A stretch of DNA of 48,801 bases from a candidate division BRC1 bacterium HGW-BRC1-1. GTDB lineage: Bacteria > Sumerlaeota > Sumerlaeia > Sumerlaeales > Sumerlaeaceae. Position 1 is the stretch's first letter. Each line of letters opens with the position of its first letter. Location: positions 1 through 48,801 of the forward strand of contig PHCB01000018.1 in the NCBI GenBank assembly GCA_002842095.1, in the 5' to 3' direction. Position numbers and translations under genes: made by a program. The notes under the pieces were generated by a model. The model saw only the letters and a program-made list of their open reading frames with translations. It did not search any database and had not been told where the DNA came from. Shown here one piece after another: positions 1 to 48,801 of the stretch.

Positions 1-1748
1 AGCGGCAGGAACGTCGCCCGCCCCGATCCCTTTTGCTTCAACCACTGGATCGCGCCCTTGGCGTTTTCCGCCGTGTCGACGATCACGTCCTGCGCCTTGC
101 CACCCAGCGCCACTTCGATGGCCAGCTCATGCTCGCCCTTGGCCTGAATGAGCGAGCTTACCACACCCGTTATCCCGCGCAAAATACCACCGCGGGATGC
201 CAGCATCACATCCTTCACCCCGCGATAGTAGCCTTCGAAATTTTCCTGCATCTCCGCCAGTGCATCATGGCGGCTCTGGCTTTGCTGCGCGCTGCGACGG
301 GCCTTTTCCAGCTCCTGCGATGCGGTGGTGAATTCTCCCTCACGGGCGCGCAAAGCATTGCGGGTCGCTTCGAGATCAGCCCGCAGTGCCACCAGCACCT
401 GCTCGTTTTCTTCCGCCGCGCCATGACGTTCCTCACGCTCGGTTTCCAGTCCCTCGATCTGCCGACTCAACATCGTCAGTTCGACTTCGCTCGTGCCCAG
501 CTCGTCACGCAGCTTCTGCTCCATGGCCCGCGCCAGACGCGCCGCGTTGTCCATCTCGTGGCCCGCGCGCGTTGCCGTGTTGATTTCCTGCCGCAGGCGC
601 TGGATATCCGCGCCGCTGCCATCGGTGTCGGCTCGCATGGTGTCATGCTGCCGTTTGCGCTCGGCGTAATCCCCCGCCAGTTGTTCCAGCGAAGTTTCGT
701 TTTCCACCATCTCGGCTTCCACGCCCGACATCTCAATGTCGAGGGTCTGCACCTGCCCGGTCAGCTTGTGGATTTCGTTCTTCAGGCTTTCGCGACGCTC
801 GCCCCCCTGGGCTATGCGCTGCTCGGCCAGGGCGATACCACCCTGAGTCTCCTGCAAGGATGTGTTCACCTCAAACTGTTCGCCGTGGGTCGCATCCAGA
901 TAGCTTTGCACTTCCTCGGCAGTCTCGCGGCCGGCACTGGTTTCATCGTCCACCGCGTTCAGCTTGGTGCGCAACTCACCCACCTGAGCCGACAATTGGG
1001 CGAACCGCTCCTCGGTGGATGCGCTTCCCTCCCGAAACTGGAAGAACCGCCGAACGAGCAGTTCCATCTCCAGAACCTGTAGTTCCGACGCCAGCCGCTT
1101 GTAACGCTCAGCCTTCGCGGCCTGACGCTTGAGGCTGCCCGCCTGACGCCGCACCTCGTTGATAATGTCGGCCAGACGCAGAAGGTCCTCTTCGGTGCGC
1201 GATAACTTGTTCAGCGCTTCCTCTTTGCGCGCCTTGTACTTAGAGATTCCGGCGGCCTCGTCGAAAATCACACGCCGCTCAAGCGGGCGCGAATTGATGA
1301 TGGCGTCCACCTTGCCCTGCTCCAACACGCTGTAACTGTCGGTCCCCACGCCCGTGTCCATGCAAAGATGGGTGATGTCCTTCAGGCGACACTGGGAGCT
1401 GTTGAGCATGTATTCGCTCTCGCCCGTGCGGAACAGGCGGCGGCTGATGGCCACCTCGTCAAAATCCACGGGGAGCGTACGCAGTTCGTTGTTCAAAACA
1501 AGATTGGCCCGCGCCATGCCCGTGGCTTTTTGCGTGCCGGAACCGTTGAAAATGACATCCCCCATGCGGGAACCACGCATGCTTTTCGCACTCTGTTCGC
1601 CCAGAACCCAGCGGATCGAATCGAAGATGTTCGATTTTCCGCAACCGTTCGGACCCACGATCACCGTAACGCCGGGGTGAAAATCGATCGTCGTCTTGTT
1701 GGCGAAACTCTTAAAGCCCTGCAGTTCCAAGCGTTTAAAAAACAACAT
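1..1748 (-). CDS. smc: Chromosome segregation protein SMC (N-terminal part, runs off window)
   Basis: SMC ATPase that organises and segregates the chromosome with ScpA/ScpB. The minus-strand frame starts at the ATG at 1746-1748 and stays open to base 1, so about 582 residues are visible and the C-terminal half lies outside the window. The N-terminus begins MLFFKRLELQGFKSF and carries the Walker A motif GPNGCGKSN at about residues 32-40, followed by the LGEQSAKSMRG stretch typical of SMC heads. A long coiled coil rich in Glu, Gln, Arg and Ala follows from about residue 170 to 500, then sequence resembling the hinge (GYYRGVKDVMLA, then IVGVV-like IRG/ITGVVS and a LGGKAQDVIVDT stretch) up to the edge. 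The next gene upstream on this strand is the HtrA-like protease 380 bp away, so smc probably has its own promoter. Identification is from conserved SMC head and hinge motifs; no frameshift is seen. Confidence 0.95.
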   Translation of the reverse strand, partial: MLFFKRLELQGFKSFANKTTIDFHPGVTVIVGPNGCGKSNIFDSIRWVLGEQSAKSMRGSRMGDVIFNGSGTQKATGMARANLVLNNELRTLPVDFDEVAISRRLFRTGESEYMLNSSQCRLKDITHLCMDTGVGTDSYSVLEQGKVDAIINSRPLERRVIFDEAAGISKYKARKEEALNKLSRTEEDLLRLADIINEVRRQAGSLKRQAAKAERYKRLASELQVLEMELLVRRFFQFREGSASTEERFAQLSAQVGELRTKLNAVDDETSAGRETAEEVQSYLDATHGEQFEVNTSLQETQGGIALAEQRIAQGGERRESLKNEIHKLTGQVQTLDIEMSGVEAEMVENETSLEQLAGDYAERKRQHDTMRADTDGSGADIQRLRQEINTATRAGHEMDNAARLARAMEQKLRDELGTSEVELTMLSRQIEGLETEREERHGAAEENEQVLVALRADLEATRNALRAREGEFTTASQELEKARRSAQQSQSRHDALAEMQENFEGYYRGVKDVMLASRGGILRGITGVVSSLIQAKGEHELAIEVALGGKAQDVIVDTAENAKGAIQWLKQKGSGRATFLP

Positions 1749-2086
1749 TCAGCGTGTCCTCGCTACCAGTGGGGGAAATATTAAGGTCGGGTGCATGCCC
1801 ACCCGGGCATGAAAAAAACAGCGGTGTCAGCATGGATGACGTCCGTCAGCTTCGGACGCGCCCCCTGCGGGGCTGGCTCAATGTGAGAAGAACAATACCG
1901 CCATTGAAGGAATTCTCACCCAACAAAAATAGCCGCCCCGATGCAAGCAGAAAATGCGCCCTTGGATCACGCTGGTACTAAATATGGCGCAAAAAGGGCC
2001 CAACCACTGCCACATCTGCGCTTAGGCGCCAGATGTAGTAGTGGGCAGGATTATGGACGAAATTGACGAATTGACAGGCTGATGTG
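1749..2086. other. Intergenic region upstream of smc, no gene seen
   Basis: This stretch separates the smc start from the HtrA-like gene. The short ORFs here have no ribosome binding site and no recognisable protein motif. It should hold the smc promoter, but no convincing -35/-10 pair could be picked by eye. At 2053-2080 there is a loose run of GACGAAATT / GACGAATT / GACAGG units just before the clean 9-nt repeat, which may be a decayed part of the same array. Confidence 0.5.
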
Positions 2087-2125
2087 GTCCATAGTGTCCA
2101 TATCGTCCATATAGTCCATCCCGTC
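2087..2125. repeat. 9-nt tandem repeat, GTCCATNNN x4
   Basis: Four consecutive 9-nt units start at 2087, 2096, 2105 and 2114 (GTCCATAGT, GTCCATATC, GTCCATATA, GTCCATCCC), followed by a further GTC. On the minus strand they read as repeated ATGGAC. The array ends 5 bp from the stop codon of the minus-strand HtrA-like gene, so it lies in that gene's 3' untranslated region. A second 9-nt array with a related CCCAT core sits just 3' of another minus-strand gene at 25915-25962. Confidence 0.85.
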
Positions 2126-2129
2126 TCTC

Positions 2130-3995
2130 TCAATCTTCCTTGCGCGACACTTCCAGCGCCTCATCGATGGGGAAGGCCGGTTGCAGCCGCAGGGTCTGTC
2201 CGTCGTTGGAATTCGTGCGGAACCCGATCTGCACGTAGCGCTCCTTCATCAACGACCGCCTCGACGCATCGAACGAATCCTTCTTCGTTAAATCCGCATA
2301 CGCTTTTTCGGCGGCCCGCAAAGCCTCGCGCAATTCCTTCAGGCTCTTCACCGGTTTGTCGTTCACGCTGTCGATGATCGCCCACGTGGTGGCGGGCTCA
2401 TAGCTTGTCGTCCACGAGAAGCCATACGTATCGCGCGAACTGACCGACATGCCGCGCCGGCTGGCCAGACTGTTCGGTTCCACAAATGTCACCAACGCGC
2501 CTCCCTGCAAAATTTCACGGTCGGGCACTTCAAAAAGCGCCGCGTTGAAGTCGTTGAAATCCTGCGCCACGAAATCGCCCCACAGCTCGTAATCCGGCTT
2601 TTCAAAGGTGCCCAGATGGGCCAGCGGAACCGGCTTCACGAACTCGAACTTCCGCTCAACTTTTTGGATCCCCTTGGTTCCCTGGCGCACGTACCATAGC
2701 GTCACATCGTCGCCCGGCTGGCTCAACAACACCAGTTCCGTCAGATGCAGCTTGTTGACCTCGCGGGTCGAGGAAGTCTGGTCCGCAGCATCGGTCACCG
2801 TGGATGAATCCGCCCCATCCACCGGTGGCCATACGCTCATGCGGCCCGTCGTCACGCGATAACCCTGCATGTCCAGCGCGCACGAAATATCCTGCTGCCG
2901 GTTCGCGAACCCAACCAGGATGTCGCCCGCCTTCAGGCCCCACCGACTCGCCAGACTGCCGCTGGTGACTTCGCGCACCATTACGCCCAGTTCGAACATC
3001 ACCACGTCCTCGGTGGCGTCGGCCCACACGAGGTTGCCCGTAAAATTCTCTGTCACCGAGATGCCCAGCTTGGGCAGTTCCATGTCCTTGCGCCCGGATT
3101 CGTTTTCCCGCACGCGCTTGAGGAAATGGCTCACCACGTTGCTCGGGATCAGCCACCCCTGCTCGCTGCCGTACCCGCTGCCGCGCGCAGGAATTCCGAC
3201 CACTTTGCCCGCACGATTCAATCCCGGCCCACCGCTGTTTCCCGACTGCACCACGCCGCCGGGGCCGACCTCGATGAACTGATGCTGGCAGATGAACTCT
3301 CCGGTTTTAATTTTCAGATACTGCCGCCCGGTCACCTTGGCGGCGATGATTTTCAACTCGTCGCTGTTTTGCGGGTAACCGAAAATTGCCACGGGGTCCG
3401 CCTGATGAATCTGGTCGCTGTCGCCCAGGGTCAACGTGGGGATGCGCTTCAGTCCCGACCGGCGTTTCAAGCGCAGCACCTCATCGTCGGGCAGGCGCAA
3501 CACGGCCAGGTCGATCTGTTCGGTGCCGCCCACGCCCAACACTTCGGCGCGAAATTCCACGTTGCCCGTCGCCGGCGTCTTGATGCGGATGCTCCCCCGC
3601 CGCGCTTCCTCCACCACGTGGGCGTTGGTCAGAATCTCCGACTCACTGATAAAAAATCCGCTGCCATGGGGAGGCTCGTCGCCCGAGTAATATTGCTCGC
3701 TCTTCGAGGGGTTAAGCTTCGTGAGTTCCTTGTTTCGCAACGCCGTGAATTCCACCTTCACGACCGCGTTTTGAAAACGATCTTTGAGAGACGACAGATC
3801 GATCTCTCGCGACGAGGAGAGGGCCGACGCATCCTCGATAACAGCCCCATCGTTCGATGGTTCATCCACCTGCGCGGGCAGCGTTGCCGCACCCAAAGTC
3901 ATCGCCAAAATTCCAAAACCAAGCCCGCGTAACCCGAAGAAATTCTTCAATATCCCAACCTCGTCCATAGAGTGGAAACAACGAATCCCTTTCAT
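2130..3995 (-). CDS. HtrA/DegP-like secreted serine protease with PDZ domains
   Basis: A trypsin-like serine protease of the HtrA type, expected to act in the periplasm or cell envelope on misfolded proteins. With the ATG at 3995 the product has 621 residues and an N-terminal hydrophobic stretch ending in ATLPAQ that looks like a signal peptide. The triad is visible: His126 in TNAHVV, Asp162 in IDLAVLR and Ser254 in GNSGGPGL. PDZ-like segments follow: one around SGSLASRWGLKAGDIL and a second near the C-terminus around PNSLASRRGM and INDKPV-like SVNDKPVKSL. At about 620 residues it is longer than standard DegP (about 450-480), through extra sequence between and after the PDZ units. The open frame extends to 4028, and an ATG at 3968 is also possible; none of these has a clear Shine-Dalgarno, and 3995 was chosen because it gives a basic N-terminus before the hydrophobic core. 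It is divergent from the DUF6498 gene. Confidence 0.88.
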   Translation of the reverse strand: MKGIRCFHSMDEVGILKNFFGLRGLGFGILAMTLGAATLPAQVDEPSNDGAVIEDASALSSSREIDLSSLKDRFQNAVVKVEFTALRNKELTKLNPSKSEQYYSGDEPPHGSGFFISESEILTNAHVVEEARRGSIRIKTPATGNVEFRAEVLGVGGTEQIDLAVLRLPDDEVLRLKRRSGLKRIPTLTLGDSDQIHQADPVAIFGYPQNSDELKIIAAKVTGRQYLKIKTGEFICQHQFIEVGPGGVVQSGNSGGPGLNRAGKVVGIPARGSGYGSEQGWLIPSNVVSHFLKRVRENESGRKDMELPKLGISVTENFTGNLVWADATEDVVMFELGVMVREVTSGSLASRWGLKAGDILVGFANRQQDISCALDMQGYRVTTGRMSVWPPVDGADSSTVTDAADQTSSTREVNKLHLTELVLLSQPGDDVTLWYVRQGTKGIQKVERKFEFVKPVPLAHLGTFEKPDYELWGDFVAQDFNDFNAALFEVPDREILQGGALVTFVEPNSLASRRGMSVSSRDTYGFSWTTSYEPATTWAIIDSVNDKPVKSLKELREALRAAEKAYADLTKKDSFDASRRSLMKERYVQIGFRTNSNDGQTLRLQPAFPIDEALEVSRKED

Positions 3996-4046
3996 GTTTC
4001 GATTGCAAGATCTCACGCAAGCCGTCAATCATCCCCACCTCAGCCC

Positions 4047-4808
4047 ATGATCGAACAATCCACCGCCGCCCGCAAATACTCCCGCGTTTCGCTCATCCTT
4101 GCCAACCTGGTTCCGGTTTTCGGAGTCCTCTTTGGAAGCTGGACCGTCTCCGATGTGATGATCGTCTACTGGCTGGAAAATGTCGTCGTGGGGTTCTTCA
4201 ATGTGTTACGCATGGTCTTCGCCCAGGGTGGCTTCGCACCGGACGTAAACAAAGCCATTAACGCTCTCACACCGCAGTCGAAGATACTTCAGCACACCGC
4301 CAAGTTATTTTTCATCCCGTTTTTTATCGTACATTACGGGATGTTCACCATGATCCATGGCGTGTTCGTGGTGGTTTTGTTTGGCAGTGGAGGACCATTT
4401 AGCGGCAGCGCATCCACCCTCCAAGGCGGTCCCTTTGCGATGCTTTCCGCCGGTCTCCACCAAACGCCCCTCTTCTGGCCGATCCTCGCCCTCATGCTGA
4501 GCCACGGCATTTCGTTCTGGTTCAATTATATCAAGGATGGCGAATATCTGACCGCCGACCTGCCCACGCTAATGTCGCGGCCGTACGGTCGAATTGTAGT
4601 CCTCCACCTCACCATCATTTTGGGAGGGTTCGCCGTGATGGCGTTCCACGGGGCATGGGGAGCATTGGTGCTTCTCACGATATTGAAGATAGGGACCGAC
4701 CTGAAGGCCTCGGACTGGGGCAACAATCTGATGGTCCGGGCCAGGAAGCGCAGGAATCAGCGCAAAGGATCTATGTCGGCCGATCCAACTTCCGGCTCAC
4801 CCAACTGA
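4047..4808 (+). CDS. DUF6498-type integral membrane protein
   Basis: A 253-residue polytopic membrane protein matching the DUF6498 family as I know it, with the characteristic VYWLENVVVGFFNVLRM segment near residues 37-53. About five to six hydrophobic segments are visible: SLILANLVPVFGVLF near the start, then FIPFFIVHYGMFTMIHGVFV, PLFWPILALMLSHGISF, and IVVLHLTIILGGFAVMAF. The C-terminus is short, basic and cytosolic-looking (MVRARKRRNQRKG). The frame is open from 3972, but the ATG at 4047 is preferred because it begins directly before conserved sequence and avoids overlap with the divergent protease gene. The function of the family is not known to me. The stop lies 4 bp from the stop of the convergent NlpC/P60 gene. 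Confidence 0.85.
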   Translation: MIEQSTAARKYSRVSLILANLVPVFGVLFGSWTVSDVMIVYWLENVVVGFFNVLRMVFAQGGFAPDVNKAINALTPQSKILQHTAKLFFIPFFIVHYGMFTMIHGVFVVVLFGSGGPFSGSASTLQGGPFAMLSAGLHQTPLFWPILALMLSHGISFWFNYIKDGEYLTADLPTLMSRPYGRIVVLHLTIILGGFAVMAFHGAWGALVLLTILKIGTDLKASDWGNNLMVRARKRRNQRKGSMSADPTSGSPN

Positions 4809-4812
4809 TTCC

Positions 4813-6420
4813 TTAGTACTGCGTCCAGTCCTCAACAGCCGACACGCCGAAGAACTGCGTGGTGACCGCGTTCACAATGGCGGTCCGCGCCGCGGGAGAG
4901 GTAACCGATTCCAGCGGGAAGCCCATGACAAACACAGAACCCGGCGTTATGCCCGTACCGAAGACGCCATCGTAAGCCACGGCGGCCACGCCACCGGTGC
5001 CATACCGCATCACGCTTCGCGCTCCAGTCTGAGGCACCAGAACGTCGGGCCAGGTCACGTCAAAGGCGCCGCTGGAACCATTGTCAAAATTGCCCGACAC
5101 GCCCGCGCAGACTTCGCCGGTTATGCCCGAGAAGGAGTAGCCGTTGCCCGCAGAGCCGTCACTGACGTATCCGCATTTGAGGTAGTTCAGCGCGAACGCC
5201 TCGTCGTTGATGGGGCCTTTTTTGTTGATCAGATCCCAGAAGATTTCCGATCCGCTGACGAACAGATGCCCGCCCCCTTGCAGGTAGTCCTGCAGGCGAA
5301 GCTGCTCCTGATAGCTGAAGGCTTCATCGGTGGTCGACTCATCACCCAGAATCCACCAGACGCTGCTGTAGTTTGCCAGAGGCACCGTTTCATCCAGCAC
5401 CCGCAGGTTGTCCACGCTGTCGAAGGCGTAACCCGCAGCGGCCAGAGCCTGCGCTGTGCGCGTCACTAAAGTGTGAGGCACTCCGCCCGACTCTGTTTTG
5501 GTGTGCCAGCGGTCGTATGCGTTCACGATCAGTGCCTTGCGCGCACCCGTCTGCTGGCGCAGCGCCAGCACTGTGGAGGCGGCAGTTTCAACCCCGCCAT
5601 TCACTGCGGTCGACTTGAAATAATGGGTATCGCCTTGCGTGAGCGCGTTGGCTGTGACCGTTTGAGCCTGCACACCCAACGCCCCCTCGCCCGCCACCAG
5701 CGACCAGTTTACGGCATCGGTGCTGCGGTAAACGCGGAAACCGGAGGTGCTCTGCCCGAGGAATTCCACCGAGGCAGTTCCCGTGGCCCCACCCAGAACC
5801 TTGGTGAGCGACGGCCATGTTGCGGTGTTCTGATAGCGCAGAGGCTTGTAATTACTATCGGTAGAGATGATGCGGCGTTTCATGCCCGCCGTACCCGAAC
5901 CGCCCGTGGTGCATTCCACTTCCTGAGTCAGGTTGGTTCCGGTGTATTTTTCAAATATCCGAACATGGGACGAGGCGTAATTCATCAGATCGCCGGGGCC
6001 GATTACGGGATAGGTGATCTCAGTACAAACCGATGGAAAACCGCTGGTGGCGTAGCGTCCGGAGCGCAAGGCCCGCGAGGCAAAGCCCGAGCAATCGTTG
6101 CCATAATTGGTGGAGATCACCGCAGCCGAGTTCGTATCGCCCGCATAGCCACCGTTCACGACGACATTGGTGTAGAACGAATCGCGTGTGTCGTAGCCAC
6201 CCCAGTCGTAGGGGATTCCATTTTTCCATCCCACGGCGGTGAACGGGCAACTGGCATTGGTTATCCCACTGTAAATGCTGGAGGACGAGCAATACCAGCG
6301 CAGCATCAGGTGCTCGTTGGAAGTTTCAAGAATCTGGTCGCGCGCGATAGGTGTTTGACCCATGCCGCTGGCAGCCGTTGCGGCCAGAAGCAGAGTCGCC
6401 AGGTTCCGGAAAACGTTCAT
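4813..6420 (-). CDS. Secreted NlpC/P60-like peptidase fused to FN3-like and xanthan-lyase-like module
   Basis: A 535-residue exported protein. Residues 1-21 form a signal peptide (MNVFRNLATLLLAATAASGMG). Residues of about 60-185 resemble an NlpC/P60-type cysteine peptidase: GIPYDWGGYD, the probable nucleophile in NDCSGFASRAL, and a His in SSHVRIFEKY. A fibronectin-III-like stretch follows (FRVYRSTDAVNWSLV), then from about residue 295 a domain beginning ARKALIVNAYDRW with VWWILGDEST, LQDYLQGGGHLFVSGSE and a C-terminal VFVMGFPLESV. That last domain resembles the flavodoxin-like module beside golvesin domains in proteins annotated as xanthan lyases. Expected role: cell-wall peptide or surface polymer processing. 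The ATG overlaps the stop of the upstream gene by 4 bases (ATGA), so the two are translationally coupled. The enzyme class is inferred from motifs only. Confidence 0.75.
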   Translation of the reverse strand: MNVFRNLATLLLAATAASGMGQTPIARDQILETSNEHLMLRWYCSSSSIYSGITNASCPFTAVGWKNGIPYDWGGYDTRDSFYTNVVVNGGYAGDTNSAAVISTNYGNDCSGFASRALRSGRYATSGFPSVCTEITYPVIGPGDLMNYASSHVRIFEKYTGTNLTQEVECTTGGSGTAGMKRRIISTDSNYKPLRYQNTATWPSLTKVLGGATGTASVEFLGQSTSGFRVYRSTDAVNWSLVAGEGALGVQAQTVTANALTQGDTHYFKSTAVNGGVETAASTVLALRQQTGARKALIVNAYDRWHTKTESGGVPHTLVTRTAQALAAAGYAFDSVDNLRVLDETVPLANYSSVWWILGDESTTDEAFSYQEQLRLQDYLQGGGHLFVSGSEIFWDLINKKGPINDEAFALNYLKCGYVSDGSAGNGYSFSGITGEVCAGVSGNFDNGSSGAFDVTWPDVLVPQTGARSVMRYGTGGVAAVAYDGVFGTGITPGSVFVMGFPLESVTSPAARTAIVNAVTTQFFGVSAVEDWTQY

Positions 6421-7322
6421 TGCGCCACCTCATGACGGGAAAATTCCACCCCACCTGGCGTGGTGCGCATCTGCCAGACACTGCCATCAGGCCGTAACTC
6501 GAACTTGCGATAGACCGTCGTAAAATAGGCGTTGTTCATTTCGAGCAGCGGCTTCGGGCCGTCGCTGCGCAGGAACAGCCGAACGCCATCGGGCGTTATT
6601 TCTTCTGTCTCCCAAACCGTTCGCTTCCCCACCAGTCCGCGAAAGATCACGCCGCCAAAAGCGACTGCATCCGGCGAGGCCGCCTTCATCGCCACCGGGG
6701 CCGGAAGCTGTGTGCCCTGCCCGTCTGAGATGACCGGGCGCGCACGCCCACCCACCAGGCCGGTCATGGCGCGGGCAGCACCGCCCGCCGCACGCCCCTT
6801 GCGAATGGCTGTCGCCGTTGTGGGCTGAGCCCCCTCGTTCTGCGCCTTGAAAAGATAAACGGTTTCATCCGGAGAGTTGACCCCTGTCATGCCCTCTTCC
6901 TCGAAGACATCCTGCGCGTAACCCTCCACCAAACCGGCCGCAGCGGGAACTTCGAGTTTGCTCACCAGCGTTCCCTCAGAATTCAAGGTGCTGACCTCGT
7001 TGCCTTCCAGCGCCAGCAAACCACCATCGGCGCGGGCGGCCAGCGCCGTCGGACGCATGCCCGCGCCGAAAACCCGCACCAGCTTGCCGTCTGCAGAAAA
7101 TTCCTTCAGGTTCCCATGAACCGTGTCTGCCACAATAAGGGCTCCATTGGGCTTGACGTAGAACGTAAGGGGGCCCTGTGGCTCCTGTTCGGGACGAATA
7201 ACCAACCCCAATTCCTGAGGTGCGTCACCCCAGCCGAGTTGAAAACCAGCGCCCTTTGCAGGCAGGGGAGCGACCAACATAAGACCCAAAAGCAGGCCAG
7301 ACCATAAATATGAACGATTCAT
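6417..7322 (-). CDS. Exported beta-propeller-like (NHL-type) protein of unknown function
   Basis: A 301-residue protein with an N-terminal signal peptide (MNRSYLWSGLLLGLMLVAPLPAKG). The middle contains repeated strands in the style of NHL or SMP-30 propellers: PLTFYVKPNGALIVADTVHG, GKLVRVFGAGMRPTALAARADGGLLALEG and TLNSEGTLVSKLEV. The C-terminal third is less clear but contains WETEEITPDGVRLFLRSDG and ends in a predicted beta-rich segment. It is the first gene of a two-gene operon: its stop overlaps the start of the NlpC/P60-like gene by 4 bases, which suggests that both proteins act together at the cell surface. No catalytic residues are recognisable. The promoter should lie in the 121 bp shared with the divergent histidine kinase gene, which contains a 20-bp palindrome. 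Confidence 0.7.
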   Translation of the reverse strand: MNRSYLWSGLLLGLMLVAPLPAKGAGFQLGWGDAPQELGLVIRPEQEPQGPLTFYVKPNGALIVADTVHGNLKEFSADGKLVRVFGAGMRPTALAARADGGLLALEGNEVSTLNSEGTLVSKLEVPAAAGLVEGYAQDVFEEEGMTGVNSPDETVYLFKAQNEGAQPTTATAIRKGRAAGGAARAMTGLVGGRARPVISDGQGTQLPAPVAMKAASPDAVAFGGVIFRGLVGKRTVWETEEITPDGVRLFLRSDGPKPLLEMNNAYFTTVYRKFELRPDGSVWQMRTTPGGVEFSRHEVAQ

Positions 7323-7345
7323 AATGATGAAACCTATCCCCGAAA

Positions 7346-7365
7346 CCCTTGTGCCGGCGCAAGGG
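7346..7365. promoter_or_regulatory. 20-bp palindrome between divergent promoters
   Basis: CCCTTGTGCC directly abuts GGCGCAAGGG; as DNA one base pair mismatches (T opposite G) and the rest is perfectly symmetrical. There is no loop and no T-run, so it looks more like a protein-binding operator than a terminator. It lies 24 bp upstream of the beta-propeller gene start and about 79 bp upstream of the histidine kinase start, a position from which it could control either. Regulatory function is inference. Confidence 0.35.
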
Positions 7366-7443
7366 CAATGAAGAAATATATATCCTGAAGATCATATTTA
7401 TCTTGTAGCAGCCAACCATGCTGATGAACCTCTGAAATTTACG

Positions 7444-8607
7444 ATGTTAAACAAGGGTCCATCTTCCACTTCTGATAAAGATACCTTTTTTGCTCCCGCC
7501 AAGCGCCTGAGCGGTGAAGCGGTGTCCACTCAAAGCAAGAATTTTGACGCACCCGACGCCTTGCGCATCCTCATAGACAGCACCCCCGAGGTTGTGGCTG
7601 TCCTCAACGAGCAGCGCCAGATTGTGTATGCCAATCGCACACTGGTGGCCTTCGCCCGCAAGGAGAACATGAACGAAATCTGCGGCATGCGCCTGGGCGA
7701 AGTTGTGGGCTGCATACACTCCGGCGAGACAGAAGCCGGGTGTGGCACTTCAAAATACTGCATCGACTGCGGTGCCGTGAAAAGCATGCTGACCTGTCTG
7801 GGTGGCAGCGCCGTGGAGCAGGAGTGTCGGGTTGTCGTGAACAGTGGCGAGGCTTACGATTTCCGCCTGCGCAACACCCCCCTCCAACTCAATGGCGAAA
7901 AATACATCATCGTTGCACTGAGCGACATCGCCCATGAAAAACGTCGCCACGCGCTGGAGCGTATCTTCTTTCACGATGTGCTCAACACCGCCTCCGGCCT
8001 GCATGGATTGGCATCCATACTCCCCCACCTGGAACCCGGGGACACCTCCGAAATAGAGCAACTTCTCACCCACACCACAAGACGTCTTATCAACGAAATC
8101 CAAGCCCAGCGCGATTTGATTTCTGCGGAAAATGACGATCTAAAAACCCAATTTGCCTATCACAGCACCGGGGACTTGCTGCAATCCCAAACCAACCACT
8201 TTCAGTACCACGATCTGACACGCAACCGGAACATCGTCCTCAACATTGATGATCCCGAAATGCTTGTCTGGACCGACGCCACACTGGCCGGGCGCGTCAT
8301 CTGCAACATGATCATCAACGCCCTTGAGGCGACCGCGCCAGGCTGCTCAATAATTCTACGAGCCCGGCGCACCGCCGACCAGGCCGTGATAGAAGTTCAC
8401 AATGACGGCACCATGGAACCCGAAGTCCAACGTCAGGTTTTCCACCGGTCCTTCTCCACCAAACAAACCACCCGCGGGCTCGGAACTTACAGTATGAAAC
8501 TCCTCACGGAGCGCTTCCTTAAAGGCCACGTCGACTTCGACTCCACGCCCGAAACCGGCACAACCTTCCGCGCCTTCTTCCCCCTCCAGGAACCCGCCGA
8601 AATTTGA
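7444..8607 (+). CDS. PAS-domain sensor histidine kinase with cysteine cluster
   Basis: A 387-residue soluble sensor kinase without membrane segments. A PAS domain spans about residues 38-160 (LIDSTPEVVAVLNEQRQIVYANR). Inside it lies a cysteine cluster, C90-IHSG, then GC100GTSKYC106IDC109G, with a further Cys80, which could bind a metal or iron-sulfur centre. The phospho-acceptor is probably His177 in FFHDVLNTASGL, followed by a dimerisation helix. The ATPase domain shows the N-box NMIINALEA (about 288-296), VHNDGT (about 318-323) and RGLGTYS (about 344-350). No response regulator is adjacent; the double-receiver protein at 47.2 kb is the only one in the window. The start ATG at 7444 has no obvious Shine-Dalgarno. 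The family of Cys-containing PAS kinases is familiar, but its ligand is not known to me. Redox or gas sensing is inference. Confidence 0.88.
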   Translation: MLNKGPSSTSDKDTFFAPAKRLSGEAVSTQSKNFDAPDALRILIDSTPEVVAVLNEQRQIVYANRTLVAFARKENMNEICGMRLGEVVGCIHSGETEAGCGTSKYCIDCGAVKSMLTCLGGSAVEQECRVVVNSGEAYDFRLRNTPLQLNGEKYIIVALSDIAHEKRRHALERIFFHDVLNTASGLHGLASILPHLEPGDTSEIEQLLTHTTRRLINEIQAQRDLISAENDDLKTQFAYHSTGDLLQSQTNHFQYHDLTRNRNIVLNIDDPEMLVWTDATLAGRVICNMIINALEATAPGCSIILRARRTADQAVIEVHNDGTMEPEVQRQVFHRSFSTKQTTRGLGTYSMKLLTERFLKGHVDFDSTPETGTTFRAFFPLQEPAEI

Positions 8608-8679
8608 AGTCGTCATTTCTCTGAATCTGCCCTCCCTTCCACGAATTCTCCCCCGCCGCCGTGGTTACCGCATTAGGCT

Positions 8680-11541
8680 ATGCCCGCTAAATTTGTCGAG
8701 ATCATCGGCGCTCGTACTCATAATCTGCGCAACATCACCACGCGCATTCCCCTCGGTCAGCTAACGGTCATCACGGGGGTTTCCGGCAGTGGCAAATCCA
8801 CCCTCGCGTTTGACACCCTTTATGCCGAGGGACAGCGGCGCTTCGTGGAAAGCATGAGCACCTACGCGCGTCAGTTTATTGAAAAAATGGCGCGTCCGGA
8901 TGTGGACCAGATTCTCAACATCCAGCCGGCCATCGCCATCGAGCAGAAGAACAGCGTGAAAAACGCGCGCAGCACGATTGGCACGGCCACCGAAATTAAC
9001 GATTACCTGCGACTGCTTTTCGCGCGCGCGGGCACCACCATCTGTCCCCATTGCGGCATTGAAGTGAGCGAGGACTCCCCCCAGAGTGTGGCTACCCATC
9101 TGCTGCAGCATCACGCCGGTGCGCGCGCCGTGGTGGTGGCACCAGTCACGCTGGAAGCGCGGGCACGCCCCGATGCCGTGCGCAACGAACTGATGCGCAG
9201 TGGTTTCACGCGGGTGCTGGCCCCGGCCGGCAGCGACACGCCCATGCTGGACCTGCAGGAGGCCGACGATGCGCAGGTTGCCGCCGTCTTCAACGATGGG
9301 CGCGTGCGCGTGGTCATCGACCGCATCGTCGTGGACCCCGGCGATTACGAGCGCATCTCCTCCAGTCTCGCCATCGCCTTTCAGGCGGGGCGCGACACCC
9401 TTGAGATTCATCTGGCCGATGCCCCCGCAGGCACGGCGCCCCTGGCGTTTCATTCCGGTTTTCGCTGCAACGGATGCGCGCGCGCTTTCCCCCGACCCGA
9501 GCCAAACCTCTTCTCATTCAACTCGCCCCTCGGGGCCTGCCCCGAGTGCAGCGGGTTCGGGCGCACCACCGGCGTCGATTGGGACAAGGTCATCGTCAAT
9601 CGCTCGCTAACCCTCGCCCAAAAGCCGATTGTGCCCTTCAACTCGCCGGCCTATAAAAGCCTTTATCCCTGGCTGAAAAAGGAATCGACCCGCGACGAAA
9701 TCCCGTGGGACGTGCCCCTCGACCAGTTCACCCCGGCCCAATGGAACAACCTGCTGTACGGCACGGGCAAGTTCGGCGGCATCAGCGAGTTTTTCACCTG
9801 GCTGGAAAAAGAACACTACAAGGTGCAGAGTCGCATCATGATCGCCCGCTACCGTGGCTTCGCGCCCTGCCACGTGTGCGGCGGCAGCCGTCTGGTGCCC
9901 GAGGCGCGCAACGTCGTATGGGGTCCGCGCGATGGATCCATGCCGCGGCGTCACATCAACGAAGTGACCGCGTTGAGCATCCGCGACCTCCTCGGTGAAT
10001 GGGTGACCACGCGCCTCGACGCCAGCGAGGAACAACTGGCCGGTCGCCTGTTCCGCGAGGTCCTGTCGCGGCTCACCTATCTGGCGCGCGTGGGGCTGGG
10101 CTACCTGACCCTCGACCGCCAGACCCGCACTCTGTCGGGTGGCGAGGCCCAGCGCATCAATCTGGCCACGGCCCTCGGCACCTCCCTCACGCAGACGCTT
10201 TACGTGCTGGACGAACCCACCGTGGGACTGCATCCGCGCGACTCGCGCCGCCTGCTGGAGATCCTTTACGACCTGCGCGAAAAGGGCAACACGATCGTTG
10301 TCGTGGAGCACGACCCCGAACTGATTCTCGGCGCCGACCACCTCATCGACATGGGGCCCAGGGCCGGCTCTCACGGCGGCGAAATCGTCTTCGAAGGTGC
10401 ACCCGCGAAGCTTCTTTCAGACGATGCCACCACCCTGACCGCACAATTTCTCCAGCACAAAAACGAGCCGCTTCCGCAATCACCCGCTCCGCCGAAATCG
10501 GTCCACGGCATTTCAATCAAAGGCGCTGCGGAGCACAACCTCAAGGGCGTGGATGTCGAGATTCCCCTGCAATGCTGGGTCTGTGTGACCGGTGTATCAG
10601 GAAGTGGAAAAACGACCCTCATTCATGATGTGCTGTATAAGGGTTATCAAAAATTCCACAAGCTCCCCGTGGAAGACGTCGGACGCGTGCGAAGCATCGA
10701 GGGTCTGGAACACATCAACGAGATGCTGCTCATCGACCAGTCTTCGATTGGTCGCTCCAGCCGCAGCAATCCCGTCACCTTCGTGAAGGCTTACGACGGC
10801 ATCCGCAAACTGATGGCCGCCACGCGCGAGGCCCGCTCCCTCGGTTGGGGCGAAGGCGACTTCTCCTTCAACCGCCCCGGTGGCCGCTGCGAGACGTGCG
10901 AGGGCACCGGCGTCACCACCTACGACATGCACTTCCTCTCGGAGATGACGCTGCCGTGCGAGGAATGCGGCGGGAAGCGTTTCCAGCCGCGCCTGCTTGA
11001 GGTGTGCTATCGCGGAAAAAACATCGACGACATTCTCTCCATGACGATCGAGGACGCGTGCGTTTTCTTTGGCGACCACACCGCCGTGGTGCGACGCCTC
11101 ACCCCTCTACGCGAGGTGGGGCTGGGCTATCTGACCCTCGGCCAGAGCACCAGCACCCTCAGCGGCGGCGAGGCGCAGCGGCTGAAGCTGGCCAGCTATC
11201 TGGTCACCAATGCCGACCTCTCCCACACCATGATGATCTTCGACGAACCCACCACGGGGCTGCATCTGTCGGATCTTGCGCTGCTTGCGGGCGTCTTCCG
11301 GCGTCTGGTGGCCCGAAAATGTTCGCTCGTCGTCATCGAACACAACCTCGAGATCATTCGCCAGGCCGACTGGATCATCGACATCGGCCCCGAGGGGGGC
11401 GACGAAGGCGGAACGATCGTGGCACAGGGACCACCGACGGAAGTGGCCAAACGGGCCGACACCCACACGGCTCGCTATCTGAAAGAGATGCAAAGCGCCG
11501 CACCCGTCCCGCCGAAGAAGGCGCGAAAAAAAGCATCCTGA
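8680..11541 (+). CDS. uvrA: Excinuclease ABC subunit A
   Basis: The damage-recognition ATPase of nucleotide excision repair, 953 residues, normal for the family. Two ABC modules are seen: Walker A VTGVSGSGKST (first; TVITGVSGSGKST) and CVTGVSGSGKTT (second), signature motifs TLSGGEAQRINLA and TLSGGEAQRLKLA, and Walker B VLDEPTVGLHPRD and IFDEPTTGLHLSD. Zinc-binding cysteine pairs are present at CNGCARAF/CPECSGFG, CHVCGGSR and CETCEGTG/CEECGGKR, plus an extra pair CPHCG near residue 125 where E. coli UvrA has a single Cys. Sequence in the second module (SSIGRSSRSNPVTFVKAYDGI, split here as SSIGRSSRSNP and VTFVKAYDGI) departs somewhat from canonical IGRTPRSNPATY, so it could be a UvrA paralogue rather than the housekeeping copy. 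It stands alone on the plus strand, ending 23 bp from the convergent DUF819 gene. Confidence 0.93.
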   Translation: MPAKFVEIIGARTHNLRNITTRIPLGQLTVITGVSGSGKSTLAFDTLYAEGQRRFVESMSTYARQFIEKMARPDVDQILNIQPAIAIEQKNSVKNARSTIGTATEINDYLRLLFARAGTTICPHCGIEVSEDSPQSVATHLLQHHAGARAVVVAPVTLEARARPDAVRNELMRSGFTRVLAPAGSDTPMLDLQEADDAQVAAVFNDGRVRVVIDRIVVDPGDYERISSSLAIAFQAGRDTLEIHLADAPAGTAPLAFHSGFRCNGCARAFPRPEPNLFSFNSPLGACPECSGFGRTTGVDWDKVIVNRSLTLAQKPIVPFNSPAYKSLYPWLKKESTRDEIPWDVPLDQFTPAQWNNLLYGTGKFGGISEFFTWLEKEHYKVQSRIMIARYRGFAPCHVCGGSRLVPEARNVVWGPRDGSMPRRHINEVTALSIRDLLGEWVTTRLDASEEQLAGRLFREVLSRLTYLARVGLGYLTLDRQTRTLSGGEAQRINLATALGTSLTQTLYVLDEPTVGLHPRDSRRLLEILYDLREKGNTIVVVEHDPELILGADHLIDMGPRAGSHGGEIVFEGAPAKLLSDDATTLTAQFLQHKNEPLPQSPAPPKSVHGISIKGAAEHNLKGVDVEIPLQCWVCVTGVSGSGKTTLIHDVLYKGYQKFHKLPVEDVGRVRSIEGLEHINEMLLIDQSSIGRSSRSNPVTFVKAYDGIRKLMAATREARSLGWGEGDFSFNRPGGRCETCEGTGVTTYDMHFLSEMTLPCEECGGKRFQPRLLEVCYRGKNIDDILSMTIEDACVFFGDHTAVVRRLTPLREVGLGYLTLGQSTSTLSGGEAQRLKLASYLVTNADLSHTMMIFDEPTTGLHLSDLALLAGVFRRLVARKCSLVVIEHNLEIIRQADWIIDIGPEGGDEGGTIVAQGPPTEVAKRADTHTARYLKEMQSAAPVPPKKARKKAS

Positions 11542-11564
11542 CGCCTCGCACCACTATTCGCGTA

Positions 11565-12809
11565 TTACATAAATTTCAGCACTGCTGCGGTCATCAATCC
11601 GATAAAGGTTCCCATGATGCCGCCAAAGACTCCGAGCAGCACACCGACCGGAGTCATCTCGGGTTCATAAGCGCCGGCCACCACCGATGCCGAAGCCGGC
11701 CCGCCGATGTTGGCCATGCTGCCCACCGCTCCGAAGAACAGCGGCGCGCGCAGAAGTCGCATCGCTATTAAGATGAAGACAGCCTGCGTGATGAGCATCA
11801 CCGCGCCCACGGCTGCGTACCACGGCACCGCCCCCACCTGCCGCAAGTCCGCCTGGGCACCGAACGTGGGAAGGAGCAGGAAGAGCATGGCGTAACCGAA
11901 CCGCGAAGCCCCGGCCTTTTCCAACCGCCGCACGGGCGTGAAGGACAACGCCAACCCACCCACCGTAACGAGAATAATGGTGAGCGTGAACTTGGACAGC
12001 GTCTGCCCCAGCACCTCGTTCACCTTCGCGTGGGCCGCCATCCAGGGTTGAATGGCGGCGTGCAGAACACCACCGCCCAACACGGCGAGGTATCCACCCA
12101 CCAGCGCCAACGCCAGAATCATCAGAATTTCGCGAGTTGTCGGGCAGTGCATGGAGGACTGCGCGCTTGTGTCCATGCGCGCCCGCACATCTTCCATCAG
12201 GCGTGGGTCAACCTTGAACCAGCCCGCAAACTTCGTCTGCCAACCCGCCAGCGCAATCAACAGGCCCAGCCACGAGTACGCCATCACGGTGTCGACAATG
12301 ATCATGGGAGCGAACGCGTCCTGCGGGATAGCCAGCGCCGACTGCACTGCATACATGTTGGCCGAGCCGCCAATCCAACTGGCTGTAAGCGCGCCGAGGT
12401 TCTGTGCACCGTGGGTCTGGTCGAGTTTTGAACTGAAAAGGAGAAATCCGATGACGGCCCCAACGACAATGCCCACGGTGGCGGACAACATGACACCCAC
12501 GGCCTTCACACCCAGCCGCGCGATGGCCTTAACATCCGCCGAGATGAGCAGCAACAGAAGCAGCGGGGGCAGAAAGACTTTGTTGAACCAACCGTAGAGT
12601 GGGCTCTCGGCGGGGGTGATACCGAGACTGGTCGTAATCATGGGGAGGAAATAGCAGAAGATCAGCGGTGGCAGAAACTCGAAGAAGCGGCGAAGAGGCT
12701 TCCATTCGCTGATCCAGAATACCCCCGCCACCATGGCGAGGAGAAAGGAAAACAAGGCCAACGGATCCGTAACAAGCGCCGTGGCAACGGGAGCGGCTGT
12801 AGGGTTCAT
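11565..12809 (-). CDS. DUF819 family integral membrane protein
   Basis: A polytopic membrane protein of 414 residues with about ten to eleven hydrophobic segments, matching the DUF819 family (YjcL-like). Recognisable stretches are FFEFLPPLIFCYFLPMI near the N-terminus, LTASWIGGSANMYAVQSAL, and MANIGGPASASVVAGAY near the C-terminus, the last two being duplicated GGxAN/GGP-type loops expected in a two-fold inverted transporter fold. The substrate is unknown. The frame could begin two codons earlier at a TTG (12815), but the ATG at 12809 is preferred. No strong Shine-Dalgarno is seen. It is convergent with uvrA, and its upstream region is the hairpin-rich repeat island at 12911-13148, which separates it from the glutaminyl cyclotransferase gene. 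Confidence 0.88.
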   Translation of the reverse strand: MNPTAAPVATALVTDPLALFSFLLAMVAGVFWISEWKPLRRFFEFLPPLIFCYFLPMITTSLGITPAESPLYGWFNKVFLPPLLLLLLISADVKAIARLGVKAVGVMLSATVGIVVGAVIGFLLFSSKLDQTHGAQNLGALTASWIGGSANMYAVQSALAIPQDAFAPMIIVDTVMAYSWLGLLIALAGWQTKFAGWFKVDPRLMEDVRARMDTSAQSSMHCPTTREILMILALALVGGYLAVLGGGVLHAAIQPWMAAHAKVNEVLGQTLSKFTLTIILVTVGGLALSFTPVRRLEKAGASRFGYAMLFLLLPTFGAQADLRQVGAVPWYAAVGAVMLITQAVFILIAMRLLRAPLFFGAVGSMANIGGPASASVVAGAYEPEMTPVGVLLGVFGGIMGTFIGLMTAAVLKFM

Positions 12810-12910
12810 GGGCAAAGAGAGAAAACCGAAAATGTGAAAGACACAAAGAGAAAAAGACCGTGGGTTCGCATTTAGTCACGGGATCATGGCGTCATCACAG
12901 TCCGTGTCCG

Positions 12911-13148
12911 GGTGGGATGTCAGATTCCAGCCATGGATGATGCAGTCGTCTTGCAAGACTGCGTCCACCTCCGGGGTCGAAACCATTTGAACTTGGTTCC
13001 GGTGGTTGAGCGAAGCAATACTACCGGAGCAATTTGCGGCCTTCCGATGAACCCGGATGGTTCAAAGCTATTAGCCGGTGGTTGAGCGAAGCGACACCAC
13101 CGGACCACTGCGTCAATATCGTCCGCATCCCGGCGGGATGCCAGATTC
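12911..13148. repeat. Repeat island with two CCGGTGGT hairpins between near-direct repeats
   Basis: Two hairpins of one family are present: 12999-13027 (CCGGTGGT / ACTACCGG arms) and 13075-13103 (CCGGTGGT / ACCACCGG arms), each with a 13-nt loop beginning TGAGCGAAGC. A closely related copy occurs 35 kb away at 48444-48472. The island is bracketed by two similar segments, GGTGGGATGTCAGATTC at 12911 and GGCGGGATGCCAGATTC at about 13132. No ORF here is credible. The right end abuts the stop codon of the glutaminyl cyclotransferase gene. Confidence 0.8.
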
Positions 13149-13946
13149 TTATTTCGCCGGAACAAACCTTACCTCGAACAACCACGGCCAGAGTTTCCCG
13201 GTTATGAAAAACCGGTCCAATACCTTGTTGTAGGCGATCCCGTTTAAAACATCGGCCCAACCGCGCTCGGCTGCGCTCAGCAATCCGCCTGCGGCCACCA
13301 CACCCGTCACCTTCCCCGTGGCGGGGTCGATGCGCACGATCCGATCCTGCTGCCAGACGTTCGCCCACAACACGCCCCCCGCAAACTCCAGCTCGTTCAG
13401 CGCCCCCAACGGCTTCCCCGCCAGTGTCACCGTGCGCGTGGTGACCAACCCGAAATCCTCCGCCCTGCGCCACTGCAACACCGCCGAGCCATCGCTCATC
13501 ACGAGATGCTTGCCATCATAAGCCAGCCCCCAGCCCTCGCCCTCGTAACGCATTTCTCCGGTCTGTTTCAGGCTCGCAGCGTCATAAACCAGCGCCACGC
13601 CATTTTGCCACGTTAGTTGAATCAGCTTCTCCCCCACCAGCGCCAGGCCCTCGCCGAACATCTTCGCAGGCAAATCCTTTTTCAACAAAACCCTGCCCGA
13701 GGCCGGCTCCACCATCCGCACGCTCGACCGCCCCTCCAGACCCGTGCTCTCGAACAACGCCCCCTCGTGCCATTCCAACCCCTGGGTGAACGCTCCGGGA
13801 TCATGGGGATGCTTCGCCAGTACTTCAACGCGCAGACTCTCCACCTCGTCCCCCGCCTGAGCAAGCTTGCCGCCGCTGCAACCTCCCGCCATCCAACCGA
13901 CCATCAGCAGGGTGGTTGCCCGGTGCCATTTCCTCGTGAATTTCAT
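13149..13946 (-). CDS. Glutaminyl-peptide cyclotransferase, lipoprotein
   Basis: Glutamine cyclotransferase of the plant/bacterial beta-propeller type, which converts N-terminal glutamine to pyroglutamate. The 265-residue product has a signal sequence with a lipobox ending WMAGGC, so it should be an envelope lipoprotein. Family hallmarks are clear: HDPGAFTQGLEW near residue 47, GSSVRM-like strand SSVRMVEPASGRVL, ALNELEF, and the C-terminal VLNGIAYN. The start ATG at 13946 is preferred over the open-frame start at 13982 because it gives a basic N-terminus (MKFTRKWHR) directly before the hydrophobic core. Length matches bacterial family members. It stands alone, divergent from zwf; a 159-bp gap holds both promoters. 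The gene is often unlinked to its substrates, so context says little. Confidence 0.9.
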   Translation of the reverse strand: MKFTRKWHRATTLLMVGWMAGGCSGGKLAQAGDEVESLRVEVLAKHPHDPGAFTQGLEWHEGALFESTGLEGRSSVRMVEPASGRVLLKKDLPAKMFGEGLALVGEKLIQLTWQNGVALVYDAASLKQTGEMRYEGEGWGLAYDGKHLVMSDGSAVLQWRRAEDFGLVTTRTVTLAGKPLGALNELEFAGGVLWANVWQQDRIVRIDPATGKVTGVVAAGGLLSAAERGWADVLNGIAYNKVLDRFFITGKLWPWLFEVRFVPAK

Positions 13947-14105
13947 TCTATCCCATTTCCGCCAATGCCCATCCGTCGTCAATCGCGAATGAACTTGTGA
14001 ATATGACCCCCACCTCGTGCTCTAAGTCACCTGAAAGGTGCCGGCTAACACCATAAGTCTGCACCCCTGAACACTAAAGCCACCGCGCGGAGACCGGCCT
14101 CAGTC

Positions 14106-15656
14106 ATGACCAGCCCGAGCCTTACAGACGACTCCAATTCACCAAACCCTCTGCGCGAGGGCCTGCGAATCCGCCCGGTGCCCGATCCCGCCATCGTGGT
14201 AATCTTCGGCGCCACCGGCGATCTCGCCGCTCGCAAGTTGCTTCCCGCCCTGCAGGCCCTTGCTGCCGGGAATTTCCTTCCCCCCGCTTTCGCCGTGCTC
14301 GGTTACGGACGCCGCGACAAGGACGACAATGCTTTCCGCGACGACGTGCGCAAGGCCCTCGAAGAGCACGGCCAGAATGGCGACTCCGCCACCACCGAGG
14401 GGTTCCTCTCCCAAGTTTACTATCAGCGCGGCAACCTCGACAACGCCGCTGATTTCGAAGCTCTCGGCAAGCGGCTGAAAAAAATCGCCGCCGAACGCAA
14501 CATCGCCCCCAACGTTCTGTTCTACCTGTCAACCCCTCCCGAACATTTTGAACCGGTCATTCGCAACCTGGGCCACACAGGCCTGAACCAACCCGAGAAC
14601 GGCTGGGCACGCGTGGTTATCGAAAAGCCCTTCGGCCGCGACCTCGACAGCGCCCACGAACTGAACGCAGTGGTGGCCGAGCATTTTGGCGAGGAGCAGG
14701 TTTTTCGCATCGACCATTACCTCGGCAAAGAAAACGTCCAGAACATCCTCGTTTTCCGCTACGCCAACGCCATCTTTGAACCCATCTGGAACCGTCGCTA
14801 TGTGGACAACGTCCAAATAACCGTGGCCGAAAGTCTCGGCATGGAAGGGCGCGGCGATTTCTTCGACAAGGCGGGCGTGGCACGCGACATCATGCAGAAC
14901 CATCTTCTCCAGCTGCTCTGCCTCACGGCCATGGAGCCCCCCGTGGCTCTGGCCGGCGACGCCGTGCGCGACGAAAAGGTGAAGGTGGTGCGCTCCCTGT
15001 GCCGCATAGAAGCCGATGACGTGGCCGCCCAGACCAGCCGCGGACAATACACCTCCGGGGACCTGAACGGAAAGTCGGTGCCCGGCTACCTGCAGGAGGA
15101 GGAAGTGCCGGCAGACAGCACCACGGAAACCTATGCCGCTGCGCGTGTCTTCATCGACAACTGGCGCTGGTCCGGCGTGCCGTTTTATTTGCGCGCTGGC
15201 AAACGCATGCCGCACAAAATTACCGAGATTGCCATCGAGTTTCGACAGGCGCCCATGCACCTGTTCGAGGAAACCCGCGGCGAGGAAGCCCGCCCCAACG
15301 CCCTCATCATGAACATCCAGCCCGATGAAGGGATGGCCGTGCGCTTTTACAGCAAGGTGCCCGGAACCCAGATGCGCGTGCGTCCGGTCGTCATGGATTT
15401 CCGCTACGGCTCCTCCTTTGGCGTGGAGCCCCCCGACGCCTATGAACGCCTGTTGCTCGACGCGTTGCTGGGAGATTCGACCCTCTTCACCCGCGCAGAC
15501 GAAGTGGAGGAAGCCTGGCGATTCTTCACGCCCATCCTTGAGGCTTGGGAGGCCGCAGGGAAAGACGGCATGCATAATTACGAGGCCGGCACCTGGGGCC
15601 CCGACGACGCGCAACGCCTGACAGATCAGGACGACAAGCAATGGAGGCGACTGTGA
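14106..15656 (+). CDS. zwf: Glucose-6-phosphate 1-dehydrogenase
   Basis: Oxidises glucose-6-phosphate to 6-phosphogluconolactone with NADP, the entry to the oxidative pentose phosphate pathway. The product has 516 residues, usual for the family. The nucleotide-binding motif FGATGDLAARKLLPAL lies at about residues 34-49, and the catalytic segment FRIDHYLGKENVQN lies at about 200-213 with His204 as part of the substrate site and K208 conserved. The C-terminal domain contains PFYLRAGKRMP and LLLDALLGDSTLFTRADEVE, both diagnostic. It is the first gene of a tight operon zwf-opcA-pgl with overlapping coding ends. Upstream, the only visible structure is a small CACCT/AGGTG hairpin near 14028-14041, of unknown use. 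Confidence 0.97.
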   Translation: MTSPSLTDDSNSPNPLREGLRIRPVPDPAIVVIFGATGDLAARKLLPALQALAAGNFLPPAFAVLGYGRRDKDDNAFRDDVRKALEEHGQNGDSATTEGFLSQVYYQRGNLDNAADFEALGKRLKKIAAERNIAPNVLFYLSTPPEHFEPVIRNLGHTGLNQPENGWARVVIEKPFGRDLDSAHELNAVVAEHFGEEQVFRIDHYLGKENVQNILVFRYANAIFEPIWNRRYVDNVQITVAESLGMEGRGDFFDKAGVARDIMQNHLLQLLCLTAMEPPVALAGDAVRDEKVKVVRSLCRIEADDVAAQTSRGQYTSGDLNGKSVPGYLQEEEVPADSTTETYAAARVFIDNWRWSGVPFYLRAGKRMPHKITEIAIEFRQAPMHLFEETRGEEARPNALIMNIQPDEGMAVRFYSKVPGTQMRVRPVVMDFRYGSSFGVEPPDAYERLLLDALLGDSTLFTRADEVEEAWRFFTPILEAWEAAGKDGMHNYEAGTWGPDDAQRLTDQDDKQWRRL

Positions 15657-16798
15657 CACCGCCACCACGCACCGGGGAGTCCGGCGAGGCCGCGGGCTTG
15701 CCCGGTCTGCTGACGTTCAACAACGCCGACGCCGACCGCATCGAAGCCGCCGTGCGGCGCCTGTGGACCGACGCCGCTGCGGAGGGTAACACCGGCGTGC
15801 TGCGCGCCAGCGTCCTCAATCTTGCCGTGGTGCTCGACGATGCAACCCAGCTTCAGGAGGTCTTTCAAACTCTCGGTGAACTTGCCAACAGCCACCCGGC
15901 CCGCGCCATCATACTGGCCCCCGAGGCGAACCTCACCGATGACAACATCCGCACCGAAGTTTCCATCCAGTGCAGCTTTCTGCCGGGTTACTCGCGGCAC
16001 GTCTGCACGGAGCGCATCGTTATCTTTGCATCTCCCGCAGCCATGCCCGCGCTGGCGCAAACCGTGGAGGCGCTCTTCATGGACGAACTGCGCCGGTTCC
16101 TCTGGTGGCGCCGCTCCACCCCGCCCGGCGGCCCACTTTTCGAACGGCTTGCGGCTAAAGTCGATCACGTGATGATCGACTCTCGACGTCTCTCGCCGCG
16201 TCCCAATCCGTTCGGACTCATCGCCGACCATGACAAATGCTCTTTGCGCGATCTCAGTTGGAGCCGCCTCACCCCGTGGCGAGATATTCTTGCCCAGGTG
16301 TTCGACCCGCCTCAAACCCGCCCATTTTTGCAACAGATCCGCCATGTGGAGATTCGCCACGTCCCCGGCCCGCAGGGCCAGCGTATCAACGCCGCCGTGT
16401 TGCTCGCCGCGTGGTTGGCCGAGCGCCTTGGCTGGAGCCTGACGGGCAGGGGTGTTGACAGCGAACTGCTGCTGACCGCCCCGGAAGGCGGTACTCCCAT
16501 CACCCTCGCTTTCACACCCGACTCCCGCCCAAGCCATCCCCTGCATCTCACGGCCATCATCCTCACACCTAATGAGGGGGCCGGATTGCATGTCTCCATC
16601 GAGCGCGCCGAGGATATGCAAACCGCTCAACTTTGCATGGGGCCCGGTGACGCGCCCCTCGCATGCAAAGTGGTGGGCATGGCTCCCATGCGCGATCCCC
16701 AGGCATTGGCACGAGAACTTGATTTCTGGGGACGCGATGAAATCTACTGTCGCGTAATTCCCATCGCCCATCAACTCGCGGAGGCTCTCGACCCATGA
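15653..16798 (+). CDS. opcA: Glucose-6-phosphate dehydrogenase assembly protein OpcA
   Basis: OpcA promotes assembly and activation of Zwf in cyanobacteria and is common in actinobacteria. The 381-residue product begins in the overlap with the zwf stop: a GTG at 15653 is preceded by GGAGG at 15643-15647 with a 5-base spacer, which favours it over the in-frame ATG at 15641. An N-terminal alpha/beta half (VLNLAVVLDDATQLQEVF, HPARAIILAPEA) is followed by CSFLPGYSRHVCTERIVIFA, VEALFMDELRRFLWWRR, DHVMIDSRR and a C-terminal half with LLAAWLAERLGWSLTG; these are typical OpcA segments. Both Cys residues in the middle (CSFLPG and HVCTER) could be redox-sensitive, as proposed for cyanobacterial OpcA; that is inference. 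Position between zwf and pgl is the classical arrangement. Confidence 0.93.
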   Translation: MTPPPRTGESGEAAGLPGLLTFNNADADRIEAAVRRLWTDAAAEGNTGVLRASVLNLAVVLDDATQLQEVFQTLGELANSHPARAIILAPEANLTDDNIRTEVSIQCSFLPGYSRHVCTERIVIFASPAAMPALAQTVEALFMDELRRFLWWRRSTPPGGPLFERLAAKVDHVMIDSRRLSPRPNPFGLIADHDKCSLRDLSWSRLTPWRDILAQVFDPPQTRPFLQQIRHVEIRHVPGPQGQRINAAVLLAAWLAERLGWSLTGRGVDSELLLTAPEGGTPITLAFTPDSRPSHPLHLTAIILTPNEGAGLHVSIERAEDMQTAQLCMGPGDAPLACKVVGMAPMRDPQALARELDFWGRDEIYCRVIPIAHQLAEALDP

Positions 16799-17544
16799 CT
16801 GATCACCAACATTGGCCCCATGCCAATGTCTGTATCTTCCCCACCATCGAGGATCTGAGTCAGGCCGCCGCCGAGCGCACCGTAAAGATTGTAAACGAGG
16901 CCTTCGACCGACGCGGGCGTTGCAGCATGGCCCTGGCCGGCGGGTCCACTCCGGCCACGCTCTACCGTTTGCTCGCCTCGTCACCCTTCCGTTACGCCGC
17001 CCCCTGGGAAAAAGTGCATTACTTCTGGAGCGATGAGCGCTGTGTGCCGCCCGATCATCCCGAGAGCAACTATCTCCTCGCCCGCACCACCATGCTCTGT
17101 CCCCTCGAAGTTCCCGAGTCGCAGATTCACCGAATGCCCGGCGAAGAAGACCCTTCCCGGGCCGCCGAAATGGTGGAGAACAAAATCCGCGACGTCCTGG
17201 AAATCACCCATGGTTTCTTTCCGCGCATTGATCTTGTTCTGCTCGGCATGGGCGAAGATGGCCACACCGCCTCGTTGTTTCCCAATGCCCCCGATCTCCA
17301 CGAAAGCGAGCGCTGGGCCATTGCCTCCGTCAAACCCGGCGGATGGAGACGCATAACTTTATCACTGCCAGCCATAAATCATGCCCACCACATCATGTTT
17401 CTCGTGGCTGGAGGGGAAAAAGCGCACATGCTGAGACGTGCCCTTGGAGACCCCACCCCGGAGGTCCCCGCCGGATTGGTTCGCCCCGTGGAGGGCGAGT
17501 TGCATTGGATGGTTGACCAAGCCGCCGCATCCGATCTTACTTAA
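16795..17544 (+). CDS. pgl: 6-phosphogluconolactonase
   Basis: Hydrolyses 6-phosphogluconolactone, the product of Zwf, to 6-phosphogluconate. The 249-residue product has the family motifs MALAGGSTPATLYRLL near residue 43, FWSDERCVPPDHPESNY near residue 76 and LLGMGEDGHTASLFP near residue 145 (the DGH segment holds the catalytic His). Its ATG overlaps the opcA stop (ATGA), indicating translational coupling. Together with zwf and opcA it supplies NADPH from glucose-6-phosphate; the next enzyme, 6-phosphogluconate dehydrogenase, is not in the window. rbfA follows 39 bp downstream without an evident terminator and may be cotranscribed. Confidence 0.95.
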   Translation: MTDHQHWPHANVCIFPTIEDLSQAAAERTVKIVNEAFDRRGRCSMALAGGSTPATLYRLLASSPFRYAAPWEKVHYFWSDERCVPPDHPESNYLLARTTMLCPLEVPESQIHRMPGEEDPSRAAEMVENKIRDVLEITHGFFPRIDLVLLGMGEDGHTASLFPNAPDLHESERWAIASVKPGGWRRITLSLPAINHAHHIMFLVAGGEKAHMLRRALGDPTPEVPAGLVRPVEGELHWMVDQAAASDLT

Positions 17545-17583
17545 AGTTTAAGCTCCACCAGAATCAGACAGGAGAACCTTCTC

Positions 17584-18000
17584 ATGACCCTTCACTCGCG
17601 CGAAAAACGCGTCGCTGAAGAAATCAAAGAAGCACTGGCGATCATCCTTCAACACGAACTGAAGGATCCCCGACTTGGTGAGGCACTGGTTACGGTGGCC
17701 GCCGTCGAGGTAACCCGCGACCTTCAAAATGCAACCATCCACGTGAGCGTGCTGGGCGATGACCCCAAGGAGGGCGCGGATGTGATAGCCGCCCTCGAAC
17801 ATTCAAAAGGGTTCATCAAACGCCAACTGTGCAAGGCCGTCGTGCTGAGGCTTATGCCGGAACTATTCTTCCGCCTCGACACCACCGGCTCCTACGCCGC
17901 CCGCATCAATGAACTGCTTCATCAAATTGAGACGGAAGCACCCGCCCGCGCCCCGCAGGAACCCACCGACACCGAAGCAGATTCGGACCCAAAAAAATAA
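17584..18000 (+). CDS. rbfA: Ribosome-binding factor A
   Basis: RbfA binds the pre-30S subunit and helps 16S rRNA 5'-end maturation. The product of 138 residues has the single KH-like fold: REKRVAEEIKEALAIILQHELKDPRL at the start, then VTVAAVEVTRDLQNATIHVSVLGD and a C-terminal LRLMPELFFRLDTTGSYAARINELL (shown in pieces in the sequence), all family signatures. An acidic tail rich in Glu, Asp and Pro ends the protein, as in many RbfA. The Shine-Dalgarno AGGAGA at 17570-17575 precedes the ATG. Its usual neighbours infB, nusA and truB are absent, so here the gene is separated from the standard translation operon and instead follows pgl. Confidence 0.93.
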   Translation: MTLHSREKRVAEEIKEALAIILQHELKDPRLGEALVTVAAVEVTRDLQNATIHVSVLGDDPKEGADVIAALEHSKGFIKRQLCKAVVLRLMPELFFRLDTTGSYAARINELLHQIETEAPARAPQEPTDTEADSDPKK

Positions 18001-18198
18001 AATCCCCGACGGGTCGGAATCAAGCCGGAGACCAACCCCATTTTAGGGTTGAGAAAATCAAATCTTTGCACTTGATTTCGTTTCCAGATCATTGCTATCA
18101 AACCATTTGCTCGCGGCGCAGGGTCTTTTCCGCATGAGATTATCAAGTCGTGCAATCTTTCCGGCTGGGAACCCAATGCCTGAACCTCGAGGAACATC

Positions 18199-18510
18199 AT
18201 GATCAAAGCCGACATCGTTAAGCGGGTCGCTGAACACCTGCGGGTCAAAGATAAAGAAGCGCTGGCGATTGTGGACGAAACCATCACCGCCATCAAACAA
18301 ATCGTGACGGAGAAGGGTCGATTGGAAATCCGTGATTTCGGGATTTTCCAAACCAAGCAGCGCAAACAACGACTCGGCCGCAACCCCAAGGATAAGAAGC
18401 AATACCCCATCCCACCGCGGCGCGTGGTCACATTTAAAATGGGCAAGGAACTGAAGTTGAGCGGTGAAACACCCCACCCCAAAAAGCCCGCCTCGGAAAG
18501 CAACGCGTAA
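18199..18510 (+). CDS. HU/IHF family DNA-binding protein
   Basis: A 103-residue nucleoid protein. The N-terminal helices (MIKADIVKRVAEHLRVKDKE) and the beta-arm region (GRLEIRDFGIFQTKQRKQR followed by LGRNPKDKKQYPIPPRRVVTF) follow the HU/IHF pattern, including the RNP loop with the Pro that intercalates into DNA. The arm with PIPPRRVVTFKMGKELK resembles the IHF-alpha/HU subgroup; which subunit type cannot be decided. A basic Pro-rich C-terminal tail of about 15 residues extends beyond the standard fold. GAGG at 18189-18192 lies 6 bases before the ATG. A strong terminator follows at 18591-18645. Confidence 0.92.
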   Translation: MIKADIVKRVAEHLRVKDKEALAIVDETITAIKQIVTEKGRLEIRDFGIFQTKQRKQRLGRNPKDKKQYPIPPRRVVTFKMGKELKLSGETPHPKKPASESNA

Positions 18511-18590
18511 GTAATCGCGAGGTTTCTCCCCGGCAGAGGACAGTTCGTGTTCCTTCGCGCTTATTGGCGGAACCTGCGATTCATCGCCCC

Positions 18591-18645
18591 AAAAAAAAAC
18601 GCGCCGAACATTATCCCTTTGGGGGAATGTCCGGCGCGTTTTTTT
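18591..18645. terminator. Strong bidirectional intrinsic terminator between HU gene and fur-family gene
   Basis: An A-run (18591-18599) leads into CGCGCCG-A-ACATT, a loop around ATCCCTTTGGGGG, then AATGT-C-CGGCGCG and a T-run to 18645. The stem is 12 bp with a single A/C mismatch, and there are T-tails on both strands. It lies between the convergent HU and Fur-family genes and can terminate both. Confidence 0.92.
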
Positions 18646-18665
18646 AATCTTTAACGGGTCTGAAC

Positions 18666-19043
18666 TTATTTACCGGCGCAGTCTTTGCAAAGACCGTACA
18701 GGATCAGGTCGTGGTTTTCGAGCGTGAAACCCTGGGGGGCAATGCCCTTCAGATCGCCGGGGCAGCCCGAGACCTCAAATACCTTGGTGCATGCGCGGCA
18801 CGAGAAATGGTGGTGATGCGGCTTGCCGGCGATCTCGTAACGGGGTGCCTCGTTGGGCAGCGGAACAGGGGCCAGCCACTTGTCCTCGCAAAGCACCTTG
18901 ATCGTCCGATAGACGGTCGCGATGCCCAGTCCGGGAGAAATCTTCTTGGCCAACTCCAGTGTTTCGAAGGGGCTCAGAGGCCGATCGATTTCCTCGAAAA
19001 CCTGGCGAATCGCCCGACGTTGATTCGTATTGCGCTCCATCAT
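18666..19043 (-). CDS. Fur family transcriptional regulator (Fur/Zur/PerR type)
   Basis: A metal-dependent regulator of 125 residues. A winged helix is visible (QRRAIRQVFEEIDRPLSP, and the recognition helix region ISPGLGIATVYRTIKVL), followed by the Fur dimerisation domain with KPHHHHFSCRACTKVFEV and the C-terminal CKDC. The two CxxC pairs (SCRAC and LCKDC) should hold the structural zinc. The start ATG at 19043 is chosen because GGAGG lies at 19051-19055, 7 bases upstream, although the frame is open to 19067. The metal specificity cannot be read from the sequence: the pattern fits iron, zinc or peroxide sensors. The only metal-related gene in the window is the ZnuA-like gene at 36.0 kb, and no Fur-type palindrome was found in front of it. 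It is convergent with the HU gene. Confidence 0.9.
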   Translation of the reverse strand: MMERNTNQRRAIRQVFEEIDRPLSPFETLELAKKISPGLGIATVYRTIKVLCEDKWLAPVPLPNEAPRYEIAGKPHHHHFSCRACTKVFEVSGCPGDLKGIAPQGFTLENHDLILYGLCKDCAGK

Positions 19044-19614
19044 GGTAAAACCTCCATTGAGAAACAAATGTTTTAAACTTGAAAATTCGCGGGATGTGCG
19101 CGATCCCAGATTCTCACTCGATACTCTATCAAAGAATAAAAACCATCCAAAGGCGAGATGATTCTAATCTCCTTGACGAACATCAGAAGCGAAAACTGGG
19201 CACCCAACTTGAAACTCAATGGGCAAAATCCATACCTAATATCCAAAACTTACGCAACCATGGGCTGGAATGGATATAGCACCAGCATCGAAGGCATTTT
19301 CAATTGATACTCAAAGACTGAGAATTAAGCAGTTATACTTTTTTATTTCATTTATAAAATAATTTTTAACGATTCATAGAACCGACCCACAACTGAACCC
19401 ATCGATGCCACGAATCACTATCAAAGTCTCAGAAAGAGACCAACGGTCTCAAACAGAGATGCACGCCGTTACCCAATCACTCCCAGGTGCCCAACGATAG
19501 CGCCTTCTTCGACCACCTGATTCATCCATTCATCCCCGATAATCTCTTGCTCTCCGGGGTTGACATTGTGCCGTGACAACCTTTGATGGTCGTTTCAAAG
19601 AGAGCTAATTCCCC
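19044..19614. other. Long, AT-rich intergenic region with no credible gene
   Basis: This 571-bp gap separates two divergently oriented genes, the Fur-family regulator and the Wzz-like protein. A 66-codon plus-strand ORF at 19079-19279 has no Shine-Dalgarno and no family likeness, and is not counted. Bases of about 19300-19380 are strikingly AT-rich compared with the GC-rich surroundings. A TTGACA at 19560-19565 just before the Wzz-like gene could be a -35 element, but no matching -10 is convincing. A GGGATG...CCAGATTC fragment near 19091-19115 resembles the boundaries of the 12.9 kb repeat island. Confidence 0.5.
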
Positions 19615-20823
19615 ATGCCCATTTTACGAAGCGATCAATCACCGGATTTCTTTGCACCTCATGTACTCTTCCTCTGGCGGCGTAAATGGTGGATTCTTTT
19701 GCCCACCATCGCGGTCTTCATCCTCACCTATCTTGTCCTGCGCGCTGTCCCTTCGGACTACCAGGCCAACGCGGAACTTTTTGTGAACCGTCAGGCTTAC
19801 ATTGATATCGCCGATCCGAACCCTTTGACGGTGGCCACTCTGCTGAAAAGCGACGAGGTGCTCAAGCAAGTCCGCGATGAGTTTGCCGAAAAATTCTCCG
19901 TCCCGCCCCCCACCCTCGAAAAATTTGTGCGCCAGTTCACGGTGAAAACCGAGGTGTTGCAAGACACCGCCACCCGCAAAGACATGTCACCAGTTGTGGA
20001 ATTGCGCGTACAGCAACGCGGCATCGACGAAACCCGCTTTCTTATGGAAGCCTGGCTCAGCGTTTTCATCGCCCGCCACGGTAACTACGTGGCCGATGAA
20101 GCCCGCCTGAAGCTCATCTCAGCGCGCGCCGTCAACCAGGACCTCGAAACCCAGATACGCGATCTGGAGGCCCGTCAGGCGGGTTTGCTGGCGCGCATAC
20201 CTTTCGAGGAGAAACTCCTCGCGGAGAAAATAAGTATCCTCGCGCCCGCCGATCTTCAGTTGCCCCGCCCCCAGATGCTCGCCCCCCAGGGCGACGGTGC
20301 CAACAACGTACAGGTGAGCATGGACGTGCGTCCGGCACAGCCTCGCGCAACCGGATTGGTGGCGCGACTGGCTGATCTGGAAGTGAGCGCCGCCGGTTCG
20401 ACCACCAATTCAGCCACACTGCAACCCGAGACCGAGGCGTTGCGCAAAACCATAGCCACATTAACCTCAGAGATAGACGTTCAATCCAGTAAGGTGGAAG
20501 CTCTGCGCCGGGATTTTGCCGCAACCACACGCCAACTGGCTATTTCCGCCGAGAGCCAGCGTCAGTTACACAAAGACATCGACACTTTCCAGCGCTCTGC
20601 GGCGGTTTATCACACCGGAGACGCCGGCCCTTACCCCGCCGGCGGCGATGTTCGCGTTATCTCGGCACCCGTTACCCCCGAGCTTCGCGTGTGGCCGCAG
20701 CGGACCCTCATGGCGGCTCTGGCTGCCATTGTCATCTTCCTGTTGACCGTTGCCGCCGTAATGAGCCAACGTTATCTGGCACACATAGCGCGCCAGGAAC
20801 TTCGCGGCACAGACCGCCCCTGA
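19615..20823 (+). CDS. Wzz/polysaccharide co-polymerase-like membrane protein
   Basis: A 402-residue protein with the Wzz/GumC layout: an N-terminal membrane helix (KWWILLPTIAVFILTYLVL, about 24-42), a large periplasmic region with coiled-coil segments, and a C-terminal membrane helix (LMAALAAIVIFLLTVAAVM, about 365-385). The periplasmic part starts with SDYQANAELFVNRQ and has a helix-rich Glu/Arg/Leu stretch from about 165 to 210 and another around 265-325; the stretch between is rich in Pro, Gln and Ala. The Wzz proline-glycine motif before TM2 is represented by SAPVTPELRVWPQR. There is no C-terminal kinase. It would set the chain length of a surface polysaccharide, but no polymerase or flippase lies near it. 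The start has no clear Shine-Dalgarno. Confidence 0.75.
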   Translation: MPILRSDQSPDFFAPHVLFLWRRKWWILLPTIAVFILTYLVLRAVPSDYQANAELFVNRQAYIDIADPNPLTVATLLKSDEVLKQVRDEFAEKFSVPPPTLEKFVRQFTVKTEVLQDTATRKDMSPVVELRVQQRGIDETRFLMEAWLSVFIARHGNYVADEARLKLISARAVNQDLETQIRDLEARQAGLLARIPFEEKLLAEKISILAPADLQLPRPQMLAPQGDGANNVQVSMDVRPAQPRATGLVARLADLEVSAAGSTTNSATLQPETEALRKTIATLTSEIDVQSSKVEALRRDFAATTRQLAISAESQRQLHKDIDTFQRSAAVYHTGDAGPYPAGGDVRVISAPVTPELRVWPQRTLMAALAAIVIFLLTVAAVMSQRYLAHIARQELRGTDRP

Positions 20824-20953
20824 GCCCCCAACACCGGGTCCCGCTTACGCACCACAAAAACCACACCTTCTGGTGTGAATGAACCTCCGTACTGCAAGTA
20901 TGTGCAACCGTTTGAAGATAGACCTGTTAGACCTTTGAAGGAGTGAGACACTC

Positions 20954-21151
20954 ATGCCCGTTCCAAGACGGCGGCATTGCCCCTCGCGTCGCGACCGGCG
21001 CCGCCAACACACGAAGTTGACCCCCATCGCGGGCATCGTTACTTGTGCAAAGTGCGAAGCACCTCGCTTGCCTCACGAGATTTGCCCGTCCTGTGGCGAA
21101 TACAAGGGTCGCATCTATAAACGCGTGAAAGCGGAAAAAGCAGCAAACTAA
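20954..21151 (+). CDS. rpmF: 50S ribosomal protein L32
   Basis: A 65-residue basic ribosomal protein beginning MPVPRRRHCPSRRDRRR, typical of L32 (MAVPKR...). It keeps the zinc-ribbon cysteine pairs CAKC and CPSC and the C-terminal YKGRIYKRVK. The ribosome binding site is GAAGGAG at 20937-20943, 10 bases before the ATG. It is followed by plsX 217 bp downstream, the conserved rpmF-plsX pairing that couples ribosome and phospholipid synthesis in many bacteria. Confidence 0.95.
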   Translation: MPVPRRRHCPSRRDRRRQHTKLTPIAGIVTCAKCEAPRLPHEICPSCGEYKGRIYKRVKAEKAAN

Positions 21152-21368
21152 CCTTTTGGTCGCCTCCGCCGACGTCTATTGTTCGGCAAAGTTTCTCAAC
21201 GGCAACACAATGATTAGCCACTGCAATTTTCAATTTCACCGTGCAGGCACGATTTCGAGTTTCGGCGTCGGGGTTTATTTCCCGTGCGCCGATTTTCTTT
21301 TTCTGATCCCTTAATTTTCGATTCCGCACCGCCCCTCACAGATTCTTCCAGAAAAGGAATTTCGCACG

Positions 21369-22466
21369 ATGGCCAAAGGCACAAACAACCTTCGCGAGCA
21401 AGTGCGCCAGCGCCGCCGGGAGCGCAACCGCCGCGACTGCGTGTTGGCGCTGGATGTGATGGGCACCGACCGCACCCCCACCGAGGTGCTGCAGGGCGCC
21501 GTGGACGCCATCGCGCAATTCCCCCACGTGAGCGTAATTGCCGTGGGTCCTCACGCCCAGCTCGAAACCATCATCCGCGAAAAGCAATGGGCCAACCCGC
21601 GCCTCACGGTGGAAGACGCCACAGAAGTGGTGACCATGCACGACTCCCCCCGCGAGTCGCTGAAGAAACGCCAGAGCAGTGTGGCCGTGGCCGCGCGGCT
21701 GGTTAAAGAAGGACGCGCCCAGGGGATGGTCTCCCCCGGAAACACCGGTTCCACCATGGCCCACGCCATGTTCCAATGGCGCATGTTGCCCGGCGTTGTT
21801 CGCCCCGCCATTGCGGCCTTCATGCCTCACCCGAGGCGCCCCCTCATTTTTATGGATGCCGGGGCCAACGTCGATTGCAAACCCCGCCACCTGATGCAGT
21901 TTGCCATCATGGGCACGGTTTTTTCGCGCCACATGTTTCATTGTCGCAGCCCCAAGGTGGGCATTCTTTCGGTGGGCGAAGAGGAAACGAAAGGCAACGA
22001 GCTGGTGTTTGAGACGCGCGACCTCCTCAAAGCCTCCAGCCTCAATTTCAAGGGCAACGCCGAGGGACGTGATCTGCTCTCGGGTCAATTCGACGTGGTG
22101 GTATGCGACGGTTTCGTGGGCAACATCGTGTTGAAATTCGGCGAGAGCGTTGTGGAATTCCTTTTCAGCAATCTGAAGGAAGAAGTGAAACAGAACGTTC
22201 TTTCCCAGCTTGGCGCGGCGGCCATGATCCCGGCCCTGCGCAGCTTCAAAAAACGTGTGGATTACGCCGAATACGGAGGGGCTCCCCTGCTGGGATTGCA
22301 AGGCAACTGCATCATCTGCCACGGCAAATCCAGCCCCAAGGCCATCATGAACGCCCTGCGCACCGCCGGTGATCTGGTGGGGGCGCAGGTGAACGATCAC
22401 ATTGTGGAAGCCATAGCAGCTTCCAAGGTGGCGTCTGCCCCCGCAGCATCGGAAGAAACCGTCTGA
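21369..22466 (+). CDS. plsX: Phosphate acyltransferase PlsX
   Basis: Converts acyl-ACP to acyl-phosphate for phospholipid synthesis. The 365-residue product shows the family motifs: VLALDVMGTD near residue 26 (canonically ALDAMGGD), VSPGNTGSTMA near 117, FMDAGANVDCKP near 157, LSVGEEETKGNEL near 197 and YGGAPLLGLQGNCIICHG near 300. An N-terminal basic tail of about 22 residues precedes the fold. AAGGAA at 21353-21358 lies about ten bases before the ATG. It follows rpmF and precedes secA; the usual fabH/fabD/acpP partners are not present. Confidence 0.95.
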   Translation: MAKGTNNLREQVRQRRRERNRRDCVLALDVMGTDRTPTEVLQGAVDAIAQFPHVSVIAVGPHAQLETIIREKQWANPRLTVEDATEVVTMHDSPRESLKKRQSSVAVAARLVKEGRAQGMVSPGNTGSTMAHAMFQWRMLPGVVRPAIAAFMPHPRRPLIFMDAGANVDCKPRHLMQFAIMGTVFSRHMFHCRSPKVGILSVGEEETKGNELVFETRDLLKASSLNFKGNAEGRDLLSGQFDVVVCDGFVGNIVLKFGESVVEFLFSNLKEEVKQNVLSQLGAAAMIPALRSFKKRVDYAEYGGAPLLGLQGNCIICHGKSSPKAIMNALRTAGDLVGAQVNDHIVEAIAASKVASAPAASEETV

Positions 22467-22528
22467 AACACCCCCTCCTCCCCCCACGCATCTCAAATAA
22501 TTGCAGGCAGGGCGGGTAGGACTAACGG

Positions 22529-22551
22529 GGGTTTTACGTCCGTGAAAACCC
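22529..22551 (+). promoter_or_regulatory. Hairpin in the secA leader
   Basis: GGGTTTT at 22529-22535 and AAAACCC at 22545-22551 form a 7-bp perfect stem with a 9-nt loop, 75 bases upstream of the secA ATG. There is no T-run after it, so it is not a standard terminator. It may be a leader structure of the secA mRNA; function is unknown. Confidence 0.3.
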
Positions 22552-22626
22552 TGAGCGTGGCCTTGCGCCATGTTTGCGCCAAAAAGCTCGGCATCGACTC
22601 TGAAAGGCCAAGGTGGCTACCCACCC

Positions 22627-25600
22627 ATGTTAGACAATTTTTTAAGCAAGCTGTTCGGCAACAAGCAAAAGCGGGATATGCGGAAACTGCTTCCGTTGAT
22701 CGACGAGATCAACGCCTACTACGAAGAGTATCACGCCCTCACCGATGACGAACTGCGCGCAAAGACTGACGAATTTCGACGCCGCCTGACCGAGGAGGGC
22801 GAAACCCTCAACGACCTGCTGCCGGAGGCCTTCGCAGCCGTTAAAGACGCCTGCCGCCGCAACGTCGGACGCCATTGGGTTACCGCCGGTATAGAAGTCA
22901 CTTGGGACATGATCCCCTTTGACGTGCAGCTTGCGGGCGGCATTTCCCTCCACGAAGGCAAAATTTCCGAGATGGCCACCGGCGAGGGCAAGACCCTCGT
23001 GGCCATCATGCCCCTTTATCTGAACGCGCTGGCCGGCCGTGGAGCGCACCTCATTACCGTGAACGACTACCTGGCCCGCCGCGACAGCGAGTGGATGGGA
23101 CAGATTTTCACATTCCTCGGGCTCTCCGTCGGCTGCCTCGACACCACGGAACCCAACACCATGGAACGTCGCGAAATGTATAACTGCGACATAACCTACG
23201 GCACCAACCACGAATTCGGTTTCGACTATCTGCGCGATAACATGGTGCAGGACGCATCGCAGATGGTGCAGCAGCGCGGGCACTTCTACGCCATCGTGGA
23301 CGAGGTGGACAACATCCTCATCGACGAAGCCCGCACGCCGCTCATCATCAGCGGCCCCGTGGCCCGCAGCACGGAACGCTACAATGACATCAGGCCCATC
23401 GTGTTCGATCTCGTGAAGAAGCAAAACGAGTTGGTGAACAAGCTCGTGGCCGAGGCCGAGGAAGAACTGCGCAAGGCAGAGGGGGGCAGCATACCCCGCG
23501 AAGCCTCCGTGCGCCTGCTGGCCGCCCAGAAGGGCCTGCCCAAGCAGAAGCGCCTCATGAAACTGAAGAGCGAGTCGGGTGTGGCCACTGCCATCGAAAA
23601 GACCGAACTTGAGTACATGGCCGAAAAGAAGGTCGCGGAAATCGACGAAGAACTTTTCTATGTGGTGGACGAAAAAGGCCATCAGATCGATCTGACCGAA
23701 AAAGGCCGCATGGAGCTGTCGCCCACGAACCCGAAGCTTTGGGAATTGCCGGACATCGTGGACGAGATTGCTGCCGCGGAAGATGGCGACTTCGACGTGC
23801 TGGAACTGACCGACGGCAAGCGGGTCCTCCTGAGCGGCCGCGCCCACGAGCGCGCTGCCATGAAGACCGATGAAGGCTGGACCATCACGCGCACCGACGG
23901 GACCCTGAACGTCCCCAAGGCCGACGTGGTGCGGGTCATCCCGGGCAAGGAACTGGAAAAGCCCGAGATCGAAATGGTCAAGGAAATCCTTCGTGTGGAG
24001 CATGGCCAGCAGACCGAGAAGCTGCACAGCATCTCGCAGTTGCTGAAGGCCTACACGCTCTACGAACGCGATGTGGAATACGTCGTGCAGGAAAACAAGG
24101 TCATCATCGTCGACGAGTTCACCGGACGCCTCATGTCGGGTCGCCGCTGGAGCGATGGACTTCACCAGGCCGTGGAGGCCAAGGAAGGTGTGCAGATCGA
24201 GTCTGAAACCCAGACCCTCGCCACCATCACGTTGCAGAACTATTTCCGCATGTACAAAAAACTTTCCGGCATGACCGGCACCGCGGAAACGGAAGCCAGC
24301 GAATTTACCCACACTTACAAAATGGACGTGGTCGTGGTTCCCACGAACCGCCCCTGCATTCGTAATGACGAAGACGACCGCATTTACAAAACCAAGCGCG
24401 AGAAATACAACGCGATCATCGAAGAGATCACACGCCTTCACAAAGACGGTCTGCCGGTCCTCGTGGGCACGGTCAGCGTCGATGTGAGTGAGTTGCTCAG
24501 CCGCATGCTCACGCGCGTCAACCTGCCCCACAACGTCCTCAACGCAAAGAACCACCAGCACGAGGCGGAGATTGTGCGCTTCGCTGGCCAGCCCGGCGCA
24601 GTGACCATCGCCACAAACATGGCAGGCCGCGGTACGGACATCAAGCTGCACCCCGATGTTATCCGTGGCCAGGAGGGCAAATCGTCCACCGGCGGCCTGC
24701 AGGTCATCGGAACCGAGCGCCACGAGGCGCGCCGCATCGACCGCCAGTTGCGCGGACGTTCGGGACGCCAGGGCGACCCCGGCCACTCGATTTTCTATCT
24801 CTCGCTGGAAGACGACCTCATGCGTCTCTTCGGCAGCGAACGCATCGCCCGCATCATGGACCGCCTCGGCCTGCAGGAGGGCGAGGAGATCATGCACCCG
24901 TGGGTGACGAAGGCCATCGAAAGCGCGCAAAAGAAAGTGGAGCAGCGCAACTTCGAAATCCGCAAACGCACCCTCGACTACGACAACGTGATGAACAAGC
25001 AGCGCGAGGCACTCTACGGCCTGCGCAAGGAAGTGCTCACGTCCGAGAACCTCCGCGAGACCATTCTAAACATCCACTACGATGCCATCAGGGCGATGGT
25101 GAAACAGTATGGCGACATTACCCGCCGCAGCGAGAACTGGGACCTGCCCGGCCTGCTGGAACACATCCAACGGGTTATACCTTATGCCGACTTCCGTAAG
25201 AATGAAGGCGAGTTGCAGGGGCGCGATCTCGATGGTTTCATGACGGAAATCATGAAGCAGGTTGAGGAAGCCTACGACAACAAAGCCACGCAGCTCAACG
25301 ACGAGGAGTTGCTCCTGCGTCTCGGTCGTTATGTGGTGCTGACCCGCATCGACTCGAACTGGATGGACCATCTGCTCGGCATCGACGATCTGCGCGACAG
25401 TATCGGATGGCGCGGTTACGCGCAGCTCGACCCGCTGCACGAGTATCAGCGCGAAGCATCGGGAATGTTCGATGAAATGATGTACAACATCAACAACGAG
25501 ATTCTGGAGCACTACTTCCTGACCCAGCCAGCACTGGCCCCGATGGAACCGGAAATTCAGATAGGCCAGATGCACGCGCGTCAGGCAACGCTGGAAGAGT

Positions 25601-25812
25601 CGCTACCGGCTCCGCCACCGCCTCAGGAAGAAATCGACGAGGAACAACTGGCAGCCGAAGCCGAGGGTCGCGAAGTGCCCGAAAGCTCCCGCCGCCAGCG
25701 ACCGGCCCCCACGCCCTACCGCGCCGCCCCCAAGGTAGGTCGCAACGATCCGTGCCCCTGCGGAAGCGGCAAGAAATACAAAAAGTGCCACGGAGCCAGC
25801 ACCCCGGATTAA
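22627..25812 (+). CDS. secA: Preprotein translocase ATPase SecA
   Basis: The motor ATPase of Sec export, acting with SecYEG. The product has 1061 residues, longer than E. coli SecA (901). Motifs: Walker A region [14 protein letters not shown] near residue 117, [15 protein letters not shown] near 222, TFGT-like [20 protein letters not shown] near 187, AGRGTDIKL near 665, and [13 protein letters not shown] near 707. Two enlargements are seen: an insertion near residues 275-330 after the DEAD box, and a second of about 60 residues near 380-440 with beta-strand-like sequence ([17 protein letters not shown]). A C-terminal zinc-binding tail ([13 protein letters not shown]) follows a Pro/Glu-rich linker and would bind SecB or the ribosome. 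The frame is open from 22570, but the ATG at 22627 starts the conserved [11 protein letters not shown] sequence. No Shine-Dalgarno is obvious. Confidence 0.97.
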
Positions 25813-25841
25813 CTCCGACAATGAACAGTTTTTGATTTTCC

Positions 25842-25877
25842 TGAAAGCGCCAATCCACCCGGGTTGGCGCTTTCAAT
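25842..25877 (+). terminator. Probable intrinsic terminator after secA
   Basis: GAAAGCGCCAA (25843-25853) pairs perfectly with TTGGCGCTTTC (25864-25874) around a 10-base loop, an 11-bp stem 31 bp after the secA stop. The T-tail is short (AATTTC), so termination efficiency is uncertain; on the minus strand it could also act for the convergent TPR gene. Confidence 0.65.
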
Positions 25878-25914
25878 TTCGGCGCAGCCTCTCCCCCTTA
25901 AAGCATACTCTTCC

Positions 25915-25970
25915 CCCATCCCTCCCATTATTCCCATCCTTCCCATTCCTCCCATCACCATCCCCCCCCA
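25915..25970 (-). repeat. 9-nt tandem repeat with periodic G-tracts (minus strand)
   Basis: Units CCCATCCCT, CCCATTATT, CCCATCCTT, CCCATTCCT and CCCATCACC start at 25915, 25924, 25933, 25942 and 25951, exactly 9 bases apart, followed by an 8-base C-run at 25962-25969. On the minus strand this gives six or more G3+ tracts separated by 6-8-base loops. It lies immediately 3' of the TPR gene stop at 25974 and so within its transcript, between the convergent secA and TPR genes. Confidence 0.85.
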
Positions 25971-25973
25971 ACC

Positions 25974-28373
25974 CTACTGCCCCAGCTTGTCCCTCAGTGC
26001 TGCGGCCTGGTGGTTGTCTTCGTCGTCGCCGACATTCAGTTCGTTAAAGCGCTCCAACAACACGGACGCGCGGGCCTTGTCCGGCGGATTTTGTGCAGCC
26101 AGCAGTTCTGCTCCGGCTAACAGTCCCCTCGCAGCCAATGTGTCCTTCGGATGCGCCTGGGCCAGTTCCTCCCAGATCTTCACCGCTGCCTCGATATCCC
26201 CGCGTTCCCGCGCCAGGTCGGCGCGACCGAACCGCGCGGAGATTTGCGCATCAACAGAGGTTGTGGCCGCCTCGGCTTCCACGATCAGTTTCTCGGCAGC
26301 GTCAAAATCGCGCCGGGCCACGTGGGTGCGGATCAAACTTGCGCGCGCTTCCTCGGCCCGGTCGGGGAACTCACTGCTCGCCGCTTCGAGGAACGGCACC
26401 GCCGCGTCGGGCCGCCCGTAAAACGTGAGCAATTTCCCCACATCCAAAAGGAACTCATCGCGCTGGGCCACGTCGGGCTTCTTTAATAGCCCCGCCAGGA
26501 AGCCAAGGAAGTGGTCGATGCGCCCCGTGCGCTCTGCAAGGCGGTATGCGTTGGCGTAAATTTCATGAGTGTGATACTGTCGGTCATGCATGCCGTGCTC
26601 CATGAGGCTCCAGTAAATCCCCTCCGCATCCTGATTGCGCCCCACGCGGGTGAGCGCCCCGGCGTAATTCAACCGCAGGTTCATGTCATCGGGACGCAGC
26701 TTCATGGCTCGCTCATAGATGGGGACAGCCTCCTCCGCGAATCCATTGGTGGCATATAGGAATCCCGCCTGACCAAGTGCTTCGGGAGAGTTCTCGTTTT
26801 TCACCAACAGAAATTGCGGAACCCGCCGCGCTTGCTCCTGATCGCCCACCAGCACGTAAAGCGCCATCAGACGATCGAATGCCTCGGGCTGATAGGGGCG
26901 CGCCTCGGCGGCCTTCCACAGCACTGCGGCCGCGTCGCCCGCCATCTGGTAGAACTCCGCCGGGGTGGTTGCCACGTCAGACTTGCTCAGGTTGTTGGCA
27001 TACTGAAACACACGAGCGCCATGCAGCGCTCCCAATTCTTCCAGCGCGGGGAAATCGCCCGGGGCCGCTGCCACATAATCCGTCAGCGCTTCGAAAACTC
27101 CGGGGGAATTAATGAGTTGGTTTTCAAGGCTCATACGAAGGATATGCAACCATGCGGGTGCCGAGGTTTCCGCAAGGCGATCCAGGAGCAACTTGTGAAC
27201 CTTCAACTGGTCGTTTGTCTCGGAAAGGCGCACCCAGGGAGCCTCGGCCAGTTCGCGAATCTTATCGTATGGCAAGCCCTCGGAAGCCGCTTCGAACTCG
27301 GATATAACCTGCGCCGGGGCAGACACCTTGCCGATGTTGCCCACACTCACATTGCGCCACGCCCACATACGCCCCTCATCGAACGTCGATGTATCGAGAT
27401 CCTTCAAATGCCTTTGGGCCCGGGGGAAGTCCTGCATCTTGTAAGCCATTTGGGCCGCCTGAAGCCGCAACACCGGATCACCATTGGTGAGCGGGACCAG
27501 TTCCTCCAGCAATCGCATGGTGGCAGGACGATCATCATCCAGCAGCGATGCAAGCTCGCGTCCGATCAAGACCCGGCTGGCGGTGGTTTTCTCTTCGGCA
27601 AATCGCTTTTTCAGAAGCTCCCGGGCCTCCGGAACCTCGCCCCGGCGCACCTGTGCTATGGCCAGCATCCACGTTGCCGGAGCCGATGTGGCGGAGGCGC
27701 TGCTCAATTCATCACGAAACCGGCTGGCCGCCTCTCCTGCCGTGAGATTCTGTAGCGCAAGCAGCGCGGTGTCGCGAAGAGGTTCGAATCCGATGGAAGG
27801 ATTCTCAGCCAATGATTCCACCAACGGCAGAGCGACGCGCGCAACCTGCCCCGAATCTCCCACATGAGTGAGTCGGTCAAAGAACTCGCGGCGCTGTTGC
27901 GGTGAAAGCTGTGTGTCGAGAGTCGCGTCGGCCAAAATTTCGGATGCAGCTTTCTGCTGACCGCCGGCGATAAGCGCATTCACACGAACCACCACTGCCG
28001 AGTAAACATCCCCTCCCTCGGATAGCGTGGCGCTTGTCGTGAGGTTCTCGGCCAGAGCTACATCGCCCGCCGCAAGGGCCGCTCGTGCCCGCAAGAGCGC
28101 CGGCAACTGCGCTGCGTCTTCTCCGGTCAGCATCTCGCGTGCTGCGGTGGTCTGGCCCGTTACGGTGAGAAAACGCGCCAGACGCGGCAGCCCGTCGGCC
28201 GGATCATCCTTCGCCAATTGACGGTACAATCTCTCTGCTTCGGGCAGTTTTTTCTGCGCAGTCAGACGCACCGCCTGCGCCGCCAGAGAAGCGGTGGTGT
28301 CTTCGGCGGCAAACGTGCCGACACTCAAAAAAAGCATTCCCGTCAAAAGCAGAGAGAGCGAAAAATATCTCAT
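25974..28373 (-). CDS. Exported tetratricopeptide-repeat protein
   Basis: A 799-residue protein with a signal peptide (MRYFSLSLLLTGMLFLSVGTFAA) and a helical solenoid throughout. TPR-like units are evident in the N-terminal region (AVRLTAQKKLPEAERLYRQL, DGLPRLARFLTVTGQ) and most clearly in the C-terminal half: EEAVPIYERAMKLRPDDMNL, LNYAGALTRVGRNQDAEGIY, and GDIEAAVKIWEELAQAHPKD. The start ATG at 28373 is preferred; the open frame runs to 28460, but that would add 29 residues before the signal peptide and overlap the upstream gene. It follows the PD40-type gene by 65 bp in the same direction, so they are probably cotranscribed. No enzymatic motif is present; a scaffold role at the envelope is inferred. 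A G-rich 9-nt repeat lies directly after its stop. Confidence 0.82.
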   Translation of the reverse strand: MRYFSLSLLLTGMLFLSVGTFAAEDTTASLAAQAVRLTAQKKLPEAERLYRQLAKDDPADGLPRLARFLTVTGQTTAAREMLTGEDAAQLPALLRARAALAAGDVALAENLTTSATLSEGGDVYSAVVVRVNALIAGGQQKAASEILADATLDTQLSPQQRREFFDRLTHVGDSGQVARVALPLVESLAENPSIGFEPLRDTALLALQNLTAGEAASRFRDELSSASATSAPATWMLAIAQVRRGEVPEARELLKKRFAEEKTTASRVLIGRELASLLDDDRPATMRLLEELVPLTNGDPVLRLQAAQMAYKMQDFPRAQRHLKDLDTSTFDEGRMWAWRNVSVGNIGKVSAPAQVISEFEAASEGLPYDKIRELAEAPWVRLSETNDQLKVHKLLLDRLAETSAPAWLHILRMSLENQLINSPGVFEALTDYVAAAPGDFPALEELGALHGARVFQYANNLSKSDVATTPAEFYQMAGDAAAVLWKAAEARPYQPEAFDRLMALYVLVGDQEQARRVPQFLLVKNENSPEALGQAGFLYATNGFAEEAVPIYERAMKLRPDDMNLRLNYAGALTRVGRNQDAEGIYWSLMEHGMHDRQYHTHEIYANAYRLAERTGRIDHFLGFLAGLLKKPDVAQRDEFLLDVGKLLTFYGRPDAAVPFLEAASSEFPDRAEEARASLIRTHVARRDFDAAEKLIVEAEAATTSVDAQISARFGRADLARERGDIEAAVKIWEELAQAHPKDTLAARGLLAGAELLAAQNPPDKARASVLLERFNELNVGDDEDNHQAAALRDKLGQ

Positions 28374-28438
28374 CAGACAGAGACCATCCAAATCCAAAAT
28401 GAAAAGCGAAGCGACCCTCGAAGCTGCTGCGCGCCCGA

Positions 28439-29455
28439 TCAGAACAATTGTGAAACCCACACGACGCCATCAACCTCGTAGGATACCTCACCGCCGCCCG
28501 GACTAACCACGGGGTTCAGTTCAATGATCTCGGGGGAGTTGGTGAGATTTGAAACAACCGTGCCGTCCACCGAGGCCATGTAGAGGTCGCTGGCCATCAT
28601 GCTGTGGCCGTCGTCCACCGAGATATTGTAAACAATTCCCGAACCATCGGGCAGCCAGGAGGGCGAATAACCCTCGCCGAGCGAAACCGCGAGGCCTTCG
28701 CCATCAGTGCGTTTGATAAACAGGCCGGTGCTGACGCCATTGTAAACGATGTGCTGCCCATCGGGTGAGACCACGCCGCCATAATAACGATCATCGCCTT
28801 CGCTGATGGGGACAGCCGGGGCTCCTGCAGTCGCGCGATAAAGGATTGCATCATCCTGCGTAAAAACCCCCACCGATCCCTTCGCGGGGTCTTTGGTGGG
28901 AGCGTCGGAAGGCGTCCCATCGGCGTGATAAAGTTTGGAATCACCGTCGGTGGTCTTAACCACAATGTCGCCTTCATCATTGTAATGCGCCGAGAAACCA
29001 ACCCCCTCTTCGTCGGTAATCATGCGCACAGGACCACCAGCGAGGGCCTTCACGTAAATGCCCTTGTAACCCGCTGTTGAAAACATCACTTCCAGACCAT
29101 CGGGCGAGTAACGCGGATGGATGAAGCTGCCATCGTCAACACTGGTAACGGGGCGGCCGGGGTCGAGGCGACGTGAGCCGGTGATGCGCGGCTGGCGGCG
29201 CGCCAGAAGATCCACACGGTCCTGCTTATCGGTACCGGCTTCGGGCAAAAAATAAACATCAGGTTTGCGCGTTGCGGGTTTTGTGGCTGCCGCCTTGGCG
29301 GTTTCCCCATCGCCGGATGCGGTCCCTGTCACAACCGGACCCGGTTGGTCGTTCTTCGCGGAAATAGAACCGTCGTCTCCGCGCTGCGTCACAAACCAGA
29401 CTCCCCCCAAAGTAACCACAGCCAGAAACACGACAACCCAAAGTTTCGACTTCAT
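28439..29455 (-). CDS. Membrane-anchored PD40/TolB-like beta-propeller protein
   Basis: A 338-residue protein with an N-terminal hydrophobic helix (KLWVVVFLAVVTLGGVWFV) acting as signal or anchor, a low-complexity linker rich in Gly, Thr, Ala and Lys, and a beta-propeller with TolB/WD40-like PD40 repeats: FIHPRYSPDGLEVMFSTAG, GGVVSPDGQHIVYNG, YSPSWLPDGSGIVYNIS and NPVVSPGGGEVSYEVDG. These repeated SPDG turns are the basis for the call. Likely location is the periplasm or inner membrane surface. The start ATG at 29455 replaces the open-frame start at 29551. It precedes the TPR gene and is separated from the upstream amidase by a terminator at 29566-29604. The partner or ligand is unknown. Confidence 0.8.
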   Translation of the reverse strand: MKSKLWVVVFLAVVTLGGVWFVTQRGDDGSISAKNDQPGPVVTGTASGDGETAKAAATKPATRKPDVYFLPEAGTDKQDRVDLLARRQPRITGSRRLDPGRPVTSVDDGSFIHPRYSPDGLEVMFSTAGYKGIYVKALAGGPVRMITDEEGVGFSAHYNDEGDIVVKTTDGDSKLYHADGTPSDAPTKDPAKGSVGVFTQDDAILYRATAGAPAVPISEGDDRYYGGVVSPDGQHIVYNGVSTGLFIKRTDGEGLAVSLGEGYSPSWLPDGSGIVYNISVDDGHSMMASDLYMASVDGTVVSNLTNSPEIIELNPVVSPGGGEVSYEVDGVVWVSQLF

Positions 29456-29565
29456 AGTTGTAAACGAAACCCCGAAAATTAATGAACCGTTCGAACTCCG
29501 ATTGCGCGAGAGATCAATACGGATGAAAAGAAGAAGGTGGCACCAAGGCAAACCTTCAAGAAACT

Positions 29566-29604
29566 AAAAAGGGAGGCGCAGCCCCCATGGGTGCCACGCC
29601 TCCC
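29566..29604 (-). terminator. Intrinsic terminator after the amidase gene
   Basis: On the minus strand GGGAGGCG pairs with CGCCTCCC (arms at 29597-29604 and 29571-29578) around an 18-base loop, followed by TTTTT (complement of 29566-29570). It lies 32 bp after the amidase stop and separates it from the PD40 gene. Confidence 0.88.
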
Positions 29605-29636
29605 CGGATTGCATCAGGCAATTACAATCATGCCTG

Positions 29637-30677
29637 TCAGTTGGGACCGACGAACTTGACCGCATCAGCTATTACATAATAGCCAGCCGTAGTCCAGCAC
29701 GACAAACTGATCGACCTTGCACCAGAACCCAAGCTCTTGGTGGCGAGGGATGACCACGCGCCGCCGCCCGTCTGCTGGTTCTTGTTCACGACCGACCCGT
29801 CGGGAAGGATATAAGGAGCGGATGCAGCGCGGTTGGCACCGGCCGTCCACCAGGCCGACATGGCATAGTTGCCACTGGCTGCCAGGCTGGCGGTGAAGGT
29901 AGCGGCATCGGAAACCGATCCGGTTCCGCGGCATGCATAGTTCGAGCCGTAATAACCGGCCGTGGAGGTGCTGGTCCACCAGTTGCTCGATGAACTGAAG
30001 CCACTGCCAGAGTTATCGACGACGTAGGTCGCCGCAGTGTTGGGAGCATAGGCGCTCAGACCATAGTGATTCTGGATGGCGTACATGTGATACTTAGCCG
30101 CCGAATCCTGATGAGTTGAACTTCCGGTGTAAACCGAATCGCCTGCATTGTCGATGAAAGCCAGTTCGGCCAGTTCGGCAGGCATGCTCGTGTTCATCAG
30201 CACATAGAAGCCGGCTGTTTTATTGCCGCGATTATAGCGTCCCCACGCCTGCAGCATGCGTTCCTGCACCTTGTTGCGAAGGTCCGCAGAGGTGGAACTG
30301 GGGTTGGTGACAGCGAATGTTTCTGTGCCGTAAGCGGCGCCATTGAAGGCGTTGTTATGAATGCACATGAAACGGTTGGCGCCTGCATTGTTGGCGATGT
30401 CACAACGACCCTGCAGGCTGACATACACGTTGGATGTGCGTGTCATCACAACAGACCACGAGCCGCCGCCCGCGCCGTCATTCGTGTCTTTATCAAGCCA
30501 TGCTTTGAACTTCAAAGAAGTGTTCAGCACGTTTGTGGCTTCTTGCTGTCCGTAGCCGGTGGCTCCGGGATCTGAGCCGCCGTGGCCCGCATCGATACAA
30601 ATCTTGGCCGTCACTGCCCAAGATGAAGTGGCCAACGCGAGCGCTGCCACGATTCCTACGAATACCCCTCGATTCAT
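29637..30677 (-). CDS. Secreted N-acetylmuramoyl-L-alanine amidase with golvesin-type C-terminal domain
   Basis: Cleaves the bond between MurNAc and the stem peptide in peptidoglycan. The 346-residue product has a signal peptide (MNRGVFVGIVAALALATSSWA), then an Amidase_3 domain with zinc ligands in IDAGHGGSDPG (His), QQEATNVLN (Glu) and MCIHNNAFNG (His), and the catalytic Glu in AELAELAFIDN. From about residue 217 to the end is a beta-rich domain resembling golvesin C-terminal-like modules: VDNSGSGFSSSSNWWTSTS, GYYGSNYACRG, ASGNYAMSAWWTAGANRA and GYYVIADAVKFV. Such modules are often beside xanthan-lyase-like domains, one of which occurs in the NlpC/P60 protein at 4.8 kb. The ATG at 30677 is preferred over 30728. 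A GGAGGG lies 12 bases upstream. A terminator follows at 29566. Confidence 0.92.
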   Translation of the reverse strand: MNRGVFVGIVAALALATSSWAVTAKICIDAGHGGSDPGATGYGQQEATNVLNTSLKFKAWLDKDTNDGAGGGSWSVVMTRTSNVYVSLQGRCDIANNAGANRFMCIHNNAFNGAAYGTETFAVTNPSSTSADLRNKVQERMLQAWGRYNRGNKTAGFYVLMNTSMPAELAELAFIDNAGDSVYTGSSTHQDSAAKYHMYAIQNHYGLSAYAPNTAATYVVDNSGSGFSSSSNWWTSTSTAGYYGSNYACRGTGSVSDAATFTASLAASGNYAMSAWWTAGANRAASAPYILPDGSVVNKNQQTGGGAWSSLATKSLGSGARSISLSCWTTAGYYVIADAVKFVGPN

Positions 30678-31105
30678 GATAAGGGGGTCCCTCCGTACAA
30701 TCATATATCCCGTGGGTTTCAGACCCACAGGCCGAGCACCTTCAGTCTGCCCTCCCGAGGCGACTGCAAGGCCCTGATCTTTTCCTCCTTTAAGCTTCTC
30801 CGCAAATCATGATGCTCAGTCGTTATGACCCGGTTGTGGAACAAGCCCGACATTTGACCGAACTGGAGATCCCACGGAGAGTGGATTGGGACGGAAACCT
30901 TGTGGTCGATAGACCCAAGCGAAACCGTTCGGGTGAAGGTGGTTGGACCATAGTCCACAGTCAAGTCAATAATGCTTTAATCGCAATACCGCTTTGAGGG
31001 CCCTCAATGATTGTCAAGCAAGAACTTAGGAAAGTTCTGACTGCTGTACTTTTCGGAAGGAATGAAAAGAATGCGATCTGGTTGGAAAAAGTGCGGTTAT
31101 CTTAG
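30678..31105. other. Intergenic region before the amidase gene
   Basis: This 428-bp gap lies between the stop of the anti-sigma gene and the amidase start. Short ORFs of 62-81 codons within it have neither a ribosome binding site nor recognisable motifs. It holds a 14-bp perfect palindrome at 30994-31007 and a small hairpin (AGAACTT/AAGTTCT) at 31021-31038. A minus-strand TTGACA ends at 31008, immediately beside the palindrome, but no matching -10 was convincing. Confidence 0.45.
30994..31007. promoter_or_regulatory. 14-bp perfect palindrome upstream of amidase gene
   Basis: TTGAGGGCCCTCAA reads the same on both strands. It lies next to a minus-strand TTGACA and about 320 bp upstream of the amidase ATG. 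Its form fits a dimeric repressor or activator site, but no known consensus is matched and the function is inference. Confidence 0.3.
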
Positions 31106-32398
31106 CTACTCCACCACGAAGACGCGCACTTCGCGTAAGCTCTGCACCGCACCGGTCCCGTGGGACACGGTTGTTCCTTCAAGGCTTTGCACCGCATGGC
31201 TAATGGCCTGGCGGGGCGCGGCAAAGTATGCCACGCGCTGGCCCGCTGCGGCTACGCCATGGCCCTGTTCTTGCAAAGCTTGAAGCGCCGGTGTATCCTC
31301 TCCTGCGCGAAAGGGATCAAGATTGCGTTCGAGTTCAATGACCCAGGGCGACGTGGCACTCACCTTGTAACAACGGTAGCGTCGTCCGGCGGCGACGAAT
31401 TGATCGCCACGCTCAACGCTTGGGCGCTCCTCGGGGGAGTACCCTTCTGCATCAGCCGTCGCGCGAAGAGCTTCACCCACCACGTCGTCTTCCAAAGTCA
31501 CGGCTTCGCCGGCGTCAGTCGCACGAATAACGATGGCAGCCACGGGAGTTTCTCTTTCAGCGGGACCGGGCAAAGTGATTTGCGCCGCAGACGCGAGATG
31601 CTTGAAGGATTCATCCAGCCCGCGCCAAGTGGTGGCTGCGGTTTCGAGCAAAGTGAAATGCAGCAAGGCAAGATCCGCCGGTTCGGGCACCTTCAAATCG
31701 GGGCGGAAGGTGCGTGTTTCCGCAGGAGGCATGTCAACGGCCTCGGCCATGGCAACACTGTCGTTGCGCGATGTTCCGGGCCCACCGGGTACCTGCGGCT
31801 GAACCAGCGAGGCCGCCTGCCTGGCCACTCCCATGGCCAGACTTTGCATGCGCTTCAAGGGCGGAATAGCGGAAAGGTCGCTTGTGAAGAAGGCCGTGAT
31901 AGAAGAAGCGAAAAGAAAGAGGGTTGCTGCAACCGGGCTCCACCGCTGCCATCGGGTGCGGCGTTTGCCTCGAAGGACATTACCCAAACCCGAGCGGCCC
32001 GTCACCGTATTCTCGGAGTCAACGTCATCGTCGGAATCGTCGTTCCATTCCAACACATCTTCTGGTTCGCGAAGAATCTCCCGGAACCGGTGCTCGCCGG
32101 TTATCATACGACCGGCCTGTTCATGTTCACGGGACGCCTGACTCAGAATTCGCGCGCGGAGATCGGCCGGTGGCACCAAACGTGGCAACTCGCTCAGGCG
32201 AGATACGAGGCGCTCTTCCGCTTCCAGAATTGCACGGCATTCGTCGCAAGTTTCCAGGTGATCAAAGAGGGCCATGCGGTCATCGAAGCCGATGGAACCG
32301 TCCAGTTGACGCTCCAGCAAACGTCGCCAATGAGCGTGGTTTCCCTGCGGCAAATCGCCCGATGGGCGCGGCACTTCATGTTCGGGGCGACTGCTCAC
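31106..32398 (-). CDS. Transmembrane anti-sigma factor with zinc-binding HC2 domain
   Basis: A 430-residue anti-sigma-like protein. The N-terminal domain carries HLETCDEC at residues 47-54, an Hx3Cx2C zinc anti-sigma signature, within a helical bundle (LERQLDGSIGFDDRMALF). An acidic linker (residues of about 110-130, rich in Asp and Glu) and a basic patch (RGKRRTRWQRW) precede one membrane helix (about 154-171, VAATLFLFASSITAFF). The long exported part of about 250 residues has no recognised domain, and holds an Ala/Glu-rich helical region and repeated FxxP-type loops. Only a GTG at 32398 is available as start before the conserved region. It follows the ECF sigma gene by 129 bp, so the pair should form a signal relay: release of the sigma factor by an envelope cue. 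The cue is unknown. Confidence 0.85.
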   Translation of the reverse strand: MSSRPEHEVPRPSGDLPQGNHAHWRRLLERQLDGSIGFDDRMALFDHLETCDECRAILEAEERLVSRLSELPRLVPPADLRARILSQASREHEQAGRMITGEHRFREILREPEDVLEWNDDSDDDVDSENTVTGRSGLGNVLRGKRRTRWQRWSPVAATLFLFASSITAFFTSDLSAIPPLKRMQSLAMGVARQAASLVQPQVPGGPGTSRNDSVAMAEAVDMPPAETRTFRPDLKVPEPADLALLHFTLLETAATTWRGLDESFKHLASAAQITLPGPAERETPVAAIVIRATDAGEAVTLEDDVVGEALRATADAEGYSPEERPSVERGDQFVAAGRRYRCYKVSATSPWVIELERNLDPFRAGEDTPALQALQEQGHGVAAAGQRVAYFAAPRQAISHAVQSLEGTTVSHGTGAVQSLREVRVFVVE

Positions 32399-32527
32399 GA
32401 TTCCGGGTGATCCACCATCCGCTGCTCACTGATTCGGTTGTTTCCCGTCACGCGTTAACTGGCGAGACATTCATCAACCATGTTCGTGCCCCCGTTGCAG
32501 CCGACCCTTACGGGCCGCGACGTCACC

Positions 32528-33250
32528 TCAGAGGAAATCCTGCATCCGGTCCCGCAGTTCATGGCGGGCGCGATGTATGCGCGATTTCACCGTACCAAGA
32601 CTGATGCCAAGATGATCGGCAATGTCTTCATACGACTGCTCATCGATGTAGCGCAACACGAGCACTTCGCGATACTCTTCACTCAGCCCATCGAGTTGGC
32701 GACCCAGCACCACCATTGATTCGCGATCCGCCGCCATCTTGCGGGGCGTCGGTTGCGAATCCGGGAATTGCCGAACGCGTTCCTCATCATCGGAGTCCAA
32801 CGGGGCATCCAGGCTCGAAGTCCTGTTCATGCCACGGCTCTGCTGATATTTCCAACGGTTCTTCGCCGTGTTCACCGTGATGCGATAGAGCCAGGTGGAC
32901 AGAGCTGAATCACCCTTGAAACTGCTGATCTTGCGGAAACAGTTGAGGAAAACCTCCTGCGTCAGATCCAGGGCCTCATCATAATTCCCCATCAGGCGGA
33001 ATGCAGTGTTGAGCACCCGCTCCTGATGCAGACTGATGAGCTCATCGAACGCAAATCGGTCGCCCTCCTTGCATTGTTCAATCAACATAGCCTCAACGTT
33101 GGGGCTTGCCGACAGGGCCTGCGGAAGAGCATCAATGGTAGCATTAGACATGGTCATGGCCGTTTCGGTTTCATCCTCCGGAAAATCAAATGGCGTGACG
33201 TCTTCGTCGAAGGGTCCCGCATTCTCATTCCATCCATAAGCAAATCGCAT
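32528..33250 (-). CDS. ECF-type RNA polymerase sigma-70 factor
   Basis: An RpoE-like sigma factor of 240 residues. Region 2 is seen in AFDELISLHQERVLNTAFRL and LTQEVFLNCFRKISSF with STWLYRITVNTAKNRWK, and region 4 in LDGLSEEYREVLVLRYIDEQ and YEDIADHLGISLGTVKSRIHRAR (shown in pieces). An extra N-terminal tail of about 55 residues is acidic and low-complexity (PFDEDVTPFDFPEDETETAM), longer than common ECF factors. The ATG at 33250 is chosen because AAAGGAGG at 33259-33266 provides a strong Shine-Dalgarno 8 bases upstream. It is cotranscribed or adjacent to the anti-sigma gene downstream. It is divergent from tsf. Confidence 0.95.
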   Translation of the reverse strand: MRFAYGWNENAGPFDEDVTPFDFPEDETETAMTMSNATIDALPQALSASPNVEAMLIEQCKEGDRFAFDELISLHQERVLNTAFRLMGNYDEALDLTQEVFLNCFRKISSFKGDSALSTWLYRITVNTAKNRWKYQQSRGMNRTSSLDAPLDSDDEERVRQFPDSQPTPRKMAADRESMVVLGRQLDGLSEEYREVLVLRYIDEQSYEDIADHLGISLGTVKSRIHRARHELRDRMQDFL

Positions 33251-33728
33251 TCCGCAGACCTCCTTTCTCAAGAGATTGGTTCTGTTGTGGGGTTAATCAC
33301 CCGTGTTGTAAAGGATTATTTGCCAAAAGCGGGGGCTAATCGGGACCGGTCGAGCATGGATATTGCATCGTTGGGAACATTGAGATGAGACGATTTGTCC
33401 CATTATCGGTCACTCATATCCGGTAGGTGGGCATCCGAGCGTTGTGAAAAACTACGTTTCGGACGGTGAAGGTACGCCCCGGCGGATCAAATAAATGTGC
33501 CCACTCCTGCCGCGCCACTGACGCCCGACTTGTCATGCCTTTTCACCGCTCGGCCACCGAATGAACACCCCTTGCGGGGGTATACCCACCTTTGGTTTGG
33601 TTCGGTTAAACTGCGCATTTTGTCTACGCGCGCACACCCGCACAAATAACTACACTCCCCCGGGGGAAAGTTGCGCCGTCTCTGGTGCAGCTAAACCACC
33701 TCCCCCTTTACAAGGAAGGCATAACCCG
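33251..33728. other. Intergenic region between divergent ECF sigma and tsf genes
   Basis: A 478-bp gap without a credible gene. It includes two short perfect palindromes in front of tsf: GGGTATACCC at 33578-33587 and TCCCCCGGGGGA at 33656-33667. An in-frame upward extension of tsf to 33561 exists, but the EF-Ts fold begins at 33729. No clear -35/-10 elements were picked by eye. The tsf ribosome binding site AAGGAAGG lies at 33713-33720. Confidence 0.5.
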
Positions 33729-34637
33729 ATGGCTGAGATTACTGCCCAGCAAGTGAAAGAACTGCGTGATAAAAGTGGCGCAGGTATGATGGATTGCAAA
33801 AAAGCGCTGGGCGAGACCGACGGCGACATGAAAAAGGCCATGAACTTGCTGCGCGAGCGCGGTGCGGCCATTGCAAGCAAGCGTGCATCGCGCGCTGCCA
33901 AAGAAGGCACGATCACCGTGGCTGTTTCGCCCGATCACAAACGTGCATCGCTGGCCGAACTGAACAGCGAGAGCGATTTCGTAGCCCGCAACGATGACTT
34001 CCAGGGACTGGCCCAGGGTCTCGCCGATCATATCAATAAACTTGACGACCTCTCCGATGTGCAGAATTCCAAAATGGAATGCGGCCAGAGCGTTGCTGAT
34101 GCGGTGCAGGGCATCGTTGGAAAAATCGGTGAGAAGATTATCTTCACAAACTACGCGCGTCTCGAAGCCGCGCAGAACGGTTACATTTTCCATTACATCC
34201 ACCCTCCCGGAAAGATCGGCGTGTTGGTGGAGGTCATCGCATCAAAAGCGACCGACTCTCCCGAGTTGGAAGAATTCGCCCGCGACATAGCGATGCACAT
34301 CGCCGCCACCGCGCCCCTCTGCGTGAACCGCGACGAGGTTCCGTCTGACGCTCTCGAGAACGAACGCCAGATCTTCCGCAACCAGGCACTGGCCGAGGGC
34401 AAGCCCGCCGCCATCGTCGACAAGATCATCGAGGGCCGCGTGCAGAAGTTCTACGGTGAGTCGGTGCTCCTTGAGCAGCCCTTCGCCAAGAACCCCGACA
34501 TCAAGGTTTCGGAATACGTGAAGCAGAACACCGACAAGTTCGGCGACGACGTGGCTGTGACGCGCTTCGTGCGCATTCGTCTGGGCGAGAAGTCGGAAGA
34601 CCCGACACCCGCCGCAGACGCCCCCGCAACTGCCTGA
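33729..34637 (+). CDS. tsf: Elongation factor Ts
   Basis: Nucleotide exchange factor for EF-Tu, 302 residues. The start MAEITAQQVKELRDKSGAGMMDCKKAL and the following EAxGDM-type helix (ETDGDMKKAMNLLRERG) are canonical, as are the AxxRAAxEG (RASRAAKEGTI) and NSESDFVARNDDF segments that contact EF-Tu. Two core-domain halves follow, with IHPPGKIGVLVEV and DIAMHIAATAPLCVNRDEV. The C-terminus ends in an Ala/Pro/Asp tail. The true start is at 33729, with AAGGAAGG 8 bases before it. Unusually, rpsB is not upstream; the region between is 478 bp and the neighbour is a divergent sigma factor. A terminator follows at 34687. Confidence 0.97.
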   Translation: MAEITAQQVKELRDKSGAGMMDCKKALGETDGDMKKAMNLLRERGAAIASKRASRAAKEGTITVAVSPDHKRASLAELNSESDFVARNDDFQGLAQGLADHINKLDDLSDVQNSKMECGQSVADAVQGIVGKIGEKIIFTNYARLEAAQNGYIFHYIHPPGKIGVLVEVIASKATDSPELEEFARDIAMHIAATAPLCVNRDEVPSDALENERQIFRNQALAEGKPAAIVDKIIEGRVQKFYGESVLLEQPFAKNPDIKVSEYVKQNTDKFGDDVAVTRFVRIRLGEKSEDPTPAADAPATA

Positions 34638-34686
34638 TTAATAGAACGGGTCTTATGGGACCCATAAGTCCTATCGGTTAAAAACT

Positions 34687-34717
34687 GCGCCGATCCCTCG
34701 GGATTGGCGCTTTTTTT
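34687..34717 (+). terminator. Intrinsic terminator after tsf
   Basis: GCGCCGATCC pairs with GGATTGGCGC (one G/T wobble) around CTCG, followed by seven T. The structure lies 50 bp after the tsf stop and is a textbook rho-independent terminator. Confidence 0.95.
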
Positions 34718-34741
34718 GTGCGTTGCCCAGCGTGGCGGGGA

Positions 34742-34768
34742 GGGCGGACACGCAGGTCCGCCCCTACA
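34742..34768 (-). repeat. Palindromic dispersed-type repeat, copy 1
   Basis: GGGCGGAC at 34742-34749 and GTCCGCCC at 34756-34763 form a perfect 8-bp stem with a 6-base loop; the flank CTACA follows. It is the inverted counterpart of the copy at 34825-34851. Repeats of this general shape are common in uncultured bacterial genomes. Confidence 0.8.
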
Positions 34769-34824
34769 AATCATAACCCGGGGCGCATAACCCAATGCAT
34801 TGTATGGTTCCAATTCAAACCCAT

Positions 34825-34851
34825 CGTAGGGGCGAACCTATGTGTTCGCCC
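34825..34851 (+). repeat. Palindromic dispersed-type repeat, copy 2
   Basis: GGGCGAAC at 34830-34837 pairs with GTTCGCCC at 34844-34851; CGTAG precedes it. Compared with the copy at 34742-34768 (opposite orientation), one stem position changes from G-C to A-T on both arms, so pairing is kept. Confidence 0.8.
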
Positions 34852-34898
34852 AATCGCATGCCTGTCGCGTTGTATGGCGCAGCCACAGAGATCACCCA

Positions 34899-34941
34899 TA
34901 AAAAAACCGCCCATCCTAGCCTTGCGGCCGAGGAGGGGCGG
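34899..34941 (-). terminator. Terminator-like hairpin 3' of TIGR04073-type gene
   Basis: On the minus strand CCGCCC (34936-34941) pairs with GGGCGG (34907-34912) around a long loop, followed by TTTTTTTA (34899-34906). It lies 42 bp after the stop of the 34984 gene. The stem is only 6 bp, but the T-run is strong. Confidence 0.65.
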
Positions 34942-34983
34942 GGAACTTTTCGATGATCTGCGCGGCAGTCTTGCCGCCCAGGA

Positions 34984-35406
34984 CTAGAGCGTCAGCTTGG
35001 GGTCGCCGTCGCGGTCAAAGTAAGGCAGTTGCTCGCCCCACACGTCGGGCAGCGGGGTCGCCGGCTGCATAAGGGGCTCGTAATTGGCCGGTACGGGGAC
35101 GGGGAAAGTCACGGTGTCGAAAGCGCCGACGGCCATGCGCGTTGCCGCCCAGCCCACACCCTTCACTCCACCCACGATGAAGCCCGTGGCGGGGTCGCTC
35201 TTGCGCCATTCGCGGCTGATGTTCTTGGGAATCTCGACAACACCCGTGAACACGTTGGTCAGACCGCGACCAAGCTTGTTCTGCATTTTGCCGAAAGCGC
35301 TTTCGTCGCGATATTCGTCGCCGTAGCGCTGAGCCTGAGCCGTGCTGCAAGCCATCGCGATGATAAGGCCTGCTGCTGCCAGACCCAAAATACGCCCGAA
35401 TTTCAT
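34984..35406 (-). CDS. TIGR04073-type exosortase-associated exported protein (copy 2)
   Basis: A 140-residue exported protein with signal peptide MKFGRILGLAAAGLIIAMAC followed by AQA. The mature part matches the small family called exosortase system-associated protein TIGR04073 as I know it: KLGRGLTNVFTGVVEIPKNI, a Gly-rich core GFIVGGVKGVGWAATRM, and FDTVTFPVPVPANYEPL before an acidic C-terminus. No PEP-CTERM tail is present. It is the second gene of a tandem pair; the paralogue at 35471-35878 lies 64 bp upstream in the same direction and shares the RGLxN...EVPKxxNRxW and GxxKGxxxGAxRxxxGxxExVTF pattern. The role is unknown; the link to exosortase rests on genome co-occurrence. No exosortase is in the window. 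Confidence 0.8.
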   Translation of the reverse strand: MKFGRILGLAAAGLIIAMACSTAQAQRYGDEYRDESAFGKMQNKLGRGLTNVFTGVVEIPKNISREWRKSDPATGFIVGGVKGVGWAATRMAVGAFDTVTFPVPVPANYEPLMQPATPLPDVWGEQLPYFDRDGDPKLTL

Positions 35407-35470
35407 GATTCTCTCCTCACACCCTCAAGTCAAAAAATTGAAACGTCATGCCGCAGACCATCAATCGAAA

Positions 35471-35878
35471 TTAATGGGTAATGCGCGACGTGCGATCGTA
35501 GTGGTAATACTCCTCGGCTCCCCAATCGTAACCGTCTTCCAGCACGGTCTCGGGGTAAACCACGGGTTGATACTTCGCCGGGCTGTCATAGCCAAACGTA
35601 ACCATCTCATACACGCCCGCACCAAAGCGTTGCGCGCCTTTGTAAATCCCTTTGCCGGTGCCGGTGAACGTGCCGCTCAGAGGATCGACATTCTGCCAGT
35701 CACGGTTCACTTCTTTGGGCACTTCTGCCCAGAAGAACAAAGTATTGTTCAGCCCACGCGCGAACTTGCGCGCCGAACGCGCAGGCACGGACTCACCATA
35801 AAACGGCCCGCGGGCATATCCTGCAGACGCTGCAACTGCGACCAGCGCTGCCATCAAAATTAATTTTCGATATCTCAT
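35471..35878 (-). CDS. TIGR04073-type exosortase-associated exported protein (copy 1)
   Basis: A 135-residue exported protein paralogous to the product of the next gene. Signal peptide MRYRKLILMAALVAVAASAGYA; then KFARGLNNTLFFWAEVPKEV, GTFTGTGKGIYKGAQRFGAG and VYEMVTFGYDSPAKYQPVV. The last third is acidic and Tyr-rich (DGYDWGAEEYYHYDR). The ATG at 35878 is chosen because it starts the signal peptide; the frame is open to 35947. It is first in the pair, and a promoter should lie in the 125 bp shared with the divergent ZnuA-like gene. Function is unknown. Confidence 0.78.
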   Translation of the reverse strand: MRYRKLILMAALVAVAASAGYARGPFYGESVPARSARKFARGLNNTLFFWAEVPKEVNRDWQNVDPLSGTFTGTGKGIYKGAQRFGAGVYEMVTFGYDSPAKYQPVVYPETVLEDGYDWGAEEYYHYDRTSRITH

Positions 35879-36003
35879 TCTTTTAGCCAAACCTGCCGGG
35901 TTCATTGTAGAATCCGAACTTAACCTCTCCCCCGCCGGTATAGGCAAGGGAAATTACGGATTCCAAACCGCCAAACACATCACCCAAGGATATAAGACCC
36001 AAC

Positions 36004-37116
36004 ATGACCAATGCTACTTTTCCTGCCGGAAGACTTCCTCGATGGATGCGAGACAAATTCGGGGGGCAGGGCGCGCGCTTGGCAAGACAAATTTTCGCTC
36101 TCCTCGCGAGTGGCGTCATCTTTGGTTGCGCACCCGCCGGAGACTCCTCGAACGCGACTCCAACCGGGGACGAAACCTCGGCGACCTTGCGCATTGCCAC
36201 CACTACTCTCCCCCTCGCGGACTGGGCCCAACAGGTGGCGGGCCCCGGGGCGAAGGTCACCTGCATTCTTCCGTCCGGTGCCAATGCCCACACGTTCGAG
36301 CCTTCGCCCCGCGAAATGCGCACCGTGGCCGAGGCTTCCATGCTTTTACGCATCGGACTCCATCTCGACGATTGGAGCGATGGTCTGGCTTCCGCTAACC
36401 GCGAGATCAAATCCATCGCCGTGGGCGACCTTATGCGCACGAACGGACTCCTGCCGGACGTAACCAGCGTCACGATTGCCGCGACATCCATAGAACCCGA
36501 TGGGATTGAAGCGACTCATGATCTTGATAACGAGAAGGATCAAAGTCACGACGACGATCACGATGAGGTGCATGATCATGACCACGATCACGGAGACGAC
36601 GGAACCGATCCGCATTTCTGGCTCGATCCGCTGCTGGCCCGCGAAGCGGTGACTTTGATCGCCGAGCAACTGGCCCTGGTTCATCCCGAACAGGCGGCAA
36701 CCTTCCGTGCCAATGCCGAGGCATATAACGCCCGGCTTCGATCGCTCCACGAGGATATCCAGACGACTCTGTCAACCACAGCGCGTCATGACTTTGCCAC
36801 CTTCCACAACGCGTTCGCGTATTATGCTTCGCGCTACGGACTGCAGATTGCAGCGGTTATTGAAGAGTACCCCGGCAAGGAACCGGGCGACCGCTATCTG
36901 CGGGGCGTGGTCGAGAAGTTACGGGCGGCGGGTATCCGCAGCGTTTTCGCGGAGCCCCAATTCAGCCGTCGTGCGGCGGAAATTATTGCGCGCGAAATAG
37001 GTGGTCAGGTGGCAATGCTCGACCCCCACGGCACCGCCGATGCTCCACCGCGCGACACCTACATCGGCATGATGACCTTTAACACCGAAGCCATCGCCAA
37101 GGCATTGAACGAGTAG
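36004..37116 (+). CDS. ZnuA-type zinc ABC transporter substrate-binding lipoprotein
   Basis: A cluster A-1 metal-binding protein (370 residues) that captures zinc or manganese in the periplasm. The N-terminus has a basic stretch and a lipobox region LLASGVIFGCAP. Ligand His residues are expected in ANAHTFEPSPREM (near residue 95), DPHFWLDP (near residue 203) and TFHNAFAYYASRYG (near residue 263), with Asp in MLDPHG near 338. Between the first and second lies a His/Asp-rich loop (DDDHDEVHDHDHDHG), typical of zinc-specific ZnuA rather than manganese binders. No permease or ATPase gene is next to it. The transporter partners must be elsewhere, or the gene is an orphan. The start could be further downstream, since 28 residues precede the hydrophobic core. 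Confidence 0.88.
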   Translation: MTNATFPAGRLPRWMRDKFGGQGARLARQIFALLASGVIFGCAPAGDSSNATPTGDETSATLRIATTTLPLADWAQQVAGPGAKVTCILPSGANAHTFEPSPREMRTVAEASMLLRIGLHLDDWSDGLASANREIKSIAVGDLMRTNGLLPDVTSVTIAATSIEPDGIEATHDLDNEKDQSHDDDHDEVHDHDHDHGDDGTDPHFWLDPLLAREAVTLIAEQLALVHPEQAATFRANAEAYNARLRSLHEDIQTTLSTTARHDFATFHNAFAYYASRYGLQIAAVIEEYPGKEPGDRYLRGVVEKLRAAGIRSVFAEPQFSRRAAEIIAREIGGQVAMLDPHGTADAPPRDTYIGMMTFNTEAIAKALNE

Positions 37117-37149
37117 CCGCGACGAAGGGCGAGAGGCGCATTTTTTTAA

Positions 37150-37179
37150 TGTGGGACCGGCGCCCTCGCCGGTCCCACA
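37150..37179. repeat. Perfect 13-bp palindrome with CCCT loop
   Basis: TGTGGGACCGGCG pairs exactly with CGCCGGTCCCACA around CCCT. It lies between the convergent ZnuA-like and thioredoxin-like genes. A T-run precedes it on the plus strand rather than following it, so it is not a standard terminator there; it resembles widely dispersed GTGGGAC-type palindromes. Confidence 0.8.
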
Positions 37180-37222
37180 TCCATGTTGCTTGGAGGAGTT
37201 GAGGGATCTTACCTCAGCGAGA

Positions 37223-37765
37223 TCAGCGCCGAGCGGTTTTCTTCGATGCTTTCGCGGGCTTGGCCGTCACTCCGGCATTGGCAAGAATCGCCACAACCTG
37301 GTTGGCATCCACATAACCCACGGTGCGCGAAATCTCGCGACCAGCGCCATCCATAACGAGAAGCGTCGGAGTACCCGTGATGGCATACTTGCGGATCATC
37401 GAGGGGGTTGCCTGCGTGTCGATCATCACCGCTTCACCCTGCGCCAGGGCGGCCTGCACGGCGGGCTGGGGCAGCACGTCCGTTTTCATGTGAACGCAGG
37501 GCGGGCAATGGGGCGCTGCGAAAAAGGCAACCACAAGACGACCGCTTTCCTGCGCGCGCTTTTGTGCAGCGCCAAGGTCAGGCTGCCAGCCTTGATCCAC
37601 GGCCATGGAAGGCCGAAGCTGGCGAATCTCGCCGGGGGCCAACGGGGCGGAACCGGTCGCAACAGTCGAACCAGTGGTGGTGCGGGCGGCGCATCCGCCC
37701 AAGGTCAGGGCCAGAGTCACTGCACAAACAAACGCAACATTACTGCGGGAAAAAACAGGATTCAT
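37223..37765 (-). CDS. Thioredoxin-like lipoprotein with CPPC active site
   Basis: A 180-residue envelope lipoprotein with lipobox LTLGGC and a thioredoxin fold: VAFFAAPHCPPCVHMKTDVL holds the active-site CPPC, and the cis-Pro loop is seen in ITGTPTLLVMDGAGREI. It therefore belongs to the thioredoxin-like/DsbE-like group; electron donor or substrate is not evident. A basic C-terminal tail (KPAKASKKTARR) is unusual. It follows the paralogue-like gene at 37781 by 15 bp in the same direction, so both are one transcript. Confidence 0.88.
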   Translation of the reverse strand: MNPVFSRSNVAFVCAVTLALTLGGCAARTTTGSTVATGSAPLAPGEIRQLRPSMAVDQGWQPDLGAAQKRAQESGRLVVAFFAAPHCPPCVHMKTDVLPQPAVQAALAQGEAVMIDTQATPSMIRKYAITGTPTLLVMDGAGREISRTVGYVDANQVVAILANAGVTAKPAKASKKTARR

Positions 37766-37780
37766 CGAAGGTGGCTTTCT

Positions 37781-38263
37781 TTATTTTGCGCCGAGGAGAG
37801 AGAGCACGCGGCTCTTTTCCATGGGGCCGGATTGTGATGCGATGGGACTTCCCTGCGGATTCAGCACCACAATGGCGGGGGTCTCGGTGACACCCAGTCC
37901 CGCAGCCAGACTGGGGGTTTGGGCGATGTCGAGCGCGACGCGCTCGGAAATTTTGGAGGCAGCTTCGCCCTGACGACCGTTGAGGATGACCACCACGCGC
38001 TCGCTGGTCGACTCACCGGCGCGACGCACGAACACAACCGTGTTACGACCGTTGGCCGCCGCAAACGCAGTAGCACCCTCGAGATCCGAGGTCCATCCGG
38101 GCATATCAAAAACGTTCGCAATGGGGGAAGGCGCTCCACCGGAGCGGCTACCACCGGCCTTGTTGGATTCGCGGAAATCGTACTCCCGGATGTGCTCGCG
38201 AACTCCGGTGCTGCATCCGCTTAACAGAAATAAAGCTAACGCACCTGTCACAGCCTTCAGCAT
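37781..38263 (-). CDS. Degenerate thioredoxin-like lipoprotein lacking CxxC
   Basis: A 160-residue lipoprotein (lipobox LFLLSGC) whose later part follows a thioredoxin-like order: NGRNTVVFVRRAGESTSERV (the CxxC position is occupied by GEST), then SKISERVALDIAQTPSLAAG and the cis-Pro-like VTETPAIVVLNPQGSPI. It is thus a thioredoxin-fold protein without catalytic cysteines. It starts at the ATG 38263; the open frame to 38335 is longer but lacks a signal sequence. It lies directly upstream of the CPPC-containing gene and probably forms a pair with it: an inactive partner with an active one. The fold call is moderate. Confidence 0.65.
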   Translation of the reverse strand: MLKAVTGALALFLLSGCSTGVREHIREYDFRESNKAGGSRSGGAPSPIANVFDMPGWTSDLEGATAFAAANGRNTVVFVRRAGESTSERVVVILNGRQGEAASKISERVALDIAQTPSLAAGLGVTETPAIVVLNPQGSPIASQSGPMEKSRVLSLLGAK

Positions 38264-38461
38264 TCCCGATCGCCGATCGTTCCTATTACTCACTCGAGAT
38301 ATCCTCGTTTTCGTCACGTTTGCATGTTTCAACAACCATTAAAGTGTCCTTATCAAGCAAGAGCGCACCTCAAGGGCAAGAGGATTTACACATGAGGGGA
38401 AATTGCCGTTTTATTCCGAATGTCTGGTTCCCCAGATACAACAGATGTGAGCCGGGCGACC

Positions 38462-39634
38462 TCACCCCAACACGGCATATTCCCATCGTTCGGCCATGGC
38501 GTCAGCGGTGTAATACGCAAAACGCTCTCTTGCGGCAGCCGCCTTGCGGGAAATTTCATCGCGGTCCGATGCCAACCGCTCCAGCACACCAGCCACCTGC
38601 TCTGGCTGCCATGGATCGAAGAGCCAGCCCGTTTGCTCGGTCACGACCTCGGGGATGGCCCCGGCCCGCGACCCCGCCACCGGCAGGCCATGCATGAACG
38701 CCTCCACGGCCACCAGACCGAAGGCCGGCTGAGTGAGATCGGGAAACAGCAGCAGGTCTCCCCCGCCCAAAAACTCGTTCACTTTATCCTGAGGGATGCG
38801 CCCCCGGAATTCCACCAACCCGTCCACACCCAGCGCCTCGGCGCGGCGTCGGGCGGTTTCCAGATACTCCCCTCCCCCACCCACCAACAATCGCATATTC
38901 ACTCCGCGCTCCCGCAAAACTCCCATGGCATCGAGGGCCGCATCGATCCCTTTGATCTTTTGCACCCGCCCCAGCATGACGGCGGTCAACGGACGATCTT
39001 CCTTCCCGGCGGCCGCATCCCCGTAGCGCACCGGATCAACCCCCAACGGCACCACCCGGATGTTGGGCTCCAGTTTTTCATCGATCCGCAACAACTCGGC
39101 CTTCGTGAACTCGCTGTCTGTGAGAAGCAAATCCGCCCGCCGCAGCATACGACCAAAGAACGGATGCAACGCCAGGCGCGCCTTGTGCTGCCAGATGGCC
39201 GCAGCCTTTTCGCCGACAGATAAATGCACCCGGTGGCGGCGATCCAGCGTGACCTCCGTGAACATGGTTCCATGCACGCTGACCACAAACGGCGCGCCGC
39301 CACGCCCGGCACCCCGACACGCCAGTCCCGCAAACTCCTGCATGTTCAACAGGTCACATTCACCTGTGCGCACAAGCTCCTCGCCGCGACGCGCTACACC
39401 GCGCCAGAACGACAGCGAATAATCCCCCGGCGGACCGCTGGTCAGATGTTCCACGGTCACCCCTTGTGGGGTGATCCACTCATCCGCCCCCAACGCACCT
39501 GATGGCGCCGCACTGGTGAGCAACCGTACCTCATGGCCGCGCCGCGCCATTGCTCCCGCCAGATCCCACGCATGAAACTCCAGCCCCCCGGGTCGGTGCA
39601 TGGGCAGCGCCCGGACCGCCATGCAAATCTTCAT
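38462..39634 (-). CDS. GT4-family glycosyltransferase
   Basis: A GT-B-fold glycosyltransferase of 390 residues. The N-terminal acceptor domain has KICMAVRALPMHRPGGLEFH and a HGTMF segment, the C-terminal domain carries VVPLGVDPVRYG, AVMLGRVQKIKGIDAALDAM, LVGGGGEYLETARRRAEALG, VEFRGRIPQDKV and the catalytic EX7E stretch QPAFGLVAVEAFMHGLPVAGS. Transfers a sugar from a nucleotide donor to a surface polysaccharide or lipid; the exact substrate is unknown. Its ATG overlaps the stop of the GDSL esterase gene by 4 bases, so it is the last gene of the run from the SGNH hydrolase to here. Confidence 0.92.
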   Translation of the reverse strand: MKICMAVRALPMHRPGGLEFHAWDLAGAMARRGHEVRLLTSAAPSGALGADEWITPQGVTVEHLTSGPPGDYSLSFWRGVARRGEELVRTGECDLLNMQEFAGLACRGAGRGGAPFVVSVHGTMFTEVTLDRRHRVHLSVGEKAAAIWQHKARLALHPFFGRMLRRADLLLTDSEFTKAELLRIDEKLEPNIRVVPLGVDPVRYGDAAAGKEDRPLTAVMLGRVQKIKGIDAALDAMGVLRERGVNMRLLVGGGGEYLETARRRAEALGVDGLVEFRGRIPQDKVNEFLGGGDLLLFPDLTQPAFGLVAVEAFMHGLPVAGSRAGAIPEVVTEQTGWLFDPWQPEQVAGVLERLASDRDEISRKAAAARERFAYYTADAMAERWEYAVLG

Positions 39635-40302
39635 GGCTTGCCATCAGCGGATGGAAGATGAGGCTTCAGCGCTTTATAAATGCGCTCCGCCATGATGGTG
39701 TAGCCCTTGCCATTGGGGTGAATCTGGTCGGCTTTGAGCTTGGGTGAAGTTAGTATTCCCGCCAGCACATCGGGTACAAACACAACGCCGGTCTGCCTGG
39801 CAAGCTCGCGGAAACGTTTCCCATGACCACCGCCAACGAGGAACCCGCCGTCCACCGCCACGAGCACCACCAAGGCCCCCGAAGATTGAATGCGCCGAAT
39901 GATCTTCTCCAGATTTGCAAAAGTGGTGTCCGGCTCCATCCTTTGCAGCATGTCGTTTCCGCCAAGGCAGACGATAACAATACGCGGATCAGAACCCAGC
40001 ACATCGCGCTCCAGCCGGGCCAGACCGCCAGCGGTTGTATCGCCGGGAACGCCGCGATTGAGAATTTCCACATCCGCCATCCGTGAAAGCTGCGAGGGAT
40101 AATCCTCTCCGCGCCCCGCCCCCGATCCCGCCGTGATGCTGTCGCCGAAGGCAATGATGCTGCTGCCTGTGGAATGTTGGTTGACCAGTGGTGCCGCTGC
40201 AAACCAGCGCATCCCGAGGGCAACAATAACCGCCACCACGGCCACGACCAGAGCCATGACTGTGCGCGACACGCCGCGTCTTGGGCTGAAGTTAATGGTC
40301 AT
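39631..40302 (-). CDS. GDSL/SGNH esterase (TesA-like)
   Basis: An SGNH hydrolase of 223 residues with one N-terminal membrane helix (VMALVVAVVAVIVALGMRWF) and block I AFGDSITAG (Ser), block II NRGVPGDTTAGGL (Gly), block III CLGGNDML (Asn) and block V DQIHPNGKGY (Asp, His). The layout fits an exported arylesterase or lysophospholipase of the TesA type; substrate unknown. The ATG at 40302 is preferred over 40335. It is coupled to the following glycosyltransferase by a 4-base overlap, suggesting a role in surface glycan or acyl-group tailoring. Confidence 0.88.
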   Translation of the reverse strand: MTINFSPRRGVSRTVMALVVAVVAVIVALGMRWFAAAPLVNQHSTGSSIIAFGDSITAGSGAGRGEDYPSQLSRMADVEILNRGVPGDTTAGGLARLERDVLGSDPRIVIVCLGGNDMLQRMEPDTTFANLEKIIRRIQSSGALVVLVAVDGGFLVGGGHGKRFRELARQTGVVFVPDVLAGILTSPKLKADQIHPNGKGYTIMAERIYKALKPHLPSADGKP

Positions 40303-40379
40303 GGCTGAAAACCCTGCGACGGACGGCATGGCCATGCAAGAACGCCGTTGCCACTTTCAGCGAAAAACTCGCCGCGCCT

Positions 40380-41462
40380 TCACCCGGCTTCGACAGCGTC
40401 CGTCTCGGTCGCCCGTGCCGGACGCGTCCGCGCCACGCTGCCCCGGCGGCGGGCGGTGCACCAATCGCTGAAAGCGGTGGTTTCGTTCTCAACCAAATCA
40501 GTTGCCTGCGCCACGGCGGCGGCATGCTCCAGAGAGGCTTCCTCCATGCGCGCCTGAAGATCATCGATGTCATAACGCAGCACATTGTCCAGCGACCCGA
40601 CGGCAGTGTCCACGCCACGTGGCACACTGATGTCGATCACCAGCAATAACCGCTCGCCGCGCTGTTGCGCGATGGGGCGCATGGCCTCGACGCCGACCAC
40701 CGGATAGGGCGTGCGACTGCAGCACAGGAGCAGGTCCACATCATGGAGGAACGACAGCTCCTCGTCGAAAAGGCGCGGTTCTCCGCCCACAGATGCAGCA
40801 AACCGTTCAGCTGCTTCCAGACAGCGATTCACCACCAGCAGGCGCGATACGCCCGCGCGCTGAAGTCGCTGGGCGGCCATCTGTCCCGCCTCACCACGGC
40901 CAAGCACCGCCGCCGTGCGCCCTTCAAGGGAGCGAAAAACCGTTTTGGTCAGGTCGACAGCTGCGTGCGGAACCGTACCCGCGTGGCGTCCGATGGTCGT
41001 GCTTGTGCGCACGCGCTTGCCAGTCTCGAGGGCGCGCTCAAACAACCGGCACAGATGTCCGCCCGAAGTGCCGGCCTCCTGCGAAGAGAGATATGCGCGA
41101 CGCACCTGACCAAGAATCTGCGCCTCACCCAGGACCATGGAATCGAGACCTGCCGCCACGCGGAAAAGATGCCGCACCGCTTGGTCGTCATGCAGGCGAT
41201 ATATATAGTCGATGTATTCAGCTTCCGGGATGCCAAACCACTGGCCCAGGAATGACGCGCTGCCGGATTTTCCCGCTGCGGGAGCTTCCTCCAGCGTCAC
41301 CAGTTCAACGCGGTTACAGGTCGACAGAATCACCGCGCCGTGGACACCGTCGCAACGGCGCAGTTCCTGTAGCGCCTGCGCCGGGTCGGCATCGAAAGCG
41401 AAGCGTTCGCGCAGTCCCACGGGGGCCGTGCGATGGCTCAAACCGGTAATAGTAATTCTCAT
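40380..41462 (-). CDS. hemA: Glutamyl-tRNA reductase, short form lacking the dimerisation domain
   Basis: Reduces glutamyl-tRNA to glutamate-1-semialdehyde, the first step of tetrapyrrole synthesis. The 360-residue product has ITGLSHRTAPVGLRERFAF, the catalytic Cys in ILSTCNRVEL, ARRAY-like RVRTSTTIGRHAGTVPHAAV, and the NADPH site AAVLGRGEAGQMAAQRL. It continues into the spinal helix (LQARMEEASLEHAAAVAQATD) but ends soon after at SVARTRPARATETDAVEAG, about 50-90 residues short of typical length (410-450). Only 77 bp separate its stop from the next gene, so the missing part is not simply frame-shifted. The ATG at 41462 begins MRITITGLSHR; the frame opens at 41483. The siroheme dehydrogenase gene precedes it. 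Confidence 0.9.
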   Translation of the reverse strand: MRITITGLSHRTAPVGLRERFAFDADPAQALQELRRCDGVHGAVILSTCNRVELVTLEEAPAAGKSGSASFLGQWFGIPEAEYIDYIYRLHDDQAVRHLFRVAAGLDSMVLGEAQILGQVRRAYLSSQEAGTSGGHLCRLFERALETGKRVRTSTTIGRHAGTVPHAAVDLTKTVFRSLEGRTAAVLGRGEAGQMAAQRLQRAGVSRLLVVNRCLEAAERFAASVGGEPRLFDEELSFLHDVDLLLCCSRTPYPVVGVEAMRPIAQQRGERLLLVIDISVPRGVDTAVGSLDNVLRYDIDDLQARMEEASLEHAAAVAQATDLVENETTAFSDWCTARRRGSVARTRPARATETDAVEAG

Positions 41463-41549
41463 AACTTGATTGTCTACCAGCAAAGTAGACGTTGCATTCT
41501 CCGGGTGATTATTGGCGCAGAGATGAAACTCATGCGCTGCGACTCGGCG

Positions 41550-42200
41550 TCAACCTTGTTTCTGTTTCTCCATCAGTTCCCGCGCAATGGCCAGTGCTTC
41601 GTCGGTGCGCCCCTCTGCGGCCAGTTCGGTGGCGGATGAATCGAGGATGGCACGCAGCAGCTTCGCGCGGATCGGTTGCGGAAAATCGTGCTGAAGAACC
41701 TCTCGGCGGACATCGACAAACCAATGGGATACCGCTTCGAGATCCGGTCCGAGGGTTGCCTCCAGCCGCCGCCGGACCCACTTGGCCAGGGCCGGTGCCT
41801 GTCCGCCGGTGGTTATAGCCAGCGTCACCGCGCCTCGTTGCATGAGGGCGGGCACCAAAAAGTCGCAATCTTGCGGGGCGTCTGCACGGTTGACCGGAAT
41901 GCCTGCCACCCGGGCGGCCTGGGCGATGGCCTCGTTGCTGCTCACATCACTGGTTGCCGCAAACACCAGAGTACAACCCGCCACATCGGACGCAACCGCC
42001 GCCCGCTGCTGCCATTCAATCTCCCCCGCCTGCGCCTGGCGCCGCAGCGCTTCGGTTGCGTCTGGCGAGACCAGCAGGACCTTCGCGCCGACCTCAACCA
42101 AACGCCTCACCTTACGCGTCGCCACCGGTCCCCCTCCCGCCACCAGCACACGACATCCGTGCAGGTTCAGCGAGAGGGGGTAATAGGGCGAATCAGTCAT
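41550..42200 (-). CDS. Precorrin-2 dehydrogenase / siroheme synthase N-terminal domain (Met8-like)
   Basis: Oxidises precorrin-2 to sirohydrochlorin with NAD and may insert iron; comparable to the CysG N-terminal domain. The 216-residue product has the Rossmann motif YPLSLNLHGCRVLVAGGGPVATRKV (seen in parts), the conserved VFAATSDVSSNEAIA and PVNRADAPQDCDFLVPALMQRGAVTLAIT, GGQAPALAKWVRRRLE. The order Met8-like then hemA is common where tetrapyrrole synthesis starts with siroheme genes. It sits 19 bp after the SGNH hydrolase stop, probably in one transcript with the following genes. Confidence 0.93.
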   Translation of the reverse strand: MTDSPYYPLSLNLHGCRVLVAGGGPVATRKVRRLVEVGAKVLLVSPDATEALRRQAQAGEIEWQQRAAVASDVAGCTLVFAATSDVSSNEAIAQAARVAGIPVNRADAPQDCDFLVPALMQRGAVTLAITTGGQAPALAKWVRRRLEATLGPDLEAVSHWFVDVRREVLQHDFPQPIRAKLLRAILDSSATELAAEGRTDEALAIARELMEKQKQG

Positions 42201-42219
42201 CAGTGACTTCGGGCTTCGA

Positions 42220-43347
42220 TCAATTACCCGAGAGGATCTTTTTCATCATGGGCAGATAAGCCTCGGCCATGCGCACGAAGCCGAGGTCGGTGGGATGGAC
42301 GCCGTCCACCGTGCCGTTTTCTTTGTCACCCTCGCGGCCACCTTCGCCCAGCAATTGGTAGTCGCCGCCGGGCAGCAGCCACAGCTTTTTCACTTCGGCT
42401 TTTTTCAGGTTTTCAAAGGCTGTTCTCAAAGCTTCGTTCTGGGGCATTTCGCGCCCGTACAGCGGGTTCTCCACGAGGAGGATCGGTGCCTCGGGATGCT
42501 TTGCGCGGATCATGTTCACCATTGGCTCGATGCGCGTCTGCACCTGCTCGGTGTTCATGTTGGGCAGCGACTCGATGACAAAGGCCCGCGCGTCGATTTC
42601 CGCAACCAGCGCGGCCACTTCCGGCTCGCCCTTGCCACTGCCGCTGAATCCGAGGTTGATGACTTCATTATTCAACCAGCGGCCGAGGATGGCCACGTGG
42701 CACATGCCCGTGCGGCTGGCGCACCCGCCCTGCGTCATGCTCGTGCCATAAAAGACAATGGGTTTTTCCTTGCGGGCCGGCGCCGCGGCAACGGTGGCCG
42801 TGGTATCAATGCCGATTTTCAACGAGGTGATATTATGATAAAGTGGTAGATAAAGCATGTACTCCGAGGACTCATCGGGACGCTTTGATACAAGCGTTTG
42901 TGACGTGGCAGACCCGACGGGGCGGCCCGTCCCAAGGTATTTCCATCCCTTTTCACCCTTGGTGTACAAATCCAACCCCGAGACGCCAGTGGGAGCCATG
43001 TGGTTCATGGAGAACTGGCCGCCATTGTCCCAGGCGGCAGAAATCTGACTTGAATTCGTGACGAAACGCACGGCCAGACCGGTAGTGTTGCGGCTGAGGT
43101 GCCACACCGCGGGCGGAACATCCGCCTTGGCGCGATCGGGCAGCCGGGCATAGCTGGTCTCCATGTCGTTGAAGGTCGTTCCCTCCAACCCAATTGCGCG
43201 GGCATCGAACCACGCAAGGTTGCTGCCCTGCATTTTTTCTGCGGCTTCGGGTTTCAGCCCGTCGGGATTTCCCGGCATAGCCGCTTGCGCGACGGTCAGC
43301 CCCACAGCAAGAGTGGCGGTAATCGTAATGGCAGTGATGAATCTCAT
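42220..43347 (-). CDS. Secreted SGNH hydrolase with GxDLY domain
   Basis: A 375-residue exported esterase with signal peptide MRFITAITITATLAVGLTVA. An N-terminal beta domain contains GVSGLDLYTKGEKGW, the GxDLY signature, and the C-terminal SGNH domain has FYGTSMTQGGCASRTGM (Ser), NEVINLGFSGSGKGEP (Gly) and DGVHPTDLGFVRMAEAY (Asp and His). The Asn block is represented by VIESLPNMN. Homologous arrangements occur in acetylxylan-esterase-like and rhamnogalacturonan-type enzymes; the substrate here is not known. The ATG at 43347 is preceded by GGAGG 11 bases upstream. Divergent from deoC. Confidence 0.9.
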   Translation of the reverse strand: MRFITAITITATLAVGLTVAQAAMPGNPDGLKPEAAEKMQGSNLAWFDARAIGLEGTTFNDMETSYARLPDRAKADVPPAVWHLSRNTTGLAVRFVTNSSQISAAWDNGGQFSMNHMAPTGVSGLDLYTKGEKGWKYLGTGRPVGSATSQTLVSKRPDESSEYMLYLPLYHNITSLKIGIDTTATVAAAPARKEKPIVFYGTSMTQGGCASRTGMCHVAILGRWLNNEVINLGFSGSGKGEPEVAALVAEIDARAFVIESLPNMNTEQVQTRIEPMVNMIRAKHPEAPILLVENPLYGREMPQNEALRTAFENLKKAEVKKLWLLPGGDYQLLGEGGREGDKENGTVDGVHPTDLGFVRMAEAYLPMMKKILSGN

Positions 43348-43523
43348 GGGTGGTCGTGCCTCCGGAAGAGAATGTTTGTTTGGATGGAACGTGTTGCTTT
43401 CAATAACATCCTGCCCTGCGTGATGCTGCATTCAAGCATTTCCTCGCGGCATGCTGCAGGCACGAAAAAACCATCAGCTTCGTCTTGACCAGAGCGCATC
43501 GTGTGGTCATGAAATCAGGCCTT

Positions 43524-44405
43524 ATGGATAACCTGCGTCCCGACCAGATTGAGCAAATTGTTCGCGCGGTAGTGGAACGCGTAAGTGCCTCCATGGCGCA
43601 GGGGGCTTCCGCTCCCGCAGCGCTGGCGCAACCCACCCCGCCCAGCGTGAAAGACGAAAACACCGCCACGGGGAAACGTCTGGTGGAAACCGGCGCGGCC
43701 CGCATGGGCATCACCGACGCCCAGGCGCTGCATTGCGATAGTCTGGCGCCGTACATCGACCACACGTTGCTGAAACCCAACGCCACCGAGGACGACATCG
43801 CCAAGCTTTGCAGCGAAGCGCGCCAATATAATTTTGCGTCCGTGTGCATCAACACCTCCTACGTGGAGCAGTGCGCGCGTTTGCTGGGGGGAAGCCCGGT
43901 GAAAGTTTGCACGGTGGTGGGTTTCCCTCTGGGGGCCATGAGCAGCGCCGCCAAGGCGTTTGAAACACGCGACGCCGTGAGCCACGGTGCCGAGGAAATC
44001 GATATGGTGATTAACGTCGGCAAGCTACAGTCGGGCAACTATGCCTACGTGCTCGACGACATTCGTTCGGTGGTGGAAGCTGCCGCCGGGCGCACCACGA
44101 AAGTAATCATCGAGACCGGACTTCTGGAAGACAACCAGAAGGTGGCAGCCTGCGTGTTAGCCAAGGCCGCCGGTGCAGATTTCGTGAAGACGTCCACAGG
44201 TTTCAGCGGCGGCGGCGCGACCGAGGAAGACATCGCCCTGATGCGAGCCGTGGTTGGCGGCGAGATGGGTGTGAAAGCGTCGGGCGGGATCCGCGACTGC
44301 GCGGGCGCACGCAACATGATCGCGCAGGGAGCGACGCGCATCGGTGCCAGCGCCAGCGTGAACATCCTGAAGGGCGACGAAGCACGCGGCAAAGCCGGGT
44401 ACTGA
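43524..44405 (+). CDS. deoC: Deoxyribose-phosphate aldolase with N-terminal encapsulation-peptide-like tail
   Basis: Cleaves 2-deoxyribose-5-phosphate to glyceraldehyde-3-phosphate and acetaldehyde. The TIM-barrel part begins near residue 72 with [20 protein letters not shown] and continues with [63 protein letters not shown] (the Lys is the Schiff-base residue) and [13 protein letters not shown]. In front lies an extension of about 70 residues: an amphipathic helix [20 protein letters not shown], then an Ala/Pro-rich linker. This matches the pattern of microcompartment encapsulation peptides. The start could instead be the ATG at 43509, but 43524 places the helix at the very N-terminus. No shell protein is present nearby. 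It is divergent from the SGNH gene. Confidence 0.93.
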
Positions 44406-44419
44406 CAGCAGCTTTTCCC

Positions 44420-47083
44420 TCACGGTTCTCGGCGCAGATAATCCAAAACGACCTGTTTCAACCGAAACCCACCATCGCCCTGGCGGTAAAATGTAACGGC
44501 GACATCCTGTGTTTCCGCTGTAATTACGAATCTCCCGGAAAGTTCTCCCTGAATTGCCTGATCCAGCGTCATCGGAATGTTTTCAATTTTCGGACCAGAC
44601 ATGAAAAGAGGATTGGTCCAACTTTCTCTAATTTCCAATGTCAGCGTGGTCTCATCATCAGGCAACAATGCCCCCCCGGTCCTGTCGCCATCCAATTGAA
44701 GCACCACCCTGTAGACCCCCCGGGGTAAACGAGAAAACTTCCCGGTCAGCAATGAGCGGTTGCCATCAGCGGCAGAAAATCGCAACGCCGCCCCTTCCGC
44801 CACTCTGGGGCGATGATCCGTTATAAAGGGTTTTGCCGAAGGCGCCAGTATAAGCGTCGCCTGCGCGGGGTCCGGATTCTCCCCACCGCTTGCAACAGCC
44901 CCATTGTCTTGAATCCGTTTAAGCGCCTTCTTCAAACGACGATTATCATAACGTTCAAGCCAACCGAACCGTGCGGCCTCCCGCGAAAAATTATGTGTAG
45001 CCGTGACGCCGAAATTAAGAGATTGGGTGAGAGGAGCGAACCATGCCAGCAGCGCAATAACCAAACATGCCGCGGCTGCAACGGCGTTCGTGGTCCTGCG
45101 CCGACTCGTCCACCATGCTGTGCCCGCCAACGTGGCAAGCACAAGCCCGGCATGGACGAGCGGGAAACCGTTTACGGAGCCCGTATTGCGATAGAGCAGA
45201 TGGGGGAACAATTCGCGGGGTGAGAATGCGCTGAAAACCAAATCCATAATTGGCCGCGCGTATTGTCCGCCGTTATGGTAGGCGCTCACCGGATCGCGCA
45301 CAAACTGCAACGCTGCAGCAAGGGGCAGAACCAACAGCAGCGCCGTTGCGAAATGCCGTCCGCGCCGGCTTGCGAATGCCGCCGCCAGCAGCGGAGCACA
45401 CCCAACCAACAGTGGCGAAAAGTAGCGAACGGCTGTGACACCACCATCGTTCCATGTGGAGGAAAACGAGGTAATCAAAACGAGCGGGGCCGCCAATGTC
45501 AGCGAGACAATCACCAATCGACGAGCGGATGTTTTGGTTACAGCGCGTCGGCGCAACGCCCGCCACCCGGCAGGAAGCAGAAGAAGCCACGGCGCGAAAA
45601 GGAGCATACCGTTCTCGCCGTCGACCCACATGCCCAGCACCCCGGTGAGATCGCTCTGAGGATTGTTTTGTTTCCAGATCACATCGCCAAAGATTGGCAG
45701 TTGCACAGCGATAAACACGACCGCCCCGAGGGTAATCGCGGTACACGCGCGCAGAAGCTGTCGCCGATCAAGCCCGCCCCACGCCAACACAAACCCTGCC
45801 AGCGCCAGAGAGAGAAGCGCATAGCGCGGATGAAACCAGGGCAGCACCAGGCAAACCATGACGATCGCAGCGAGACTCTTATCGGACAAGGTGCAACTCG
45901 CTGATTCCCGCTCATCCCCGCGCAACGCAGGCGCCAGGGCGCATAGTGCCACCAATGTTAAAAGCGCCGCGAACGGTTCCGGATAAACCTGATAGCTCGT
46001 CCCCAGCCACGGAAATGAAATGGCAAACACGGCCGCAGTGGCCAACGCAGCGCCCGGGGCACGAGTGATGCGGAACGAAAAACAACCGACCAAAAGTATC
46101 GTCGCCCCGAACACCATGAGCATAAACCCATGCAAAGCATCGGGCATGTTCCCCGTAATGCGCCCCACAGCGTAAGCAGGCAAAATAGCCAGCGACGGCC
46201 CCAGAAAATGCAGCGGCGCGGAAGATCCATCGGAGCGGTTGAAGCGATGCTGCCGAATGGCACGATCAATATTGAGCGCCTTGTTGAAACGGTCTGCATC
46301 ATGCTCGGAGGGATGAAGCGATCCGTTACGCACAAGGCTGTCAGTAGTGTGCAAATAGCTTGGTTCATCGCCGGTGAAAGGGTGCGTGCTCGTACTCATG
46401 ATGACGCAGGCCGCAAACGCGAACACGACCAACAACATCCCCGCAGCACCACGCGAGAACCGCGGCAGACGTGTGATAATCCGATCAACCTGCAACCCCT
46501 GCCACAAAGCCGCCCCCACCGCAATGCGACCCGTCACCAGCACCAACATAGACGCCCAAGCTGCGGTGGAAGGATGCGGTAGAACCTGGAGAAGCAGCGC
46601 GGGTATTATTCCCAGCACAACAAAGATCAAAGCAGGGGGCAGGAAGAATGGGAGGATTGAGACAGGAGGGAGGACATTCCTGTCCCCCTGATCCATCGCA
46701 AGGCAAGGACTTGGGGGACAGGAATGTCCCCCCTCCTGTAAAACACACATCACTCGAGTACCCCCGCCAAACCGACGCGACAAAAAAGCCAACCCCGCAA
46801 GAGCGATGGTAACAAATGCACCACCAACCAATATCTCTCCCGCCCAACCAAGCCGCCCCGGAAGCATAACCCACCGCCAAGAAGCGCCGGCATCAACACT
46901 CATCACATGAGCCGAAAGCACCCCCCGTTCGGCGGCAAGCCAGACGCCGAAAGCGCACGCCAGAAAAGTCCACTTCAAAAAGGTGAACACCCGCCGAAAC
47001 TCCGGGCTTAGGTGTGTAAGGGCTTTTCGATTACGGAGCACAAGTTGTCTGGTCATAGATGAATGATTCGAGGGATTGACCAT
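44420..47083 (-). CDS. GT-C-type membrane glycosyltransferase (PMT/ArnT-like) with in-frame repeat
   Basis: A polytopic membrane protein of about 887 residues. Numerous hydrophobic helices alternate with loops; the first large periplasmic loop carries TGDEPSYLHTTDSLVRNG, the DE motif of GT-C transferases. YPEPFAALLTL and QNNPQSDLTGVLGMW lie in later loops. The C-terminal 220 residues are soluble and beta-rich (LRFSAADGNRSLLTGKF, VVLQLDGDRTG, RFVITAETQDVAV). It should move sugars from a lipid carrier to an acceptor outside the membrane. Codons for about residues 115-145 come from a 28-bp inverted repeat (46661-46740) that appears in frame. The start is uncertain: ATG 47083 or 47056, with frame open to 47173. 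It is convergent with deoC and its 5' end faces the divergent response-regulator gene. Confidence 0.85.
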   Translation of the reverse strand: MVNPSNHSSMTRQLVLRNRKALTHLSPEFRRVFTFLKWTFLACAFGVWLAAERGVLSAHVMSVDAGASWRWVMLPGRLGWAGEILVGGAFVTIALAGLAFLSRRFGGGTRVMCVLQEGGHSCPPSPCLAMDQGDRNVLPPVSILPFFLPPALIFVVLGIIPALLLQVLPHPSTAAWASMLVLVTGRIAVGAALWQGLQVDRIITRLPRFSRGAAGMLLVVFAFAACVIMSTSTHPFTGDEPSYLHTTDSLVRNGSLHPSEHDADRFNKALNIDRAIRQHRFNRSDGSSAPLHFLGPSLAILPAYAVGRITGNMPDALHGFMLMVFGATILLVGCFSFRITRAPGAALATAAVFAISFPWLGTSYQVYPEPFAALLTLVALCALAPALRGDERESASCTLSDKSLAAIVMVCLVLPWFHPRYALLSLALAGFVLAWGGLDRRQLLRACTAITLGAVVFIAVQLPIFGDVIWKQNNPQSDLTGVLGMWVDGENGMLLFAPWLLLLPAGWRALRRRAVTKTSARRLVIVSLTLAAPLVLITSFSSTWNDGGVTAVRYFSPLLVGCAPLLAAAFASRRGRHFATALLLVLPLAAALQFVRDPVSAYHNGGQYARPIMDLVFSAFSPRELFPHLLYRNTGSVNGFPLVHAGLVLATLAGTAWWTSRRRTTNAVAAAACLVIALLAWFAPLTQSLNFGVTATHNFSREAARFGWLERYDNRRLKKALKRIQDNGAVASGGENPDPAQATLILAPSAKPFITDHRPRVAEGAALRFSAADGNRSLLTGKFSRLPRGVYRVVLQLDGDRTGGALLPDDETTLTLEIRESWTNPLFMSGPKIENIPMTLDQAIQGELSGRFVITAETQDVAVTFYRQGDGGFRLKQVVLDYLRREP
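46661..46740. repeat. 28-bp inverted repeat inside the GT-C gene
   Basis: The left arm at 46661-46688 (GACAGGAGGGAGGACATTCC and CTGTCCCCC continuing) and the right arm at 46713-46740 (GGGGGACAGGAATGTCCCCC then CTCCTGTA) pair with two mismatches around a 24-base spacer. It is translated as part of the glycosyltransferase (LQEGGHSCPPS and CLAMDQGDRN). Similar palindromes occur between genes in this window, so it is probably a dispersed element that landed in frame. Confidence 0.85.
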
Positions 47084-47210
47084 CCCTTTTCCAGATTTTG
47101 TCAACAAGCGTAAATTCCCAGCATCGCGCTTGCTCTGTGCTTGACGGATGAGTACTCTCATGCAAACTTGCACTTCTTAAACTATTCTCCGTCGAGGAAA
47201 GCACCCCCCT

Positions 47211-48314
47211 ATGCAGAAGCGTCGTATTTTGATTGTGGATGATGAAGAGGATATTCGCAGCCTTATCCGGTCGGCTCTCACCACGAATTACGATGTGGTG
47301 GAGGCGCAGGACGGGTTGGATGCTCTTTCTAAGTTGGATTTGGTTGAGCCGGATTTTGTGATTCTCGATGTGATGATGCCGCTGATGGACGGGGTGGAGG
47401 CGTGCAACGCTATCCGACGCCATCCGCGTTACCAGGACATTTCGGTCATGTTTCTGTCGGCGCTGAAATCCAAGGAAGACCTGAAGCGCGGCTATGGGGC
47501 GGGGGCGAATTTGTATCTCACGAAGCCCTTCGAGCCGGCGCGTCTGGTGCGCAATGTAGATTTGTTTTTCGAGACGGACCCGCCGCCCCTGCAGCGCAAG
47601 CGTTACACGGTGGACGAGATCCGACTGATGGAAGAGCAGGGCCCGCAGGCGGTTGCGGCGGCTCAGGCGGGCACAACCAAACAGGTCACCGTTACCCGCT
47701 CTCTCCCAGCGGCGACAACCCCAACCAAGGCTGTTCCGGCTGCGGCATCTGCCCCCACTCGTGCGCCCGCACCTGCTCCGGTCGCCGCTCCAGCTCCGCA
47801 ATTCAAAACCCGCGTGCTGGCCATCGACGACGATCCCGATATACTCACCATCATCCGTGGTTATCTGGGCAACGACTACGAATTTGTGATGGCTTCAAAC
47901 GGCCTTGAAGCGGTGGAGCGCATCACAAGCCTTCAGCCCGACATAATTCTGCTCGACGCCATGTTGCCCAAAATGAGCGGCTATCAGCTCTGCCAGTCGC
48001 TGCGGCGCAATGCGCGGTACGCCGGCACGCCGATCCTTTTCATTTCCGCAAAATGCCAGCCTCGCGACCGCGAATACGCTATGCGGGTGGGAGCAAGCGA
48101 TTTTCTCGCAAAGCCGTTTACGCCGGAAGAGCTTCATGCGCATTTGAAAAAAATGAAGCGCCTGCCGGGATTTGCGGTTCACGTAAAAACGCTTTCCATT
48201 GAGCAGATCGACGATTTGGAAAAGATGCGTCACAGTGAGCAGGAGGCTCGCGAAAAAGCGTCGCAGCCCGTTGAGGAAACGGAACTCAACAAGTTCATCC
48301 GAGAAAACCGCTGA
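47211..48314 (+). CDS. Response regulator with two receiver domains
   Basis: A 367-residue protein with two CheY-like receiver domains. The first (about residues 5-120) has LIVDDEEDIR, the phospho-acceptor Asp in VILDVMMPLMDG and the Lys in YLTKPFEPARL; the second (about 200-318) has AIDDDPDILTII, LLDAMLPKMSG and DFLAKPFTPEELHAH. A linker of about 60 residues is rich in Ala, Pro and Thr. The C-terminus is a short charged helix (DDLEKMRHSEQEAREKAS), with no DNA-binding or enzymatic output domain. Phosphate relay or protein-partner output is inferred. It is divergent from the GT-C gene; the PAS kinase at 7.4 kb is a possible but untested partner. It is followed by the repeat array. Confidence 0.92.
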   Translation: MQKRRILIVDDEEDIRSLIRSALTTNYDVVEAQDGLDALSKLDLVEPDFVILDVMMPLMDGVEACNAIRRHPRYQDISVMFLSALKSKEDLKRGYGAGANLYLTKPFEPARLVRNVDLFFETDPPPLQRKRYTVDEIRLMEEQGPQAVAAAQAGTTKQVTVTRSLPAATTPTKAVPAAASAPTRAPAPAPVAAPAPQFKTRVLAIDDDPDILTIIRGYLGNDYEFVMASNGLEAVERITSLQPDIILLDAMLPKMSGYQLCQSLRRNARYAGTPILFISAKCQPRDREYAMRVGASDFLAKPFTPEELHAHLKKMKRLPGFAVHVKTLSIEQIDDLEKMRHSEQEAREKASQPVEETELNKFIRENR

Positions 48315-48400
48315 CGGACTGAACCCTCCGGGGGAATGTTGTATGGGCTTGGGTAGGTGGTTGAGAAGAATATCCAACATTTCTCTGGCTGCCACTTCTC

Positions 48401-48472
48401 TGACTGCGACCCCTTCCGGGGTCGGAACTATTTCGGCCGGGTTCCGGTGGTATCGCTTCGCTCAACCACCGG
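48401..48472. repeat. Two hairpins (CGACCCC and CCGGTGGT type)
   Basis: CGACCCC at 48407-48413 pairs with GGGGTCG at 48418-48424 around TTCC. CCGGTGGT at 48444-48451 pairs with ACCACCGG at 48465-48472; the loop is ATCGCTTCGCTCA. The second matches the hairpin at 13075-13103 in reverse complement. A TCCGGGGTCG...AAC stretch before the hairpin is shared with 12970-12982, where the loop is in the opposite orientation. Confidence 0.85.
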
Positions 48473-48485
48473 CTAATGGCTCATA

Positions 48486-48801
48486 TCCCTCCGGGATAAG
48501 GATTCACCATGGGACACTTTCTGCCTGGCGGCCATCCTTAAGCCTGGAAGGATCCAACCATTAAAGGAACAGTACATCCTTTAGCCCGGACAGTCATAAC
48601 CATCGGGCAAACGGCCCATCCTTAAACCCAGAAGGTTCAAAGCCACTGTAGGAACGTCCCATCCTTGAACCCTTCGGGATAAGGGTCCCCATGGGACACT
48701 CTCCACCTGGCTGCCATCCTTAAGCCCGGAAGGGTCCAGCCATTAAAGGAACGGTACATCCTTTAACCCGGACAGTCCGCACCATCGGGCAAACGACCCA
48801 T
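48486..48801. repeat. ~42-bp periodic repeat array with higher-order ~183-bp unit, cut by window edge
   Basis: CATCCTTxAxCC-type unit starts are at 48533, 48575, 48617, 48660, 48715, 48757 and 48799, spaced 42, 42, 43, 55, 42 and 42 bases. A longer unit (48493 to 48619) recurs at 48676 to 48801, offset by 182-183 bases; it includes GGGATAAGG, CCATGGGACACT, CATTAAAGGAAC and CCATCGGGCAAACG. No ORF is credible here. The array continues past the window edge. Confidence 0.85.

Follow-up and report, generated by a model that had tools for sequence, protein, structure and literature searches.

A predicted N-terminal encapsulation peptide on the deoxyribose-phosphate aldolase of a Sumerlaeota bacterium with dispersed microcompartment genes

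Introduction

Sugar phosphate utilization (SPU) loci, named by Axen 2014 (PMC4207490) and reported in 26 phyla by Sutter 2021 (PMC8217296), encode metabolosomes that combine a DeoC-type aldolase (pfam01791), an acylating aldehyde dehydrogenase (AldDH), and RpiB (pfam02502) with a shell of BMC-H and BMC-P proteins. Their enzymes and shell genes are placed in a main locus, in which a PduL-type phosphotransacylase is common, but not universal. The microcompartment loci of Atribacteria and others, which a sequence-only reading of the DNA studied here had cited as encoding a deoxyribose-phosphate aldolase, have indeed been published as SPU (PMC4207490, PMC8217296). FRAG microcompartments occur in candidate phyla, have their shell genes, including a BMC-P triplet, dispersed over up to six places, and comprise types without an assigned signature enzyme (Sutter 2021, PMC8217296). 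The loci of BRC1 have been described as satellite-like and devoid of a core, some of them containing PduL or AldDH, and it was suspected that their core was missing or that constitutive genes were dispersed (Axen 2014, PMC4207490). In HO genomes, which possess a main HO locus, extensions resembling encapsulation peptides (EP) have been noted on unlinked pfam01791 enzymes (Sutter 2021, PMC8217296). Moreover, operons of A-domain (family 4) encapsulins with DeoC have been described in archaea (PMC8346489). A literature search found no paper linking Sumerlaea to microcompartments.

This paper describes the extended DeoC encoded in a stretch of 48,801 nucleotides, termed the window, which is contig 24 of the genome of candidate division BRC1 bacterium HGW-BRC1-1 (3.77 Mb, 34 contigs, 94.8% complete), BRC1 being the older name of Sumerlaeota. 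The closest named record is a Candidatus Sumerlaeaceae metagenome-assembled genome (MAG; relative G005; 65% identity), and other named matches are Candidatus Sumerlaeia. The window genome shares with SPU metabolosomes a DeoC-type aldolase, an acylating AldDH, and a shell of BMC-H and BMC-P, and its RpiB gene lies near a BMC-H gene with intervening genes, but the system is spread over seven unlinked places with no PduL found, and it is not filed as SPU because the one-locus criterion fails. As in FRAG microcompartments, the shell genes are dispersed (over five places), include a BMC-P triplet, and belong to a candidate phylum, whereas the tailed DeoC is a candidate for the signature enzyme that FRAG lacks. 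In how it would function the system resembles SPU, and in its genomic layout FRAG. It resembles the satellite-like BRC1 loci in phylum and in its isolated shell genes, and differs from them in that a relative assembled as one contig shows true dispersal and in that DeoC and AldDH were found as unlinked, tailed candidate cargo. Finally, in HO-type genomes too a DeoC away from the main shell locus bears an EP-like N-terminal extension, but the window genome has no main locus of any kind.

Results

The deoC gene (43524..44405, + strand, ATG start) encodes a class I 2-deoxyribose-5-phosphate aldolase (DERA) of 293 amino acids with an N-terminal extension; it matches PF01791 with 65.1 bits, has DERAs as its top solved homologues (E 1e-79), and is the sole DeoC match of the genome. 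In-frame alternatives upstream of its start are an ATG at 43509 and a TTG at 43485, and the ATG at 43524 is considered the natural start because homologue alignments begin at that residue. The extension comprises residues 1-72 (43524-43739), the barrel starting from approximately residue 73, which pairs with residue 4 of the closest solved DERA, 6d33. Since the 6d33 alignment starts at the barrel, ordinary DERAs are without the extension, in agreement with the claim of the sequence-only reading that this DeoC carries an N-terminal tail ahead of its barrel.

The AlphaFold2 model, based on a 22-row alignment, contains a helix at residues 6-25 (43539..43598, + strand; pLDDT 82-90 for this block), which is the predicted encapsulation-peptide helix and matches a weight matrix of AldDH tails (see below). 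It is followed by a flexible, Ala/Pro/Thr-rich linker at residues 26-56 (43599..43691, + strand), the model being disordered, with a pLDDT below 50, at residues 29-61; the succession of helix and linker that had been read from the sequence was thereby recovered. A short pre-barrel segment (GAARMG..., residues 57-72, 43692..43739, + strand) is conserved in the alignment of 22 homologues, with G57 and A58 being invariant and R60 nearly so. The aldolase barrel (43740..44402, + strand) is modeled with a pLDDT mostly above 90, and its conserved DERA residues K222 (44187-44189), K251, and D160, all invariant across the 22 homologues, were assigned, by homology, the roles of Schiff-base lysine, second lysine, and aspartate, respectively. 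Among same-family relatives the linker is 6-32% identical versus 75-77% for the barrel, and the linker varies in length as well as in sequence among homologues. In many tailed DeoCs of other lineages (L066, L083, L098, L084, L103), a CxxCGxC motif that might bind metal or Fe-S is conserved where the linker meets the barrel; the window DeoC is without this motif. The gene adjoining deoC (44420-47173, - strand) encodes a 917-residue membrane protein with no Pfam match.

The weight matrix with which the tail was scored was built from 22 AldDH tails, all of them from other genomes (own genome excluded), and its training segments were picked by eye. With this matrix the DeoC tail obtained 13.0 bits, a score equaled by 0 of 2000 shuffles and reached by 2 of 47,821 18-mers, one of which is the DeoC tail itself, while the highest score among 128 further N-termini of this genome was 12.3 bits, which is nearly as high. 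The same matrix recognized the tails of EutC (30.6 bits) and EutE (17.4 bits) of E. coli K-12, whereas the five other E. coli eut N-termini scored all fell below zero. These two tails share the helix pattern ..I..IV..V... with the DeoC tail, but belong to different enzymes that are encoded within a microcompartment operon. We regard the resemblance of the DeoC tail to AldDH tails as real; the matrix alone would be no proof. With a hydrophobic moment of 0.49 (shuffle p 0.04), the helix is marginal by this measure on its own, the matrix scores being the stronger evidence against chance, and a phmmer search of the PDB with the 40-residue DeoC tail gave nothing at E 10. A tail profile run against the own genome detected AldDH and DeoC only, matches that carry no independent weight because both proteins were in the training set, and with a third match at E 0.16 it revealed no further cargo. 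Moreover, DeoC and AldDH tails from one genome resembled each other no more closely than those from different genomes (permutation p 0.22), giving no signal of co-evolution.

The sequence-only reading had placed the shell elsewhere in the genome and had proposed a search for acylating aldehyde dehydrogenases, and both were found. The shell set consists of two BMC-H genes (PF00936; C2:53434 and C3:300163) and three BMC-P genes (PF03319; C3:329758, C2:193887, and C11:72165), every one over the curated cut-offs and each a separate singleton amid unrelated housekeeping genes; two-domain BMC-T was found neither in the own genome nor in G005. The AldDH (C31:113986-115437) is unlinked as well and is also tailed, its N-terminus MDDRTISQIVDEVTRRLQSGAPTPAPTAGASS consisting of a helix-type stretch and an Ala/Pro/Thr linker; its top solved homologues are the aldehyde dehydrogenases 5jfl/5jfm (5jfl E 1e-113), followed by acetylating enzymes. 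The five shell genes, DeoC, and AldDH make up the seven unlinked places. PduL-type phosphotransacylase (PF06130) is absent from the own genome, G004, and G005, which suggests that a different phosphotransacylase acts there or that acetyl-CoA is used directly; PF06130 was found in the same-family genomes G001-G003 and G007. The scattered singleton shell genes, the unlinked AldDH, and the missing PduL go beyond what the sequence-only reading contained. RpiB lies 3.9 kb from a BMC-H gene in the own genome, with other genes between, and approximately 1-6 kb from a BMC-H gene in the own genome, G001, G002, G003, and G004.

Downstream of a BMC-H gene, in the window genome as well as in 6/6 shell-bearing same-family relatives, lies a gene for a flavoprotein-like protein with an N-terminal helix and linker (G000:C2:52448-53287, L007:8449-9288, - strand; weak PF02441 match). 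Its AlphaFold model has a helix at residues 2-24, and its fold matches UbiX, DmrB, and PPC decarboxylase. The AldDH-tail matrix did not recognize its tail (-1.1 bits) and the hydrophobic moment was not significant, and for that reason the protein counts by helix, linker, and location only; a tailed FMN-type flavoprotein beside BMC-H is likely a third cargo. In G039, a domain similar to this flavoprotein, with PF02441 just under the cut-off, precedes DeoC in one frame, and in G056 the N-terminal region is just as long, with no Pfam match in it.

In other genomes, shell genes adjoin tailed DeoCs in Elusimicrobia, Chloroflexi, Aminicenantes, and others, an arrangement also known from published SPU loci, and BMC-H, BMC-P, and often AldDH are located within a few kb of DeoC in these three lineages, a Hodarchaeota MAG, and others. 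A tailed DeoC is in or near BMC loci in G039, G009, G018, and G056. G039, which belongs to the same phylum as the window genome, carries on a single contig DeoC, BMC-P, RpiB, BMC-T, a protein labeled PduS-like by reading its sequence, a tailed AldDH, and BMC-H. By contrast with the satellite-like loci described earlier, true scatter can be followed in the relative G004, a single contig of 3.29 Mb. There DeoC maps to 0.67 Mb and AldDH to 1.14 Mb, whole BMC-P genes to 0.91, 1.16, and 2.85 Mb, and BMC domains to 0.09, 0.59, and 0.87 Mb; since this genome likewise spreads its genes over 2.8 Mb, the scatter in the window genome is considered real.

Shell proteins with three tandem complete BMC domains per frame, of approximately 297-330 residues between stops and 89-118 bits for each domain, are encoded at L171:1462-2400 (- strand), L170:420-1409 (- strand), L173:1456-2343 (- strand), and L184:5546-6436 (+ strand), and G013:C1:892015-892851 also has three PF00936 matches in a single frame. 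The L184 gene, from G009, lies 1.5 kb downstream of a tailed DeoC. To our knowledge, known shell proteins have one or two BMC domains, and a literature search found no mention of three-domain BMC shell proteins; such chains would form dimeric pseudohexamers.

The co-occurrence of tail and shell was surveyed in 61 genomes, 27 of which have shell genes. With a DeoC tail called at p<=0.01, comparison of the 43 DeoC-bearing genomes revealed a tailed DeoC in 21 of 25 shell genomes versus 1 of 18 shell-less genomes (Fisher 2.3e-7, relatedness ignored). Within families, too, tail and shell are lost together: in f7, G013 and G034 have tail and shell and G026 and G032 have neither, and in f13 both are present in G031, G033, and G035 and both are lacking in G021 and G029. 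G016 and G022 each have two DeoC copies, one tailed and one tailless. All six shell-bearing same-family genomes besides the window genome have kept the DeoC tail. Close AldDH homologues occur in shell-bearing genomes (partial in G036), and none that strong in shell-less genomes. The exceptions are G014, which has a shell and a tailed AldDH with a tailless DeoC, and G042, from another phylum, with a tail-like DeoC at p<=0.01 and no shell detected; extensions in lineages without microcompartments, which the sequence-only reading had named as evidence against packaging, are therefore restricted to this 1 of 18, next to a borderline tail (p 0.011) in G037 (Sumerlaeia, 84% complete; L109, C274:2750-3571). 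A search of G037 detected neither shell genes nor a BMC-type AldDH, and its DeoC tail may be a relic, or contigs may be missing. The DeoC tails of G030, G036, and G056 are likewise borderline.

Discussion

The data make it highly probable that the extension of DeoC is an N-terminal encapsulation peptide, and that the genome encodes an SPU-like metabolosome with DeoC and AldDH as cargo and with its genes dispersed without a locus. The tail has the characteristics of encapsulation peptides, i.e., a terminal amphipathic helix of 15-20 residues and a flexible linker, as well as likeness to other BMC cargo tails and shell proteins in the same genome. The DeoC and AldDH helices would attach to the BMC-H/BMC-P shell on its inner side, and such docking would load both enzymes together from unlinked genes, after which DeoC would produce acetaldehyde inside the shell, to be captured as acetyl-CoA. 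The tail, the linker, the intact aldolase, the shell genes, and the tailed AldDH have been established by sequence, as has the co-occurrence of tail, shell, and AldDH across relatives, and it is from these that we infer the encapsulation of DeoC itself and hence the packaging of deoxyribose-phosphate breakdown that had been proposed.

An alternative that we consider improbable, yet the best surviving one, is that the tail does target a microcompartment of which the main substrate differs, DeoC being a secondary or relic cargo. Most FRAG-type microcompartments are without a known signature enzyme; G014, G017, and G024 combine a shell with a tailed AldDH while DeoC is tailless in G014 and was not detected in G017 and G024; and the clustered shell locus of G015 contains a class II aldolase gene. 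However, the retention of the DeoC tail in 6/6 other shell-bearing family members argues against this, as does the finding that no other candidate signature enzyme lies beside the five shell genes of the own genome. It is considerably less probable that the extension is an oligomerization or partner-binding helix with no relation to a shell: encapsulation peptides have short, degenerate sequences, the moment taken by itself is marginal, and tail-like helices occur in G037 and G042, in which no shell was detected, but the pattern recurs on an unrelated enzyme family and on E. coli EutC and EutE, and the presence of the tail tracks the shell. Addressing of DeoC to an encapsulin nanocompartment, for which one could invoke that DeoC has been described in association with family 4B encapsulins (PMC8346489), is very unlikely, given that the own genome has microcompartment shell genes and that the tailed DeoCs of other phyla adjoin such genes. 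Finally, an annotation artefact, with the true start near the barrel and a non-coding upstream frame, would fit the far better conservation of the barrel than of helix and linker, but hardly merits belief, as the upstream frame is open, the N-terminal helix pattern is kept in homologues of several phyla, and scoring trained on AldDH detects the extension.

The encapsulation-peptide reading can be extended, more tentatively, to a deoxyribose-phosphate metabolosome of Sumerlaeota that might be assembled wholly in trans, with tail-defined cargo, an FMN flavoprotein recycling cofactors within the shell, and, in some members, a shell built with a three-domain BMC protein; if true, a function could then be assigned to dispersed (FRAG-like) microcompartments. 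The function of microcompartments is usually inferred from gene neighborhood, an approach that fails for dispersed systems, and here it is the tails, not the neighbors, that identify the cargo. Assignment of cargo by its tail is a general route for other dispersed microcompartments, and the tailed DeoC could be the signature enzyme of the orphan satellite-like loci that the 2014 survey noted in BRC1 (Sumerlaeota). Genes lying far apart in the genome thus seem to supply the parts of a known organelle type, and a testable substrate is provided for the whole phylum: deoxyribose-5-phosphate, from DNA debris.
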